Source: Gemmatimonas sp.
Lineage (GTDB): Bacteria > Gemmatimonadota > Gemmatimonadetes > Gemmatimonadales > Gemmatimonadaceae
Direction: 5' to 3'
DNA length: 64,000 bases
Assembly (NCBI GenBank): GCA_011390805.1
Contig: JAABRT010000001.1
Span: 124,001-188,000, forward strand
Below, in pieces: positions 1 through 64,000 of this stretch (the first letter of the stretch is position 1; the number at the start of each line of letters is the position of its first letter). A program made the position numbers and the translations under genes. Under the pieces are notes generated by a model. That model was given only the letters and a program-made list of their open reading frames with translations. It ran no database searches and was not told the origin of the DNA.

Positions 1-28
1 GAGCATTAGACTCTTCACCAATCCGTCC

Positions 29-754
29 ATGAGCAATGCGAGAGCGGTTCCTCAGGCGCCATTCTCGAGGTTAGTTGGCGTTGCAATGCTCATGTTGGCC
101 GTTGCGGCTGTCGCATTCACTGTGAAGTGGACTTTCATGCCGCGCATCAGTCGGCTGCAGCGCTCCCGGTCGGCGAGAGCGCCGCGCCCTGCGGGTCAGT
201 ATGCGCTGGGAGCGCAACGTGCGGCGCTGGGTGTGGGCCCGCTTCTGCATCGCCGATACACAGTGGAGATTCCCCGCTCCGTTGCGAACGAGCAGGTTTC
301 CAGCGCTGTGCTCATGCGCGCAATCAAATCGCAGATCGCTCAGCTTTCGCCGTCTGCGCTGGCGCAGTTCCGCAAAACACACGGCAAACCGGGTGAGATG
401 CGCGTGGGCGACGAATACGATATCACCATGCTTGGACCGTGGAATGGCCGCGTGCGCGTGGTGTCGGTGGCGCGCGATTCCTTTACGCTCATCACCCTGA
501 AAGGACACCCCGAGTCGGGGCACATTACCTTCCGTGTTCAGGAGCTCCGTGCTCCCGGTCGACCGTTTCGTGTCAGCATTGATTCATGGGCACGATCGCG
601 GAATGCATCGGTTGACCTCATGTACGCGAAGCTCGGTGTTGGCAAGCAGGTGCAAGCCAGGGTATGGGTCACGTTTTTGCGACGTGCCTGCGCGCTGGCG
701 GGACTGAAGGTGCCGCCGCGCATTCGCATCACGTCCAAGGAGGTTAATGCGTGA
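29..754 (+). CDS. DUF1990-like protein, N-terminal TM segment
   Basis: 241-aa ORF; C-terminal half (PWNGRVRVVSV...GHPESGHITFRV) resembles the neighbouring DUF1990-like protein; hydrophobic N-terminal stretch. Confidence 0.5.
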   Translation: MSNARAVPQAPFSRLVGVAMLMLAVAAVAFTVKWTFMPRISRLQRSRSARAPRPAGQYALGAQRAALGVGPLLHRRYTVEIPRSVANEQVSSAVLMRAIKSQIAQLSPSALAQFRKTHGKPGEMRVGDEYDITMLGPWNGRVRVVSVARDSFTLITLKGHPESGHITFRVQELRAPGRPFRVSIDSWARSRNASVDLMYAKLGVGKQVQARVWVTFLRRACALAGLKVPPRIRITSKEVNA

Positions 755-1386
755 TTGATGACGGCCTGCGCGCCCGTCTCGACGAAATCGAAGCACTGGA
801 ATCAAGCATCGATCTGACCAAGCGCGATGAATATCTCGCGGCCGATGGCTGGAACGTTGACGCGCGTGAAATAGCCCTTCCCGCCGAGTCGCCCGGTCCA
901 CCAGCGCCCGACGGTCCGTTCGCCGCAGCCGTGGACATTCTGAAGGCATATTCGTTCACACCACAGCGACTGATTACCGGGCGTTTTGATCCCGCCACAC
1001 CGCTTGAAAAGCGCTCCATGCTGCTCTCGGCGCGATTCCTCTGGATCAGGCTGGAGCTTGGAGTACGCATTAATCGCGTATTGGATCAGCAACGCGAGGG
1101 CAAGAGGGGTACAGAACAGGTGTGGGGTTACAGTTACCACACGCTGAAGGGCCATCTGGAGCGCGGTGAGATCACCTTCGAAGTGGTAAAGGTGCTCGAA
1201 ACCGGCGCGATGGCGTTCCGCATTCACTCGTTTTCACAAACGGGGCACATTCCGAGCTGGTTTTATCGTCTGGGCTTTCGGCTGGTAGGACGGCATTTGC
1301 AAAAGCGATTCGCCGAGCAGTCACTGGAGAATATGCAGGCGCAGGTGGTCGCTCGCGTGGGTGGGCGGGAGTCGGTGGGCACGTAA
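751..1386 (+). CDS. DUF1990-like protein
   Basis: 211-aa ORF overlapping the upstream stop (ATGCGTGATTG context); motif GYSYHTLKGHLERGEITFEV. Confidence 0.55.
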   Translation: MIDDGLRARLDEIEALESSIDLTKRDEYLAADGWNVDAREIALPAESPGPPAPDGPFAAAVDILKAYSFTPQRLITGRFDPATPLEKRSMLLSARFLWIRLELGVRINRVLDQQREGKRGTEQVWGYSYHTLKGHLERGEITFEVVKVLETGAMAFRIHSFSQTGHIPSWFYRLGFRLVGRHLQKRFAEQSLENMQAQVVARVGGRESVGT

Positions 1387-1760
1387 TCACTTCCCGACGC
1401 CTCTTGTCAGTTGCTCCCTGACTTGCCATCTTATAAGGTTGTGGTGAGTTCCATTCGGACCATCGCAGCACACACGGTTTGCCGCCGCCGCGAGAATACG
1501 CTGCTTGCTCGCCGCCGTTCGCCTTGCTGACTCACCCGTGGTCAGCGCTTCCATCAGACGAATGCGCCACAGTTCGAGACAGCATGTCTGGATTAATGTC
1601 ATGACTCCGGCGCTTACGCCGCCCTGATTTCAGGATCTGCGCGCAGCCGGTGTTATCGCACACCTTTGCAGCCGCGCTCGACTTTTTAAAACTGTCGTGC
1701 CCTGCGTCGCTCCCTCCAACGAATGCTTGGAGCCAGCGTCCCTGTGCCTTTTTTCATTGT

Positions 1761-3242
1761 ATGTCGCTGAAGACTCTTCGTATTGACTGGCTGTCGAACA
1801 TCCGAAATGATTTGCTGGCCGGAGTCGTGGTCGCGCTCGCTCTCATTCCTGAAGCCATCGCGTTTTCCATCATTGCTGGCGTCGACCCGAAGGTGGGGTT
1901 GTACGCGTCGTTTGCTATCTCGGTGGTAATCGCATTTGTGGGTGGTCGATCCGGCATGATCTCGGCTGCCACGGGCGCCATGGCGCTGCTCATGGTCACG
2001 TTGGTGAAGCAGCATGGACTGGAGTATCTGCTGGCGGCCACTGTGCTCACCGGCATCTTGCAAATTCTTGCCGGCTGGCTGCGGCTCGGCTCACTCATGC
2101 GCTTTGTCTCGCGCTCGGTGATTACCGGATTTGTGAACGCGCTGGCCATCCTCATTTTCATGGCGCAGGTGCCGGAGATCGCGCTTTCTTCGCCAACAGG
2201 CCTCGGCATGATCGTGGGTGGTTTGGCGATCATTTACCTCTTCCCGTATGTGAGCAAAGCGGTGCCCTCGCCGCTGGTGTGCATTGTCGTGCTCACCGCG
2301 CTTTCAATCTGGCTTGGCCTTGATGTGCGTACCGTTGGCGACATGGGCGCACTGCCCGATCAGTTGCCGATCTTTGCCTGGCCACAGGTGCCGCTCACCC
2401 TCGAAACGCTGGCCATCATTTTCCCGGTGTCGCTCACGCTCACTGCGGTGGGGTTGCTGGAATCCATGATGACGGCCACGATCGTTGACGATCTCACCGA
2501 CACCAGCAGCAACAAGAATCGCGAATGTCAGGGTCAGGGCCTCGCCAATATTGCATCAGGCCTGGTTGGCGGAATGGCTGGCTGTGCCATGATCGGTCAG
2601 TCGGTGATCAATGTGAAGTCGGGTGGACGCGGACGTCTATCTACGTTTTCAGCCGGCGTATTCCTGCTCAGCATGATCCTGCTTCTCGGTGATTGGGTCG
2701 CACAAATCCCTATGGCAGCATTGGTCGCCGTCATGATCATGGTGTCCATTGGCACGTTCAGCTGGGCGTCTATCCGCGGGCTGCGTGAACATCCGGTCAG
2801 CTCCAGCATCGTGATGGCCGCCACGGTCATCGTGGTTGTGGGCACGCACGATCTGGCCAAGGGCGTGCTGGTAGGTGTGTTGCTTTCCGGATTCTTCTTC
2901 GCCAACAAGGTTGGCAAGCTGTTGTACGTTGGCTCTGCGACTACAGACAATGGTCGGGCGCGCGAGTACAACGTGGTAGGACAGATCTTTTTTGCATCGG
3001 CTGATCGCTTCATCGCATCGTTTGACTACAAGGAAGTGATTGAGCGTGTGCGCATTGATGTCTCGAGCGCGCATTTCTGGGATATCACCGGCGTCAACGC
3101 ACTTGATCGTGTCGTAGTCAAGTTCCGGCGCGAAGGCGTAGACGTGGAGGTCATTGGACTTAATCGGGCGAGTGCCACCATGGTTGATCGATTTGCATTA
3201 CACGACAAAAGCGACGGCGTAGAACTGCTGGGAGCACACTGA
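1761..3242 (+). CDS. SulP family inorganic anion transporter with C-terminal STAS domain
   Basis: ORF 1650-3242, likely start [10 protein letters not shown] at 1761; [36 protein letters not shown] signature; STAS-like C-terminus. Confidence 0.9.
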
Positions 3243-3244
3243 CC

Positions 3245-4120
3245 ATGGCTGATATCATTCATCACGATCGCAAGGTGCTGGCGTGCGTTGACAAGTCCCG
3301 TTTTGCGCACTTTGTGGCCGACTATGCGTCGTGGGCATCCAAGGGACTGAATGTACCGCTCGAGTTCCTGCACATTCTCGATCGGCATCCCGAGTTGGGT
3401 TCGGGGAAGGATCACAGCGGATCCCTTGGGCTCGAGCCACAGGAAGCGCTCATGGAGCAGCTCATCGCCGAAGAGTCGGTGAGAAGCAAAGCGGCTCGTG
3501 AAGAAGGGCGAGTTTTTCTGTCGACGCTGCGTGACCGAGCGATGGCTCAGGGTGTGCCGAACCCGAGTATGCGTCAACGCTACGGCGAACTTGAAGACAC
3601 GCTCGTTGAACAACAGGGAAGCGTTGAGCTGTTTGTGCTTGGCCGTCGCGGTGAATCAGCGGAATCAACAGGTCGGGACCTTGGCCGCAATCTGGAGCGC
3701 ATGGTTCGTGCGCTGCAAAAGCCGATTCTGGCAGTCACCGAGGAGTTTGTCACCCCCACGCGTGTGATGGTGGCCTTTGACGGCGGCGTCGTAACGCGAC
3801 GGGGCATTGAGATGATTGCCAACAGCACACTCTTCCGCTCATTGCCGTGTGATATCGTGATGTCGGGGGAGATCAGCAAGAGCTCGAGTGATCAGCTGGA
3901 GAAGGCGCGCGCCAAGCTCGCTGATGCGGGAATGCAGGTTGAAGCGCTCACTTTGCCGGGCGATCCTGAGCGTGAGATTGTGCGTGCCATCAAGGAGCGC
4001 TCAATCGATCTGCTGGTGATGGGTGCGTACAGTCACTCGGTGCTGCGTCGCGTTTTCCGCGGCAGCCGAACGTCGGATTTGCTGCGCGCAGCGACCGTGC
4101 CAACGTTGCTGCTGCGCTAA
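3245..4120 (+). CDS. Universal stress protein family, tandem UspA domains
   Basis: 291-aa ORF; LLVMGAYSHSVLRRVFRGSRTSDLLRAATVPTLLLR typical UspA C-terminal motif. Confidence 0.85.
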   Translation: MADIIHHDRKVLACVDKSRFAHFVADYASWASKGLNVPLEFLHILDRHPELGSGKDHSGSLGLEPQEALMEQLIAEESVRSKAAREEGRVFLSTLRDRAMAQGVPNPSMRQRYGELEDTLVEQQGSVELFVLGRRGESAESTGRDLGRNLERMVRALQKPILAVTEEFVTPTRVMVAFDGGVVTRRGIEMIANSTLFRSLPCDIVMSGEISKSSSDQLEKARAKLADAGMQVEALTLPGDPEREIVRAIKERSIDLLVMGAYSHSVLRRVFRGSRTSDLLRAATVPTLLLR

Positions 4121-4279
4121 TCGAGTAGTCGCGACACAGCGCCAGTCACGTGCCTGTGCAGCCGGGTGCCCGGCAAAATTCAGTAAGGCAGCGCCTGAGC
4201 CAAGTTGCTCCGCGCGGGCGCCGTGTGCAGAATGCAGGGAGATTTCAGCCGCAGACATTTCCCCGCAACCTGCCTACCC

Positions 4280-7261
4280 ATGCTGTTTCGTCGCGCACTC
4301 GCCCTGCTCGCCCTTCCTGCGTTTGCAGCGCAGGCACAAACGCCTTCAACGGCAGTCACCGACGGACTGCGCTTTCGCACCATCGGCCCTGCGGCTATGT
4401 CGGGTCGCTTTGTGGACCTGGCGGTGTACGACTCAGCGCCGCACGTGTTCTATGCGGCCTCCAGCACCGGGGGCTTGTATAAAACGACAAATAACGGTGT
4501 GAGCTTTACCGCGCTTTTCGGTGATCAGGCCACGCACAGCATTGGCGCCATTGCGCTCAACCAGCGTGACACCAGCATTGTGTGGGTGGGCACCGGGGAA
4601 CGCGCCAACCGCCAGAGCTCGAGTTGGGGCGACGGTGTGTACAAGAGCACCGATGGTGGCAGCACGTGGCGTAACATGGGACTCAAGGAATCGGCGCACA
4701 TTGGTCGCATCGTGCTGCATCCCACGAATCCCAACCTCGTGTTCGTGGCGGCGATGGGTGAGCTGTGGGGCAGCAACGAGCAGCGCGGACTGTATCGCAC
4801 CACTGACGGCGGCGCCACATGGCAGCGTGTGCTCTACGTAGACGAGAACACCGGTGTGAGCGACGTGGCCATGCACCCGTCCAATCCACAAGTGCTGTAC
4901 GCAGCATCGTATCAGCGGCGACGCACGTCATTCGGGTTTGACGGCGGTGGACCGGGTAGCGCGCTCTGGAAAAGCACCGACGGTGGCGACACATGGAACA
5001 AGCTCACCAACGGACTACCGGACGGTGACTACGGACGCATCGGTATCGCGATCTACGCCGGTGATGCGAACATCGTGTACGCGAGCATTGAACAGGGATT
5101 GCGATACACCGCCAGCACGAGCTACGAAGAGCCACTGGCCGGCCTGTACCGCTCACAGGATGCCGGCGCCACGTGGGAGCAGATGAGCACGTGGAATCCG
5201 CGTCCCATGTACGCGAGTCAGATCATCGTTGACCCCAACGATCCCTGCCGCATTTACATGATGAACTTCTTCTCCACCAGCAGTAACTGCGGACGCACAT
5301 CGCAGTCGTTGCGGCAGTCGTTGCACGGCGACGATCGCTTCATGTGGATCAACCCGGCCAACTCCAATCATCTCATAAAGGCCGACGATGGCGGCATTGG
5401 TATCAGCTACGATCGCGCGCGCACGTGGCTGTACGTATCCAACCTGCCGGTGAGTCAGTGGTATCGCGTGTCGTTTGACATGCAAACACCCTACCGCGTA
5501 TACGGTGGACTGCAGGACAACGGTTCGTGGGCGGGGCCGAGTGCAACCTACCGCAGCGAAGGCATTACAAACGCCGATTGGGTGAAGTGGGGTGGCGGTG
5601 ATGGTTTCTTCAACCTCATCGATACCACCGACAACCGCACGCTCTACACCAACTCGCAGTACCTCGGCTTGTCGCGCGTTGACCTGCTCACCGGCGAACG
5701 CACCAGTATCCGTCCCGGTGATCCGCAGGGTGCCATCTCCGACCGGCGAAACTGGAATACATGGGGTGATGTGAACGCGCCGGAGCAGACATTGGGTAAC
5801 GCGATGGCACCGGCCAACTGGGACGCGCCAATACACATTTCGCATCACGATACGCACACGATCTACGCCGGTACCAACATCCTCTGGAAGAGCACCGACC
5901 GCGGCGACAACTGGACAGCGCTCGGCGATCGCACCACCGGTGTAGACCGACGTACACTGCCCATCATGGGCGCGGCACCACGTGCGAACACGCTGTCACT
6001 CGACGATGGTGCGCCATACTGGCCCACGATTTCAGCGATCGCCGAATCACCGCGTGTGCGTGACGTGCTGTGGGTAGGAACAGACGATGGCAACGTGCAG
6101 CGCAGCACCGATGGAGGCACAACGTGGACGGAGCTCTCAACACGCCTGCCCGGATTGCCGCGCAACGCCTGGATTAACGGTATAGAGACATCGCGTTTCG
6201 CCGACGGGCGTGTGTATGTGGTCGCCAACAATTATCGCAACGGTGACTTTGCCAACTACGTGTACCGCACCGACGACAATGGCGAGACGTGGCAGCGCAT
6301 TGACGCAGCGCTCGCCCCCAATCGCGTAGCACGCACGTTGCGTGAAGATCTGCGCAATCCCGACGTGCTGTATCTCGGTACCGAGCTCGGACTGTTCTGG
6401 TCAAACGATCGCGGCGCCACGTGGTCTGAGTTGCAGAGCGGCATGCCCACCATGGCGTTTAACGATTTGTTCATTCATCCGCGTGAACAGGACCTCGTGG
6501 TGGGAACCCATTCACGTGGTATCTGGATTCTCGACAACGTACGCGCGTTGCAGGAACTCACGCCGGCGGTTGCTACACGTGATGTGCACGTATTCAGCAC
6601 CCGTCCCGCTGAACAGATCAGGTATCGCAGTGAGATTGGTCATGTGGGCGACATGTTTTACGAAGGCGATAATCCGCCATCCGGTGGACTCATTGACTTC
6701 TGGCTCAAGACAGACGGACCGGTGCAGATTCGCTTTGACAACGCTTCGGGCGAACAGGTGGCAACAATGCGCATGGCCGGACGCGCAGGCGTTAACCGTG
6801 CGGTATGGAACCTGTCACACAGCGAGCCAGGACAGGATTCCACGCGTCCACCGGCCGGCCCACTCGTGGTGCCCGGTCCATACGCAGTGCGCATCACGCA
6901 AGGCAGTGCAACGGCCACGGGCTCGCTGGAGGTGCGGGAAGATCCGCGCATCAACGTACCAGCTGGTGTGCGTGCCCAATGGACGCAAACACTGCTTGAG
7001 TTGGCAGCGCTGCGTCGCGATGCGCAGCGACTCTCGTCACGTATCAACAGTGCGTCGCGCGGCGCAGACAGCGCACGCGTTGAACAGCTCGCCGATACAC
7101 GCCGCCAGGCAAACGAGCTCGCCGCGCGCGCCAACCGCCTGTACAACGAAGTGCGCGGTGCAGTGCAGGCGCTGACTGGTCAGCAGCAGTCGCAGCGTAC
7201 CTATTACGAGACGGCGAAGGACGAGGTAGCTGCAGCGCTGATACGACTGAATGTGCTGTGA
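4280..7261 (+). CDS. Secreted VPS10/sortilin-like BNR-repeat glycosyl hydrolase-type protein
   Basis: Signal peptide MLFRRALALLALPAFAAQAQ; repeated STDGGxTW/S-x-D-x-G-x-x-W Asp-box motifs. Confidence 0.85.
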   Translation: MLFRRALALLALPAFAAQAQTPSTAVTDGLRFRTIGPAAMSGRFVDLAVYDSAPHVFYAASSTGGLYKTTNNGVSFTALFGDQATHSIGAIALNQRDTSIVWVGTGERANRQSSSWGDGVYKSTDGGSTWRNMGLKESAHIGRIVLHPTNPNLVFVAAMGELWGSNEQRGLYRTTDGGATWQRVLYVDENTGVSDVAMHPSNPQVLYAASYQRRRTSFGFDGGGPGSALWKSTDGGDTWNKLTNGLPDGDYGRIGIAIYAGDANIVYASIEQGLRYTASTSYEEPLAGLYRSQDAGATWEQMSTWNPRPMYASQIIVDPNDPCRIYMMNFFSTSSNCGRTSQSLRQSLHGDDRFMWINPANSNHLIKADDGGIGISYDRARTWLYVSNLPVSQWYRVSFDMQTPYRVYGGLQDNGSWAGPSATYRSEGITNADWVKWGGGDGFFNLIDTTDNRTLYTNSQYLGLSRVDLLTGERTSIRPGDPQGAISDRRNWNTWGDVNAPEQTLGNAMAPANWDAPIHISHHDTHTIYAGTNILWKSTDRGDNWTALGDRTTGVDRRTLPIMGAAPRANTLSLDDGAPYWPTISAIAESPRVRDVLWVGTDDGNVQRSTDGGTTWTELSTRLPGLPRNAWINGIETSRFADGRVYVVANNYRNGDFANYVYRTDDNGETWQRIDAALAPNRVARTLREDLRNPDVLYLGTELGLFWSNDRGATWSELQSGMPTMAFNDLFIHPREQDLVVGTHSRGIWILDNVRALQELTPAVATRDVHVFSTRPAEQIRYRSEIGHVGDMFYEGDNPPSGGLIDFWLKTDGPVQIRFDNASGEQVATMRMAGRAGVNRAVWNLSHSEPGQDSTRPPAGPLVVPGPYAVRITQGSATATGSLEVREDPRINVPAGVRAQWTQTLLELAALRRDAQRLSSRINSASRGADSARVEQLADTRRQANELAARANRLYNEVRGAVQALTGQQQSQRTYYETAKDEVAAALIRLNVL

Positions 7262-7388
7262 ATGAGAGGCCGCGCACGCATCATGCCAGGCGCGACCTCG
7301 CACCAAGGCTGAGCGACACGCCTGGTCAACCGAGCGCCCTGCCTCCCGATGGCCGTTGTCTAACCACCATGACAGTACAGCAGTCCCC

Positions 7389-7937
7389 ATGGTAGCAGAC
7401 CTCCTCATCCTCGGTGCAGTTATCGGCAGCAACAACTTTGCCACTTCGCTGGCACTCGGAGCGCTGGGTCAGAAGGTGCGCCGCTGGCGCGTTGTTTTTG
7501 TCTTTGGTGTGTTCGAGTTCTGCATCCCGCTTGTAGGACTCATGCTCGGCCAACGCGCGTCCCAGAAGTTTGCCGGCTTGCTGGACTGGCTCGGCCCGAT
7601 GCTGCTGGCGCTGCTTGGAGGTTGGACGGTGTACTCGGCGCTGCGGACACGAGAAGATGCGAAGCGGCTGGCGTCACGCGCGACGACGTGGATGGGGCTG
7701 ACCGTGATGTCTGCCGGACTGAGCATTGACAACCTCATCGTCGGCTTCAGTCTCGGACTGGGCAACGTCCAACCGCTTCTTGTGGCTGTAACTATCGCGG
7801 TGTTCTCAATGACCTTTGCCCTGATCGGCTTGCATCTTGGACACCGGGCGCGAGAGGGCCATCGTCGCTTGACCGCCGCCGCCACAGGTGTGTTGCTGAT
7901 AGGGCTGGCATTCGCTGTGGCGGGCGGAGTGATCTGA
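7389..7937 (+). CDS. MntP-like manganese efflux / DUF204 family membrane protein
   Basis: MVADLLILGAVIGSNNFATSLALGAL; six hydrophobic segments; start 7356 also possible. Confidence 0.6.
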   Translation: MVADLLILGAVIGSNNFATSLALGALGQKVRRWRVVFVFGVFEFCIPLVGLMLGQRASQKFAGLLDWLGPMLLALLGGWTVYSALRTREDAKRLASRATTWMGLTVMSAGLSIDNLIVGFSLGLGNVQPLLVAVTIAVFSMTFALIGLHLGHRAREGHRRLTAAATGVLLIGLAFAVAGGVI

Positions 7938-8132
7938 CGATTGTGGGTGAATATGGAGACCGCCACGCAGCGCCCACACGTGCGTTCGTTGCACACGTCA
8001 CACCAGTGTATCGAATCGGTATTATCGCCGATTGTCATCACTAGTATGCGTGGTTGTGCGCAACCCGGCCGCGCGTGCGTCTCAGCCTATGCACCGGGAG
8101 CGCACCTGCCACCGCCTTTTCTCCGGATCAGT

Positions 8133-9143
8133 ATGCGCTACACAATCATTTGCTGTTTTGCCACCACGCTGTTCGCTGGCTGCAGTGCCAGCCGACCAGC
8201 CGTTGAGTCCCCCAGCCTGCCGGCTGCCTCCGCAACGGCTCCCCGCTCCCTCGCCAGCCGCGGCATCGCCCTGCCCTCCGACTTTGCGTATCCAGCGCAC
8301 GACACCGTGCGCATTGCGACGTGGAACGTGGAGAACATGGTAGACGGCTTTGACGATCCGTACGTGGACGGCGGTTGGGAGAACGACGGCGGACGGAACC
8401 GCGAAGCGAAGTTGCAGCGTGTCGTTGAAGTAGTGCGCGCCCTCAACGCCGACGTTGTGGTACTCCAGGAGTTCGAGCACTCGCGCTTTCTGATCGCGCT
8501 CGCCAACGAACACTTTCCTGAACTCGGCTATCGCTTCTTTGCCGGCGCGGAAAGCCCGAGCTGGTATCAGAACGTGGTTGTCATGAGCCGGCTGCCACTG
8601 GGTGTCGTGCGCAACTACGCCAGCGTCTTCACGCCTGTGCCCGGCATTCTCGACTCCACAGGACGCACCGAAGTGCAGTCGCACATCAACAATCGCATGT
8701 GGGTAATGGAGCTGTTCGCGCGAAAGAATGCGACCGTGCACGTGGCCGGCGTGCATCTCAAGGCCGGACGTTCAGCACGTGACACCGCCATGCGATCGGG
8801 ACAGGTGCGCTTTCTCCAGTCGGAACTGGGCCATATGGCCGCCGATGGCATGGGCATCATGGTGCTCGGCGACCTCAACGCAACACCTGGCAGCCGCGAG
8901 CTTGATGAACTGATCGCGGGTGCCGGCGTTGGAGTTCCGCTCATTGACCCACTCGCCGGTCGCGGCGTGCTCACGCATCCCGCCGAGAATCCGGCACGCC
9001 AGCTCGATCACATTCTTCTTGACCGGCGACTGGCGTCACGTCTCATCCCCAATGGTGTGCGCGTGTTCAGCCCGCTCTCCGCCGACGCGATGGCGGTGGC
9101 CAGTGACCATCTGCCGGTGGTGGCGACCATGCTGATTCCTTGA
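8133..9143 (+). CDS. Endonuclease/exonuclease/phosphatase family lipoprotein
   Basis: Lipobox FAGC; RIATWNVENMVDGFD, VVLQEFEHSRF, LGDLNATPGS, SDHLPVVATM motifs. Confidence 0.85.
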   Translation: MRYTIICCFATTLFAGCSASRPAVESPSLPAASATAPRSLASRGIALPSDFAYPAHDTVRIATWNVENMVDGFDDPYVDGGWENDGGRNREAKLQRVVEVVRALNADVVVLQEFEHSRFLIALANEHFPELGYRFFAGAESPSWYQNVVVMSRLPLGVVRNYASVFTPVPGILDSTGRTEVQSHINNRMWVMELFARKNATVHVAGVHLKAGRSARDTAMRSGQVRFLQSELGHMAADGMGIMVLGDLNATPGSRELDELIAGAGVGVPLIDPLAGRGVLTHPAENPARQLDHILLDRRLASRLIPNGVRVFSPLSADAMAVASDHLPVVATMLIP

Positions 9144-9159
9144 CGACGCATTGGCAGCC

Positions 9160-9193
9160 AGCTCGCAGCGGAAATCGCTGCGAGCTGTTTTTT
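9160..9193 (+). terminator. Rho-independent terminator
   Basis: Perfect 11-bp hairpin AGCTCGCAGCG-GAAAT-CGCTGCGAGCT followed by GTTTTTT, just after the EEP gene stop. Confidence 0.85.
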
Positions 9194-9210
9194 CAGGTCC
9201 GGTCTGTCCG

Positions 9211-11241
9211 CTAGAAGATTGCCAGATCCGCGCGTTCACGCGATGCCGCTTTCGCGCGGCTGCCTGAGGCCTTCCGCGCATTGCGATTGCGATCAACAGT
9301 TCCACCCGCCGAGATTTCAAACGTCTGCACCAGCGATGACAAGGTGGTGCTTTGCCCCGACAACTCCTCAGCGGCGCTCGCTGACTCCTCGGCGTTGGCG
9401 GCAACACTTTGCGTGACGACGTTGAGTTGCGTCACGGCGGCACTGATCTGCTGTACGCCGTCGCGTTGATGTTCACCGGCCGACGCAATCTCGCGTACCA
9501 TTTCACCGACGCGGCGTACTTCCGTCTCGATCTGGTCAAGCTTCTGCGTTACTTCAGCGTTCAGCGTCACACCGCCATGCGCATTCTGCACCGACGTTTC
9601 AATCAGTGCCGATGTGGATTTCGCTGCTTCGGCACTTCGGATCGCAAGACTGCGCACTTCCTCTGCGACAACCGCGAAGCCCCGTCCCGCGTCACCGGCG
9701 CGCGCCGCTTCCACGGCCGCGTTCAGTGCCAGCAGGTTGGTCTGAAACGCGATCTCGTCAATCGTTTTTACGATGCGTGCCGTCTGATCGCTCGAGACGC
9801 GGATCTGCTCAATCGACTCGGTAAGCCGCTGCATACTGGCGCGTCCTTCCGAGACGCGCACAAGCGTGTTGTCGGACATGTCGCGCGCCGATTGCGCGTT
9901 CGCGGCAGCCTGCGTACTCGACGATGTCATCTCCAGCAAGCTGCTTGAGACTTCCTCAAGTGATGCGGCCTGCTCTGACGATCCCTCGGCCAGCGACTGA
10001 CTGCCGGAGGCGATCTGCATTCCTGCCGATGCCACCTGCTCCGTGGCCATGGATACCTGCGACAACGCGTCATCGAGTGCGTCGACAGCGGTGTTGATCG
10101 ACTGCTTCAGTGCTGCGAAGTCGCCCCGGTATTCGCCGCGAACACGTGCGGTGAGGTCACGGTCGGCGACGCGTGCCATCACAGAGGAGGCTTCCTGAAT
10201 CGGTGTCACAACCGCGTCGAGCGTCGCGTTGATTCCGCTTACCAGCTCGCCGTACGCACCAGTGAAACGCGATGCATTGCCGCGCGTGGAGAGCTGCCCA
10301 TCCTTGGCGGCCGCCACCAGCGTACCGGTTTCGGCCACCAGCTGCTGCAGTGTTGTACGCAGCTCCGCAAAAGTGTTGCCTACAATGTCCTTGGGCCCGC
10401 GCACCAACACGCTCGTGGCAACATCACCGGCACCGATTGCGGCAGCCGACGCCGCGAGTTCCCGCTGGGATTCCACCATGCGTTGCATGGACGACGCCAG
10501 TTTTCCAAGCTCGTCTGTGCTCGATACGGTGACCGTCTGATCGACATCGCCAACGGCCAGCCCGTCGGCTGCACCGCTCAACTGTGCAAGCGTGCGAACA
10601 ATCGGCCGGGTGATCACGATGGCCGCAGCCGCTGCAATGATCAATGCAATCACCAGCAGCGTGGTGAGTGACGCAATCGCCGTGCGTACCGTGGTGGCGC
10701 TGGTCGCAATCGCCGTTTCCATGATCGCCGTCTTGGCGCCGCTCAACTCCGTCATCATGAGATCAATGGAGTCACCGAGCGCACGGATTTGCGGCAACCG
10801 TTCTTTGGCACCGGACAAGTCGCCACTGAGCGCGAGAGTCACAATCTCGTCCTGTTGGGGACGCAAGCGATCGAACATGACCAAGACCTGCGCCGCCGAT
10901 GCCTTCGCGCCTGCATCCGTCACCTGCTGCTCATAGGCGGCGAACTCGGCGCGAAAGGCCGAGTCATACGCGCGCAGATCGGTCTGCCGGCGCCTGATTG
11001 CGTCAGCATCCTCGTCAAGTACTGCGTTGCGTATGGCGCGCGAAATGTAAATGAGGTTGATGTTGGCTTCCTTGAGCTGAAGCGCGGGCACTGCGTGCTT
11101 GTTGTACACCTCATCCAGTATTGAATCAATCTTGCGCGATGTTGTTATCCCCTGAACTCCCATCACGGCAATGAGCACACCGAGCAGACCAAATCCCAAG
11201 GCGAGCTTCCTGCCAATCGCCATGTTCGCAAACCACTGCAT
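9211..11241 (-). CDS. Methyl-accepting chemotaxis protein
   Basis: MCP signalling hairpin [48 protein letters not shown] and N-terminal TM. Confidence 0.93.
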
Positions 11242-11378
11242 CCTCAGCTCCGAGTATCCGTTAACACACAGCACTTCTTCGTAGTGTGGAATGTCGGAAC
11301 GCGCCGGAAGAGGTTGAGCCTACAAGAGGGATTTCAGGGAATTCCCTACAAAATGCCGTGTAGTTGTGAGCAGATCTG

Positions 11379-12212
11379 TCACAGCTCCGACGGACGGCGC
11401 GACAGCGCCCGGATTTCTTCGCGCAATGCGCGCAGTTCATCCCTGACCGCGGTGAGTTGCCTGGCTCCCGCAACTTCCGACTCGTCGCTATCAGCGTCTC
11501 GCCCCACAAAAAACGTTGCCAGCGCCGCGGTTACGTAGCCGAAGACGCCAAACGCGTAGAGCGCCAGAAAAACGCACAGCACGCGCCCCTCTCCGGTCTG
11601 CGGCCAGAACTCCGAGCCAAGTGTGGTCATGATCATCGCGGTCCACCACAACGATTCGCCGTAGCTGTGCGGTCCCCCAGCCACTTCGTTTTCAAACGCG
11701 TACATGCCGGCCGCGCCGGCCAGCGTCACGAGCAGTGTAAGGGCGAATACATACGCAAAACCCCGTCGCGTCAGACTCTCGCCCAGCGCTTTCATGCCGC
11801 GGTTCAGCGAACTGACTACGCGAAACAGACGCAATCCACGCCCTGCCCTGGCCAGACGCAACAACCGAAACACGCGGAACACGCGGAATACGCGCAGTGC
11901 AGGCACGACCAATGAAATGACAGTCAGCCAGTTTTTCCTGAGATAGTCGGTCTTGTCGGGGGCCAGGGTCAACGTCACCACAAAATCGATAATGAACACG
12001 ATCCAGATGGTGGTGCCCAGAAAATTGAACAACGCGCTTTCGTCGCGAACCAGCTCCAGAATCAGCAGCAGCAGCCAGACGAACGCGAGTACAAGCATGG
12101 GTGTCTCCAGCCAATCCTCCACACGCCGCAGCAGCTCGTACCGTTCCCGTTTCAGCTCCACCTGATTGGTGGCGTGCTGGTCCCCCTGCTCGCTCGAACG
12201 CTTGTCGTTCAT
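11379..12212 (-). CDS. Voltage-gated-type ion transporter (potassium channel family)
   Basis: S4-like RVFRVFRVFRLLRLARAGRGLRLFR and pore segment SLWWTAMIMTTLGSEFWPQTGEG. Confidence 0.85.
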   Translation of the reverse strand: MNDKRSSEQGDQHATNQVELKRERYELLRRVEDWLETPMLVLAFVWLLLLILELVRDESALFNFLGTTIWIVFIIDFVVTLTLAPDKTDYLRKNWLTVISLVVPALRVFRVFRVFRLLRLARAGRGLRLFRVVSSLNRGMKALGESLTRRGFAYVFALTLLVTLAGAAGMYAFENEVAGGPHSYGESLWWTAMIMTTLGSEFWPQTGEGRVLCVFLALYAFGVFGYVTAALATFFVGRDADSDESEVAGARQLTAVRDELRALREEIRALSRRPSEL

Positions 12213-12466
12213 CGGTTGTCCTCTCGTATGAGTCACCCGTTTGCGTGTCTGCCGGCAAACGATGCAGGGGAGGTACCCCGCAGTCGGCACATCGAGTGGA
12301 GCACCAAAACGCGCAGGATGAGACTGAATACGAGAGAAAACTCTCCCCAATGTTGCGAACAGCTGAGCTCGCTGATACGCTGGGGGAGTGAGATGGTGCG
12401 CACCTCAAGATTCGAAAGGTTCGCTGCATCATCGTGACGACACTTCCTACCGACCGATAGCGACGC

Positions 12467-14476
12467 GTGATTCCACCAACAACCGGGCAGCAGCACTGGC
12501 TGACTAGTGCGCTTGGACAGTTGAACGATGTGGTGCTGGTGACCGAAGCTGAGCCGATTGATCTGCCCGGTCCGCGCATTGTCTACGCCAACGACACATT
12601 CGAACGGCAGACGGGTTATTCCGCGTCGGAGGTGATTGGGCAGTCACCACGGATCCTGCAGGGGCCGCGCTCCAGCCGCCTTGAGCTGCAGCGGTTGCGC
12701 AAGGCGCTTGAGCGCTGGGAGTCGTGCCGGATATGCATCACCAACTACCGGAAAGACGGGGTTCCGTTTGACGTCGAGTTTGACGTGATCCCCTTCGCAA
12801 ACGAAGAGGGCTGGTATACCCATTGGGTCTCGTTGCAGCGCGACGTTACCGAGCGAACGCTTGCCACTGAGGTTGTAAACGCCGCCACTTCGGTTGAGGC
12901 GCTTGTCCAAGGTGCGGGCGTGGAACTGGCTGAGTTTACCGGTGCGGATGGTTGCACGATCTGCACGCGTCATGCCCCCAATGAACCGTTTACCGTGCAG
13001 CACGTGCGGTATCGCGATGGGCGCGAAGCAGAGCAGCCAATCACGCCTCCGGCGGCACTGAAGACGGCGTTGGCCCGTGCCTTGGCGCTGCAAGGCGGTG
13101 TAGCTGATCATGATTTGTTTGAGCTCGACCTGAACGGACTGACGGTACGCGGCACCCGTCGCGCCACGGACGATGGGTGCGAAGTTCTCATATGCGTCTG
13201 GCGCAAAGCGCCGGGCCCGTGGGAGCTGGCCGATCAGTTGGTGCCTCCGGTTGTCGCCCGCGTGTTGGCCAAGTACGAGAGTCTGATGGCGCAACACGAT
13301 CGTGCGCGACTCACGCGGGAGCTGGAGCACGCGCGGAAGCTGGAGGCGGTGGGACGCATGGCAGGTGGCGTAGCGCATGACTTCAACAACTTGCTCACGG
13401 TGATTGTGGGCAATCTGGAGTTTCTGCGCGCGCAGCTCGCCGACCAGTTGGCAGACGAGCCCATGGAGTTGGGTGAGGTCCTGCACGCCGCCGAGCGTGC
13501 CCGTGGGCTGGTCGGGCAGCTGATGTCGATCAGTCATCGTATGCCCGGAGCGCGCGAGTCTGTGGATGTGGGTGCGCTGGTTGAGTCCACGGCCGTGCTG
13601 CTGCAACGCACCATCGGCGTTGAAATCGCTGTACGTACAGAGATCACGCAGGGCTCGCTGGTCATTGACGGGGACGCGACGTTACTGCGGCAGGCGCTGC
13701 TGAATCTGGCGCTCAACGCGCGTGACGCCATTGAATCGAGTGACAGTGCGTCGATGGAAGCGGAGCGTGGCACAATTACGCTCTCGGCGAGCGTCGTTTC
13801 ATTGAGCAAGACCGAAGCGCGTCGGTGGGCGCCATTGCGACCTGGAAAATGCGTGCAGCTGACGGTCAGCGATACAGGCCCCGGCATGAGTGACGAGATT
13901 TTGGAGAAGGCCTTTGAACCGTTCTTCACCACAAAAGATGTAGGTCAGGGCACAGGGCTGGGCTTGTCGTCAGTGCTTGGCACAGTCAAGAACCTTGGCG
14001 GAGCAGTTCGCCTTGAGGCGGCAGAGCCACACGGCGTGCTCGCGCGCATGCGCTTTCCGCTCGGGTCACTTGCCGCACCCCGCAATAGCGTGGAGCAGTT
14101 GTCAGCCGCTGCCGCACGACCACTCACTGTGCTGGTAGTGGACGATGAAGAAGCGGTACGCAAAGTATGTGTTCGCGTATTGCAGTCTGCCGGTCATCGC
14201 GTACTTGAAGCGGAACACGGCGAGCAGGCCCTGCAGCAACTCAAATCAGGTGACGCTGCGATTGATGGTGTCGTGACCGATGTGCGCATGCCTGTAATGG
14301 GCGGTATTGCAATGGCCCGCGAAATCAGGCGCACCCATCCGTCGCTGCCAATCCTGTTCATGAGCGGCAACGTTGAGCCGGGGTTTCTGCATGAGTTCGG
14401 ACCGACCGCCGCCATGCTCAGCAAACCGTTTGCTGCCCGCAGCCTGTTGAAAGCGCTGGGTGATCTGGCGAAATAG
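12467..14476 (+). CDS. PAS-domain hybrid histidine kinase with C-terminal receiver
   Basis: H-box VAHDFNNLLTVIVGN; DTGPGMS; TKDVGQGTGLGLSSV; receiver VLVVDDEEAVRKV...VVTDVRMPVMGG. Confidence 0.92.
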   Translation: MIPPTTGQQHWLTSALGQLNDVVLVTEAEPIDLPGPRIVYANDTFERQTGYSASEVIGQSPRILQGPRSSRLELQRLRKALERWESCRICITNYRKDGVPFDVEFDVIPFANEEGWYTHWVSLQRDVTERTLATEVVNAATSVEALVQGAGVELAEFTGADGCTICTRHAPNEPFTVQHVRYRDGREAEQPITPPAALKTALARALALQGGVADHDLFELDLNGLTVRGTRRATDDGCEVLICVWRKAPGPWELADQLVPPVVARVLAKYESLMAQHDRARLTRELEHARKLEAVGRMAGGVAHDFNNLLTVIVGNLEFLRAQLADQLADEPMELGEVLHAAERARGLVGQLMSISHRMPGARESVDVGALVESTAVLLQRTIGVEIAVRTEITQGSLVIDGDATLLRQALLNLALNARDAIESSDSASMEAERGTITLSASVVSLSKTEARRWAPLRPGKCVQLTVSDTGPGMSDEILEKAFEPFFTTKDVGQGTGLGLSSVLGTVKNLGGAVRLEAAEPHGVLARMRFPLGSLAAPRNSVEQLSAAAARPLTVLVVDDEEAVRKVCVRVLQSAGHRVLEAEHGEQALQQLKSGDAAIDGVVTDVRMPVMGGIAMAREIRRTHPSLPILFMSGNVEPGFLHEFGPTAAMLSKPFAARSLLKALGDLAK

Positions 14477-14493
14477 CCCACCACCCCGAAGGG

Positions 14494-16611
14494 TCAGGAA
14501 TCGAGCACGAGGCGCACGGTAGAGAGCAGCGTTTCGGCTGTATACGGCTTGGGCAGAAACTCCCGTACGCGGGACTGTGGTACGCGAATCGCATTGCCGT
14601 GATCAGGAATACCACTGGCCGCGATAATCCGTGCGCTGGCATCCATGCGCTGGATCACCTCAATGAGCGCGCCGCCATCCATGACCGGCATCATCATGTC
14701 GGTGAGTACCAACTTGATGTTGTCGCGATGGGCTGCAAAAACGGCGACCCCCTCGGCACCGTCGGACGCCGTCAGCACCTGATACCCGAATGTCTCAAGC
14801 GTGTGTTGCGTGATGCCCCGTACCGCCGCTTCATCGTCAACCACGAGAATCAGCTCGCCGTTGCCGCGCGGTACCGTGCTCACCCGTCGCTCATCCAGCT
14901 GCATATCCGTAACGGCAGCCGCCGGTAGATACACACGAAACCAGCTGCCTACATCCTGCTCGCTCGATGCACGCATGAAGCCGCCGTGGCTTTTGACAAT
15001 TGCCACACTGGTGGAGAGTCCGAGCCCTGTACCTTTGCCCTGCTCTTTCGTAGTGAAGAATGGCTCAAAAATCCGTTCGAGCACGCGCGGTGACATACCA
15101 AGGCCGGTATCTGCGATCTCGGCCAGAACGTATGATCCCGGAATCACCTCTGTACTCATGCCGGCGTACTGTGCATCGAGCAGCACTTCAGATACCCTGA
15201 TTGTAATTGTCCCACCCAACGGCATCGCGTCACGGGCGTTTACACACAGGTTTACGAACACCTGATGCAGCTGCGTGGAATCGCCGAGCACCGGCGGGAT
15301 GTTGCCGGAAATCTCGGTGCGAATGACAATGTTTCGAGGGAATGTTTCGCGTGCAATTTTTTGCACTTCGTGTATCAGTGCCGGCAGTTGCACGTGCACA
15401 CGTTTGCCTTCTGTGCCACGTGCGAACGTGAGGACCTGTCGCACCATATCGGCGCCGCGTTTTGCGGCCTGTTCAATGCCGTCAACCAACTCCAGGCGTT
15501 CATCATCAGTGTCCGTCATGCGCAGCATTTCGGTGGACATCAGAATCGGTGTGAGCACGTTGTTGAGATCGTGTGCAATGCCACCCGCCAAAGTGCCCAC
15601 GCTTTCCATTCGCTGTGCACGCAAGAACTGCTGTTCCAACCGTTTTTGCTCGCTGATGTCCTGCAATGCCCCTTCCAGCGCCACGATCTCACCCATGTCG
15701 TTGCGCTGGGCCTGACCAATGGCGCGCGCCCACCGGTGCTCGTTGCCGTCGATTACCTGCACTTCGATATCAAACGGGACGCCGTATTCGGCGCATTCAG
15801 TGAAGACCTCGCGTATCATGTCGTGTTGCGCGGGGTCGTACATCTGCAACGCCTGCGAGGTGGTAGGCGTCGTACCGGCCGGCACTCCGTGAATGGCGCA
15901 CACCTGATCGGACCAGGTCACCGTGTAACGGGGAAGCTCAATGCGCCAGCCACCGATACGCCCCATGCGCTCAGCGAGCAACTGAAGTGTGCGGCTCTCG
16001 CGCAGCGCTTGTTCGCTCGCTTGCAACGCCGTCTCCGACGCCCGCTTCTCGGTAACATCGAGGTGCATGACCACCGCCCCGCGAATCCGCTCGTCGCGTA
16101 CCGGGGTGATCATCACGCGAAACCAGCGTCGCTCGGTCGGGGAGTCGCACGGATACTCCAGCGCGAACGACGCGATCTCACCGCGCAGGACAGCTTCAAG
16201 GCCTGACGCCACCTCGGCCGCCGATTCAGCGCCCAGCCCGGCCGCGTCGCGGGAAACGGCGAGGTAGCTCGTTCCTACGCCGTGCCCAGGGTCCTGCGAT
16301 TGATTGGCCTCGCCAAAGGCTTTCCACGCAGCATTAACCACGCGCACCACACCCTCGGCGTCCACCAGTGCAAGGTGCGCCGGCAGGGCGTCGAGGATCG
16401 CTCGTTGTGTGAGCGAGATGGCACGCTCCGCCTCGCGGCTCTGTACCAGCCGATCCTGCGCCTCATGCAACAGATAGGCCTCGCCGGTCCCGCTGACAAC
16501 GGCATCAAGCTGGCCTCCGGTCAATGACTGGAGCTCCTGCTCCGCATCACGGATCGTGCGAATCAGCGCCTCGATGCGCTCCGTAGAGTCAATGGTCTCC
16601 TGATGCGCCAC
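14494..16611 (-). CDS. PAS-domain hybrid histidine kinase with C-terminal receiver
   Basis: H-box IAHDLNNVLTPILMS; TTKEQGKGTGLGLS; receiver LILVVDDEAAVRG...LVLTDMMMPVMDG; abuts kaiB stop. Confidence 0.92.
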   Translation of the reverse strand: MAHQETIDSTERIEALIRTIRDAEQELQSLTGGQLDAVVSGTGEAYLLHEAQDRLVQSREAERAISLTQRAILDALPAHLALVDAEGVVRVVNAAWKAFGEANQSQDPGHGVGTSYLAVSRDAAGLGAESAAEVASGLEAVLRGEIASFALEYPCDSPTERRWFRVMITPVRDERIRGAVVMHLDVTEKRASETALQASEQALRESRTLQLLAERMGRIGGWRIELPRYTVTWSDQVCAIHGVPAGTTPTTSQALQMYDPAQHDMIREVFTECAEYGVPFDIEVQVIDGNEHRWARAIGQAQRNDMGEIVALEGALQDISEQKRLEQQFLRAQRMESVGTLAGGIAHDLNNVLTPILMSTEMLRMTDTDDERLELVDGIEQAAKRGADMVRQVLTFARGTEGKRVHVQLPALIHEVQKIARETFPRNIVIRTEISGNIPPVLGDSTQLHQVFVNLCVNARDAMPLGGTITIRVSEVLLDAQYAGMSTEVIPGSYVLAEIADTGLGMSPRVLERIFEPFFTTKEQGKGTGLGLSTSVAIVKSHGGFMRASSEQDVGSWFRVYLPAAAVTDMQLDERRVSTVPRGNGELILVVDDEAAVRGITQHTLETFGYQVLTASDGAEGVAVFAAHRDNIKLVLTDMMMPVMDGGALIEVIQRMDASARIIAASGIPDHGNAIRVPQSRVREFLPKPYTAETLLSTVRLVLDS

Positions 16612-16896
16612 TTAGAACGACCCCACACCAAGCGCGCGTGCCAGTACCACAGGCTCGCCGAGATTGCCGATAATCGTGCGCACCGGTGCGGGCGCCAGTT
16701 TCACCAGTGTGGGCGTCAACAACACGCGATCCGTGAGCGCGCGCCCGGGCTCGCGGATCACGTCTACAACTTCCAGCTGATATTGATCGGCCAGGTGCTC
16801 GGCGCAAAAGGCCTGCAATCGCTCAACCGCCAGCTGGGAGTTGGGCGCGTCGCCCGCGACGTACAGCCGGAGCGCTACACGCGAGCGTTTGGTCAT
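16612..16896 (-). CDS. kaiB: KaiB-domain protein
   Basis: 94 aa; LRLYVAGDAPNSQLAVERLQAFCAEHLADQYQLEVVDVIREPGRALTDRVLLTPTLVKLAPAPVRTIIGNL. Confidence 0.88.
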   Translation of the reverse strand: MTKRSRVALRLYVAGDAPNSQLAVERLQAFCAEHLADQYQLEVVDVIREPGRALTDRVLLTPTLVKLAPAPVRTIIGNLGEPVVLARALGVGSF

Positions 16897-18671
16897 GTCG
16901 CGCGACCTCCACCGCGGCGGCGAATCCGATCCATTCGGTTGGCAGAGCGACCTTCGTCGGCCAGGCGCTCTGTATCCTGCAGGAACGCAATTTCCCCGTC
17001 GTGCAGCGCGAGCTCGCGCTGAAGTGCACTGATGCGGGCGGCAAGGTCTGCACGCTCGTGGGCGGCCTGCAAACTGCGGCGTCGGCGCTCGGCCAACCGT
17101 CGTGCCGAGTCGGCCGTATCAGCCTGCTCACGCTGCAAACGCAGAGAACCCATCAGGACTTCGCCTTCGGCGGTGTAGACATCCTCCAGCGAGACCCCGC
17201 GTGACGAGAGCACCAATTCTCTGACCTGATTGGAGTGTGCCGTGCCACGGGACTTTACAACCGTGAGCGCACGGTTTCGCTCCCCGGAGTGCACCACGTA
17301 GGTGAGATGGATCCAGGTATCGGCAATGGTAGATATCTGCAGGCGCGACGCCTCCGTGCTGCTGCCCGAGCTTTCGAGCAAACTGGTACAGAACACGGTG
17401 ATGCCCTGCGTTTTGGCCAACAGAATCAGGCGCGCTACCACGCTGTGGGCGGTGAACTCATTTCCCTGCTGCCCAAGTGCAGAAATCGGGTCGATTACCA
17501 ACGCGGTAGGGTTGTGCTCTTCGATCATAGTGCGGATGTCGAGCAGATGCGCTTCGGCGCTTGCTTCGGCGGCGTGCCGCGTTTCAATGCGCAACAATCC
17601 GGACCGCACGTATCGACCAAGCCGCACTTTCACGGAGGCCAGGTTTCGCACCAACTCGGCACGCGACGAATCAAAGCTCACAAACAGCGCGCGCTCGCCG
17701 CGGGCACAGCATGATTCAACGAACGCTCCACCGAGTGTGGTTTTGGCCGTTCCCGGCGCGCCCGTGACGAGCACACTCGCACCCGCGTGATATCCGCCCG
17801 CGAGCATGGCATCAAGATCCGCCATGCCGGTGGACACCCGGGTGGTGCTGGCGGTTTTCGACGACTGGGCAATCGATATGCCGGCCACCTGCATGCCGTT
17901 CGCACCGATAATGAGCGGGAACGCATTTTCGGCAAAGCCGGAGCCACGGTACTTCTGAATCCGAACGCTGCGCTGCGAAACGCCTTCCACATCATGGTGG
18001 CGCAGCGACACCACGCAGTCGGCCATAAACGGCAGAAAGCCGAGCGCGCCGCCGGGCAGTTCCCCGCTCGACGTCGCGCGTGCCGTCATGAGCACGGTTG
18101 CATCACGCGTCAGCAACCATTCGTTGAGACGGGTGATCTCGCGCTGTGCCGCAGAGCCGTCTCCCACCCAGGAGAGCAGCACATCGAGTGAGTCGAGCAC
18201 AATGCGCTTGGCACCCATCTGCGCCGCGCGCGCATCAAGAGCGGCGAGCAGTCCCTGCAAATCGGCATCGCCCGAGTTGATCACATCGGGCGACGGTTGC
18301 GCGTCAATGAAGAACAGCTTCTTGCGCTGCAGCGCTTCAAGATCCCAGCCAAATGAGGCGGCATTTGCGACGATGCGCTCAGCACTTTCCTCGAAGGCCA
18401 CAAAGATACCCGGCTCGTTACGCTCGCGAGCGCCGTGCACAAGGGTCTGCAAGGCGAGCACTGATTTGCCACACCCGGGACCACCGGTAATCAGTGTCGC
18501 GCGGCCGCGGGGGATTCCACCGCCGGTGATTTCGTCCAGCCCGGCGATTCCCGTGGGCGATTTGGTAATGCTCAGTTGTTTTCGCTTCCCTAAGCGGTGG
18601 TGTCGACGTGTCGCAGGCCAAATGTTGCCATTCGCACAGTGGTGAGACACCCAATGTGACATGCCGCACAA
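16893..18671 (-). CDS. kaiC: KaiC-like double-RecA ATPase
   Basis: Two Walker A motifs (GGPGCGKS, GAPGTAKT); FEES in CI; LQISTIADT phosphosite region; ATGA overlap with kaiB. True start may be internal (ITKSPTGIAGLDEI). Confidence 0.9.
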   Translation of the reverse strand: MCGMSHWVSHHCANGNIWPATRRHHRLGKRKQLSITKSPTGIAGLDEITGGGIPRGRATLITGGPGCGKSVLALQTLVHGARERNEPGIFVAFEESAERIVANAASFGWDLEALQRKKLFFIDAQPSPDVINSGDADLQGLLAALDARAAQMGAKRIVLDSLDVLLSWVGDGSAAQREITRLNEWLLTRDATVLMTARATSSGELPGGALGFLPFMADCVVSLRHHDVEGVSQRSVRIQKYRGSGFAENAFPLIIGANGMQVAGISIAQSSKTASTTRVSTGMADLDAMLAGGYHAGASVLVTGAPGTAKTTLGGAFVESCCARGERALFVSFDSSRAELVRNLASVKVRLGRYVRSGLLRIETRHAAEASAEAHLLDIRTMIEEHNPTALVIDPISALGQQGNEFTAHSVVARLILLAKTQGITVFCTSLLESSGSSTEASRLQISTIADTWIHLTYVVHSGERNRALTVVKSRGTAHSNQVRELVLSSRGVSLEDVYTAEGEVLMGSLRLQREQADTADSARRLAERRRRSLQAAHERADLAARISALQRELALHDGEIAFLQDTERLADEGRSANRMDRIRRRGGGRAT

Positions 18672-18723
18672 ACAGAGGGAAGCGTTTCAGGGCCGGCAGA
18701 GCTGGCCCCGGATACCGCCCTGG

Positions 18724-19980
18724 CTACGCTTTCGTGTCGGCAAGTCGGCGTACAAACTGAACAGCGCTCTGCGGTCGACGCTGTGCCAGAAGATCGATGC
18801 CGTACGCCAGCAGCTCAATCGGCGCCGCGTTCGCCGTAGCGCTGGCACAAAACCGCACCAGCGCGTTTGCCACATCGAGCGTTTCGAAACGTGCCACACA
18901 GTCAAGTAACGCGCGCTGCACCGTTCGGTCGGCCTCCTCACGAAGGGCCCGGCTCACGGCGTCCGCGCACGGCGGCTGTTCACGGTGTTTCCACGCGCTC
19001 CACGCCGTGGCGCGCACATCGGCCGATCGATCGGTCGCGGCGGCGAGCAGCGACTCACTCGCTTTATCTGACGGAAATCGGCCCAGCGAATTGACCGCCG
19101 CGACACGTACGCGCGGGTCCTCATGTTTTAGCAGCGCTGTAAGCGCCGCGTCTGCTCCCTTGACCTGGAGCTCACCCAGCAGCGAAGCAGCGTTTCGCAC
19201 CACGAACCAGGTGGGGTGCGCAAGCAGCGTGACGAGGTACTGGTGCCCGACGTTCAGCAGCGCCACCGTCTCAAACAGAATCCGACGCTGACTGCCGCTG
19301 GTGGCGTTGGCCAGCGTGACGAGCAGTGACCTGACCGCACGCTCGCCGGCCAGCCGCAGCACGGTGAGCAAAGGGCTTCCTTCATTGACCAACGCGCCCC
19401 GCGCGACCGCGTCGGACAACGTATCGAGCTCCTCGTCAGTGACGTCGCGCTGCAGCGCACCGCTTGCTGAAACGATTTCCGTCAGCAGCGCGGTGACATC
19501 GTAGCATGACTCATCCGGCGCCGGCACCGTGACTTCTGAAATATCGACGTGGATATGCCAGGCGCCCCGTTCGAGCCACAGTTTTGCAAACGGAATGTCA
19601 CCTGCCGGACCAGCGAGCAACGCGAGGAAGTGCAGCAACTCTGCACCACTCGCCTCCCGGTGAAAGTGTATCTGCTGAACTCCGTTTTGCTTGAGCTGGG
19701 ACAACCACGCCGCGTCTGCCATTGGCGCCACCGACTGCTTGTTCGCCAACACCGAATCGCCGGAGTGTTCGAGCAGCAGGTCGTGATGTCGCAGCGATGC
19801 CACGGCCTGCGTCAACAGCGGCGCAAGTGCCGAGCCGCTGGCGCCGAGTGTGAGATGTTCAAGCAACTGCGCCGTGACGACAGCGAAGTGCACCGCATGT
19901 TGTGATGCGGTGTCGGACTGCACGCCTGACGAATGTGGAGTTACGCTGGATGATGGAGCGACCGCAGCGGACATGAGCAT
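18724..19980 (-). CDS. HEAT-repeat protein
   Basis: HEAT-like repeats (LLKHEDPRVRVAAVNSLGRFPSDKASESLLAAATDRSADVRATAWSAW); start near the stop of the upstream GGDEF gene. Confidence 0.75.
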   Translation of the reverse strand: MLMSAAVAPSSSVTPHSSGVQSDTASQHAVHFAVVTAQLLEHLTLGASGSALAPLLTQAVASLRHHDLLLEHSGDSVLANKQSVAPMADAAWLSQLKQNGVQQIHFHREASGAELLHFLALLAGPAGDIPFAKLWLERGAWHIHVDISEVTVPAPDESCYDVTALLTEIVSASGALQRDVTDEELDTLSDAVARGALVNEGSPLLTVLRLAGERAVRSLLVTLANATSGSQRRILFETVALLNVGHQYLVTLLAHPTWFVVRNAASLLGELQVKGADAALTALLKHEDPRVRVAAVNSLGRFPSDKASESLLAAATDRSADVRATAWSAWKHREQPPCADAVSRALREEADRTVQRALLDCVARFETLDVANALVRFCASATANAAPIELLAYGIDLLAQRRPQSAVQFVRRLADTKA

Positions 19981-19981
19981 G

Positions 19982-21103
19982 CTAACCGTTGGCGACAGCC
20001 GATTTGGAGGTTTGCATGCGCGCATCCATGGCGCGGTACATCTCGGCTTCTGCCTTGAGCAGCAACTTCGCGAACGGCAGCGGCGACGCTGCGCTGTATG
20101 TGGCGCACCCGATACTGAGCGTGAGTGCCGGGCCCGCGTAAAGTGCGTTGCGCGCGTTACGTGCGGCGAACGCCTCGCGAACTTCGGAAACAAAGGCGTG
20201 ACTTTGCACTTCATCGGCGCCGGACAATACGACGACGAACTCATCAACGCCAGCGCGTGCCACTACTCCCCGTTCGCCCGCAAGCTCGGCCAGCAGATCA
20301 CCCGTTTCGCGAATGCGTGCGTTGCCCTGCTCGTATCCGAATGTCTTGTTGAACGCACTGAATCCATCAATATCGGCGCTCACAACGCTATAACGCGGGT
20401 GAACCGCCGCGTCGGGTGCGAAGGTTGATTTCCCATATTCCAGCAAACCGCGGCTGTTCAGCAATCCTGTCATCTGATCGCACGTCGCTGACTGACCGTT
20501 GCTCTCCCTGTCGGCAGGACGCTGTGTCGCATGCGCCTCTATTTCAGCCATGGCAAGAGCGGCGATATCCTGCAGGATCGCCACCTGTTCGGCAGTCCAT
20601 TTTTTCGGTACACCGTCAATCGCGCACAGCGCACCCAACGTGTAACCGCCAGCGGTACGCAGCGGGACTCCCACGTACGAAATCACACCTAAACGGGAGA
20701 TCGCGAGATTGTCAGCCACTACCGGGGAGCGGAGCGCGTCTTCAATAATGACCGGTGCATCGTTCATCACGACATGTTGACAGAACGAATGTGACAAGGC
20801 GGTTCCACGCCGATCGCCAGCCCAGCCGGTAAGGCCGGTCAGTCCGGGAAAATGCTGACCGGCATTGTCCACCAACGACACCAGCGAAATCGGCACGTCG
20901 AGCAGCGCGCTGGCAATCCGTGTCAGACGGTCCAGCATAGGCGTTGCCGCGCCGTCAAGCAGTTGACTGCGACGGAGCGCTTCCAGGCGCAATGGATTGT
21001 TGAGCGACTGCTGTTTTTCAGCGGGCACGTTGCCTTTTATCCATGACTGTCGGGGAATACATGCCACCGGCCACCGGCCACCGGCCACCGGCCTCAGCGA
21101 CAA
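19982..21103 (-). CDS. GAF-GGDEF domain protein with degenerate GGDEF signature (GVDEF)
   Basis: GAF region LDRLTRIASALLDVPISLVSLVD...GVPLRTAGGYTLGALCAIDG; YSVVSADIDGFSAFNKTFGYEQGN...RAGVDEFVVVL; start codon uncertain. Confidence 0.8.
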   Translation of the reverse strand: MSLRPVAGGRWPVACIPRQSWIKGNVPAEKQQSLNNPLRLEALRRSQLLDGAATPMLDRLTRIASALLDVPISLVSLVDNAGQHFPGLTGLTGWAGDRRGTALSHSFCQHVVMNDAPVIIEDALRSPVVADNLAISRLGVISYVGVPLRTAGGYTLGALCAIDGVPKKWTAEQVAILQDIAALAMAEIEAHATQRPADRESNGQSATCDQMTGLLNSRGLLEYGKSTFAPDAAVHPRYSVVSADIDGFSAFNKTFGYEQGNARIRETGDLLAELAGERGVVARAGVDEFVVVLSGADEVQSHAFVSEVREAFAARNARNALYAGPALTLSIGCATYSAASPLPFAKLLLKAEAEMYRAMDARMQTSKSAVANG

Positions 21104-21230
21104 GACTGTTGTGCTGTCCCTTGTGCAACAATGCGCGAAGACGGCGGGCTACCCCTTGCGGGTAATGGACAGCCTGAAAGGTGGGCCGCATCGTGCGAGA
21201 GCGTCTTCTTCGTGACCTCTGCTCACCGAT

Positions 21231-21479
21231 ATGCTGCCATCGTCCGTCATCGTTATTGTCGCCACCGCTCTGCTCACGCTCGGCGCGGCGCTGCTGCTGT
21301 TCTGGTCGTGGCGCTCGGGATTCCTGACAAACTTCGATGCACAGTCACGTGTGATTTTCGACGGCCTCGATGTGCGACTGGAGCGGCCTTGGGAATCTGA
21401 ATCGTTGCGTCGCGACCGCGAAGCTGAGTACGGGGAACTGATCGAGCCTGCGGCGGGCGAGTGGGGCGGCGCGTCGTGA
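21231..21479 (+). CDS. ccoS: CcoS-like cbb3 oxidase assembly protein
   Basis: 82 aa, one TM, FWSWRSGFLTNFDAQSRVIFD; immediately upstream of ccoN. Confidence 0.6.
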   Translation: MLPSSVIVIVATALLTLGAALLLFWSWRSGFLTNFDAQSRVIFDGLDVRLERPWESESLRRDREAEYGELIEPAAGEWGGAS

Positions 21480-22954
21480 GCGGATCAGCGCTCGACGACC
21501 GCGATGTCAAAGCCGTTGCCCTGTCACGAGGGTTGGTACCCGACGATCTGCAAGCGCGACTTCGAGCCGATGCATCGAGTCGCACCGTAGTATTGGTGCT
21601 CTTCACCGCCGGCATTATCTGGCTACTGATCGGCTCCGTGTTTGGGGAGATCGCGAGCCTCAAGCTGCATTGGCCGGATCTGCTGGTGGAGCAGGGCTGG
21701 CTCACCTTCGGGCGTATTCGCACGGCGCATTTGCACGCGGTGAACTACGGCTGGGCCACCGCCGTGCTGATTGGCGCGTCGGTGTGGCTCATGCCGCGTC
21801 TGGTGCACGCCGAGCTGCGCGGTGCGCGCCTTGCTTTGATTGGCGGCGTGTTGTTCACGCTCGGTGTTGCGGTGGGCGTGGTGGCAGTACTCATGGGTTA
21901 CAACGACGGTATGGAGTGGCTTGAAGCGCCACGTTTCCTGGCCGGTCCATTTTTTGTTGTTGGTGGCGGACTGGTCGGACTGTCGCTGTTTCGCACCGTG
22001 GCGGCGCGCAAGGCAGACCACCTCTACATCTCCGTGTGGTACATCCTGGGTGCGTTCATCTGGTTTCCCATGCTGTACCTCACCGCCAAGTGGCGTGAAT
22101 GGAGCGGCGTAGAAGGTGCGGCCGTCAACTGGTTTTTCGCGCACAATGTGCTGGGCTTCTGGCTCACCGCCATGAGTGTGGGACTCGCCTACTACTTCAT
22201 TCCGAAAGTGCTGGGACGTCCCGTGTACAGCTATCAATTGAGCGTGCTGGGGTTCTGGTCACTCGCGATGTTCTACTCGCTCAACGGCATGCATCACCTC
22301 GTAGGTGGTCCGCTGCCTACATGGATGATCACGACGTCAATCGTAGCCAGTGTTTTCATGTTCATTCCTGTTGTCGCCACCGGCATCAACCTGCACATGA
22401 CGGTGATTGGTCGATTTAACGCACTCCGCTATTCACCAACGCTGCGCTTTGTGGTACTCGGTGCGCTCGCGTATACCGCCGTATCGCTGCAAGGCTCGTT
22501 CACCGCGCTGCGTGAAGTCAATCGTATCACACACTTCACGCACTGGACGGTCGCGCATTCGCACGTGGGCGGGTACGCGTTCGTCACCTTCGTTTGCTTC
22601 GGCGCGATGTATTACATCGTGCCGCGCGTGGTTGGACACGAATGGCCGAGTGCACGACTTATCCGCTGGCACTTTAACAGTGTGCTGGCGGGGATCACGA
22701 TTTACGTGGTGGGTTTGACAGCGGCTGGTGTGGCGCAGGGACTCGCGTTGCTCGATCCGGCCATTCCGTTTCAGGTGTCCGTTGAACGTTCAATGCTCGG
22801 CTTGTATGCGCGTTCGGTTGGCGGATTGCTCTTGAGCGCGGGACATCTGGTGTTTGCCTGGCACTTCTGGCTCATGGTGCGCATGCCATCAAGCGTACCG
22901 CGTCGCACGCGACCGCCATTTCACGAAGCACAGCCGGTGTTGTACAGCTCATGA
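21476..22954 (+). CDS. ccoN: cbb3-type cytochrome c oxidase subunit I
   Basis: His-rich TM protein; WATAVLIGASVWLMPRL, WFFAHNVLGFWLT, HFTHWTVAHSHVGGYAFV. Confidence 0.88.
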   Translation: MSGSALDDRDVKAVALSRGLVPDDLQARLRADASSRTVVLVLFTAGIIWLLIGSVFGEIASLKLHWPDLLVEQGWLTFGRIRTAHLHAVNYGWATAVLIGASVWLMPRLVHAELRGARLALIGGVLFTLGVAVGVVAVLMGYNDGMEWLEAPRFLAGPFFVVGGGLVGLSLFRTVAARKADHLYISVWYILGAFIWFPMLYLTAKWREWSGVEGAAVNWFFAHNVLGFWLTAMSVGLAYYFIPKVLGRPVYSYQLSVLGFWSLAMFYSLNGMHHLVGGPLPTWMITTSIVASVFMFIPVVATGINLHMTVIGRFNALRYSPTLRFVVLGALAYTAVSLQGSFTALREVNRITHFTHWTVAHSHVGGYAFVTFVCFGAMYYIVPRVVGHEWPSARLIRWHFNSVLAGITIYVVGLTAAGVAQGLALLDPAIPFQVSVERSMLGLYARSVGGLLLSAGHLVFAWHFWLMVRMPSSVPRRTRPPFHEAQPVLYSS

Positions 22955-23562
22955 CACGCATCTCGCTTATTGCACTCGGTGCTTTCGCGATCATGGCGAG
23001 CGCGATCTGCCTGCTCGTGATTTTGCCTGACGCCATGCTCAGCCATGTAGAGGCACCGTCGCAGCTTTCCGATTATACGGCTGTGCAAGCGCAGGGGCGC
23101 GCGATATATGTGCGCGAAGGGTGCGTGTATTGCCACTCACAACAGGTGCGTGATCCGTCATTCACGACTGATGTAGACCGAGGATGGGGAACGCGCGCCA
23201 CCGTGCCCGCCGACTATGTGTACGACACTCCGCATCTGCTCGGCACCATGCGTACCGGTCCCGACCTGATCAACGTTGGACAGCGGTTGCCGGACATCGA
23301 TTGGCATCTCATTCACTTGTACGATCCGCGCTCACTGGTTGAATGGTCAACCATGGCGGCGTTTCCGTACCTCTTTGAGCGCAAAGCGCCGGCGGATGTG
23401 CGAGCGGAAGATCGCGTCGTACAGATTCCCGGTCCGCGTGCACCGCAGGGCGTGGTCGTGGTTGCGCGTCCCGAAGCGATTGCATTGGCGGAGTATCTCA
23501 TTTCGCTCAATCGACAATATCCGGTGAATGCAACCGCGGGAGGTTCGCATGACTCACCGTGA
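22951..23562 (+). CDS. ccoO: cbb3-type cytochrome c oxidase subunit II (cytochrome c)
   Basis: CVYCHSQQVRDP heme-c motif; GPDLINVGQRLPDIDWHLIHLYDPRSLV; ATGA-type overlap with ccoN. Confidence 0.9.
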   Translation: MTRISLIALGAFAIMASAICLLVILPDAMLSHVEAPSQLSDYTAVQAQGRAIYVREGCVYCHSQQVRDPSFTTDVDRGWGTRATVPADYVYDTPHLLGTMRTGPDLINVGQRLPDIDWHLIHLYDPRSLVEWSTMAAFPYLFERKAPADVRAEDRVVQIPGPRAPQGVVVVARPEAIALAEYLISLNRQYPVNATAGGSHDSP

Positions 23563-23598
23563 CGCTCGTTCGCATGACGTCCGGCAACGGTGGTACAG

Positions 23599-24255
23599 AT
23601 GACGCAGCGTGATGACAACCTGCCGGAAAAGGGCAGCGTAGACCTCCAGCCCGACGTGGAGCGCATTCACCGCGCGATCCGTCGCGAGCCTGGTGATCCA
23701 ACGGAAGGACGCGAACCGGCGCCGTGGTTTTTTGTGGCGACTATTGCAGTCTCGTTGTTCTGGGGCGGCTGGTACCTCGGTCAGCATGGCGGTGAGTTCA
23801 GCACACGGACGCATCTTGCGATGAGCTCGCGCGACGCAGGAACGGCAGCGTCTGCAGCCAACCAGAACACGTTAGCTATTGATGATCCCGTTGCTGCGGG
23901 ACAGGCCGTGTTTGAGAAGCACTGCGTGGCCTGCCATCAGGGAAACGGCCTTGGTATTGCGGGTGCGTTTCCCCCGGTGATTGGCAGCGAGTGGGTGACC
24001 GGCGAAGCCGAAGTGCTTGTTCGCATACTGCTGCACGGAATGCAGGGACCAGTGATGGTAGCGGGTGCGCCCTACAACGGTGCGATGCCTGCCTGGCGCG
24101 ATGTGCTGCAGGATCCGGAGCTGGCCGCGTTGGCGACCTATCTGCGGCAGTGGGACAGCAACGATGCGTCACCAGTGGATGCAGCAACTGTGTCTGCACT
24201 GCGCGCGGAAACAGCAGGAAGAACAGCGGCTTATTCCGCGGATGAACTGCGATGA
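23599..24255 (+). CDS. Cytochrome c, CcoP-like
   Basis: N-terminal TM (PWFFVATIAVSLFWGGWYLGQ), CVACHQGNG heme-c motif, MPAW axial Met region. Confidence 0.75.
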   Translation: MTQRDDNLPEKGSVDLQPDVERIHRAIRREPGDPTEGREPAPWFFVATIAVSLFWGGWYLGQHGGEFSTRTHLAMSSRDAGTAASAANQNTLAIDDPVAAGQAVFEKHCVACHQGNGLGIAGAFPPVIGSEWVTGEAEVLVRILLHGMQGPVMVAGAPYNGAMPAWRDVLQDPELAALATYLRQWDSNDASPVDAATVSALRAETAGRTAAYSADELR

Positions 24256-24809
24256 ACCAAATGCGCGATGGTGCACTGCCACAGCCTTCGAGCACGCGCA
24301 CTGATGTCACGGTCACGGCGTTGTTTGACGACGCAGCAGGACTGGACCGTGCTCTTGATGCGCTGTATGACGCAGGCACACCGCGCGATCTGATAGAAGT
24401 GGTGGTATCACGTGAGGCGGCGAAGCGCTTTTACGCCGATGCGCGGGGGCGTCGCGCACCGCGTGCGCCGGGACGCGAAACGTGGCGCTACGCCGGCGTG
24501 GGTGCGCTTGTGGGATTCATTGGCGGCGTGGTGATTGCCTTGGTGATGGTTGCCTGGCCCGGCATTGATGCGCCCGGCGGCCTGGCGCTCGTGCAGCTCG
24601 TTGGCCCCAACGTGAGCACCGTTGGTGGCGCGGCGCTTGGCGCGCTGTATGGCGCATTCATACGACAGCAGCCGCACGAACGATTCGCCCGTGCGGCTGA
24701 AGCGTCAAATGCGATTCTGTTTGCGGTGACGGCGCGTAATCCCGGCGACGTGGATGTGTTGTCGCAGATATTGGAGCGGCAGGGCGGGCGCGATATCCGG
24801 GTCACGTGA
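24252..24809 (+). CDS. Hypothetical membrane protein (general-stress-protein-like domain)
   Basis: 185-aa ORF in cbb3 gene run; two hydrophobic segments; DDAAGLDRALDALYDAGTPRDLIEVV. Confidence 0.5.
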   Translation: MNQMRDGALPQPSSTRTDVTVTALFDDAAGLDRALDALYDAGTPRDLIEVVVSREAAKRFYADARGRRAPRAPGRETWRYAGVGALVGFIGGVVIALVMVAWPGIDAPGGLALVQLVGPNVSTVGGAALGALYGAFIRQQPHERFARAAEASNAILFAVTARNPGDVDVLSQILERQGGRDIRVT

Positions 24810-24812
24810 GCG

Positions 24813-26120
24813 ATGCCTGCCGTCTGGACGATGATACCCTTGCTGGCTCTGCTCGCCGCCTGCGGCGAGCACGCCCGGCTCTCCGCGCGAGCCGGCACCG
24901 GCCCCACGCCGGAGCTGCCTCCGCCCAACCCCAGCCTGATCCCCACCGTCAACATCGCACCGGCGGTCGGGTGGAAAGACGGCGCCGCACCGACCGCGGG
25001 TGCAACGCTACGGGTGACGGCCTTTGCCGAAGGATTGGATCACCCGCGTTGGCTGTACGTGCTGCCAAACGGTGACGTACTGGTGGCCGAAACCAACGGC
25101 CCCGGTAAAAGTGGCATAGGCGGCATCAAGGGCTGGTTCAGGAAGCGCGTGCTCAAGCGCGCCGGCGCAGCAGTTCCGAGCGCCAATCGCATCTCCCTGC
25201 TGCGCGATACCGATGGCGACGGAGAGGCCGAGTTCCGCAGCGTGTTTTTGGACAACCTGCACTCGCCGTTTGGCATGGTGCTGATCGAAGACACGCTGTA
25301 TGTGGCCAACGCGAACGCTTTGGTAAAAATGGCGTACCGGCGCGGCGATACTGCAATCACCGTCGCGCCAATCCACTTTGCCGATCTACCCGGCATGGGC
25401 GACGAGATAAATCATCACTGGACCAAGAGTCTGATCGCCAGTGCCGATGGTGCCCATCTGTACGTTGGCGTGGGCTCCAACAGCAATGTGGGCGAGAACG
25501 GTATGGCGGTGGAGCAGATGCGCGCCGCAATCCTTGAAGTGGATGCGGCCACCGGCACTACGCGGGTATTTGCCTCCGGACTGCGCAATCCGATCGGGAT
25601 GAACTGGGAGCCGCAGACGGGCGCGCTATGGGTGGTGGTAAACGAACGCGATGAACTCGGTAGTGACCTGGTGCCCGATTACCTCACCGCAGTCCGCCGC
25701 GGCGCGTTTTACGGTTGGCCGTACAGCTATTTCGGCCAGCACGTTGATGAGCGCGTGAGCCCTCAACAACCGGATCTTGTGGCACGCGCGGTTTCGCCTG
25801 ATTTCGCACTCGGTGCACATGTGGCACCAATGGGTCTGGCGTTCAACACCGGCAACGCTGCCGGATATGGTGAAGGCGCGTTCGTGGGTCGGCATGGCTC
25901 ATGGAATCGCCGGCCGCTCAATGGCTACGACGTGGTCTTCGTGCCGTTCGCCAACGGTCGCCCGTCTGGCCCGATTCAGGTGGTGCTCACCGGCTTTGTA
26001 GACAATGCCGGGAACGCCCGAGGGCGCCCGGTGGGGGTGGTTCTCGACGGGCGTGGCGGCCTGCTGGTGGCTGATGACGTGGGTAACGCGGTGTGGCGCG
26101 TGGACGCCGCTCGCAGATAA
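24813..26120 (+). CDS. PQQ-type sugar (sorbosone) dehydrogenase, lipoprotein
   Basis: Lipobox [62 protein letters not shown]. Confidence 0.88.
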
Positions 26121-26200
26121 GCTGCCCCGCGCCGACTCGTCCACGCTGATTTGCAGTGCGTCCTGCGCTCTTGAGCAACGCTGAAGTTGACCCTGCTGTG

Positions 26201-26215
26201 TATATGCAGCATATA
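26201..26215. promoter_or_regulatory. Palindromic operator candidate of TA module 1
   Basis: TATATGC-A-GCATATA perfect palindrome 7 nt upstream of the antitoxin ATG. Confidence 0.6.
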
Positions 26216-26221
26216 TATGGC

Positions 26222-26452
26222 ATGAAACGCACCACGGTTTTCTTTGACGATGAGATGATGAAGCGTCTGCAGCGGGCCGCGCAGCGCACCGGTGTCAGCA
26301 CCGCGTCACTCGTCCGCGAGGCCGTCGCGATGTATCTCGCCGCTCCGGGCGCTACGTCACCGCTGCCATCCATCGCGGGGCAGTTTGCCAGCGGTACGAG
26401 CGACACATCTGAGCAGGTCGATGCCCTGCTCTGGAAGGAGCCGCACGGCTGA
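26222..26452 (+). CDS. Ribbon-helix-helix (CopG-type) antitoxin
   Basis: MKRTTVFFDDEMMKRLQRAAQRTGVSTASLVREAVAMYL; overlaps PIN toxin. Confidence 0.8.
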   Translation: MKRTTVFFDDEMMKRLQRAAQRTGVSTASLVREAVAMYLAAPGATSPLPSIAGQFASGTSDTSEQVDALLWKEPHG

Positions 26453-26862
26453 TGGTCATCGCCGACACGGGGCCCTTGTATGCGTTGATTGACCGAAGCG
26501 ATGTGTGGCATGAGCGTGTAACGGCGTGGTGGACAGCACAGCCGCGTCATGTGCGCGTCCCGATCACCGTGTTGCCCGAAGTGTGCTACCTGCTGCAGAC
26601 GCGCATCAGCGCTCAGGCGGAGCAGGCATTTGCACGGTCAGTGGCCGACGGTGAGCTGATCATCGAGCCGGTGGAGTCGGACGACTTGCTTCGTGCATCT
26701 GCATTGATGGACGAATATCTCGATTTCCCACTCGGTTTTGTCGACGCCACGGTCATCGCCCTCGCCGAACGGCTCGGCGCGCGCGAGATCCTCACCACCG
26801 ACCGGCGCCATTTCAGCGCGGTGCGCACGCAGCGGAACCGCCCGGTGGCGATAGTGCCATAA
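26452..26862 (+). CDS. PIN-domain toxin (VapC-like)
   Basis: VIADTGPLYALIDRSDVWH; GFVDATVIALAERLGAREILTTDRRHFSAVR. Confidence 0.88.
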   Translation: MVIADTGPLYALIDRSDVWHERVTAWWTAQPRHVRVPITVLPEVCYLLQTRISAQAEQAFARSVADGELIIEPVESDDLLRASALMDEYLDFPLGFVDATVIALAERLGAREILTTDRRHFSAVRTQRNRPVAIVP

Positions 26863-27010
26863 CACCGGCGGTTGCCGCTACTGCCGCCGGGTGGCAAAAA
26901 GTCGGGCGCGCACGCCGACGGACACTAGCCGAAGGCGCCAATGCGCCGTCGGCGGATAGTTTGCGTTCCGACCGCATTCCTCACCACCACCCGCTCCTGG
27001 AGCACCCACC

Positions 27011-27781
27011 GTGGATTTGAAGGACCGCATTGTACTTGTAACCGGCGCCAGCCGCGGCGTGGGCGCCGCGCTCGCCCGTGAACTTGGCGCGCACCGCGCC
27101 TCCGTCTGTGTGAACTACCATAAAAGCGCACAAGCGGCGGCCGAGGTGGTGCGCGCGGTTGAAGCTGCCGGCGGTTCGGCCTTTGCGTACGGCGCAGACG
27201 TCACCGACGAGCAAGCCGTGCAGGCGATGGTGCATGCCACCGTCGAGCGTTTCGGGCGACTGGACGCGATCATAAACAACGCGCTGCCGCCTTATCAGTT
27301 CGATCCGGCTGCGCGGTACACTCGGCTGGAGACCGTGGCCTGGTCGGACTTCGAGACGCAGTTCGCCGGCGCCGTTCGCGGCGCGCTCAACACGACGCGC
27401 TCGGCGCTACCGCATCTGCGCGAACGCGGGTATGGAAAGATCGTGAACATCGCCACCAACCTGATCTACAATCCGGTGGTGACCTACCACGACTACACTA
27501 CGGCCAAAGCCGCGCTGCTGGGGCTCACGCGCACAATGGCCGCCGAGCTCGGGCCAGATGGGATCCGCGTGAATCTGGTGGCCGGTGGACTGCTTGATGT
27601 CACCGACGCCAGCGCGGTAACCACACCGGAGGTGTTCGGATTCATCGCGCAGGCGTCGCCGCTCCGGCGAGTAGTCACGCCGGCGGAGTTTGCGCGGGCC
27701 GTGCTGTTTTTTGTCTCGCCCTACAGCGACCCGATTACCGGGCAGTCGATTGCGGTGGATGGTGGCTTGACCATGGCGTGA
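27011..27781 (+). CDS. SDR family oxidoreductase (3-oxoacyl-ACP reductase-like)
   Basis: VLVTGASRGVGAALARELG; YHDYTTAKAALLGLTRTMAAELGPDGIRVN; ITGQSIAVDGGLTMA. Confidence 0.92.
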   Translation: MDLKDRIVLVTGASRGVGAALARELGAHRASVCVNYHKSAQAAAEVVRAVEAAGGSAFAYGADVTDEQAVQAMVHATVERFGRLDAIINNALPPYQFDPAARYTRLETVAWSDFETQFAGAVRGALNTTRSALPHLRERGYGKIVNIATNLIYNPVVTYHDYTTAKAALLGLTRTMAAELGPDGIRVNLVAGGLLDVTDASAVTTPEVFGFIAQASPLRRVVTPAEFARAVLFFVSPYSDPITGQSIAVDGGLTMA

Positions 27782-27874
27782 TACGGCGCTGGCGCGGCAA
27801 AGAGCAATGAGGCATAGTTGCGCACCCGGTTTGCATCGGGAGCACGCGTCCCCCCCCCACCGCCGAATCCCGCC

Positions 27875-29464
27875 ATGAGCACCCCACGCATCATTTCGAG
27901 CCCGTTTGCTGACATCGCGATTCCCGACATCGCACTGGTGCCGTTCGTACTGCAACACGCGGACGAGCTGTCAGACAAGCAGGCGATTGTGTGCGGTGTA
28001 ACTGGTCGCGGCTACACGTACGGCGAGTTGGCGCTCGCCGTGCGGCGCGTGGCCGCCGGCCTGCAAGCGCATGGAATCGGCAAGGGTGATGTGGTCGGGC
28101 TGGTAAGTCCGAACATTCCGGAGTTTGCCGTGGTGTTCTACGCGGTCACCAGCATTGGCGCGATCTGTTCCACTGTGAACCCGATTGCCACCGCCGAAGA
28201 AATCGGCGCGCAGTTCGCTGACAGCGAAGCCGTGTTGCTGGTAACCATTCCTGATCTGCTTGAGAAGTGTGCCACCGCATCGCGATTGGCGAGCACGGTG
28301 CGCGAGCTTGTGGTGATCGGTGAGGCCGATGGCGCGACGCCATTCTCCGAGCTGTTTGCACACGGCGATACGCCCACGCCGGTGACCATTGACCCGGCAC
28401 GTGATGTGTGCGTGCTGCCGTATTCGAGTGGCACCTCGGGCATTCCAAAGGGCGTCATGCTCACGCATCGCAACCTGGTGGCGAATCTCTGTCAGATTCA
28501 ATCGCCGGTACGCATGGTCAACGAGTCCGATACGCTGCTCGGTGTGCTGCCGTTCTTTCACATCTACGGCATGGTACCGATCCTGGGCGGTGTGCTGTCG
28601 CAAGGCGCCACACTGGTCACGGTTCCGCGCTTTGACCTCGCGCAGGTGCTGGACATCATCCAGACACATCGCATCACGTTTGCACACGTGGTACCGCCAA
28701 TCGTATTGGCGTTGGCCAAACATCCCATTGTAGACAACTACGATTTGTCATCACTGCACACAGTGTTCAGTGGCGCGGCACCGCTTGGGGCAGAACTGAC
28801 TGAGGCGTGCGCGTCGCGGCTCGGCTGTCGGGTGCGGCAGGGTTACGGTCTCACCGAAACAAGTCCCGTCACGCACATCCATCCTTTGGAGAGCGATGTA
28901 GTGGACGGCGCGTCAGTTGGTCCGGCGATTGTGAACACGCAAGCGCGATTGGTTGATCCGGCCACGGGCGACGATGTGGCCACCGGTGAGCGCGGCGAAC
29001 TGTGGCTGCGCGGACCACAGGTCATGCTCGGCTACTTCAACAAGCCCGAAGCGACGTCGGCGTGCATGACGGACGATGGTTGGTTCAAGACGGGTGATGT
29101 AGCGGTGGTCAACGAGCGCGGCTGGTTTTCCATTGTGGACCGCGTGAAGGAGTTGATCAAATACAAAGGACTGCAGGTGGCGCCCGCCGAGCTGGAGGCA
29201 GTGCTGCTGTCAAATGCCGCGATTACCGATGCCGCGGTGATTCCCGTTCCCGATGACGAGGCGGGCGAAATTCCAAAAGCGTTTGTCGTGATCCGCGCGC
29301 CGATCACGGCCGACGAAGTCATGGCGTTTGTAGCCGAGCGCGTGTCGCCGTACAAAAAAGTGCGACAAGTGGAGTTCGTTGACGCGATTCCGAAGTCACC
29401 GTCGGGGAAGATTCTGCGGCGGTTGCTGGTAGACCGGGAGCGGGCGAAAGCGGTGGGTGGGTGA
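27875..29464 (+). CDS. AMP-binding acyl-CoA ligase (4-coumarate:CoA ligase-like)
   Basis: LPYSSGTSGIPKGVMLTHRNL; GYGLTETSPVTH; TGDVAVVNERGWFSIVDRVKELIKYKGLQVAPAELE; PKSPSGKILRR. Confidence 0.93.
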   Translation: MSTPRIISSPFADIAIPDIALVPFVLQHADELSDKQAIVCGVTGRGYTYGELALAVRRVAAGLQAHGIGKGDVVGLVSPNIPEFAVVFYAVTSIGAICSTVNPIATAEEIGAQFADSEAVLLVTIPDLLEKCATASRLASTVRELVVIGEADGATPFSELFAHGDTPTPVTIDPARDVCVLPYSSGTSGIPKGVMLTHRNLVANLCQIQSPVRMVNESDTLLGVLPFFHIYGMVPILGGVLSQGATLVTVPRFDLAQVLDIIQTHRITFAHVVPPIVLALAKHPIVDNYDLSSLHTVFSGAAPLGAELTEACASRLGCRVRQGYGLTETSPVTHIHPLESDVVDGASVGPAIVNTQARLVDPATGDDVATGERGELWLRGPQVMLGYFNKPEATSACMTDDGWFKTGDVAVVNERGWFSIVDRVKELIKYKGLQVAPAELEAVLLSNAAITDAAVIPVPDDEAGEIPKAFVVIRAPITADEVMAFVAERVSPYKKVRQVEFVDAIPKSPSGKILRRLLVDRERAKAVGG

Positions 29465-29524
29465 ACCCACACGAACGAGCCAAGGCGTGGTACGGTGTGG
29501 CTCGTACCGTGTGGATTTCCTGAG

Positions 29525-30130
29525 TCAGTGCTGTGCGAGCCGCGCGCGTTCGGCCTTTGCGGCCGCGTCATTGGCGAGCGGTCCTTCGTACAAATCGAGC
29601 AACCGGCGACTGCACTGCATTGCACCATCACGCCCGCGTTGGCCCCCGGCTGCCTGCCACTCGCGTCGCGCCCGCCCATACGCGCGAGCCGCCGCCTCGT
29701 ACGCACCGATTTGCATGCTCAACAGATCGCCGAGTGTTTGCGCAATCTCAGCTCCCGTTTCGCCTTGATGCGCGTACATCGCTTCGGTGAGCTGTGCGGC
29801 CGCTTCGTCGTATTGCCGACGCACGATCAGTCCCTGAATCGGAGACAGGGAAAAGTGCGGCGTGGTGGATGCGCCACCGGTGAGGCCTGTGGCGTGCAAC
29901 AAGGTTTTGCTGATCCCGGTTGAGAGCGCGTGATGCAGCCACAGCGTGAGCGCACCGGAGACGATGCTCGCGGCGAGAATGGAAACACAGAGCACGAGCA
30001 CTCCGAGTTTTCCGGGCGGCCGAGGGACATAGGCCGCTACGGGAACTGCCAGCACACCCATGCTGACCAGCGCGTAGCCACCGGCCTGCACCACGGAGTA
30101 TGTGCGTTCAGTGCTGGAATGGTCGTGCAT
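29525..30130 (-). CDS. Hypothetical membrane protein with TPR-like C-terminus
   Basis: 201-aa ORF; two TM segments; helical Ala-rich C-terminus. Confidence 0.55.
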   Translation of the reverse strand: MHDHSSTERTYSVVQAGGYALVSMGVLAVPVAAYVPRPPGKLGVLVLCVSILAASIVSGALTLWLHHALSTGISKTLLHATGLTGGASTTPHFSLSPIQGLIVRRQYDEAAAQLTEAMYAHQGETGAEIAQTLGDLLSMQIGAYEAAARAYGRARREWQAAGGQRGRDGAMQCSRRLLDLYEGPLANDAAAKAERARLAQH

Positions 30131-30249
30131 GCGAAGCTGTTTGGGTGTGGCTGGTGTGCTGGGCTACGGAGTCTTCCCTGTGGCCATGGACATACCGACG
30201 CCGTTGAGCGCAACAAGGTGCCAACCGACCACACAGAAACAGCAACGAC

Positions 30250-30810
30250 TCAAGTGCGCAGCAACAGCAGAACCATGCGTTTGAGCGTCTCAAGCGACGC
30301 GTGCAGGTGCGCCTCATCGCGCGCGAGCTTTTTGATACCACTTAACGTGGTGTGCAAAAAATCCGCGAGCTGCTCGGCCGACATGTCGGCGGCGTGAAGT
30401 TGCGTGAGGTACGGTGCGAGCAACCGCTCGAGCACTGCACGCGATCGCACCCCCGCATCACGAACTTCTTCCGCGCACGCGTCTGTGAGCCCTTCCACGA
30501 TGTCGTTGGTCTCGGGCGAGCTGTGCACCAGCTGATACGGACGCACAGCGAGCTCGCGAAAGATCACGTCGAGTTGCGCCGAAAGCGGCATGCTCGCACT
30601 GCAGTCGCGCTCGATCGCTTCGAGTGAGCGATCGGCGATAAGGCGCACCGTGCCGCGCAACAGCGCCTCCTTATTGCTGAACACCGTATACAGCGTTTGC
30701 CGGGACACACCCGCCTCGGTCGCGACATCGTGCATCGTGGTGCGACGAATGCCGTAACGCTGAATCACCCGGATTGCCGCCTCAATGAGTGTTTCTTGAC
30801 CAATTGACAT
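30250..30810 (-). CDS. TetR family transcriptional regulator
   Basis: N-terminal HTH: ETLIEAAIRVIQRYGIRRTTMHDVATEAGVSRQTLYTVFSNKEALLRG. Confidence 0.92.
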   Translation of the reverse strand: MSIGQETLIEAAIRVIQRYGIRRTTMHDVATEAGVSRQTLYTVFSNKEALLRGTVRLIADRSLEAIERDCSASMPLSAQLDVIFRELAVRPYQLVHSSPETNDIVEGLTDACAEEVRDAGVRSRAVLERLLAPYLTQLHAADMSAEQLADFLHTTLSGIKKLARDEAHLHASLETLKRMVLLLLRT

Positions 30811-30819
30811 GTGTACAAC

Positions 30820-30844
30820 TTGACAACTTTCGTTATTTTGTCAA
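30820..30844. promoter_or_regulatory. Candidate TetR operator in divergent promoter region
   Basis: Inverted repeat TTGACAA-N11-TTGTCAA between divergent tetR and metallophosphoesterase genes, in a locally AT-rich stretch. Confidence 0.5.
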
Positions 30845-30908
30845 TATTACAAAAATACACAGTTTGTCTAAACGTCCAAGAGACCCGGTGTCCGGTAACG
30901 TGGTGGTC

Positions 30909-32114
30909 ATGGAAGTCGAACAACAGAAAGAACGCACGCCCGGCATTCCGCTCGCACCCGTGCTCGGTTTTGTGGCCGTGTGGATGGGGCTGTCGTGGCT
31001 GGCCATTGGCGCTGCACTGCACACCATGTTGCCCGGCGGCTGGGCAACGGTCGCGATGCTATCGGTGCTCAGCGCCCTGCCTGTTTGGCCGCTGAGCCTT
31101 GGTTTGAGCGGACGCATCTACCCCGGCGCAGCGTTGCGACTGTTCGTGATGCGCCCGTTCTGGTATCTGTTTCTGGCGCTCCCGCTGCTGGCACTCGCCA
31201 GCGCGACCGGAGCGGTGGTTGGATTTCCGTTTGGCGCGTCAGCCTATGTCGCGCGTGCGCTGATGGCCGCTACGGCGCTGTTGCTCACAGTGACCGCCGT
31301 CGCCGGGTACCTCGGTTCGCGTCGCCTTGTCACACGCCCGCTCGATGTGCGCATGCCCCGACTGTCGGCCGCCTTTGACGGACTGCGGATTGTTCAACTT
31401 TCCGATCTGCACATCGGTCCGCATACGTCGCGTCGCTTCCTCTCAGAGATTGCCAACGCTGTGCGCAAAGCATCACCCGATCTGATCGTCATGACGGGTG
31501 ATCAGGTTGATGATTTTGCCGATGATGTTGCGCCGTTCGCGCGCGCGCTCGGTGATTTGCGCGCGCCGCTTGGCGTGTATGCGATCGCGGGCAATCACGA
31601 TGTGTACGCAGGCTGGCCGAGTGTTGCGCGTGGGCTGCGTGCGATTGGTATCAATGTGTTGGTGAATGAAAGCGTGGCTCTTGATCGTGACGGGTCGCGA
31701 TTGTGGCTCGCCGGTACGGGCGATCCGGCGGCGGCAGGCGGTCGTGGTGCACGCCGGCATCCCGCGGCACCCGATGTGGAACGCACGCTGCGCGATGTGC
31801 CGTCAGATGAACCAGTGATTGTTCTCGCGCACAATCCCGCGCTCTGGCCCGGGCTCGCACAACGCAGCGTTGATCTCACGCTCAGCGGGCACACGCATTA
31901 CGGGCAGCTCGCGCTGCCAAAGCGCAATTGGAGTCTGGCGTCTTCGTTTCTGGAACTCGCCATGGGTGTGCACCAACGCGGACGTGCGTTGCTGTACATC
32001 AATCCTGGTACGAACTACTGGGGCATTCCCTTTCGGCTTGGGACGCCGCCGGAAGTGACGGTGTTGACGCTGCGTGCTGGTGGCAGCGATGGCGCACGCA
32101 TTGTTGATGGCTAG
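30909..32114 (+). CDS. Membrane-anchored metallophosphoesterase (YkuE/YaeI-like)
   Basis: N-terminal TMs; IVQLSDLHIGPHTS, MTGDQVDDF, AIAGNHDVYAGW, LAHNPALW, LTLSGHTHYGQ. Confidence 0.9.
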   Translation: MEVEQQKERTPGIPLAPVLGFVAVWMGLSWLAIGAALHTMLPGGWATVAMLSVLSALPVWPLSLGLSGRIYPGAALRLFVMRPFWYLFLALPLLALASATGAVVGFPFGASAYVARALMAATALLLTVTAVAGYLGSRRLVTRPLDVRMPRLSAAFDGLRIVQLSDLHIGPHTSRRFLSEIANAVRKASPDLIVMTGDQVDDFADDVAPFARALGDLRAPLGVYAIAGNHDVYAGWPSVARGLRAIGINVLVNESVALDRDGSRLWLAGTGDPAAAGGRGARRHPAAPDVERTLRDVPSDEPVIVLAHNPALWPGLAQRSVDLTLSGHTHYGQLALPKRNWSLASSFLELAMGVHQRGRALLYINPGTNYWGIPFRLGTPPEVTVLTLRAGGSDGARIVDG

Positions 32115-32173
32115 TTCGCCATGCGAGGGATAGCCCGAGGGTGGTGGTGTGAGCCACGCGCGTAGAAGCGCGA

Positions 32174-32191
32174 TTGACATTTTAATGTCAA
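32174..32191. promoter_or_regulatory. Palindromic operator candidate of TA module 2
   Basis: TTGACATT-TT-AATGTCAA perfect inverted repeat 17 nt upstream of the antitoxin ATG. Confidence 0.65.
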
Positions 32192-32208
32192 AACCGTAGC
32201 ATCAAAAC

Positions 32209-32454
32209 ATGCGCACGACAATCCGACTCGAGGACCATCTGTTGCGCGAGGCCAAAGCGCAGGCCGCGCGCGCGGGGCGCTCGCTCAACGATTTTATTGA
32301 GGAGGCGGTGCGGGCGGCCCTCTACAACGCGGGATCCAATCAGCCCGTACCACCACCACTCCCGCTTTTCCGCGGCGGCCGTGGACTGCGTGCCGGCGTG
32401 GACCTCGACAACAACGCCGCGCTGCTCGAACTGATGGACGACGATCGTTCGTGA
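32209..32454 (+). CDS. VapB-like antitoxin
   Basis: MRTTIRLEDHLLREAKAQAARAGRSLNDFIEEAVRAAL; ATGA-like overlap with PIN toxin. Confidence 0.8.
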   Translation: MRTTIRLEDHLLREAKAQAARAGRSLNDFIEEAVRAALYNAGSNQPVPPPLPLFRGGRGLRAGVDLDNNAALLELMDDDRS

Positions 32455-32882
32455 TTGCGCCGGACGTGAACGTACTCGTCTACGCCGCGCGTGACGACGC
32501 GCCTCACCACGCGGCATTCCGCGATTGGCTGGAGTCGTCGCTCGCAGCGCTGGAGCCGGTCGGCGTCTCCGAGCTGGTCTTGTCAGGCGTAGTTCGTGTG
32601 CTGACCAACCATCGGATCTTTGACCCGCCCATGACCTTGGGTGACGCACTGGACTACGCCGAAGCGATCCGTCAGCATCCCCGGGTGGTTACGCTGCGAC
32701 CCGGGGCACGGCATTGGGATCTCTTCGCCGCCCTGTGCCGGCGCGGCGCGGTGCGCGGCAATCTGGTGGCCGATGCCTATCACGCAGCGCTCGCGATCGA
32801 GTCGGGCGCTGAGTGGATCACGACAGATAGGGACTTTGCTCGATTCCCGGGATTGCGTTGGCGCCATCCGCTGGGGGAGTGA
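32451..32882 (+). CDS. PIN-domain toxin (VapC-like)
   Basis: IAPDVNVLVYAARDDAPHH; LVADAYHAALAIESGAEWITTDRDFARFPGLRW. Confidence 0.9.
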   Translation: MIAPDVNVLVYAARDDAPHHAAFRDWLESSLAALEPVGVSELVLSGVVRVLTNHRIFDPPMTLGDALDYAEAIRQHPRVVTLRPGARHWDLFAALCRRGAVRGNLVADAYHAALAIESGAEWITTDRDFARFPGLRWRHPLGE

Positions 32883-32885
32883 GGC

Positions 32886-32966
32886 GCGGATTGCTGATCT
32901 TCACTCCGTCGATGGCGTGCTCGATCAGATCGGGCGACAGCTGCACGATCTCAGACATCTGAGTTG
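32886..32966 (-). pseudogene. C-terminal relic of a PIN toxin gene homologous to the one at 36946-37362
   Basis: Minus strand reads MSEIVQLSPDLIEHAIDGVKISNP, matching the intact toxin's FEIVQLSPDLIERAID...VIDGVKITNP with 38 codons missing. Confidence 0.75.
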
Positions 32967-33048
32967 CATGCCTCGTGTCGGGTTCCGTCGCGCTGCTCCG
33001 ATTACACGGGTGTCCCGTTGGCTCAACCCACCCCGTGCCCCTTCTGCC

Positions 33049-33369
33049 ATGTTCTCCTTCTTCCGCTCCTACCGCGACGCCGAGCGTGCGGCACTGGCCC
33101 CGCTCGTCGACGCCGCGCTCGCACTCGATCCGGCCGACGTGCCGGGGTTTCTCGACGACCTGCGGCGCGATGCACCAACCGTGACGGCACGTCTGGAAGA
33201 CCTGCTGGGGCGTATACCGGCACCAACGCCCGAGCCAACGCGTGGCGTATCGCTGGATCGGCACGTGCCCGCGACCTCGTCGCCCGTGCAGTTGCGCCCC
33301 ACCAGTCAGCGCGGTAATCTGGCCGATGCGGAACCCGCGTCCGGAATGGCGCACACTGCGGCGGCCTGA
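33049..33369 (+). CDS. Small ORF resembling the N-terminal regulatory region of ECF-linked Ser/Thr kinases
   Basis: 106 codons directly upstream of the sigma gene; VDAALALDPADVPGFLDDLRRDAPTVTARLEDLLG resembles kinase N-terminus LDTLLDLDLAEREARLEEFARDDADFAGELRALL. Confidence 0.4.
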   Translation: MFSFFRSYRDAERAALAPLVDAALALDPADVPGFLDDLRRDAPTVTARLEDLLGRIPAPTPEPTRGVSLDRHVPATSSPVQLRPTSQRGNLADAEPASGMAHTAAA

Positions 33370-33372
33370 CCC

Positions 33373-34062
33373 ATGCTCCACCTCGTGAAGACCGACGATC
33401 AGCTCACTGGCCCTGCGCTTGGCCCACTCGTCGAGCGCGCGGAGCGAGGCGACAAAACGGCGCGCGACCTGCTGTTCGCGACCATGTACGAGGAGCTGCA
33501 TCGGCTCGCGCGGCGGGAAGTCCGCCGACAGGGGCCCGACGGTCCGCTCGGCGCGACAACACTGCTGCATGAGGTCTACCTCGCCTTCGGGCGTCGCGAC
33601 CCATCCGTTTTCCCCGACCGGGCGCGCTTCCTCGCCTACGCCGCACGCGCGATGCGCGGCGTGGTGATAGACCGCGTCCGCGAGCGCAACGCGGCCAAGC
33701 GCGGTGGCGGCATTCGCGTCGCAACGCTCGACACCGACTTTGCAGAAGAGGTCACCGACGATCGGGAACTCCTTGAGGTGCAGGAGGCGCTCGAGCTGCT
33801 CGCCGGCGTGAACGCGGAGCTGGCACGCGTGGTGGACCTCCGTTTTTTCTGCGGCTTCTCGTTCACCGAGATCGCGGCGGTGCACAAGGTGTCGGAACGC
33901 ACGGTGCAGCGGCAATGGCGCAAGGCGCGCCTCATGCTGAAGCACGCGCTGGAGCACGGTCTGGCGTCACTCGAGGCGCTGGTGGGAGGCCGCGCGGCGG
34001 ATGGAAGCATGAAGTCCACGAGCGACGGGGCAACGGCGGTGCGTGCGCCAAGGGCGTCGTGA
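33373..34062 (+). CDS. ECF-type RNA polymerase sigma factor
   Basis: LLFATMYEELHRLARREVRRQGPDGPLGATTLLHEVYLAF; sigma4 region FFCGFSFTEIAAVHKVSERTVQRQWRKARLML. Confidence 0.9.
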   Translation: MLHLVKTDDQLTGPALGPLVERAERGDKTARDLLFATMYEELHRLARREVRRQGPDGPLGATTLLHEVYLAFGRRDPSVFPDRARFLAYAARAMRGVVIDRVRERNAAKRGGGIRVATLDTDFAEEVTDDRELLEVQEALELLAGVNAELARVVDLRFFCGFSFTEIAAVHKVSERTVQRQWRKARLMLKHALEHGLASLEALVGGRAADGSMKSTSDGATAVRAPRAS

Positions 34063-36854
34063 CGGCGCCGCGTCCGCATTCGTTCGGTGATGGGGTCGGG
34101 GCTGGCGGCGCAACGCCACCGGCCGATCCGGCCGCGGCCGCTCGGTGGGCGCGGCTCGACGCCGCACTGGACACCCTACTGGATCTGGACCTGGCCGAGC
34201 GCGAGGCGCGCCTTGAGGAGTTCGCAAGGGACGACGCCGACTTCGCGGGCGAGCTGCGTGCGCTGCTCGCTTCCGATGCGGGCGCCTCGGCGGCCGACTT
34301 CCTCGCGGGGACGGTGGTGCCGCCCCCTGTCGTGGCCGGCGCACCCGGTACGCGCTGTGGCCCCTACGAACTGGTGGAGCTCATCGGGCGCGGTGGCATG
34401 GGCAGCGTATGGCGCGCGCGCCGCGTGGACGGGCAGTTCGACAGCGAGGTCGCCATCAAGCTGCTCGGCGGGGCGCTGCTCGACGCCGGCGCGGCGCGAC
34501 GGTTCCGGCGCGAAGGCGAGATCCTCGCGAAGCTCCAACACCCCAACATCGGAGCACTACGCGATGCGGGGATCACCGCCGATGGCCAGCCGTATCTTGT
34601 GCTCGAGCTCGTACACGGCGCGCCGATCGATGCGTGGGTCGATGAACGTGGACGGGATCCTGATTTCGTCGTGCGGCTCGTGCTCCAGGTGCTCGCGGCG
34701 GTCGCGCATGCACACGCGCGACTCGTCGTGCACCGCGACCTCAAGCCGTCGAACATCCTCGTGGACGCAACCGGACGGGCGCGACTGCTCGACTTCGGCA
34801 TCGCGAAGCTGATCACCGACGACTCCGGTGGAGCGGTGGCGACGGCCATCACCCGGGCGGGCGGGCGCCTGCTCACGCCACGCTACGCGGCGCCCGAGCA
34901 GATGCGTGGCGGCGACGTGTCGACCGCCACCGACGTCTACGCGCTAGGTGTGCTGCTTTGTGAGCTGCTCACGGGACAGTTGCCGTACCGCCTGTCGGGC
35001 GACTCGATGCGTGCGCTCGAGACCGCGATCCTCGACGACCCGCCGATCGCACCGAGCGAGCTGGCGGATGCGTCCGATCGCCGACGGCTGCTGCGCGGAG
35101 ATCTCGACACGATCGTGCTGAAGGCGCTGCGCAAGGAGCCCGAAGCGCGATACGCAACGGTGGACGCGCTGGCCGACGACCTGCAGCGCTGGCTCAACGG
35201 TCATCCCGTGTCGGCGCGTCCGGCGAGTGCAGGATACCGGCTGCGCCGCTTCATGCGCCGACATGCGGTCGCTGTTTCCGCTGCGGGCGTAGTGGTGCTC
35301 GCGATCGTGGGCGGGGCGGCCGCCGCGCTCTGGCAGTCGCGCGAGGCACGCATCGCGCAGCGCCGCGCGGAGGCGGTCACGGCGTTCGTGACCGGCATTT
35401 TCACCGACGCCGACCCGAGCGCCGGTGACGGCACGGCGCTCTCAGGACGCGAACTGCTGCTTCAGGCGTACGCGCGGCTTGACGAGGCGTTCGGGGACCG
35501 ACCGGATGAACGACTCGAGCTGCAGTTCCTGATCCTCGAGTCCATGCTCAACCTGGAGGCACACGTCGAGGCGGAGCCGATTGCAAACGACGCGCGCGCC
35601 CGCGCCATTGCGCGCCACGGCGACACCCATGCACGGGTCGTGAAGGCGGATCTCGCCCTCGCCACGATCTATCGCTATACGGCCCGGATCGATTCGATGG
35701 CTGCGGCGGTTGATCGCGGCGTTGCAGGAGCGCGTGCGCTGGTCCCGGCCGATCCGGCCTACGTCGTGGACGCGCTCATTGAGCGGGTGCACCTCATGAT
35801 CGACCAGGGGCGCGAACCGGAGGCGGCCGCCGAGGCGCGCGAGGTGCTCACCCTGGCGGAATCGACGCTCCCGCTTGAGCACGAGTTGGTGGAGGAAGCC
35901 GTGCGGCTACTCACTACCGCGCTGAATCTCGCAAACGCCGATCCGGACACGATTGCGCAGGTCGCCGCACGCATGGTGCGCGTGACGAGCGCACGCTACG
36001 CCGCCACGCCGGCGCATCCGAACGCCATCAGCGCGCGCATGGGCTACGCCCAGTCGCTCTCGGCACAAGGCCGCATCCGGGAGGCGATCGCCGAGTACGA
36101 CAGTGCCATCGCGCTCGATCGGAGCGCGCGACCGCAACCCGCATCGCGCCGCGCGTTCGCTTTCGGGAACGGGGCGCTCTATCGCATGTACATCGGACGC
36201 CACGCCGAAGCGTTGGCCTCGTATGACAGCTCGGTTGCCACCTTTCAGCAACTCGGGGACACCACCGGGGTAGGCTTCCGGATCCTGCGCGGCAACCGGG
36301 CGGCGGCGCTGCTCATGGTCGGGCAGTACGATGAGGCCATTCGCGACGTGCGCGAGGCACGCGTCTTTTTTGAACAGACATGGGGCCCGTCACACCTGCT
36401 TTCGGTCATCCTCACTGTGCGCGAGGCAACGGCCCGCGCGGCCAACGACGATTTCAGCGGCGCGCAGTCGCTGCTCGACGCCCTCGCGGCCAACGGCCGC
36501 GACACCGTCCGGCGGGGTGAGTACGCGCTGGCGCGCACGCTGCTGGCGCGGCGCCGCGGCGACCACGCCCGGGCGCTCCGGGCGGCCGACGCCGTGTTGG
36601 CCGACACCGCGCTTCGCCAACGATTGACAGCGCCCGATCGCGCGGCACTTCTGGTGGAGCGTGGGCTCGCCGCCGCCGCGGCGCAGCGCCCGGAGGAAGC
36701 GCGCAACGACTTTGCCGAAGCCATCGCCGCGTTTCGCGAGGCGGAGATGGACGAGACCGAACGCGAGCGGATCGCACGCCGCGAACTCGCGCGCCTCGCG
36801 GGACAGCCGGTTGTCGAGACGGCGGGGCGGAGGGAAGAGATCAGGAACTTGTGA
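34059..36854 (+). CDS. Serine/threonine protein kinase with TM and TPR-like C-terminus
   Basis: GTG start overlapping sigma stop; LIGRGGMGSVWRARR, HRDLKPSNILVD, DFGIAKL; TM AVSAAGVVVLAIVGGAAAALW. Confidence 0.92.
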   Translation: MTAPRPHSFGDGVGAGGATPPADPAAAARWARLDAALDTLLDLDLAEREARLEEFARDDADFAGELRALLASDAGASAADFLAGTVVPPPVVAGAPGTRCGPYELVELIGRGGMGSVWRARRVDGQFDSEVAIKLLGGALLDAGAARRFRREGEILAKLQHPNIGALRDAGITADGQPYLVLELVHGAPIDAWVDERGRDPDFVVRLVLQVLAAVAHAHARLVVHRDLKPSNILVDATGRARLLDFGIAKLITDDSGGAVATAITRAGGRLLTPRYAAPEQMRGGDVSTATDVYALGVLLCELLTGQLPYRLSGDSMRALETAILDDPPIAPSELADASDRRRLLRGDLDTIVLKALRKEPEARYATVDALADDLQRWLNGHPVSARPASAGYRLRRFMRRHAVAVSAAGVVVLAIVGGAAAALWQSREARIAQRRAEAVTAFVTGIFTDADPSAGDGTALSGRELLLQAYARLDEAFGDRPDERLELQFLILESMLNLEAHVEAEPIANDARARAIARHGDTHARVVKADLALATIYRYTARIDSMAAAVDRGVAGARALVPADPAYVVDALIERVHLMIDQGREPEAAAEAREVLTLAESTLPLEHELVEEAVRLLTTALNLANADPDTIAQVAARMVRVTSARYAATPAHPNAISARMGYAQSLSAQGRIREAIAEYDSAIALDRSARPQPASRRAFAFGNGALYRMYIGRHAEALASYDSSVATFQQLGDTTGVGFRILRGNRAAALLMVGQYDEAIRDVREARVFFEQTWGPSHLLSVILTVREATARAANDDFSGAQSLLDALAANGRDTVRRGEYALARTLLARRRGDHARALRAADAVLADTALRQRLTAPDRAALLVERGLAAAAAQRPEEARNDFAEAIAAFREAEMDETERERIARRELARLAGQPVVETAGRREEIRNL

Positions 36855-36945
36855 CCGTCCTCGGTCGTGACGCCATTGTCGCCAGGCAATTCTGCTTGAA
36901 GCTTCATGTCACGATGACGATCGAAGACGGTGGACGACAGAGTGC

Positions 36946-37362
36946 CTATACGAACGGATTGGTGATCTTCACGCCGTCGATGACCTGCCCGGTATTCAAA
37001 TCCTCGCTGTAGATCATAGTGCATCCGCCGGCTACCGATGCGGCGACGATGAGTGCATCCCAAAACGAAAGCTGGCTTAGCACCGACCGATCGATGGCGC
37101 GCTCAATCAGATCAGGCGACAGCTGCACGATCTCAAATATCTGAAATGATTGCAGCACGGACTTCGCGGCCAGAGGCGCCACACCCATTTTTCGCGTGGC
37201 GGTGACATAGAACTCCTGCAACACTTGCGTGGAGATCACTCCGGAGCCGGACGCCGCCACCTCGGCAATCAGCTCGCGGCTGCGCTGACGTTTGTGCGGA
37301 CTATCCAGATCCTGCGCGTAAGCAAGCACGTTGGTGTCGAGAAAGACCTTACCGTCGCCCAT
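36946..37362 (-). CDS. PIN-domain toxin (VapC-like)
   Basis: KVFLDTNVLAYAQDLDSPHKRQRS; SFWDALIVAASVAGGCTMIYSEDLNTGQ. Confidence 0.92.
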   Translation of the reverse strand: MGDGKVFLDTNVLAYAQDLDSPHKRQRSRELIAEVAASGSGVISTQVLQEFYVTATRKMGVAPLAAKSVLQSFQIFEIVQLSPDLIERAIDRSVLSQLSFWDALIVAASVAGGCTMIYSEDLNTGQVIDGVKITNPFV

Positions 37363-37576
37363 ACAACTCGTCTCGCGTCCACCGCGCGCCGCTCGAGTGA
37401 CCCGGCGCCTGATCCATCAACCGGAACATCTCCTCGATGGCGGCTGTGCGATCGACGTGAACGGTACGTGCGAGCAGGTCGCGCACCAAGGCGTTTAAGG
37501 TGGTGTTGTGCCGCTCAGCGTACGCACGACCCGCGGCGAGCGTTTCTTCATCGATGGCAAGAGTGATATTCTTCAT
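37349..37576 (-). CDS. Antitoxin of PIN toxin (RHH-like)
   Basis: MKNITLAIDEETLAAGRAYAERHNTTLNALVRDLLARTV; overlaps the toxin start. Confidence 0.8.
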   Translation of the reverse strand: MKNITLAIDEETLAAGRAYAERHNTTLNALVRDLLARTVHVDRTAAIEEMFRLMDQAPGHSSGARWTRDELYGRR

Positions 37577-37577
37577 T

Positions 37578-37618
37578 ACACATGTTATGTGTACACTGCG
37601 TATGTGTCAATTACACAT
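37578..37618. promoter_or_regulatory. Twin palindromic operator candidate of TA module 3
   Basis: ACACAT-GTT-ATGTGT (37578-37592) and ATGTGT-CAATT-ACACAT (37602-37618), adjacent to the antitoxin start. Confidence 0.65.
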
Positions 37619-37732
37619 GCTGGTTCTGGATACGTCGTCAGCCCGCAGCCGGCAACGCGTCTTGCCGGCGGTTCCTCATGGTACCAGGCGCTCCGGTGGC
37701 GCCGTTCCTGTCCGGCGGCGACTTTCTATCCC

Positions 37733-40381
37733 ATGACAGACCGTCCGGACACCATCCCGCCCGCACTGCACGACGCGCTCGCCGACCGCTACCGCGTGGA
37801 GCGCGAGATCGGCCGAGGGGGCATGGCTACCGTTTTCCTCGCGCACGACCTGCGCCACGAGCGGCCCGTGGCCATCAAGCTGCTGCACGAAGACCTCGGC
37901 GCCACGATCGGCCCCGAGCGATTCCTCGCCGAGATCAAGGTCACCGCCAAGCTGCAGCATCCGCACGTGCTCTCGCTCATCGATTCCGGTCGTGCCGGCA
38001 ACCTGCTGTACTACGTCATGCCGTTCGTGGACGGCGAGTCGCTGCGCGACCGCCTGGACCGCGAGCGGGTGCTCCCGTTGGAGGATGCCGTGCGGCTCGC
38101 CACGGAAGTGGCGGACGCGCTCGCCTTCGCGCACGCGCAGGGTGTGGTGCACCGCGACATCAAACCGGCCAACATCCTGCTGCAAGGCGGGCACGCGCTC
38201 GTGGCCGACTTTGGCATCGCACTGGCCGTGCAGAGCGCCGGTGGTGCGCGCCTCACGCAGACCGGCCTGTCGCTCGGCACGCCACAGTACATGAGCCCCG
38301 AACAGGCGATGGGCGAGCAGAGCGTGGACGCCAGGTCCGACCTCTACGCGCTCGGCGCCGTGACGTACGAGATGCTGACGGGTGATCCACCGTTCACGGG
38401 CGCCACGGTGCAGTCGATCGTGGCGAAGGTGTTGAGCGAGCGTCCCACGCCGCCGAGCGTGGTGCGCGACACGGTGCCGGAGGCGGTGGAGGCGGCCGTG
38501 ATGAAGGCGCTGGCGAAGCTGCCTGCCGACCGCTTCGCCGACGCACGCGCCTTCGCCGCGGCGCTCGCCCTGCCAGCCACCTCGTCGTCGGGACTCGCCA
38601 CGGGCACCGGGGCGCGCCGCGCGTCGCCGCCGGCGCGCCCCTCACGCGCCTGGCCCATCGCGACGGGCGTGATGACCGCAGTGGCCGCCGGCTCGCTGGC
38701 GCTGCTGGCCTTCCGCACTCCCGACGAGCCAGACGTCACGCGCGCCGAGGTCGAGATCGCCCCGTCGGACGCGCTGACGCCGCCCAGCGTCGCCCTGGCG
38801 CCTGACGGGCGCGCGCTGTCGTACTGCAACGGCAACGGGCGCTTCGAGCGGCGCTGGTCGGAGTTGCGTGGCGCACCGGCGGCGGAGCCCGGCGGCTGCG
38901 CGCTCTCGGTGTACTCGCCGGACGGTGCCGAGCTGGCGGTGATCGGGCTGCCCAACAGCCTGCGCATCGTCTCGCGGAACGGCAGCCGACCGCCCCGCAC
39001 GCTCGCGGTGGACAGCCTCAGCGACATTCCGAGCTTCGGCGGCGGCATCGACTGGGCCTCCGATGGCAACCTGTACGTCGGCGGACGCACCGGACTGCTG
39101 CGCGTGCGGCCTGCGGATGGTGCGAGCGAGTTCGTGGCCCGTGTCGATTCACTCACGGGCATCCTGTCGCTCGACGTGCTGCCCGACGCGGCGGCGTCGA
39201 TCGTGGTGGTGGGGCGCATCGGCGAGGACCCGGCGAGCTTTCGCGTGGCCGCGCTGCGCCACGACACGGGGAGCCTCGAGTTCCTGCTGCTCGGCACCTC
39301 CGCCCGCTACAGCGCGGCCCTCGGTCTTGTGGTCGCCCAAGCGGACGGAGCCCTGGTGGTCGTGCCTTTCGATGCGCGTGCGCTGCGCACGACCGGCGAT
39401 CCCGCGCCGCTCGGAGATCGCATGGCGGGTGTCGACGTGCTCTCGCAGAACGCCTTCGACGTCACCGCGAGCGGCATGATCGTGTACACGCGCTGGCCTG
39501 AGGGCGCGCTCAACCGCGTGGCCTTCGTGTCGCGTGACGGGACCGTCGAGGACCTCGTGCCGCCCTGGGAGGGGAGCATGCTCATGACGCGACTCAGCCC
39601 GGATGGCCGGCGCCTCGCGGTGGAGATGGGCTTTGCGGGCGTCACGCACACCTGGCTGCGCGAGGTGGGAACGGGGCAGGCGACCCGCCTCACGTCCGAT
39701 GGGTCAGTGAACGGCCGCATGTCATTCACCCCCGACGGCGACGCGCTCACCATCGTGTCGGACCGCGACGGCACGCCGCGTCTCTACACTCGCCGCGTGT
39801 CCGACGGGCGCATGACGCCGCTCCCGCGCTACGACCCGCGCGTGGTGTTCGGCACCGAATGGTCGCGCGATGGCCGGTGGCTCCTGCTGCGCACCGACGA
39901 CCAGGCGGCGGGTGCTGCCGACATCCTCGCGGTGCGACCGGGCGTGGATACCGTGGCGCGGCCCGTCGTCGCGTCACCCACGGCGTCAGAGTACTCGCCC
40001 AGCCTTTCGCCCGACGGGCGCTGGCTGGCGTACGTGTCGAACGAGAGCGGCCAGTACGAGGTATGGGTGACCACGTTCCCCGATGGCGGAGCCAAGTGGC
40101 AGGTCACGAGCGGCGGCGCCACCGAGCCCGTGTGGTCGCGCGATGGACGTGAGCTGTTCTTCGTCTCCGGCGGCCAGCTCGTCGCGGCCGCGGTGCGCGT
40201 TGACGAGGGGTTCGAGGTCACGGGGCAGCAGCCGCTCTTTCCGACGGCGCCGTTCACGCTGTACGGCGTCTTCAGCCGCAGCTACGACGTGGCGCCGGAC
40301 GGCCAGCGCTTCCTCATGCTGTGGCGCGGGCAGCAGGAGCCGGTGCGCATGGTCGTGGTGACCGGGTGGCGGGCGCCGTAG
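37733..40381 (+). CDS. Serine/threonine protein kinase with C-terminal TolB/WD40-like propeller
   Basis: EIGRGGMATVFLAHD, HRDIKPANILL, DFGIALA; repeated SPDGRxLAY / SRDGRELFF propeller motifs. Confidence 0.93.
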   Translation: MTDRPDTIPPALHDALADRYRVEREIGRGGMATVFLAHDLRHERPVAIKLLHEDLGATIGPERFLAEIKVTAKLQHPHVLSLIDSGRAGNLLYYVMPFVDGESLRDRLDRERVLPLEDAVRLATEVADALAFAHAQGVVHRDIKPANILLQGGHALVADFGIALAVQSAGGARLTQTGLSLGTPQYMSPEQAMGEQSVDARSDLYALGAVTYEMLTGDPPFTGATVQSIVAKVLSERPTPPSVVRDTVPEAVEAAVMKALAKLPADRFADARAFAAALALPATSSSGLATGTGARRASPPARPSRAWPIATGVMTAVAAGSLALLAFRTPDEPDVTRAEVEIAPSDALTPPSVALAPDGRALSYCNGNGRFERRWSELRGAPAAEPGGCALSVYSPDGAELAVIGLPNSLRIVSRNGSRPPRTLAVDSLSDIPSFGGGIDWASDGNLYVGGRTGLLRVRPADGASEFVARVDSLTGILSLDVLPDAAASIVVVGRIGEDPASFRVAALRHDTGSLEFLLLGTSARYSAALGLVVAQADGALVVVPFDARALRTTGDPAPLGDRMAGVDVLSQNAFDVTASGMIVYTRWPEGALNRVAFVSRDGTVEDLVPPWEGSMLMTRLSPDGRRLAVEMGFAGVTHTWLREVGTGQATRLTSDGSVNGRMSFTPDGDALTIVSDRDGTPRLYTRRVSDGRMTPLPRYDPRVVFGTEWSRDGRWLLLRTDDQAAGAADILAVRPGVDTVARPVVASPTASEYSPSLSPDGRWLAYVSNESGQYEVWVTTFPDGGAKWQVTSGGATEPVWSRDGRELFFVSGGQLVAAAVRVDEGFEVTGQQPLFPTAPFTLYGVFSRSYDVAPDGQRFLMLWRGQQEPVRMVVVTGWRAP

Positions 40382-40458
40382 CGCGTGCGCGTGCTCATCC
40401 GCGAGGGCGTCGAGGCCACGGGAAGGGCGGAATCAGAGCGGTTCAGTCAGACGTGCCG

Positions 40459-40875
40459 CTACTCCGAAAACGCCCGGTTTTTGTGTGTCGTCGCGTAGCT
40501 CCATTCCACCGCTGCGATGGCCGCGATGAGCAGCGTTTCCGGGCCAAAGTACAGGAAGGCTATCCAGGTTGGCGCCTCGGTTACCAGCGCCAGCATCAGC
40601 CACGTGAGCGGCACATAGGCTGCATTGAGCAATGCCAGCAGCTGCAGACGTCTCCGCCAGAACACCGGTTTGAGCAGAGACGTGCTCAACGAATAGACGA
40701 ACAAAAGCAGCGCGACGCCGGCGAGGAATCGAAGTTGCCCGGTGCTGACACCGAGGGCCGTGCTGAACAGGGGGAGTACGATGCCATGTGTCGTGGCCGT
40801 CAGCAGCGCCCCCGCTGCATCGGTGGCAAACACCCTGCGCGGAGACCAGCTGTTCACAAGCGTTGAAGCGTACAT
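40459..40875 (-). CDS. Hypothetical small membrane protein
   Basis: Four hydrophobic segments (LRFLAGVALLLFVYSLS, LLALLNAAYVPLTWLMLALV etc.). Confidence 0.5.
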   Translation of the reverse strand: MYASTLVNSWSPRRVFATDAAGALLTATTHGIVLPLFSTALGVSTGQLRFLAGVALLLFVYSLSTSLLKPVFWRRRLQLLALLNAAYVPLTWLMLALVTEAPTWIAFLYFGPETLLIAAIAAVEWSYATTHKNRAFSE

Positions 40876-40971
40876 GCGCCACCTATTGTGAAACTGAACG
40901 GGCATATTCACGGGAATACTCGAGCTGCAGTGAGTTCACGTCGCTCTTCAGACATACCACCATCGTCTCTC

Positions 40972-41862
40972 ATGCTGCGAACTGTCATCGCCACCGCTGC
41001 CACCGCTGCAACTCTCTCCGGCCCCACGCACGCCTACGCGCAGGACTCATCACTCACGCGCGCATATTCCGCCGCCGAGTGCCCGAGTTGTGCGGGGTGG
41101 GATACACCAACCCGCCCCGTGCACCTGTTTGCCAACACGTACTACGTGGGTACGAGCGGGCTGGCGTCCATTCTCGTTGCCTCGCCCGATGGTCATGTGC
41201 TCATCGACGGCGGACTGCCGTCGTCGGCGCCCGCAATTCTGCGCAATATCGAAACGCTCGGCTTCCGCGTGTCCGATGTGAAGATCATCGTCAACTCACA
41301 CGAGCACTACGATCACGCCGGTGGCATTGCCGCGCTGCAGCGTGCCACCGGTGCACGCGTACTGGCGAGCGACGCGGCCGCGGCGACGATGATGCGAGGC
41401 GTGCCCGGGGCTGATGATCCACAACATGCCATCGCGCTGCCGATGCCTCGTGTGCCGAAGGTAGAGACCGTGCCGGCGGGACACGTGGTCACACTCGGCC
41501 AATTGCAGCTGACCATGCACGCCACCGGCGGCCACACGCCCGGCGGTTCAACGTGGTCGTGGACGTCATGCGAAGCAGAGCGGTGCCTCAACTTCGTGTA
41601 CGCAGACAGTCAGACGCCGATCTCTCAGGATGGATTCCGGTTCAGCGACAATCCGCGCGCTTTGGCAGCGTTCCGTGACGGACACGCGCTGCTCGAACGC
41701 ATTGCCTGCGATGTGCTGATCACGCCGCATCCGGGAGCGAGTCAGCTCTGGCAGCGTGTCAAGACTGCACCTGACGGTCTCATCGACCCTGATGCATGCA
41801 AGCGCTACGCGACGGCGGCGCGCCTGCAACTCGACAACAGGCTGGCGATCGAACGGCGGTGA
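40972..41862 (+). CDS. Subclass B3 metallo-beta-lactamase (MBL fold)
   Basis: Signal peptide; NSHEHYDHAGG, TGGHTPGGSTW, DVLITPHPG zinc-ligand motifs. Confidence 0.85.
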   Translation: MLRTVIATAATAATLSGPTHAYAQDSSLTRAYSAAECPSCAGWDTPTRPVHLFANTYYVGTSGLASILVASPDGHVLIDGGLPSSAPAILRNIETLGFRVSDVKIIVNSHEHYDHAGGIAALQRATGARVLASDAAAATMMRGVPGADDPQHAIALPMPRVPKVETVPAGHVVTLGQLQLTMHATGGHTPGGSTWSWTSCEAERCLNFVYADSQTPISQDGFRFSDNPRALAAFRDGHALLERIACDVLITPHPGASQLWQRVKTAPDGLIDPDACKRYATAARLQLDNRLAIERR

Positions 41863-41917
41863 GTGGTTGAGCATCGCGCTCCCGCGATCAACCTTCTTTG
41901 TTCAGGACGATACCCAT

Positions 41918-42382
41918 ATGCCAAAGGTCCGCGATCCCGATCCCGAGTACGTGGAGTTCCTGCAAGCGTTTGATCCTTCGATAAAGGAGCTGGCGCTCGC
42001 CGCGCGCGCGGCGGTGCTCAAGGCGGCCCCTGACGCGGGCGAACTCGCGTACGACGCGTACAACGCGGTGGCGCTGGCCTTCACCTACAGCGGTCGGCTC
42101 AAGGAGGCGTTTGCCCATGTGGCGGCCTACGCGGGCCACGTGAACCTGGGCTTCAACCAGGGCGCTGGACTGTCGGATCCGACAAGCCGGCTGCGCGGCA
42201 CCGGCAAGGCGATCCGGCATGTTCGGCTGCACCGGAAAGAGGATCTCGCGGATGCCGCAGTGCAGGCGCTCATTTCGGCCGCAGTCGTGGCCGCGGTACG
42301 GCCGGCCGTCTCGGGTACAAGCAGCGTCACCGTTCGAGCAACCACGGGCGGGAAGCGACGGCCCGCACCGCGCGCGGACTGA
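41918..42382 (+). CDS. DUF1801-like protein
   Basis: GELAYDAYNAVALAFTYSGRLKEAFAHVAAYAGHVNLGFNQGAGL...GTGKAIRHVRL. Confidence 0.6.
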   Translation: MPKVRDPDPEYVEFLQAFDPSIKELALAARAAVLKAAPDAGELAYDAYNAVALAFTYSGRLKEAFAHVAAYAGHVNLGFNQGAGLSDPTSRLRGTGKAIRHVRLHRKEDLADAAVQALISAAVVAAVRPAVSGTSSVTVRATTGGKRRPAPRAD

Positions 42383-42489
42383 CTCCAGATTTCTGCCGAC
42401 GGACGGGGCGGGGCGGGCGGACGACTACGTCGCCCACAGTTACGACCGTAGCCCACGGGCTTCCCCCACGTGTCTGAAATGGATAAAAT

Positions 42490-42510
42490 CAACTGGTCAT
42501 CAACCAGTTG
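42490..42510. promoter_or_regulatory. Palindromic operator candidate of TA module 4
   Basis: CAACTGGT-CATCA-ACCAGTTG 12 nt upstream of the antitoxin ATG. Confidence 0.65.
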
Positions 42511-42522
42511 AGGATCGGAGCC

Positions 42523-42771
42523 ATGGAATCCATCGCCGCGTTTGACGCGAAGACGCGATTGAGCGAGTTGCTCGATCGCGCCGCCAAGGGCGAAACGTTC
42601 GAAATCACCAAGCACGGCCGCCCCGTGGGCAAGCTGGGCCCGCCCGACTCCGTGCGAGATCCCAAGGTCATGGCGGAGGCCGTCAACCGGCTCAAGAGCT
42701 ACCGCGGCGCCTTGCAACGTATGAGCCGCGACGAGCTGCTGGCGCTCAAACACGAGGGCCACCGTTTCTGA
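42523..42771 (+). CDS. Phd/YefM-type antitoxin
   Basis: IAAFDAKTRLSELLDRAAKGETFEITKHGRPVGKL. Confidence 0.9.
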   Translation: MESIAAFDAKTRLSELLDRAAKGETFEITKHGRPVGKLGPPDSVRDPKVMAEAVNRLKSYRGALQRMSRDELLALKHEGHRF

Positions 42772-43181
42772 TGGCGGTCGTGCCCGATGTCTCGGCCATC
42801 CTGGCGCTGGCGCTCGACGAGAAGGACGCCACGTTCGCCGACGCGGTCATTGAGGCCATCGCTCGCGACGAAGCCATCGTGCCCACGCTGTTCTGGTACG
42901 AGATCCGCAACGTGCTGGTGATGGCCGAGCGACGCAAGCGCATCGCGGCGGCACGAACGACAGCCTTTCTGTCCGATCTGGCGCTGCTGCCGTTTGCGGT
43001 CGACGATCTCCCGCGCGAGGCGGTCGTGCTCGATCTCGCGCGGCGCCGGTCACTGACCGTGTACGACGCGAGTTACCTCGAACTCGCGCTACGTCGCGAG
43101 GCGCCGCTGGCGACGCTCGATCAGGCGCTTGTCGCAGCCGCCAGGAAAGAGGGTGCGACGCTGTTCAAGCGAGGCAAGTAG
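42771..43181 (+). CDS. PIN-domain toxin (VapC-like)
   Basis: VVPDVSAILALALDEKD; LTVYDASYLELALRREAPLATLDQALVAAARKEG. Confidence 0.9.
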   Translation: MAVVPDVSAILALALDEKDATFADAVIEAIARDEAIVPTLFWYEIRNVLVMAERRKRIAAARTTAFLSDLALLPFAVDDLPREAVVLDLARRRSLTVYDASYLELALRREAPLATLDQALVAAARKEGATLFKRGK

Positions 43182-43367
43182 CGAGGGCGGCCGATCTGGG
43201 AGTGATCGTCGGCCGTTGGCGCTGTCGCTGCTCGAAGTGCTTGTTGTGCCGCTGCGCGCCGACGCACTCCCTCTTCAACACTGTCTTCCAGGCGAAAAGC
43301 AGAAGGGCGCCGTTGGCCGGCGGTCCCGCCGTCCGAGCTCAAGATCGCTAAGTCGACGCTTCCTCAG

Positions 43368-43815
43368 TTACTGGGCCGCAGGATACTCGCCTGATTCCAG
43401 CTGCCCGATGAGATCGAGCAGTCCGGCGGCCTCCCACGAGCGATTGCGCTGCCCACTGGAGAGCGGGACAAGGACGCCTGCCTCGACGAGTTGCTCGATG
43501 GCGAAATGTTCGATCCAGACGCTGACACCTTCGTCACCATCGTTGCGAAAGCGCGTGAGTCCGGCGACGCACTGTGCCCGCGCCCCTGCGAATACGACGC
43601 TGATTGGTGGGACGAACGCGGGGGCAATGCCGCGCCGCTTGAGCACCACGCTGCGCTTCAGATACCAGCGCCGCCAGTGCTCCGTCGAGACGAACATTCA
43701 GTTCGCCCAGTCGCTCCGAAATATGCACTTCGTACCGGCAGGCTCTCCGATGGCGCGGTGGAGCATCGCGCGTCTCATCGGACTGCCAGATATGCGACTC
43801 GTATCGACCAGGCAT
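43368..43815 (-). pseudogene. Remnant of a Fic-family gene (N- and C-terminal pieces, catalytic core missing)
   Basis: N-terminal-like YEVHISERLGELNVRLDGALAALVSEA in one frame, then in another frame RRGIAPAFVPPISVVFAGARAQCVAGLTRFR...IEQLVEAGVLVPLSSGQRNRSWEAAGLLDLIGQLESGEYP; no HPFxDGNGR. Confidence 0.5.
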
Positions 43816-43836
43816 GGTGAAAAACGGGTGGACGGG

Positions 43837-43869
43837 AAGTGAAACTTGGAGGGAGTCATAGTTTCACTT
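43837..43869. repeat. Inverted repeat AAGTGAAAC-N15-GTTTCACTT (operator-like)
   Basis: Perfect 9-bp arms, upstream of the Fic-like remnant. Confidence 0.5.
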
Positions 43870-44065
43870 GAACTGCAAATGAAACCATGGAACGCCCCTG
43901 GTCCCGGATGCGCATCGCCCAGCTGCTGCATCCGCATAACAGCGAAGCGTCAGCGAAGGAAACTCCAGCCGAACCGTTCGTACAGAATCCAGCCGACCAC
44001 GTTGATCAGGAAGACCGCGATAAAGCCGATGGCGATGCGATCGGTGTTGTCTTTCGGCGGTCGTC

Positions 44066-44461
44066 TCACCGATGTCTCGGGACGCTATCCGGGCGTGGGG
44101 GATCCGGGAGCAAGGCCTGCAAGGCGATCAGGAACCGCAATCGCTTTAGGTCCTCGCCCGCGTAGTGGTAGACAGGCGTCACGTTGAGGGTCACCGCCGC
44201 CGAGTCGCCCAAGAGCAGAATCTTAATGGTGTCAGGCGATAGGGGCGTGGCTTCGCGCGGAACCTGCATCGGGCCGCGATAGCGGAGGATCTTCGGTTTC
44301 GCCATGAAGATCGTGTCTCCCACCTGCCGGACGAGCTTCTCGAACCGCTGCTCGGTCGCGGGCCGGCTTCTGTTGCCTGCCGACGACTCCTGAGCCCCGA
44401 GGGGTGCGGCGAGCACCATGAGCAGGGCGCCACTCGACAGAAACGCTCTATAGACAGCCAT
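44066..44461 (-). CDS. Secreted hypothetical protein
   Basis: Signal peptide MAVYRAFLSSGALLMVLAAPLGAQ; 131 codons. Confidence 0.5.
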   Translation of the reverse strand: MAVYRAFLSSGALLMVLAAPLGAQESSAGNRSRPATEQRFEKLVRQVGDTIFMAKPKILRYRGPMQVPREATPLSPDTIKILLLGDSAAVTLNVTPVYHYAGEDLKRLRFLIALQALLPDPPRPDSVPRHR

Positions 44462-44575
44462 TTCGAAGCATGCCTCCCCAGAGTTGTTGCAGCAAGACTG
44501 CCGACAGAGCACGCCAACCGAATCGCTTCTAAAAGCAAAACCCTCTACAGTTCGATTCCCAAACCCTCTACGAAA

Positions 44576-44606
44576 ATCGGCGCCCAAGCCGAAGCCGGAC
44601 GCCGAT
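44576..44606 (-). terminator. Hairpin ATCGGCG/CGCCGAT, possible terminator of the former tRNA locus
   Basis: 7-bp arms, weak T-run (TTTT) on the minus strand just downstream of the tRNA relic. Confidence 0.3.
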
Positions 44607-44630
44607 GTCGTAAGTGATTGATTTATATAG

Positions 44631-44680
44631 TGGCTAGGGAGGGAATCGAACCCCCGACACGCGGATTTTCAGTCCGACCA
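44631..44680 (-). tRNA. tRNA-Phe(GAA) 3'-half fragment (partial, non-functional)
   Basis: Minus strand CGGACTGAAAATCCGCGTGTCGGGGGTTCGATTCCCTCCCTAGCCA: anticodon loop CTGAAAA (GAA), T-arm GGGGG-TTCGATT-CCCTC and acceptor 3' strand; no matching D-arm or 5' acceptor strand. Confidence 0.8.
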
Positions 44681-44746
44681 GTGCGCTGGAATGGATGTAT
44701 TCCCTTGGAGAGCTTGACGTTACGCGGAGGGGAAAGGCGTGCAGGG

Positions 44747-44800
44747 TCCCTCTTCGGTTCGATTTACCTCCCTCTTCGAATCGCTCTACCTCCCTCTTCG
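44747..44800. repeat. Imperfect tandem repeat, 22-bp period, 3 copies of core TCCCTCTTCG
   Basis: Core starts at 44747, 44769 and 44791. Confidence 0.7.
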
Positions 44801-45112
44801 CGATGGAGCTTGGAAGAAGCCTAGCATCGGACGCGTGCAGGACACCCTTCGGTGCGAAAGCGACACGTCGTCGCACGGCCGAACGTCCGTACGTCTGCAC
44901 CGTCAAGTGACCGACGTCTGCTTCCGGACCGGCGGCACGTTCGTGTCGTGGCCCGCGGCGCGATTTAGGGAAGCGTTCTTCTGCTGGCGCGCTGCGTCCT
45001 CCGAGAGAACACGGACGCGCAACCGCCGCCGCTCGCGAGGCACGGGACCGGGGCCTATACTCGGCAAACCCCGATCGAAACTACAGTTCTGCCACACAGC
45101 CCCAAACCGGAA

Positions 45113-46960
45113 ATGATGAAGACTCCACTCATTGGGTCCGTCGCTATTCTGGTCGCTGGCTGCGCAACGACCAAAACCGGGCCAACCCTTGCCGGCGCGG
45201 AAGGCCCGCCCTGTTGCCTCAGGAGGCGTCGTCGCCAAGCGACGCACCTTTGGGCCTGTGGTCGTGGAGCGTGAATGGAGCCGGAGCTTACCACTCGCTT
45301 GCTGTCGAGAGGACGGAGGGTGAGTGGCGCGCGACCTTAGGATCGGAGCCTGTCGCGGCAACCCATGATCGTGGCATGGTCTCGGTTTCGGGACCGGGAG
45401 GGAGCAGGTTCGTGGGCGAACTGGCTTCCGACGAGTCGGCGATTCGAGGCTATTGGTACCAGCCTTCTTCGCCGCTCAACTATCAGGTGGTCGCAACGCC
45501 CTCCGTGCTCTCTGCTGAGGCGAACGGACAGTGGCGGGGTGACATCACCGCTCAACCCCGGCCGTTCACGATCTTCCTCGACATCTTTGAGGGCGAGGAC
45601 GCTGAGGTCTCGGCCGTAATCCGGAATCCCGAGGCGAACAACACTCTTGGCGCGAGCCGCTTTCGCCTTGTGACCAGCGGACAAGGTGCGTGGGAGCTGG
45701 TTGCCGGCAGCGGCGACAACGAACGGCGATATGGACTGAGAAGCTCCGAAGGCGGACAACTCCTGCTCGACTACGATCGCTTCGACGAACCTGTTCCACT
45801 CGAGACGGCGACAGACGCGCACAGTGCTGGCTACTGCAGTCGCCGCGATCGCGACTGGCCGGAACGTTTCACGCCACCGCCTCAGCTCGACGACGGGCGG
45901 GCGGTCGCGTCGCCGGAGGAAGCCGCCTTCAACCGTGCCGCACTTCATGCGTTGACCGTGAAACTTGCGAGCGTTGATCCACGCAGCCCACGGCCACAAA
46001 TGGTCCATTCGCTGCTTGTGGCGCGCGGCGGCCGGTTGGTATACGAGGAGTACTTCTTCGGTCATGATCGCGAGGACCGCCACGACGTGCGGTCTCTGGG
46101 AAAGGTCTTCGGCTCGGTGATGATTGGCGCGTTGCGGCAACAGGGCCATTCGATCGATGCTGCGCACCGCCCGATTCAGGACGTGTTTGATCGCGGCGGG
46201 CTGTCGCTCGATGATCCGCGCAAGTCCGCGATCACACTCGGTCATCTGATGACGTTTACGAGCGGTCTGGACTGCAGCGAAGATTCGAACTCGGCCGGGG
46301 CTGAATCACGGATGTGGGAGCAGGCGCACGAAGCGAACTACTGGCTGTTCACCTCGCGACTGTCCATGTTGCTCCGACCGGGAGAGCGCTACGCGTACTG
46401 TTCCGGAAGTGCCAATCTTGTGGGAGCGAGTCTCAACGCTTTCGGTGGCGCGCCGGTTTACGAGCTCTTCGACCGCCTGATCGCGAGACCGCTCGGCTTC
46501 GGACCTTATCACTTCCCCGTGGCGCCAAACGGAGAGGGGTATCTGGGCGGCGGTGCCTACGTGCGGCCGCGTGACATCCTGAAGATCGGCGCGATGTATC
46601 TAGCGAAGCACCTGGAACGGCCAGCAGATCGTGGATGCGGACTGGATCGAGGAATCAACGACGCCTCGGATCGACATCTCTCCTGCGACCACTGGAATGA
46701 GCGCTGAAGACTTCGAAGACAGCTACGTCGGCGGGGCTCAGGCGTACATCTGGCGCGTTGACACAGTGACCGCCGGGGAGCGACGTTATGCGTTCTATGA
46801 GGCATCCGGCAATGGCGGTCAGTTGTTGATCGTGGTCCCAACGCTCGACCTTTCGATCCTTTTCACCGGTGGGAACTACCGCATGGGAGGCATCTGGTCG
46901 CGTTGGCGCAGCGATATCGTCGGCGGGCACATCATCCCCGCGATTACGGCTCTACCGTAG
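45113..46960 (+). pseudogene. Serine hydrolase / class C beta-lactamase-like lipoprotein with apparent frameshifts
   Basis: Lipoprotein signal MMKTPLIGSVAILVAGCATT in one frame; body 45214-46707 with SLGK (SxxK) and YCSGSANLVG (YxN-type); C-terminus TWNGQQIVDADWIEEST... in another frame. Confidence 0.7.
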
Positions 46961-47039
46961 GTATCGGCGTGCCAGTCGCACCCGATCTGACGCGTGGCTT
47001 CGCTCTTGCCGAGCGTACGCGGACGCACGCCTTCCGCCT

Positions 47040-47261
47040 ACATGTCAACTCGATGTCCGGGTGCTGTGATCGCCACTTGCAGGACGCGGCGTCATTGATG
47101 CCTGTGGGCGGCAGAGGTCAGTACGGGCGTGTCGGCTTCGGCTTACTTCAACACGGCGATAATCTGCCTGTCGGTAAACCGCGATGTTTTCATCGAGTTT
47201 TCCTCGGGCCAGTGTGCGAGAATTTTTCACTTTTGGCGACCCTTCTTTTCCGGGGGGATTA
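47040..47261 (-). mobile_element. Decayed left end of an IS3-family element
   Basis: Minus strand TAATCCCCCCGGAAAAGAAGGGTCGCCAAAAG resembles the left end of the element at 55570; MKTSRFTDRQIIAVLK then in-frame stop and drift. Confidence 0.7.
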
Positions 47262-47620
47262 CCTTCGGGCGCGCCGGCTTGGCGTCGAGCGCCTGCTCGA
47301 CCGCCTGCCGCCACGCGGTCAGGTCGGTCATCTGGAGCCCCCCGCGGCGCAGCAGCGCGCCCAGCGCTGCCTCATCCAGGCCGGCGGCCTATTGGACAAC
47401 GAGGAGCTTCTCCGCGCCGGTCCGTTCTCCTCGCACACGTCGTGGCATGGCCACTACGCTACGCAGTTCCCGCACCCACCGCGAGAGCGTGGGCTACGGC
47501 ACCCCGACGGCGTCCGCCAACTGAGTCGCACTGACGGCCTGCGGCCCGACCAATCGCTTCACCACCCGCGCCTTGAGCGCGGCACTGGACTGCGGCATGA
47601 CCTGCTCCACCTCGCCCCCG
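47262..47620 (-). pseudogene. Decayed HTH transposase OrfA-like gene
   Basis: Minus strand MPQSSAALKARVVKRLVGPQAVSATQLADAVGVP*PTLSRWVRELRSV...AAGLDEAALGALLRRGGLQMTDLTAWRQAVEQAL with stop codons, cut by the IS3-type end. Confidence 0.65.
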
Positions 47621-47681
47621 GTGTGTCCTCCACGACCGCTGCCCTTACAGCGGCCGTGCGACAACTATCCTGACACAGGGC

Positions 47682-47757
47682 GCCACCGGTAGAACAGGCG
47701 AACGCAACCTGACACAAAGTACCACCGCTTGAGCGCGATGTCCTGTCCCGTGACTAC
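47682..47757. repeat. 76-bp direct repeat copy 1
   Basis: gccaccggtagaacaggcgaacgcaacctgacacaaagtaccaccgcttgagcgcgatgt...tgactac; near-identical copy at 47846-47921. Confidence 0.85.
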
Positions 47758-47845
47758 GATCGGCTGATCACCACCTTCGCGGAGCAGGACCCCAAGAACT
47801 CAGAAATCACGGTCACATCCGGCGTGCGCTCTTGTGGAGTGCCGG

Positions 47846-47921
47846 GCCACCGGTAGAATAGGCGAATGCAACCTGACACAAGGTGCCACCGCTTGAGGGC
47901 GATGTTCCATCCAGTGACTAC
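47846..47921. repeat. 76-bp direct repeat copy 2
   Basis: gccaccggtagaataggcgaatgcaacctgacacaaggtgccaccgcttgagggcgatgt...tgactac. Confidence 0.85.
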
Positions 47922-48045
47922 GCTTCGGCAGCGAACAGTAACAGTGCGCTCGCAGCACCCCGATTGACATGGTCGAGAGCGAAGGCGGCTGCTCGCGCGT
48001 ACGGCGAGCTTCGACGAACGGGCGGACAACTTAGCGGAGGGAGCG

Positions 48046-49896
48046 ATGGAAGGGCGCAAGAAGCGACCGGCGAAGCCACCGACGGCCAAGAAGGCGAAAG
48101 CGCTGAAGACGGCGAAGAAAGCAGGCGAGGGGTCCGCGACGTCGCTACGCAGCACGAAGCGGAAGACCGATGGCTCCAGACCGACGGAGGCGGCTGGCGC
48201 GGGGTCGAGAGGGGGAGAGTCACTGGATGACCTGCGCCGCAACATGATGCGGTCGATCGTAACGGAACCGCTTCTCTCGAAGACTCGCAGGCATCCAGCA
48301 GGCACTTTCGATGTCATCATCTCGCTCAACGAGCTGTACAAGGGCGGGATGGATGGGGCGCTCGCCGAGGTCGAGAAGCTCGCGAAGGCGTGGGGCGTGT
48401 CCTACTCTTCGGTCTCCAACTACGTGTTTGCTGCCCTCTCGGCCGAACGCATCGAATGGCTGGCCAAGTTAACGCAGACGGCGAACGTGACGGACCGGCG
48501 GAACGCGATCGTATACCGCATCTGGGAGGATAGCGACATCGAGGCGTCGCTGACGCGATCGGCGACCACGATTAAGGCTGATGCCGCGCAGCGTTCGTTT
48601 CACGCGCTGGGCGAGGGGATCGTCTGGGCTGTCATAGACTCAGGAATCGATGGCACGCATCCGCACTTTGCCGCCAAGCAGACGATGCACGGGAACATTG
48701 ACACACTGAATGTCCGGGCGCCGCTGGAACACCTCGACTTCACGCCCGACGTCGAAGCGCGTAAGGCGAAGGCGGATAGCGGTTCGGCGTCCCCGCCCGA
48801 CGACCGGTCACGACGGGGCCACCGGAGTGCGCTCGAAGACGACCTAGGCCATGGTTCGCATGTGGCCGGAATCATCGCGGGACATTGGACTGTGGCCCGG
48901 GAACAGAGCATGCGGGTCGTCGGAATTGAGGTGCGAGACGAGACTGTGGGTTCCGCTGTGGATGGCGAGGTCAAAACGATTTCGTACCGGGAATCGCTCA
49001 CTTCGATCAGTGGCGTCGCACCGCTGTGCAAGCTCGTGAGCCTCAAGGTCATCGCCGACCGGAACGGAACGGAGCACTTCAAGCAGAAGCAGGGGCAGGG
49101 AAAGGTGAGTTGGGTGCTGCGCGCGATTGAGCAGGTCCAGAAGTGGAACCAGCATGGTCGTCGCATCCTGGTGCACGGCGTGAACATGAGCATCGGCTAT
49201 TCCTTCGACCCGCGGTGGTTCGCGTGCGGGCAGAGCCCCATTTGCACCGAGGTCAACCGCCTTGTGCGCTCCGGAGTCGTGGTCGTCGTGTCGGCCGGTA
49301 ACGACGGCTACTCTTCGTACATCTCAGGCGATGCCAAGCAGCGGTTCAGCTACAACGAAAGCAGCATCACGGACCCCGGCAATGCCGAGCTGGCCATCAC
49401 CGTCGGCTCCACTCATCGAGACATGCCACATACCTATGGCGTGTCGTACTTTTCCTCTCGCGGCCCCACCGGTGATGGACGCCGCAAGCCAGACCTGATT
49501 GCCCCCGGCGAGCGCATCAGGTCGTGCGCGGCAGGCGTCGAGCGGGATCGCTACGTCGACGCGGACCCGCTAGGCGACGCGCCGGATGACGCTGGGACGA
49601 CAACGGATGATCCCGGCACGAAGGCGCACGCGCCGGAAGGCGGTGGCGTGGCGGTGGCAACGGCGAACGCGCCGGCGAACGGCAAGGTGCTCTACTGCGA
49701 GCAAACGGGGACGAGCATGGCTGCGCCGCATGTATCGGGTGCGGCCGCTGCGTTCCTTTCAGTCCGCACCGAGTTTATCGGGCAGCCCGAGCGCGTCAAG
49801 GCGCTCTTTCTCGGCAATGCGATCGACCTTGGGCGCGAGTCGCGAGGGCAAGGAAAGGGACTGCTCGACCTCATGAAGGTTCTGCAGGCGGTTTGA
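48046..49896 (+). CDS. S8 family (subtilisin-like) serine protease, no obvious signal peptide
   Basis: Triad motifs AVIDSGIDGTHPHF, DDLGHGSHVAGIIAGH, GTSMAAPHVSGAAAAF; oxyanion Asn SAGNDG; Lys/Ala-rich N-terminus. Confidence 0.92.
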   Translation: MEGRKKRPAKPPTAKKAKALKTAKKAGEGSATSLRSTKRKTDGSRPTEAAGAGSRGGESLDDLRRNMMRSIVTEPLLSKTRRHPAGTFDVIISLNELYKGGMDGALAEVEKLAKAWGVSYSSVSNYVFAALSAERIEWLAKLTQTANVTDRRNAIVYRIWEDSDIEASLTRSATTIKADAAQRSFHALGEGIVWAVIDSGIDGTHPHFAAKQTMHGNIDTLNVRAPLEHLDFTPDVEARKAKADSGSASPPDDRSRRGHRSALEDDLGHGSHVAGIIAGHWTVAREQSMRVVGIEVRDETVGSAVDGEVKTISYRESLTSISGVAPLCKLVSLKVIADRNGTEHFKQKQGQGKVSWVLRAIEQVQKWNQHGRRILVHGVNMSIGYSFDPRWFACGQSPICTEVNRLVRSGVVVVVSAGNDGYSSYISGDAKQRFSYNESSITDPGNAELAITVGSTHRDMPHTYGVSYFSSRGPTGDGRRKPDLIAPGERIRSCAAGVERDRYVDADPLGDAPDDAGTTTDDPGTKAHAPEGGGVAVATANAPANGKVLYCEQTGTSMAAPHVSGAAAAFLSVRTEFIGQPERVKALFLGNAIDLGRESRGQGKGLLDLMKVLQAV

Positions 49897-49915
49897 CCCC
49901 AGCACGGAGCACGTC

Positions 49916-51283
49916 ATGGACAACAAAGGAGGATTCGGCTTCATCGCCCTGCACTTCGACGGAGACGGCAAGCCGAGGTCAATCGAAGCGCAACAGTCGC
50001 TGATACGCCACGTGGAGGACCAGCGGCTCACCGACGTGCTGCTCATTGCCCACGGCTTCCGCAACAACGAGCAGGAGGCGTCGGCGCTCTACGACGAGTT
50101 CCTCACGAACTTCCATGCGGACGTCAAGAACGCCGCGTTCGTCGAAACTCTCGGCACCCGCCGCTTTGCCGTCGGCGGCATCTACTGGCCCTCCAAGGCG
50201 TTCCGGGAAGCCGGCGATCAGAAGGGCGGAGCAGGTGGGGTGCAGAGAGCGGCTGGCGGGACCGATGCCGACGAGGAACTGGCGGCGGCGCGCGAGCAAC
50301 TCAAGCACATCGGCGACCAACTCGTCGACCCGGGGCGGCGCGGAGACGTGAACAAGGCGCTTGCGATGCTCGGGCAACTCGAGGGCGACAGCGAAAAGCA
50401 AAACGAGTTCGTCACTCTCGTCCTTTCGCTCGTGGACGAGGCCGAGCCCGATCCCACGGAGGGGCTCGACGACGTGAAGGCGCAAGAGGGCGCCAACCTG
50501 CTCGCCAAGCTCGATACGCCGATCCTCCTGCCCACATCGCGGGACGACGGGGACGGCGGCGTCACGTCTGTTGGCGGGATCGGCAGCGGCAGCGACGGGG
50601 ACGGAGGGGTCCAGTTCATCGGCGGCTACTTCAAGTCAGTCGCCGGGAAGGTCGGCCAGTTTCTCAATATGACCACCTGGTACATGATGAAGAATCGCTC
50701 CGGCACGGTGGGGCGCGAGGGAGTGGCGCCGTTCGTACGCGCGCTCAAGGCGACGCATCCGACGGTGCGCGTGCATCTTGTGGGGCATAGCCTCGGCGGC
50801 CGCTGCATGGCGGCCTGTTCCAAGGCGCTCGCTTTCCAATCGATGGTGCAGCCAGACTCGGTGTCGCTACTTCAGGCCGCGTTTTCGCACTACGGATTCA
50901 GTGACAACAACGGCCGGGGGAGGATCGGCTTCTTCCGCGACGTCTTGGGCCCGCCAGCCGTGGTGAAGGGGCCGCTAATCTCCACATTCTCCTACCAAGA
51001 CACGGTAGTCGGGACTGCATACGCGATCTCGTCGCGACTAGCTGGCGACAACATCAAGAAGATCGGCAACAAGGACGACCAGTACGGCGGGATCGGCCGC
51101 AACGGGGCGCAGCGCACCCCGGAGGCCGAGACCTTCCGGCTGCACGAGCCCGGCAGGGCCTATTCGTTTGCAGCGAACAAAGTCTACAACCTCGACGGGA
51201 GTGGCGGTGGCATCAAGGACCACGGCGACGTGAAGAACCCGAGAGTCACGTGGGCAGTGGCCAGTGCCGTGGCGCGCACATGA
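49916..51283 (+). CDS. Alpha/beta-hydrolase (lipase-like, GHSLGG) protein
   Basis: LTDVLLIAHGFRNNEQEASALYDEF; VRVHLVGHSLGGRCMAACSKAL; 20 bp after the protease stop. Confidence 0.8.
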   Translation: MDNKGGFGFIALHFDGDGKPRSIEAQQSLIRHVEDQRLTDVLLIAHGFRNNEQEASALYDEFLTNFHADVKNAAFVETLGTRRFAVGGIYWPSKAFREAGDQKGGAGGVQRAAGGTDADEELAAAREQLKHIGDQLVDPGRRGDVNKALAMLGQLEGDSEKQNEFVTLVLSLVDEAEPDPTEGLDDVKAQEGANLLAKLDTPILLPTSRDDGDGGVTSVGGIGSGSDGDGGVQFIGGYFKSVAGKVGQFLNMTTWYMMKNRSGTVGREGVAPFVRALKATHPTVRVHLVGHSLGGRCMAACSKALAFQSMVQPDSVSLLQAAFSHYGFSDNNGRGRIGFFRDVLGPPAVVKGPLISTFSYQDTVVGTAYAISSRLAGDNIKKIGNKDDQYGGIGRNGAQRTPEAETFRLHEPGRAYSFAANKVYNLDGSGGGIKDHGDVKNPRVTWAVASAVART

Positions 51284-52363
51284 TCGGCGCGGGGGCCGTC
51301 GCGCCGCTTCGCGCGCCGTCTTTTGCCTGTGCACCAGCGGCGCGACGCGCACCAATCGCCCCGGCGACTCCCAGCGGCCAGCGCAGCTTGCCACACTCAG
51401 GGGGACCGGACCCGCCTGGCCACTAGTCCACCACCGCTCGCGCCGACCGCGGACGCTTCAACCGCCGGTGGTCGCACCTAGGGGCGACGCCGAGATCGGG
51501 GCATGTAGCTTCCGTGGCGAACTGCTTTCGATGAGCCTTGATGGAACTCGTGCTTCCGACGAGTGCGATCTTTCTGGGCTTCGCTGGCAGGGGCGCCTCC
51601 AGTTGTTTCGTCGCTTGACACTACCCTCCACGAAAGTCCGATGACTCAAGCAGCTGCCCGTGGGCGGTGCTTATCGCCCACGGGCCTTAAGGCGCACGAA
51701 CGCGGCGGCGGATCCGCCACTACCCGCCAGTCGGTGTTCGTGAGGCCGGTGATAGCGTGGTACTCTCGACGGATAGCCGAGCCGCTCGGATTGATCGCCC
51801 TAGCCCGTGAGGCTTCCCAACTGAGCAGCCATGCCTTGCTTCGACGCCATTCGGCTTCGAAGCGGTGCCGGAGGCCTCACGCCAAGGTTTGTCGTAGCGA
51901 CCTAACTCGGCCTGAGAGTGTGAGCGGAGACGCGCAACCGATACGTCTACTTCGAGGAGGCGACATATGAGGTGGAGCAACAGGTGCTAGACTAGGCGGT
52001 GCGAGTGAGCGAAACAACATTCATCGATTTCCAGCCAGCACGTCTCGATACAGACAGCGTCGATTCATTTTCGAACTCCAGCGATCCACGCGGAAGCACT
52101 AAGCGCCGAGTTGCAGATCGAACACTTCCGGTAGTCTGCGGCCAGTTACCGGGTTGATCACGGTTGCTACGCTGCTTACAAGTAGGTCGAGGATCTGTAG
52201 CAAGAACTACCGCGCTCTCGGTTGGCGACTGGTCGCGTGCGAGGTGTCCGGCTCACTATTGCCGGCTCGCCGCAAAGGCTCAACTTTACTCTCGTAGCTC
52301 GACAAGCTGCCATTTCTGGCAAACGGCTTATCCACCTAGAAGGCACTGACTCGGGGGCTCTCT

Positions 52364-54784
52364 TTGGGCTTGATCACAGGTTCTATCTGGCACTTCTCAG
52401 ATCTGCATCTTCAGGAGGGGTGGTTCACGGGTCAGGTGCAGCAGGGCGGTGCCGTGGCGGGCCTTGACGAGGATAGCTTCGCGGTTTCTCCGAACAGCTC
52501 CTTGATGAAGTTCATCGAAAGGAAAAGGAGCGAGCGTGGCTCCCAGAGCGGCGAGCCGTTGGCAGCGGCACTGGTTATCTCGGGAGATCTAGTTGACAAG
52601 GGACTATGGAAAGACGCGAAGGCTGCCCAGGGCTTCATCGAAATGATTCGCAAAGGCCTCGGACTTCCGAAGAAGAGGGTACTGGTGGTTCCCGGAAATC
52701 ACGACGTTGACTGGTCCGCTGCACTCTCAGAGCCTTTGCGCAGTCGGAGCGAATTCTCGGCAGCGACGAAGGGCTACGTCGTACCGAAGAACCATGCCAA
52801 GGCAATCGTGCTCCAAGAATCCGGGCTCGCGTTCCTTCTGGTTGATACCGTGCAGTACGTAGGAGTCCCCGTCAATTTGGACAAGGTCGTCGATGCCGTG
52901 CATTCAGCCATTCCTCAGCTCGATCGCCGTCAGCTGATCGAGGCAGTCAAGCGAGGGGTGGCAACCGAAGTGCCTTCTATCGGGCCCGGAGCCGTTGAAA
53001 AGGCGCTAAAGACGATTCGCCGTAGAGCTGGCTCCTCAGTGCTGCCGCCAGATCTCTTGGGTTTCCTTGTCTCACACTATCCCCTCCTGCCTTGTCCGTA
53101 CACCAACGTGGAGTTTCGTCCGTTTGAAATTCCAGTTGGCGCAGGTCCAACCAAGCGAGTCTTGGCGGAGAACGGGATCTACGTCTGCCTCCACGGCCAT
53201 CAGCATAGTCATTGGGTTCACTCGGAGAAGACACAGGGAGGAAGCCCGGATGTACGATTCGTTTGCGTCGGAGCAGGAAGTCTGACACAGGGCGATCGCG
53301 GCTTCAACATCATCAAGTACGCGTTGATGACGGAGACTGGTGAGGCGCGGATCGCGGTCCAACCGATAGTACTTCAGCACGCGGATACGATTGAGGCGCC
53401 AGCGCGTCGCTTTCACATTCCTCCGCGGACCGGAGTTCCTGCACGGTCGATTCGATTGGTAGAGCGGATTGAGCAGGATGGAAGTGTACGCGGCGACAAG
53501 TGGTTCTCCGACATTTCAACAGCCGGTTGGAATTTCAATGTGAGCACGAATCGGTTCGAGCTCGACGTCCCGATTGTGATTCATCTCGATCAGAGCGGAG
53601 CGCCACTCGATCTTTCCTTTCAAGAGCTTACTCCTGGTTTCTCGCTGGAGTGGAAGCCTCAGAAGGACGGCGGCGTGCCTGGTAGTCTCGGAATGATTCG
53701 AATCTCAGCAAAAAAAGACACTTCTCGGCTGAGTTTCGCGTACCGTGAGTGGAGTCGGCTAGCCTACTGCCGGAGCATCATGGAGAAGGCTCGTTGCTTC
53801 GGAGGTGATCCAGTCGTTCCAGGACTCAAGTACGATGAGGAAGCTCTCGTTCATGTGGTCCGGTTTCCTTGTGAACGCCTCGAGATCTACGTACGAACGC
53901 CGGATGAGGCTCCTGCGCTCGAGAACGTTCGGTTCGTGACTTTTCGAGAGCTTGAGAACGGTTCCCTCGAGCCTGAGGAGGCTTTTGCTGAGCTCACGGA
54001 CTTCACAATCGAGACGTGGCCAGAGGCGAAGCGAATGCGACTCATTGTGCCTCGACCTCTTGCGAACGCCGCATATGGGCTTGCTTGGCGCGTACCGTTA
54101 CACACGAAGCGTGACAAGCATCACGGCGAGAAGCCGTCCGAACCGGGAGATGTTAAGCTCACAGAGCGGCTACGGGCAAAGCTCTTCTCGGCCAGAGATG
54201 ATGCAGCAGTTTTCGCACAGCTCGAGACGCCCTGGAAGACTCTTGTTCGTGAGATTGAGGATCTCATCGCCGGGATGTCAGAAGAGGTAGCCGCTGGGCC
54301 CTGGGAGCTGGCCTTGCTAGTGTCGGATCAGGAGATATTGGCAGTGACGGATTATCAGGAGCGCGCCTTGTCGGTCAGTCTTCGTGATCCGGCGCGCCTA
54401 TGGCCCGTGCTAGCGACTTTCGGACGAGACGACAAGCGCTACAACGCTGAAGTGTCGGTCGGAGAAGGGATCGCGGGCCACTCGTTCGCCACCAACGCCC
54501 CCATTTGGTTCGACGCGCGAAACGGCGAGCCGACACGAGCGTCCGTGAAGGGGGGAAGAACAATGCCTAGGGTCGCTCCGTCCCCATACGTTGACGTCAC
54601 GGTGGGCGGAACAAGACTTGCTCGTCACAGCATGCTGGTTGCGTTCCCCGCGGCTCTTCCCGAGGCGGGAGCGATCCCTTTGGGGTGCCTTTGCATCGGA
54701 TCGTTCAACGGCGCGCTCCCCAACAAGCTCGGGCTGGACGATTCGCTTCTCAGCTATCTCCAGAAGTTTCTGGCGTCCGTCTAA
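52364..54784 (+). CDS. Calcineurin-like metallophosphoesterase with GAF-like C-terminal domain
   Basis: WHFSDLHLQEGW, VISGDLVDKG, VVPGNHDVDW, VCLHGHQHSHW; C-terminal VGEGIAGHSFATNAPIWF...LGCLCIGSFNG; TTG start uncertain. Confidence 0.8.
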   Translation: MGLITGSIWHFSDLHLQEGWFTGQVQQGGAVAGLDEDSFAVSPNSSLMKFIERKRSERGSQSGEPLAAALVISGDLVDKGLWKDAKAAQGFIEMIRKGLGLPKKRVLVVPGNHDVDWSAALSEPLRSRSEFSAATKGYVVPKNHAKAIVLQESGLAFLLVDTVQYVGVPVNLDKVVDAVHSAIPQLDRRQLIEAVKRGVATEVPSIGPGAVEKALKTIRRRAGSSVLPPDLLGFLVSHYPLLPCPYTNVEFRPFEIPVGAGPTKRVLAENGIYVCLHGHQHSHWVHSEKTQGGSPDVRFVCVGAGSLTQGDRGFNIIKYALMTETGEARIAVQPIVLQHADTIEAPARRFHIPPRTGVPARSIRLVERIEQDGSVRGDKWFSDISTAGWNFNVSTNRFELDVPIVIHLDQSGAPLDLSFQELTPGFSLEWKPQKDGGVPGSLGMIRISAKKDTSRLSFAYREWSRLAYCRSIMEKARCFGGDPVVPGLKYDEEALVHVVRFPCERLEIYVRTPDEAPALENVRFVTFRELENGSLEPEEAFAELTDFTIETWPEAKRMRLIVPRPLANAAYGLAWRVPLHTKRDKHHGEKPSEPGDVKLTERLRAKLFSARDDAAVFAQLETPWKTLVREIEDLIAGMSEEVAAGPWELALLVSDQEILAVTDYQERALSVSLRDPARLWPVLATFGRDDKRYNAEVSVGEGIAGHSFATNAPIWFDARNGEPTRASVKGGRTMPRVAPSPYVDVTVGGTRLARHSMLVAFPAALPEAGAIPLGCLCIGSFNGALPNKLGLDDSLLSYLQKFLASV

Positions 54785-54889
54785 CCGTTGAAGATCGACT
54801 TCGGTGAACGGCAGATCCAGTCGATCTATGAACTGAAGAGTATAAGCTCTACCGAAGAATCAGTTGATCACCTACGCCCTGGAAAATCA

Positions 54890-55072
54890 ATGAAAAATAA
54901 AGACACCAACGAATCAGTGAAGAGACAGTGGGTCAGAATTGGCCCTTATTTGTCTTCTCTCGAAGAGGTGATGGACGAGAAGTCTCCTCTTGCGCTGCGA
55001 CGAACAGGGGAGCATATTTCAGTGAGCATTTCCCACTTTTCTTCGGAGGAAGACGTTGAAGACGAATCTTAG
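54890..55072 (+). CDS. Small acidic-tailed ORF downstream of MPE-GAF gene
   Basis: 60 aa MKNKDTNESVKRQWVRIGPYLSSLEEVMDEKSPLALRRTGEHISVSISHFSSEEDVEDES; same direction, short gap. Confidence 0.4.
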   Translation: MKNKDTNESVKRQWVRIGPYLSSLEEVMDEKSPLALRRTGEHISVSISHFSSEEDVEDES

Positions 55073-55089
55073 ACGACCGGCTAAGCGCT

Positions 55090-55510
55090 GCTGAGGCTCC
55101 AAGAGAGCACTTGCGATCTCGCACTCGCCCCTCCCGTTCGTCTGCTTGTGACAGGGCCGCGTGCGCAGGTGCCGAATCCGCTGCGGCTTGGGTACGCGCG
55201 CGACGTCGCGGGCCAGATAGGCCTTTGCGTCTCAAGTCCCCACGACACGGACCTGCAGGGCCAGATCGGCAAAGCGAGCGCTGGCATTCGTTAGGAAGCC
55301 AGCGCACGTCTTGCGCCGGTTGCGAGGCCGCGAAGGCGACGAGCGTCGCGTCATCGATCACAACGTGTACATTATCCTTCCTTGAGCCGTGCGCGCGTCC
55401 CGCCTTCGAGCGATTCCCATGCACGCGGTGCCCGACGGCGGCGAAGCGATTGACGCCCATGTTGTACGCGTGGAGGAGCTCACCGAGCATCGCGCGCTCG
55501 TACGGAGGTC
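55090..55510 (-). pseudogene. Decayed IS481-type transposase
   Basis: Minus-strand GHRVHGNRSKAGRAHGSRKDNVHVVIDDATLVAFAA and, in another frame, IRHLRTRPCHKQTNGRGECEIASALLEP. Confidence 0.65.
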
Positions 55511-55637
55511 CGGCGCCGAGACCGGAGCCCTTCAGGGGACCCATGGAAGCCTGCGCGAGCAGTCGACGGTGATCCCCCCGGAAATGAATGGTCGCCAAAA
55601 GCGGAATTTTCTCGTATACTGATTCGAGGAGGTTCCC

Positions 55638-55904
55638 ATGGAGACATCGCGGTTCACCGACAGCCAGATCGTCGCGATTCTGAAGGAGGCGGAGGGTGGG
55701 ACGCCCGTGCCCGAGCTCTGTCGCACGCACGGCATCAGTAACGCCACGTTTTATAAATGGCGCGCCAAGTTCGGGGGCATGGATGTGTCCTTGATGGCGC
55801 GCTTGAAGGAGCTGGAAGACGAAAATCGACGCATCAAGAAGTTGTACGTCGAGGCGCAGCTCAGCGCGGATCTCTTGCGCGAGGCGCTCGCAAAAAAATG
55901 GTAA
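55638..55904 (+). CDS. IS3-family transposase OrfA
   Basis: [50 protein letters not shown]. Confidence 0.92.
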
Positions 55905-56725
55905 GGCCAGCGCAGCGCCGCACGCTGGCCCGGCAAGCAGTCCAAACGGCGCGCACGACGATTCGGCACGCGTGTGCCACGTTTGCCATCAGCGAAACGT
56001 GTTACCGCTACCACGGCACGCAGACGCGCGACAACGCGGCGGTGGAGGACTGGCTGTTGCGGCTCACCACAGCGCATCGCTCGTGGGGCTTTGGGCTGTG
56101 CTTTCTGTATCTGCGGAACGTGAAGCAGTTCACGTGGAATCACAAACGGGTGTACCGCGTATATCGCGCGCTGGAGCTGAACCTGCGGATCAAACCAAAG
56201 CGTCGCCTGGTGCGCGAGCGACCGGAGCCCTTGGCGGTGCCCCGCGCGATCAACGACACGTGGTCCATGGACTTTATGCACGATCAACTCGCCGACGGGC
56301 GCACGTTTCGTCTCTTGAATGTGATTGATGATTTCAATCGCGAAGGCTTGGCGATGGAGGTCGATCTCTCGCTCCCGGCCGCACGCGTGGTGCGCGCCCT
56401 GGATCAACTCATCGCGTGGCGCGGCGCGCCGACACGGATTCGCTGTGACAACGGGCCGGAGTATGCAGGGCACACGTTGCACGCGTGGGCGAAGCGGCGT
56501 GGCATTCACATCGACTTCATTCAGCCGGGGAAGCCGCAGCAAAACGCGTACGTCGAACGCTACAACCGCACCGTGCGTTATGACTGGCTGTCGCAGTCAC
56601 TCTTTGATACCATTGCGGAAGTACAGGCGGCCGGCACCGCGTGGCTCTGGACGTACAACAACGAACGACCGAACATGGCACTGGGTGGCATCACCCCATC
56701 AATGAAACTTGCACTTGCTGCTTAA
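55898..56725 (+). CDS. IS3-family transposase OrfB (DDE integrase)
   Basis: [61 protein letters not shown]; -1 frame relative to orfA. Confidence 0.93.
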
Positions 56726-57615
56726 CTCCACGATTGGCGCCCGTTAATAGCGGGGGGATTACCCTCCCTCGTACAACAGTCAACCGCGGCATCGACGTCT
56801 GTTACAAACAAATTGAGGCGTCGACGCTGGCTCCAAAGCGGCAAGCAGGCTCTCGAGGCTGAATACCGGATGCTCAGAGCGATCCCCTCAGGGAAGGGTT
56901 GGCGAGAATAGAACCTTCTCGCACACTCACGCCATTCGAGACGCGCTTAAAAATCGGGGGAATTACTAGGTCTTGGCGTCGCCAGTGTTGATGGCTAATC
57001 GTTCCCGCACGAGATAAGTCTTGGATGGTACGTCGCCAACAACCGATTCAAGCAAGAATCGGCCAGCCGAGGTGCGGTTCCTGTTCGAAGTCTCCATCTC
57101 GTCGGCGATGCGATTCTTTCTTCAATTGCCGAGATTTGAGCTGGTGACGATGTCGGGAACGGGTGGCGCCGTTCGATGAGAACGCATGCTGTCATAGGGC
57201 TGAGTGTATCTGTGGTTTTGCTGCTGTTCGGAGCGGCGCAGCCCCTCGACGCGCAGATCTTGCAGGATCATGTCGGTAGGCCGGCGTCCCCACACCGCGC
57301 GCCGACTGCGGTGTGATGGATGCGAGCGGGACTACGCAAAGCAGTGGCCAGACCGCGCATACAAAGTTCAAGCAACTCGTGGATGCTGGCAGAGTAAAAC
57401 GATTTCGAACATTGAGCGGAGTTACGAGAGTGTCACATTGCGTAGGCTTATGTAAGCTACGCTCAAACCCGAGTTAGAAGCCGTTCGACGCCCTGCACAG
57501 CCTGAAGATCGCGCGGCTGTCGAGCGGTGGGCAGCTGCCAGCTCTGTCTGAGACTATCCTCAATAAAAACTCTAATTGGATCTGCAACTAATGGAGAAAA
57601 AAACGTTCTGCGCAT

Positions 57616-58110
57616 CTAGTTGTTCTCCTGTGACATGCTAATCAACTGTTCATTCGACATTGCTCCGACACGAACTCGCCGGATGCGTCCGTTTCGGTCG
57701 ATGGCCATCGCTACCGGTGTCCCAACTTGCCGAAGCCGACGTGCCAACTGACTGTTGGGCGTCGCTCCAAGGTACGAAATATCTGCGTTCTTCAAACTAC
57801 TTAAAATTGAATCAGGGAGTCGTCCCTGAGAAACCAGTTTTATTCGCGAGGCTCGATCTCTTTGCCGGACACTCATCAAGCTCGAAAGCTGTACCCTTGA
57901 CCAAGGGCAGTCGCCGACCATCATCAAAAGAAAAGGATGACTCGGGCCGGAATCCGGAGTACCGGAAGATTCGCTATCAAACAAATCTTTAATTTGGGAG
58001 CCGATGATGTCGCGGTGACGTGGATCAGAGTCGTTAGGCACTTTCCACCCAGTAAAGCATGCGCTGCCAACCGCAACAATCACGAGCGTTAACTTGACAG
58101 GCCATCTCAT
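57616..58110 (-). CDS. Thioredoxin-fold protein with CPWS motif
   Basis: N-terminal TM; FLLMMVGDCPWSRVQLSSL; VGTPVAMAIDRNGRI (cis-Pro); ATGA overlap with upstream gene. Confidence 0.6.
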   Translation of the reverse strand: MRWPVKLTLVIVAVGSACFTGWKVPNDSDPRHRDIIGSQIKDLFDSESSGTPDSGPSHPFLLMMVGDCPWSRVQLSSLMSVRQRDRASRIKLVSQGRLPDSILSSLKNADISYLGATPNSQLARRLRQVGTPVAMAIDRNGRIRRVRVGAMSNEQLISMSQENN

Positions 58111-59201
58111 TTCTGCCTCTTAAATGCACCATCGCCCACTGCGAAGACGCGCAGCTGCGGCTCCGGGTTGTTGAAGCCCACGGCGAGCTGTTGTCCGTCA
58201 GCACTGAGTGCGAGAGCGCTGACCGACTGCGGCATATTGAGGCGTGCAGTGCGCGCAGGATCGCGAAGATCATAGAGCACCACTTGCCGCGTGGAATCGC
58301 CAACGAACTCGCCGAGACAACCGCAGTAGGCAATCGCGAGCGTGTGACCACGCAAACTCACGCCGCGGGAGGCGATGTCTGATTGATCGACATCGAACCC
58401 AGGTCCAATGGAACCGTCGCTGCGCCGCGGCACACCAACTGTGCCAATGCTCACCTCGTGTAAAAGCTCGCCAGTTGAGTCCATCACCAGCGCTACTGGT
58501 GCAAACAGAAACGAAAGCGCGATGCGCGACGTTTGCTCGTCGACGGAAAATTGGTGCCAGTTCGCATCAAACACATATGCGGGGTCCACATCGGCTCGTC
58601 GGTTCGGACCTTCCAGCATGACACGTTGTGGCTGACGCGGATCTGCAGGCACGAACAGCACCGTGGTGTCTCCGAACTGTCCGGTAACTAGCGTGCCGGC
58701 GCCGGACAGCAACGCACCCTCAGGAGGAAGCACGCCTGGCGCTCGCGCGACAGGCAGGCTAACGAACTGCGATTGCGTGGGCTGACGCACGTCCTTCACC
58801 AACATGACCCGTCGTTGGTTGGGCTCAAAGAGCACCAACTCCCCCGCTCGCGTTCGCCACATGGCGGTTGGATGTCGCACCTCGCCTGGCCCATCGCCCG
58901 CCCGCACACCTTGTGCAATCACACTGTCGCGCACGATATCCACGAGCGTGACAAACGGTTCTCCCCGACTGTCCAGCACGGCAATGGTTGAGTCTGACGT
59001 CCATGTCAGAGCACTGATCCCCGCAAGCGCCGGCAGTGCGATGGGCTGCGCCATCGGCTCTACAACGGATGAAGCATCTCGATCAGGCGTACAGGCCGAC
59101 AGTTGGATCAATGCGAGCAACAGCCATTTGCTGTACTTGCTGCCCCTCGCCGAGCGGCAACCAGTACAGAATCCGCTCGGCGAAAAGAAAGGGCTTTTCA
59201 T
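58107..59201 (-). CDS. 6-bladed beta-propeller lipoprotein
   Basis: Lipobox ALIQLSAC; VRAGDGPGEVRHPTAMWRT propeller signature; ATGA overlap with upstream peptide gene. Confidence 0.7.
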   Translation of the reverse strand: MKSPFFSPSGFCTGCRSARGSKYSKWLLLALIQLSACTPDRDASSVVEPMAQPIALPALAGISALTWTSDSTIAVLDSRGEPFVTLVDIVRDSVIAQGVRAGDGPGEVRHPTAMWRTRAGELVLFEPNQRRVMLVKDVRQPTQSQFVSLPVARAPGVLPPEGALLSGAGTLVTGQFGDTTVLFVPADPRQPQRVMLEGPNRRADVDPAYVFDANWHQFSVDEQTSRIALSFLFAPVALVMDSTGELLHEVSIGTVGVPRRSDGSIGPGFDVDQSDIASRGVSLRGHTLAIAYCGCLGEFVGDSTRQVVLYDLRDPARTARLNMPQSVSALALSADGQQLAVGFNNPEPQLRVFAVGDGAFKRQK

Positions 59202-59419
59202 GATTCGTCAACAAACTTCCATTTGTGATTCGAAAGAAAGCACGGGACGCTGCTAGGATCGAGCGGGAGCCCAGTGTCGCAATCGTAGTAACATTTTGCC
59301 TCGGACACCATGCAGGCGTACCCCACACCGGCGAAGGCTGGCTCCTTTACTGAACGGCCCACGAACAATCCGCCGACAATCACTGTAGCAATGGCAACTC
59401 GTTCCAAGTTCTTACGCAT
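59198..59419 (-). CDS. Small secreted 4-Cys peptide precursor
   Basis: MRKNLERVAIATVIVGGLFVGRSVKEPAFA|GVGYACMVSEAKCYYDCDTGLPLDPSSVPCFLSNHKWKFVDES; signal-peptide-like leader; coupled to propeller gene. Confidence 0.6.
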   Translation of the reverse strand: MRKNLERVAIATVIVGGLFVGRSVKEPAFAGVGYACMVSEAKCYYDCDTGLPLDPSSVPCFLSNHKWKFVDES

Positions 59420-60084
59420 ACCTACCTCCGGGAAAGTTGTCACGCAGCGCATCGCTGGTGACTCAGCTGACGTGCCGAATCACGTGCGCAACAGACGGTA
59501 ATACGGACTTGAAGCGATCACCGTATCATCATCGGACAAATTCAAGCGCTGCCGCAAAACTTTGACCGAATACTACATGCTCATCTGCAAGTCATCTGCG
59601 TAATGCAGAACTCTTCCGCATTCGGCTTAGCAGATGCGTTCTGCGCATTCCAACGCTGATCTCGTTGCGGAGCAAAGCAAAGAGCCATGTGCTAGCGAAA
59701 CCTCACAAACAATCTACGTTGTTCGCTAGTTGACTGGCTCGCTTGCCACTCGGAGTTGGTTATTGCAACCCCTACTTAATCTTCCCTCGCATTCGCACAC
59801 GTGGCGTGTCAGCCGACTGCGCCGAGCGCAGACCAACGCGCTCAGCTCACGCGCATCGTGCGGCAAGCGCATCTTGTGCGCATGTTGCTCAAGGCGACCG
59901 AGCAGCATCCGCTCACCATCCAGATCGCCGGCACAGTCGAGCCGCGACGCGAATCGTGGCTAGCGGTACTGAGGTCGATGCACCCCAGTTGGCGCGAGGT
60001 CAGGCGGCATCGACCGAATCATGGCGAGCGTGGCTGCATGCAGCCACTCAGGCGGCGCGATTGCAACTCCCGTGGCATCACACC

Positions 60085-60970
60085 ATGCGGATCTCTTGCG
60101 CGAGGCGCTCGCAAAAAATGGTAAGGCCAGCGCAGCGCCGCACGCTGGCCCGGCAGGCAGTGCAAACGGCGCGCACCACGATTCGGCATGCGTGTACCAC
60201 GTTTGCCATCAGCGAAACGTGTTACCGCTACCACGGCGCGCAGACGCGCGAGAACGCGGCGGTGGAGGACTGGCTGTTGCGGCTCACCACAGCGCATCGC
60301 TCGAGGGGCTTTGGGCTGTGCTTTCTGTATCTGCGGAATGTGAAGCAGTTCACGTGGAATCACAAACGGGTGTACCGCGTATATCGCGCGCTGGAACTGA
60401 ACCTGCGGATCAAACCAAAGCGTCGCCTGGTGCGCGAGCAACCGGGCCCTTGGCGGTGCCCCGCGCGATCAATGACACGTGGTCCATGGACTTTATGCAC
60501 GATCAACTCGCCGACGGGCGCACGTTTCGTCTCCTGAATGTGAATGATGATTTCCATCGCGAAGGCTTGGACTGTGAAAGTCGATCTCTCGCTGCCGGCC
60601 GCACCTGTGGTGCGCGCCCTGGATCAACTCGTCGCATGGCGCGGCGCGCCGACACGGATTCGCTGTGACAACGGGCCGGAGTATGCAGGGCCCACGTTGC
60701 ACGCGTGGGCGAAGCGGCGTGGCATTCACATCGACTTCATTCAGCCGGGGAAGCCGCAGCAAAACGCGTACGTCGAACGCTACAACCGCACCGTGCGTGT
60801 ATGACTGGCGGTCGCAGTCTCTCTTCGATACCATTGCGGGAGTACAGGCAGCCGGTACCGCGTGGCTCTGGACGTACAACAACGAACGACCGAACATGGC
60901 ACGGGGTGGCATCACCCCATCAATGACGCTTGCACTGGCTGCTTACTCCACGATTGGCGCCCGTTTATAC
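60085..60970 (+). pseudogene. Truncated, frameshifted second copy of the IS3-family transposase
   Basis: Homologous to 55866-56750 with truncation at both ends, A6 instead of A7, and indels. Confidence 0.85.
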
Positions 60971-60976
60971 GGGCGG

Positions 60977-61450
60977 CGCGCGTACCGCTTCACGGGCTCC
61001 TCGCGCTCCACCCAGCGCTATGTTACCCGTCGTGGTGACGACACGGCGTTGCGCGAGCGACTGCACACCTTGGCGTTCCGGCGGCCCCGCTGTGGCTATC
61101 GCTGCTTGATCGGGTGCTCCGCCGCGAGGGCCTCCAGGTGAATCGCAAGCGCGTGCAGCGCGGGTATCGCGACGCCGGACTGTCGGTGCGCCGTCGTCCG
61201 AGGAAACGCGTCGCGGTCGAGCGCGTGCCGCAGATGCATGTGAAGATCCGGTGGAGATGGACTTTATCAGCGAAGGCCTTGGGGACGGCCGGAAGTTTCG
61301 CGCGTTGTCGGAGGCTGACCACTGCGGTCGCGAGTGTCCGGTCATCGCGGTGGACCGCTCGTTGCTTGGGGAGCGAGTCGTGCGCGAGCTGGAACAGGTG
61401 GCGCAGGTCCGGGGGCATCCGGACGTGCTCGTCGGCGACAACGTTCAGCA
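60977..61450 (+). pseudogene. Relic of another IS3-family OrfB
   Basis: LREGLQVNRKRVQRGYRDAGLSVRRRPRKRVAVERVP then frameshift to MEMDFISEGLGDGRKFRALSEADHCGRECPVIAVDRSLLGERVVRELEQ...DVLVGDN. Confidence 0.75.
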
Positions 61451-61939
61451 TCCGCTGTCAAGGCTTGTGATCGCACACGCGCGGATAGCGGCGTGTCGGT
61501 GACACGTCGGGACATTGAGCACGGCTGTTGCGCTGGCCATCCCCGCGATGGTCTTCCACGAGACACGAGTCCCTTGCTCTCCGTAGTGAAACACACAGAG
61601 TACACGTGCGGTGGAGTGTCCTGTTCTTCACGTAGCATAAGGTCCCTGTTGAAGATTCGAACATTATCTACGAGGTTGCAAGCACCTCGACGGTCGGATT
61701 GAGCGGAATCTTTCCTCGCTTGCGCTCAGCCAGATGATCTGCGGCACAGTAGGATGAATTACGTCGCACACCTGTCGCATGATCGCTCTTGCGGATGCTC
61801 GGCAGCCGACATACAGTATGCCGCTGAGTCTGGCGGGTATTTGGCCACGGTTTGCGGGAGCCTGTAGTGTCTCGCAGCTGATAGTACCAAAACCACGACT
61901 GGCGTGGACTCTGACGATCTAAATGGAGCGAGTGACTGC

Positions 61940-62626
61940 ATGCCGAACGGGTCGCAGAGGACAACAAATGTGCTGCTGGGCATGACGGTGATTTGTGTTG
62001 TCACCATGACAGCACTTTCCCTTGCGCAGTTCCTACGCTCTCCGAGAGCCGGAAGCCAAAACAAGGGTCCGGAGTTTGTGGAATCAGCCAATGCGGCCGC
62101 ACTCGCAGATTTCGGGCATCGCGTCGGGTCCAACAGCGCGACTGTCGTAATAACCGTGTTTAGCGACTTTCAATGCCCGGCGTGTGCAGCATTCGCCAAC
62201 AGAACCTTGCCCGCGCTGCGTGAGAAATATCCAGACAAGTTCGTGCTGAACTTTCGCCATTGGCCGCTTGAGCAACACCCTCATGCGTTTGCGGCGGCTA
62301 CCGCAGCCGAGTGTGCAGCCTCACAAAACCGCTTCGAGGCGTTTCACGATCTGCTGTTTGCACAGCAATCTCGGATAGGGCAGGAGCCTTTTCGCGTGAT
62401 GGCAAGCGACGCAGGCGTTCAGGATTTGGACGCTTTCGAGCGTTGCTTGGTGGATGAGTTAGCAGCGAGCGTTGTCCGGCGCGACTCCGATGCAATTCAA
62501 CCGTTTGAGCCGTCTGGGACGCCTACGATCGTGGTTGGCAGTACGCTCATCAGAGGCGGCGCTTCGCTCGCTCTGCTCGATTCTTTGCTTGCAAACTCGC
62601 TAAAGTTGTTGCCGGGTCGCGACTAG
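61940..62626 (+). CDS. DsbA-like thiol:disulfide oxidoreductase
   Basis: TM; FSDFQCPACAAFANRTLPALREKYPDKFVLNFRHWPL; SGTPTIVVGSTLIRG cis-Pro region. Confidence 0.88.
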   Translation: MPNGSQRTTNVLLGMTVICVVTMTALSLAQFLRSPRAGSQNKGPEFVESANAAALADFGHRVGSNSATVVITVFSDFQCPACAAFANRTLPALREKYPDKFVLNFRHWPLEQHPHAFAAATAAECAASQNRFEAFHDLLFAQQSRIGQEPFRVMASDAGVQDLDAFERCLVDELAASVVRRDSDAIQPFEPSGTPTIVVGSTLIRGGASLALLDSLLANSLKLLPGRD

Positions 62627-62674
62627 CATATGCTCGTGTTGTGTGAGAATTGGTGCCTTTCGTTTGGGTTTTCC

Positions 62675-63916
62675 ATGCGTCCAGTTCGGGCTGCAGTTGC
62701 GTGCGGTCTGCTCTCGTTGTCGTCTTGTGACAACGCCCCCGAAAACCTGCCCTACTCGACTGTCGCAGCAAATGAAGCCTCCTTGCAACTGATCGTGGAG
62801 ATCGGTAGTTCTTCACCTGAGTCTGACAACAGTTCATTTGGCGTTATTCGCGACGTCTTGTTGACGACGCAGAATCGAGTTTGGGTGTCGGATGCATCAG
62901 AGAGCGGGGCGGATCCGAGATTGCGACTGTTCGATTCGACCGGCTCGTTCCTTCGAGAAGTGGCAACACGCGGCGGCGGGCCGGGTGAGTTCACCCGCGT
63001 GGGTGCGCTGGCGGAGTTTCCCAACGGCAATGTGGCCTATCGGGACGATGGTGCGCCAACGCGAGTGCTCATTTTTAGCCCCGATGGCGATTTGCTGGAT
63101 CATTGGCCCAAGGCAGAGCAGTCTGGGTGGCCGCGTGACATGCGATTCGTTGGAAACTCGCCGTTTGCACTCATGATCGATTCGAGTTCGCGCGTCTGGT
63201 TGCCCTTCCGCGGGGGACGACCAGGCGACAACGTGCGCGAAACCGGTATTCTCCGCGTCACCGCCGCCGGGGATGTGTTGGACGTAGTGGAGTGGCCTGC
63301 CTTCCCTGTATTGGACAAACCCACCGAAATGATTGAAGGCACGAGCCGCGATGGTCGGGCGCACTTTAGCATTGCGGTTCCATACCAGCCCTCTGTCGTA
63401 CGCACATGGAGCCCGCTCGGCGAGTTCGCAGTTGCGCGCTCCGATCGATACCACGTCGAGCTGGGCATTCCAGCGCTTACCGAAGGCAGCAACGCCGATT
63501 CCACCGATCGCCGCAGTGTAGAGCGACAGCGCGCGCGTGTGCCGGTCTCCGAGGATGAAAGGCGTGCGGTTCGGCAGCAGCTGCAGGATGTAGTCGACGG
63601 CTGGGGGGCGAATGTTCGCAGCTCCTCCGTGCCGAAGAGCGTTCCCGACTACAAACCCCCTCTGCGCGATCTCTCCTTCTCGGAGGATGGTCGGCTGATG
63701 GTAAAGGTGTCGGTTCCGTCGACCTACACCGATGAGGGGTGGACCGAGCCCGATGTATTCGACGTGTTTGACAGAACAGGAAGCCATCTCGGCGAGATGC
63801 AGATCCCTCCGGGCAGTCAAAGGTTGCGCATGCGCAATCGCCGAGTATGGGGAGCGTTCACCACTGCCGACGACGCGCAAGTAGTGAGGGTTTTTGAGCT
63901 GCAGTTAGTTCGGTAG
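62675..63916 (+). CDS. 6-bladed beta-propeller protein, lipoprotein-like
   Basis: LSLSSCDN lipobox-like; LREVATRGGGPGEFTRVGALAEFPNGNVAYRDD; propeller repeats. Confidence 0.7.
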   Translation: MRPVRAAVACGLLSLSSCDNAPENLPYSTVAANEASLQLIVEIGSSSPESDNSSFGVIRDVLLTTQNRVWVSDASESGADPRLRLFDSTGSFLREVATRGGGPGEFTRVGALAEFPNGNVAYRDDGAPTRVLIFSPDGDLLDHWPKAEQSGWPRDMRFVGNSPFALMIDSSSRVWLPFRGGRPGDNVRETGILRVTAAGDVLDVVEWPAFPVLDKPTEMIEGTSRDGRAHFSIAVPYQPSVVRTWSPLGEFAVARSDRYHVELGIPALTEGSNADSTDRRSVERQRARVPVSEDERRAVRQQLQDVVDGWGANVRSSSVPKSVPDYKPPLRDLSFSEDGRLMVKVSVPSTYTDEGWTEPDVFDVFDRTGSHLGEMQIPPGSQRLRMRNRRVWGAFTTADDAQVVRVFELQLVR

Positions 63917-64000
63917 TAGGAGTCAGAAATGGACATACCGGTCGCTACAAAGAACACCAAACCTTATCAGGTGAGGAGCAAATGGCCAGTGAAAAACAAA

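Follow-up and report, generated by a model that had tools for sequence, protein, structure and literature searches.

Within the window, by which we mean the whole 64,000-nucleotide stretch of Gemmatimonas sp. DNA that was analysed, three overlapping minus-strand genes lie between two insertion-sequence copies, with a second set of genes beside them. The features are as follows.

55893..56724, plus strand: IS3-type transposase region, the left of two direct copies on either side of the trio
57616..58110, minus strand: predicted ResA/TlpA-type thioredoxin-fold protein, membrane-anchored, 164 aa, active site CPWS
58107..58110, minus strand: ATGA stop/start overlap, propeller to thioredoxin-fold gene
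58107..59201, minus strand: NHL/TolB-like propeller lipoprotein, 364 aa, lipobox LSAC, YCGC motif (C293, C295)
59198..59201, minus strand: ATGA stop/start overlap, peptide to propeller
59198..59419, minus strand: exported Cys-rich prepeptide, 73 aa, leader 1–30 ending AFA, 43-aa core with four Cys
60113..60945, plus strand: IS3-type transposase region, right direct copy, degraded frame
61904..62626, plus strand: neighbouring second set, DsbA-like protein (CPAC; PF13462, 1.3e-22)
62630..63916, plus strand: neighbouring second set, 6-bladed propeller lipoprotein

The original prediction was that the trio is joined by two ATGA overlaps, and both are real, at exactly the coordinates it gave. For the peptide gene, we favour the ATG at 59419 over an upstream in-frame ATG at 59452, because GGAGG (ccGGAGGtaggtATG) precedes the former. 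Translation yields the 73-aa precursor that had been described, with a leader ending in AFA (SVKEPAFA at greater length), a 43-aa remainder and four cysteines spaced C-x6-C-x3-C-x12-C. The codon statistics of 59198–59419, proposed at the outset as a check, read as coding, but weakly (+5 nats over 84 codons), and the peptide matches no Pfam or NCBIfam family, with 0 Pfam families at E ≤ 1. Weak codon bias and the lack of a family match would both suit a chance reading frame that is no gene. Against this stand the Shine-Dalgarno site and the ATGA coupling, a homologue that occupies the same position in another genome (G027, see below) and the locus layout shared by relatives. Since the Shine-Dalgarno site, the coupling and the G027 homologue coincide, we take the frame to be coding and regard a chance ORF as highly improbable.

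Between the IS copies, only the propeller and thioredoxin-fold genes accompany the peptide, and no modifying enzyme, as would be expected of a RiPP locus, lies beside the precursor. The two direct copies are 93–97% identical and 4.22 kb apart, forming composite-transposon-like flanks. Because of these flanks, and because the trio was found only here among the same-genus genomes sampled, the trio may be mobile.

The neighbouring set continues with an 11-Cys exported ORF that begins 66 bp after the propeller, at 63982, and crosses the window end (L028:15983-16303). Across the same genome, a PF17170 search returned 22 propellers, most of them without such a peptide, and a crude test for enrichment of Cys-rich ORFs at all PF17170 propellers of this genome and two relatives was not significant. 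The closest paralogous propellers are C64, which has neither peptide nor thioredoxin gene, and C3, which has no thioredoxin gene downstream and whose upstream side is cut by a contig end. Contig C82 carries the order peptide/thioredoxin-like (CDGN)/propeller/peptide, with an orthologous set in G156. Orthologous sets of this order, encoding Cys-rich proteins of ∼130 aa, were seen in two genomes of the genus (L058:4048-6535 and L130:1981-4524). On C129 there are a DsbA gene, a pair of peptides, a 189-aa protein devoid of Cys, which looks like a degenerate thioredoxin (no Pfam match), and a propeller. Neither NVEALA nor MauE scored above cut-off in this genome, MauE giving a sub-threshold hit only.

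Predicted folds of the propeller and thioredoxin-fold proteins

The second gene had been read as a six-bladed-propeller-type lipoprotein, and both its lipobox (LSAC) and its modelled fold support that assignment. The AlphaFold model (pTM 0.71, with residues 152–213 weak) has as its closest PDB folds six-bladed NHL propellers, e.g. TRIM2, Thin and Brat. The sequence is too diverged to score against PF15869 (TolB_like), with no match at E ≤ 1, and the propeller of G027 gives no score either; 6 of the 8 related Gemmatimonadota propellers in our alignment match this family, the best at 1.1e-29. When a profile of the window and G027 propellers was compared with a profile of PF15869 members, the two aligned over 287 columns (99.6%, E = 4.7e-24), and by this comparison the window propeller is homologous to PF15869 members. 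The CxC at residues 293–295 is conserved as YCGC or NCLC (FCGC in L168), most relatives having FSG there, and is a possible redox contact.

The model of the third product (pLDDT 66) shows the strand and helix order of thioredoxin, with CPWS (Cys68) opening the first core helix and GTPVA preceding a beta-hairpin. Its best PDB folds are of the ResA/CcmG/DsbE type, with ResA at the top (E 6e-6 and weaker), and the sequence matches, weak as they are, agree with a thioredoxin fold. A TlpA/ResA-type thioredoxin fold is thus predicted by the model. The protein lacks a CxxC active site, having CPWS where G027 has CQYC. Its original description as single-thiol applies to the active site and not to the whole protein, since C18 lies in the membrane segment; that segment is present as described, though anchoring as a lipoprotein through VGSAC is possible instead of transmembrane anchoring. 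Active sites vary across loci, from CPWS in the window and CQYC in G027 to CPFC, CPAC or CPVC in DsbA-like partners and CDGN on C82, and in some Gemmatimonadota the partner thioredoxin domain often lacks one or both active-site cysteines.

Recurrence in Gemmatimonadota and other phyla

When 201 genomes of the order were searched with the propeller, a single strong relative turned up beyond the window's own genome, in G027 (3e-29), which belongs to another family of the order. An independent peptide search hit the same place (E = 0.0075), 105 bp before the propeller match. G027 carries a peptide, a propeller and a thioredoxin-fold gene (CQYC) in the window's order, its peptide (L017:7551-7742) having 63 aa and four Cys (...DKCYSDC...DCFMANWK). 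Direct peptide search of 288 genomes of the order returned the window and G027 as the only clear members; those hits at E = 0.01–1 that were inspected were mostly frames inside other genes. A first scan of named genomes, run with the propeller group of the window, brought up no relatives, and a profile of window/G027-type propellers reached further members within the phylum, adjoined by exported Cys-rich small ORFs and DsbA-like genes. The arrangements include:

G296 (another family of the class): peptide/propeller/DsbA, same order as the window
G234: DsbA/peptide/propeller/propeller
G363: propeller/peptide
G360: peptide/propeller

By reading the DNA, we also observed that G180 retains no more than a broken piece of a G234-like peptide, where an apparent deletion (L169:5350-5780) joins the DsbA gene region, at its end, to the last part of a peptide gene.

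PF15869 propellers were present in 17 of 249 Gemmatimonadota genomes. With the duplicate and tandem entries (L288 and L287) each counted once, these gave 18 distinct loci. At 14 of them an exported Cys-rich ORF lies next to the propeller, in most cases overlapping its start or abutting it. At 76 named loci drawn from a genome-wide scan, same-strand exported Cys-rich ORFs occurred at 0.207/kb within 450 bp of the propeller versus 0.038/kb elsewhere (odds ratio 5.6, Fisher p = 4e-6). Small ORFs were judged by inspection after a codon-bias filter had discarded genuine peptides. Conservation in relatives, on which the original prediction was staked, is found at two levels: the whole trio keeps its order in G027, and a Cys-peptide ORF recurs beside homologous propellers through Gemmatimonadota. 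Common descent of the peptides themselves has no support, because comparison of the window/G027 peptide profile with that of the other Gemmatimonadota peptides found no similarity.

In several Gemmatimonadota, the thioredoxin domain forms the tail of an anti-sigma-like protein encoded next to an ECF sigma factor. The genes for the ECF sigma factor and the zf-HC2/TPR/thioredoxin-tail protein lie at:

L174:807-3523
L175:871-3644
L177:832-3593
L176:5121-7810

In L174, L175 and L177 they are followed by the peptide and the propeller, and in L176 the same genes are divergent. The anti-sigma-like protein is 711–724 aa long, with a zf-HC2 domain that falls below cut-off in L174 and L176 and is undetected in L175. 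Its C-terminal AhpC-TSA/thioredoxin domain is recognised by Pfam in L174, L175 and L176 and by eye in L177, and the ECF sigma factor by Pfam in L174 and by similarity in L175–L177. The thioredoxin site is CGPS, CAPS or lost, leaving one Cys or none. At L275, one of the G301-type loci, the upstream gene encodes a similar protein, again judged by eye. This sigma/anti-sigma link is seen in relatives and not in the window.

Beyond the phylum, the window's order of 4-Cys peptide, propeller and thioredoxin gene recurs in Aminicenantes/Acidobacteriota at L197, L219 and L239, and in Kryptonium L210 a 4-Cys peptide and a propeller are immediately preceded by a MauE gene (PF07291, 2e-18). Bacteroidota loci L182 and L183 encode true NVEALA peptides (PF14055, 7.5e-14 and 4.7e-7) directly upstream of propellers, that of L182 matching PF15869 at 6.6e-29. 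The gut Bacteroidota examined carry NVEALA peptides and their propellers in large numbers; most of the 20 NVEALA loci taken from six genomes adjoin a 330–430-aa ORF, often recognisable as a propeller, and several also have a CxxC gene. The analogy to NVEALA loci drawn in the original prediction holds for layout and propeller, since the window, like L182 and L183, has a gene for an exported small precursor immediately before that of a TolB-like/6-bladed propeller lipoprotein. It does not extend to the peptide: the window peptide does not match the PF14055 profile, a genome search gave no match there either, and the end of its leader has no NVEALA-like motif. With profile and motif both unmatched, the window trio is not a member of NVEALA itself. 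Comparison of peptide profiles across phyla (16% probability, E = 0.0016) hints at peptide homology.

The same pairing raises the question of whether the small ORF could be a subunit, structural or accessory, of the propeller lipoprotein: a folding partner that caps the propeller and is confined to that complex. Translational coupling and one-to-one pairing are consistent with this, but at L182, L189, C129 and C82 the propeller is accompanied by two peptides that differ from each other, and the close paralogous propeller C64 has none, and we consider a subunit role unlikely.

A proposed role at the cell envelope

We propose that the trio is a self-contained exported-peptide module, acting most likely at the cell surface, in signalling by peptides or in regulated antagonism, a reading that we hold with about even confidence. 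The small precursor would be exported by Sec and then cut near AFA, and its ∼43-aa core would fold through two disulfides. The propeller lipoprotein, translated from the same message, would be the cognate binding partner of the peptide at the envelope, as the almost obligatory pairing and the translational coupling suggest. The thioredoxin-fold protein would handle the peptide's thiols, and a site with one Cys or none, such as CPWS here, would more likely trap, hold or sense the peptide than carry out multiple-turnover oxidation. The main clue towards sensing is the anti-sigma-fused thioredoxin with its reduced site: because this domain tails a zf-HC2 anti-sigma/TPR protein accompanied by an ECF sigma factor, we favour peptide signalling or regulated antagonism over a metabolic enzyme. 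Against a signalling module, the DsbA-like partners with intact CPxC at several loci fit plain oxidation better than sensing.

Tandem peptides in L182 and L221 have leaders that are 90–95% identical and cores that are 19–44% identical, as in precursor families with a variable product, and no such contrast occurs in the peptide pairs of L268 or C129. Together with the several sets per genome, this leader/core contrast fits cognate recognition better than a metabolic enzyme. Conserved leaders with variable cores, several sets per genome, strict pairing with one lipoprotein and flanking IS copies would also fit a secreted antagonistic, bacteriocin-like disulfide peptide, for which the propeller lipoprotein would serve in self-protection or display and the thioredoxin-fold protein would make the disulfides. 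Candidate RiPP families of Streptomyces with mauE/mauD, reported by decRiPPter (PMC7794033), point the same way. The trio, however, has no dedicated exporter, protease or modifying enzyme. Nor are propellers known to act as immunity proteins, and this explanation is possible but doubtful.

A metabolic alternative is a methylamine-dehydrogenase-like enzyme, in which the peptide would serve as the small subunit, for catalysis or electron transfer, and the propeller as the large one, while disulfide maturation would fall to the thioredoxin-fold protein, with MauE at some loci, as in the mau operon. Although the layout is parallel and MauE directly precedes the 4-Cys peptide and propeller in Kryptonium, no peptide or propeller tested matches MauA or MauB in Pfam, the modelled propeller resembles six-bladed NHL proteins, the core sequences are too variable for a fixed cofactor site, and the window has no MauE, the sub-threshold hit lying elsewhere in the genome. 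Such an enzyme is improbable here, and we place peptide-based signalling or regulated interaction at the envelope at the top, followed by an antagonistic peptide, with a mau-like enzyme and a propeller subunit below them.

The recurrence of the trio across several phyla points to a widespread, unexplained peptide system whose layout is related to that of NVEALA loci. More speculatively, Gemmatimonadota, Bacteroidota, Acidobacteriota/Aminicenantes and related phyla could share a peptide-sensing system in which an exported peptide with disulfides is joined by a propeller acting as receptor and by a lone-thiol thioredoxin trap, which, where anti-sigma-fused, would signal to an ECF sigma factor.

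Comparison with known systems

The closest layout is that of NVEALA/PF15869 (BF3164/TolB_like) loci, which share with the window a small exported precursor with a Cys-bearing tail and an adjacent 6-bladed propeller lipoprotein, often together with a thioredoxin-fold gene and in several copies per genome. Unlike these, the window peptide lacks the NVEALA motif and a PF14055 match, and the window propeller has no direct PF15869 score, being linked through profiles. NVEALA and TolB_like are named Pfam families for which our literature search found no function: it returned no paper naming NVEALA, met BF3164 in a single paper and only in passing, and found nothing on Gemmatimonadota propeller lipoproteins or on the combination of MauE, propeller, thioredoxin and Bacteroidetes. 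A peptide–propeller–thioredoxin unit outside Bacteroidota and its anti-sigma-fused version are first strong hints to the parts list, and the function of NVEALA-type loci becomes testable in culturable Gemmatimonadota or Bacteroides.

Among better-known redox systems, the ResA/TlpA/CcmG thiol-disulfide oxidoreductases share with the third gene product its predicted fold and its anchoring in the membrane; that product differs in having CPWS for CxxC and in being tied to one peptide–propeller pair. The mau operon (MauA/B/D/E) likewise combines a small Cys-rich exported protein, a propeller and a thioredoxin-fold maturation protein, and shares MauE with Kryptonium L210; trio-type loci differ from it in having no MauA or MauB homology, an NHL-type propeller and no cofactor-forming genes. 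The nearest published idea is that of the MauE/MauD-linked families found by decRiPPter in Streptomyces, which, like the trio, pair a Cys-rich small precursor with mau-type redox genes and which are actinobacterial, have precursors with at least 8 Cys and, in the sections of that paper drawn on here, come with no mention of a propeller (PMC7794033).
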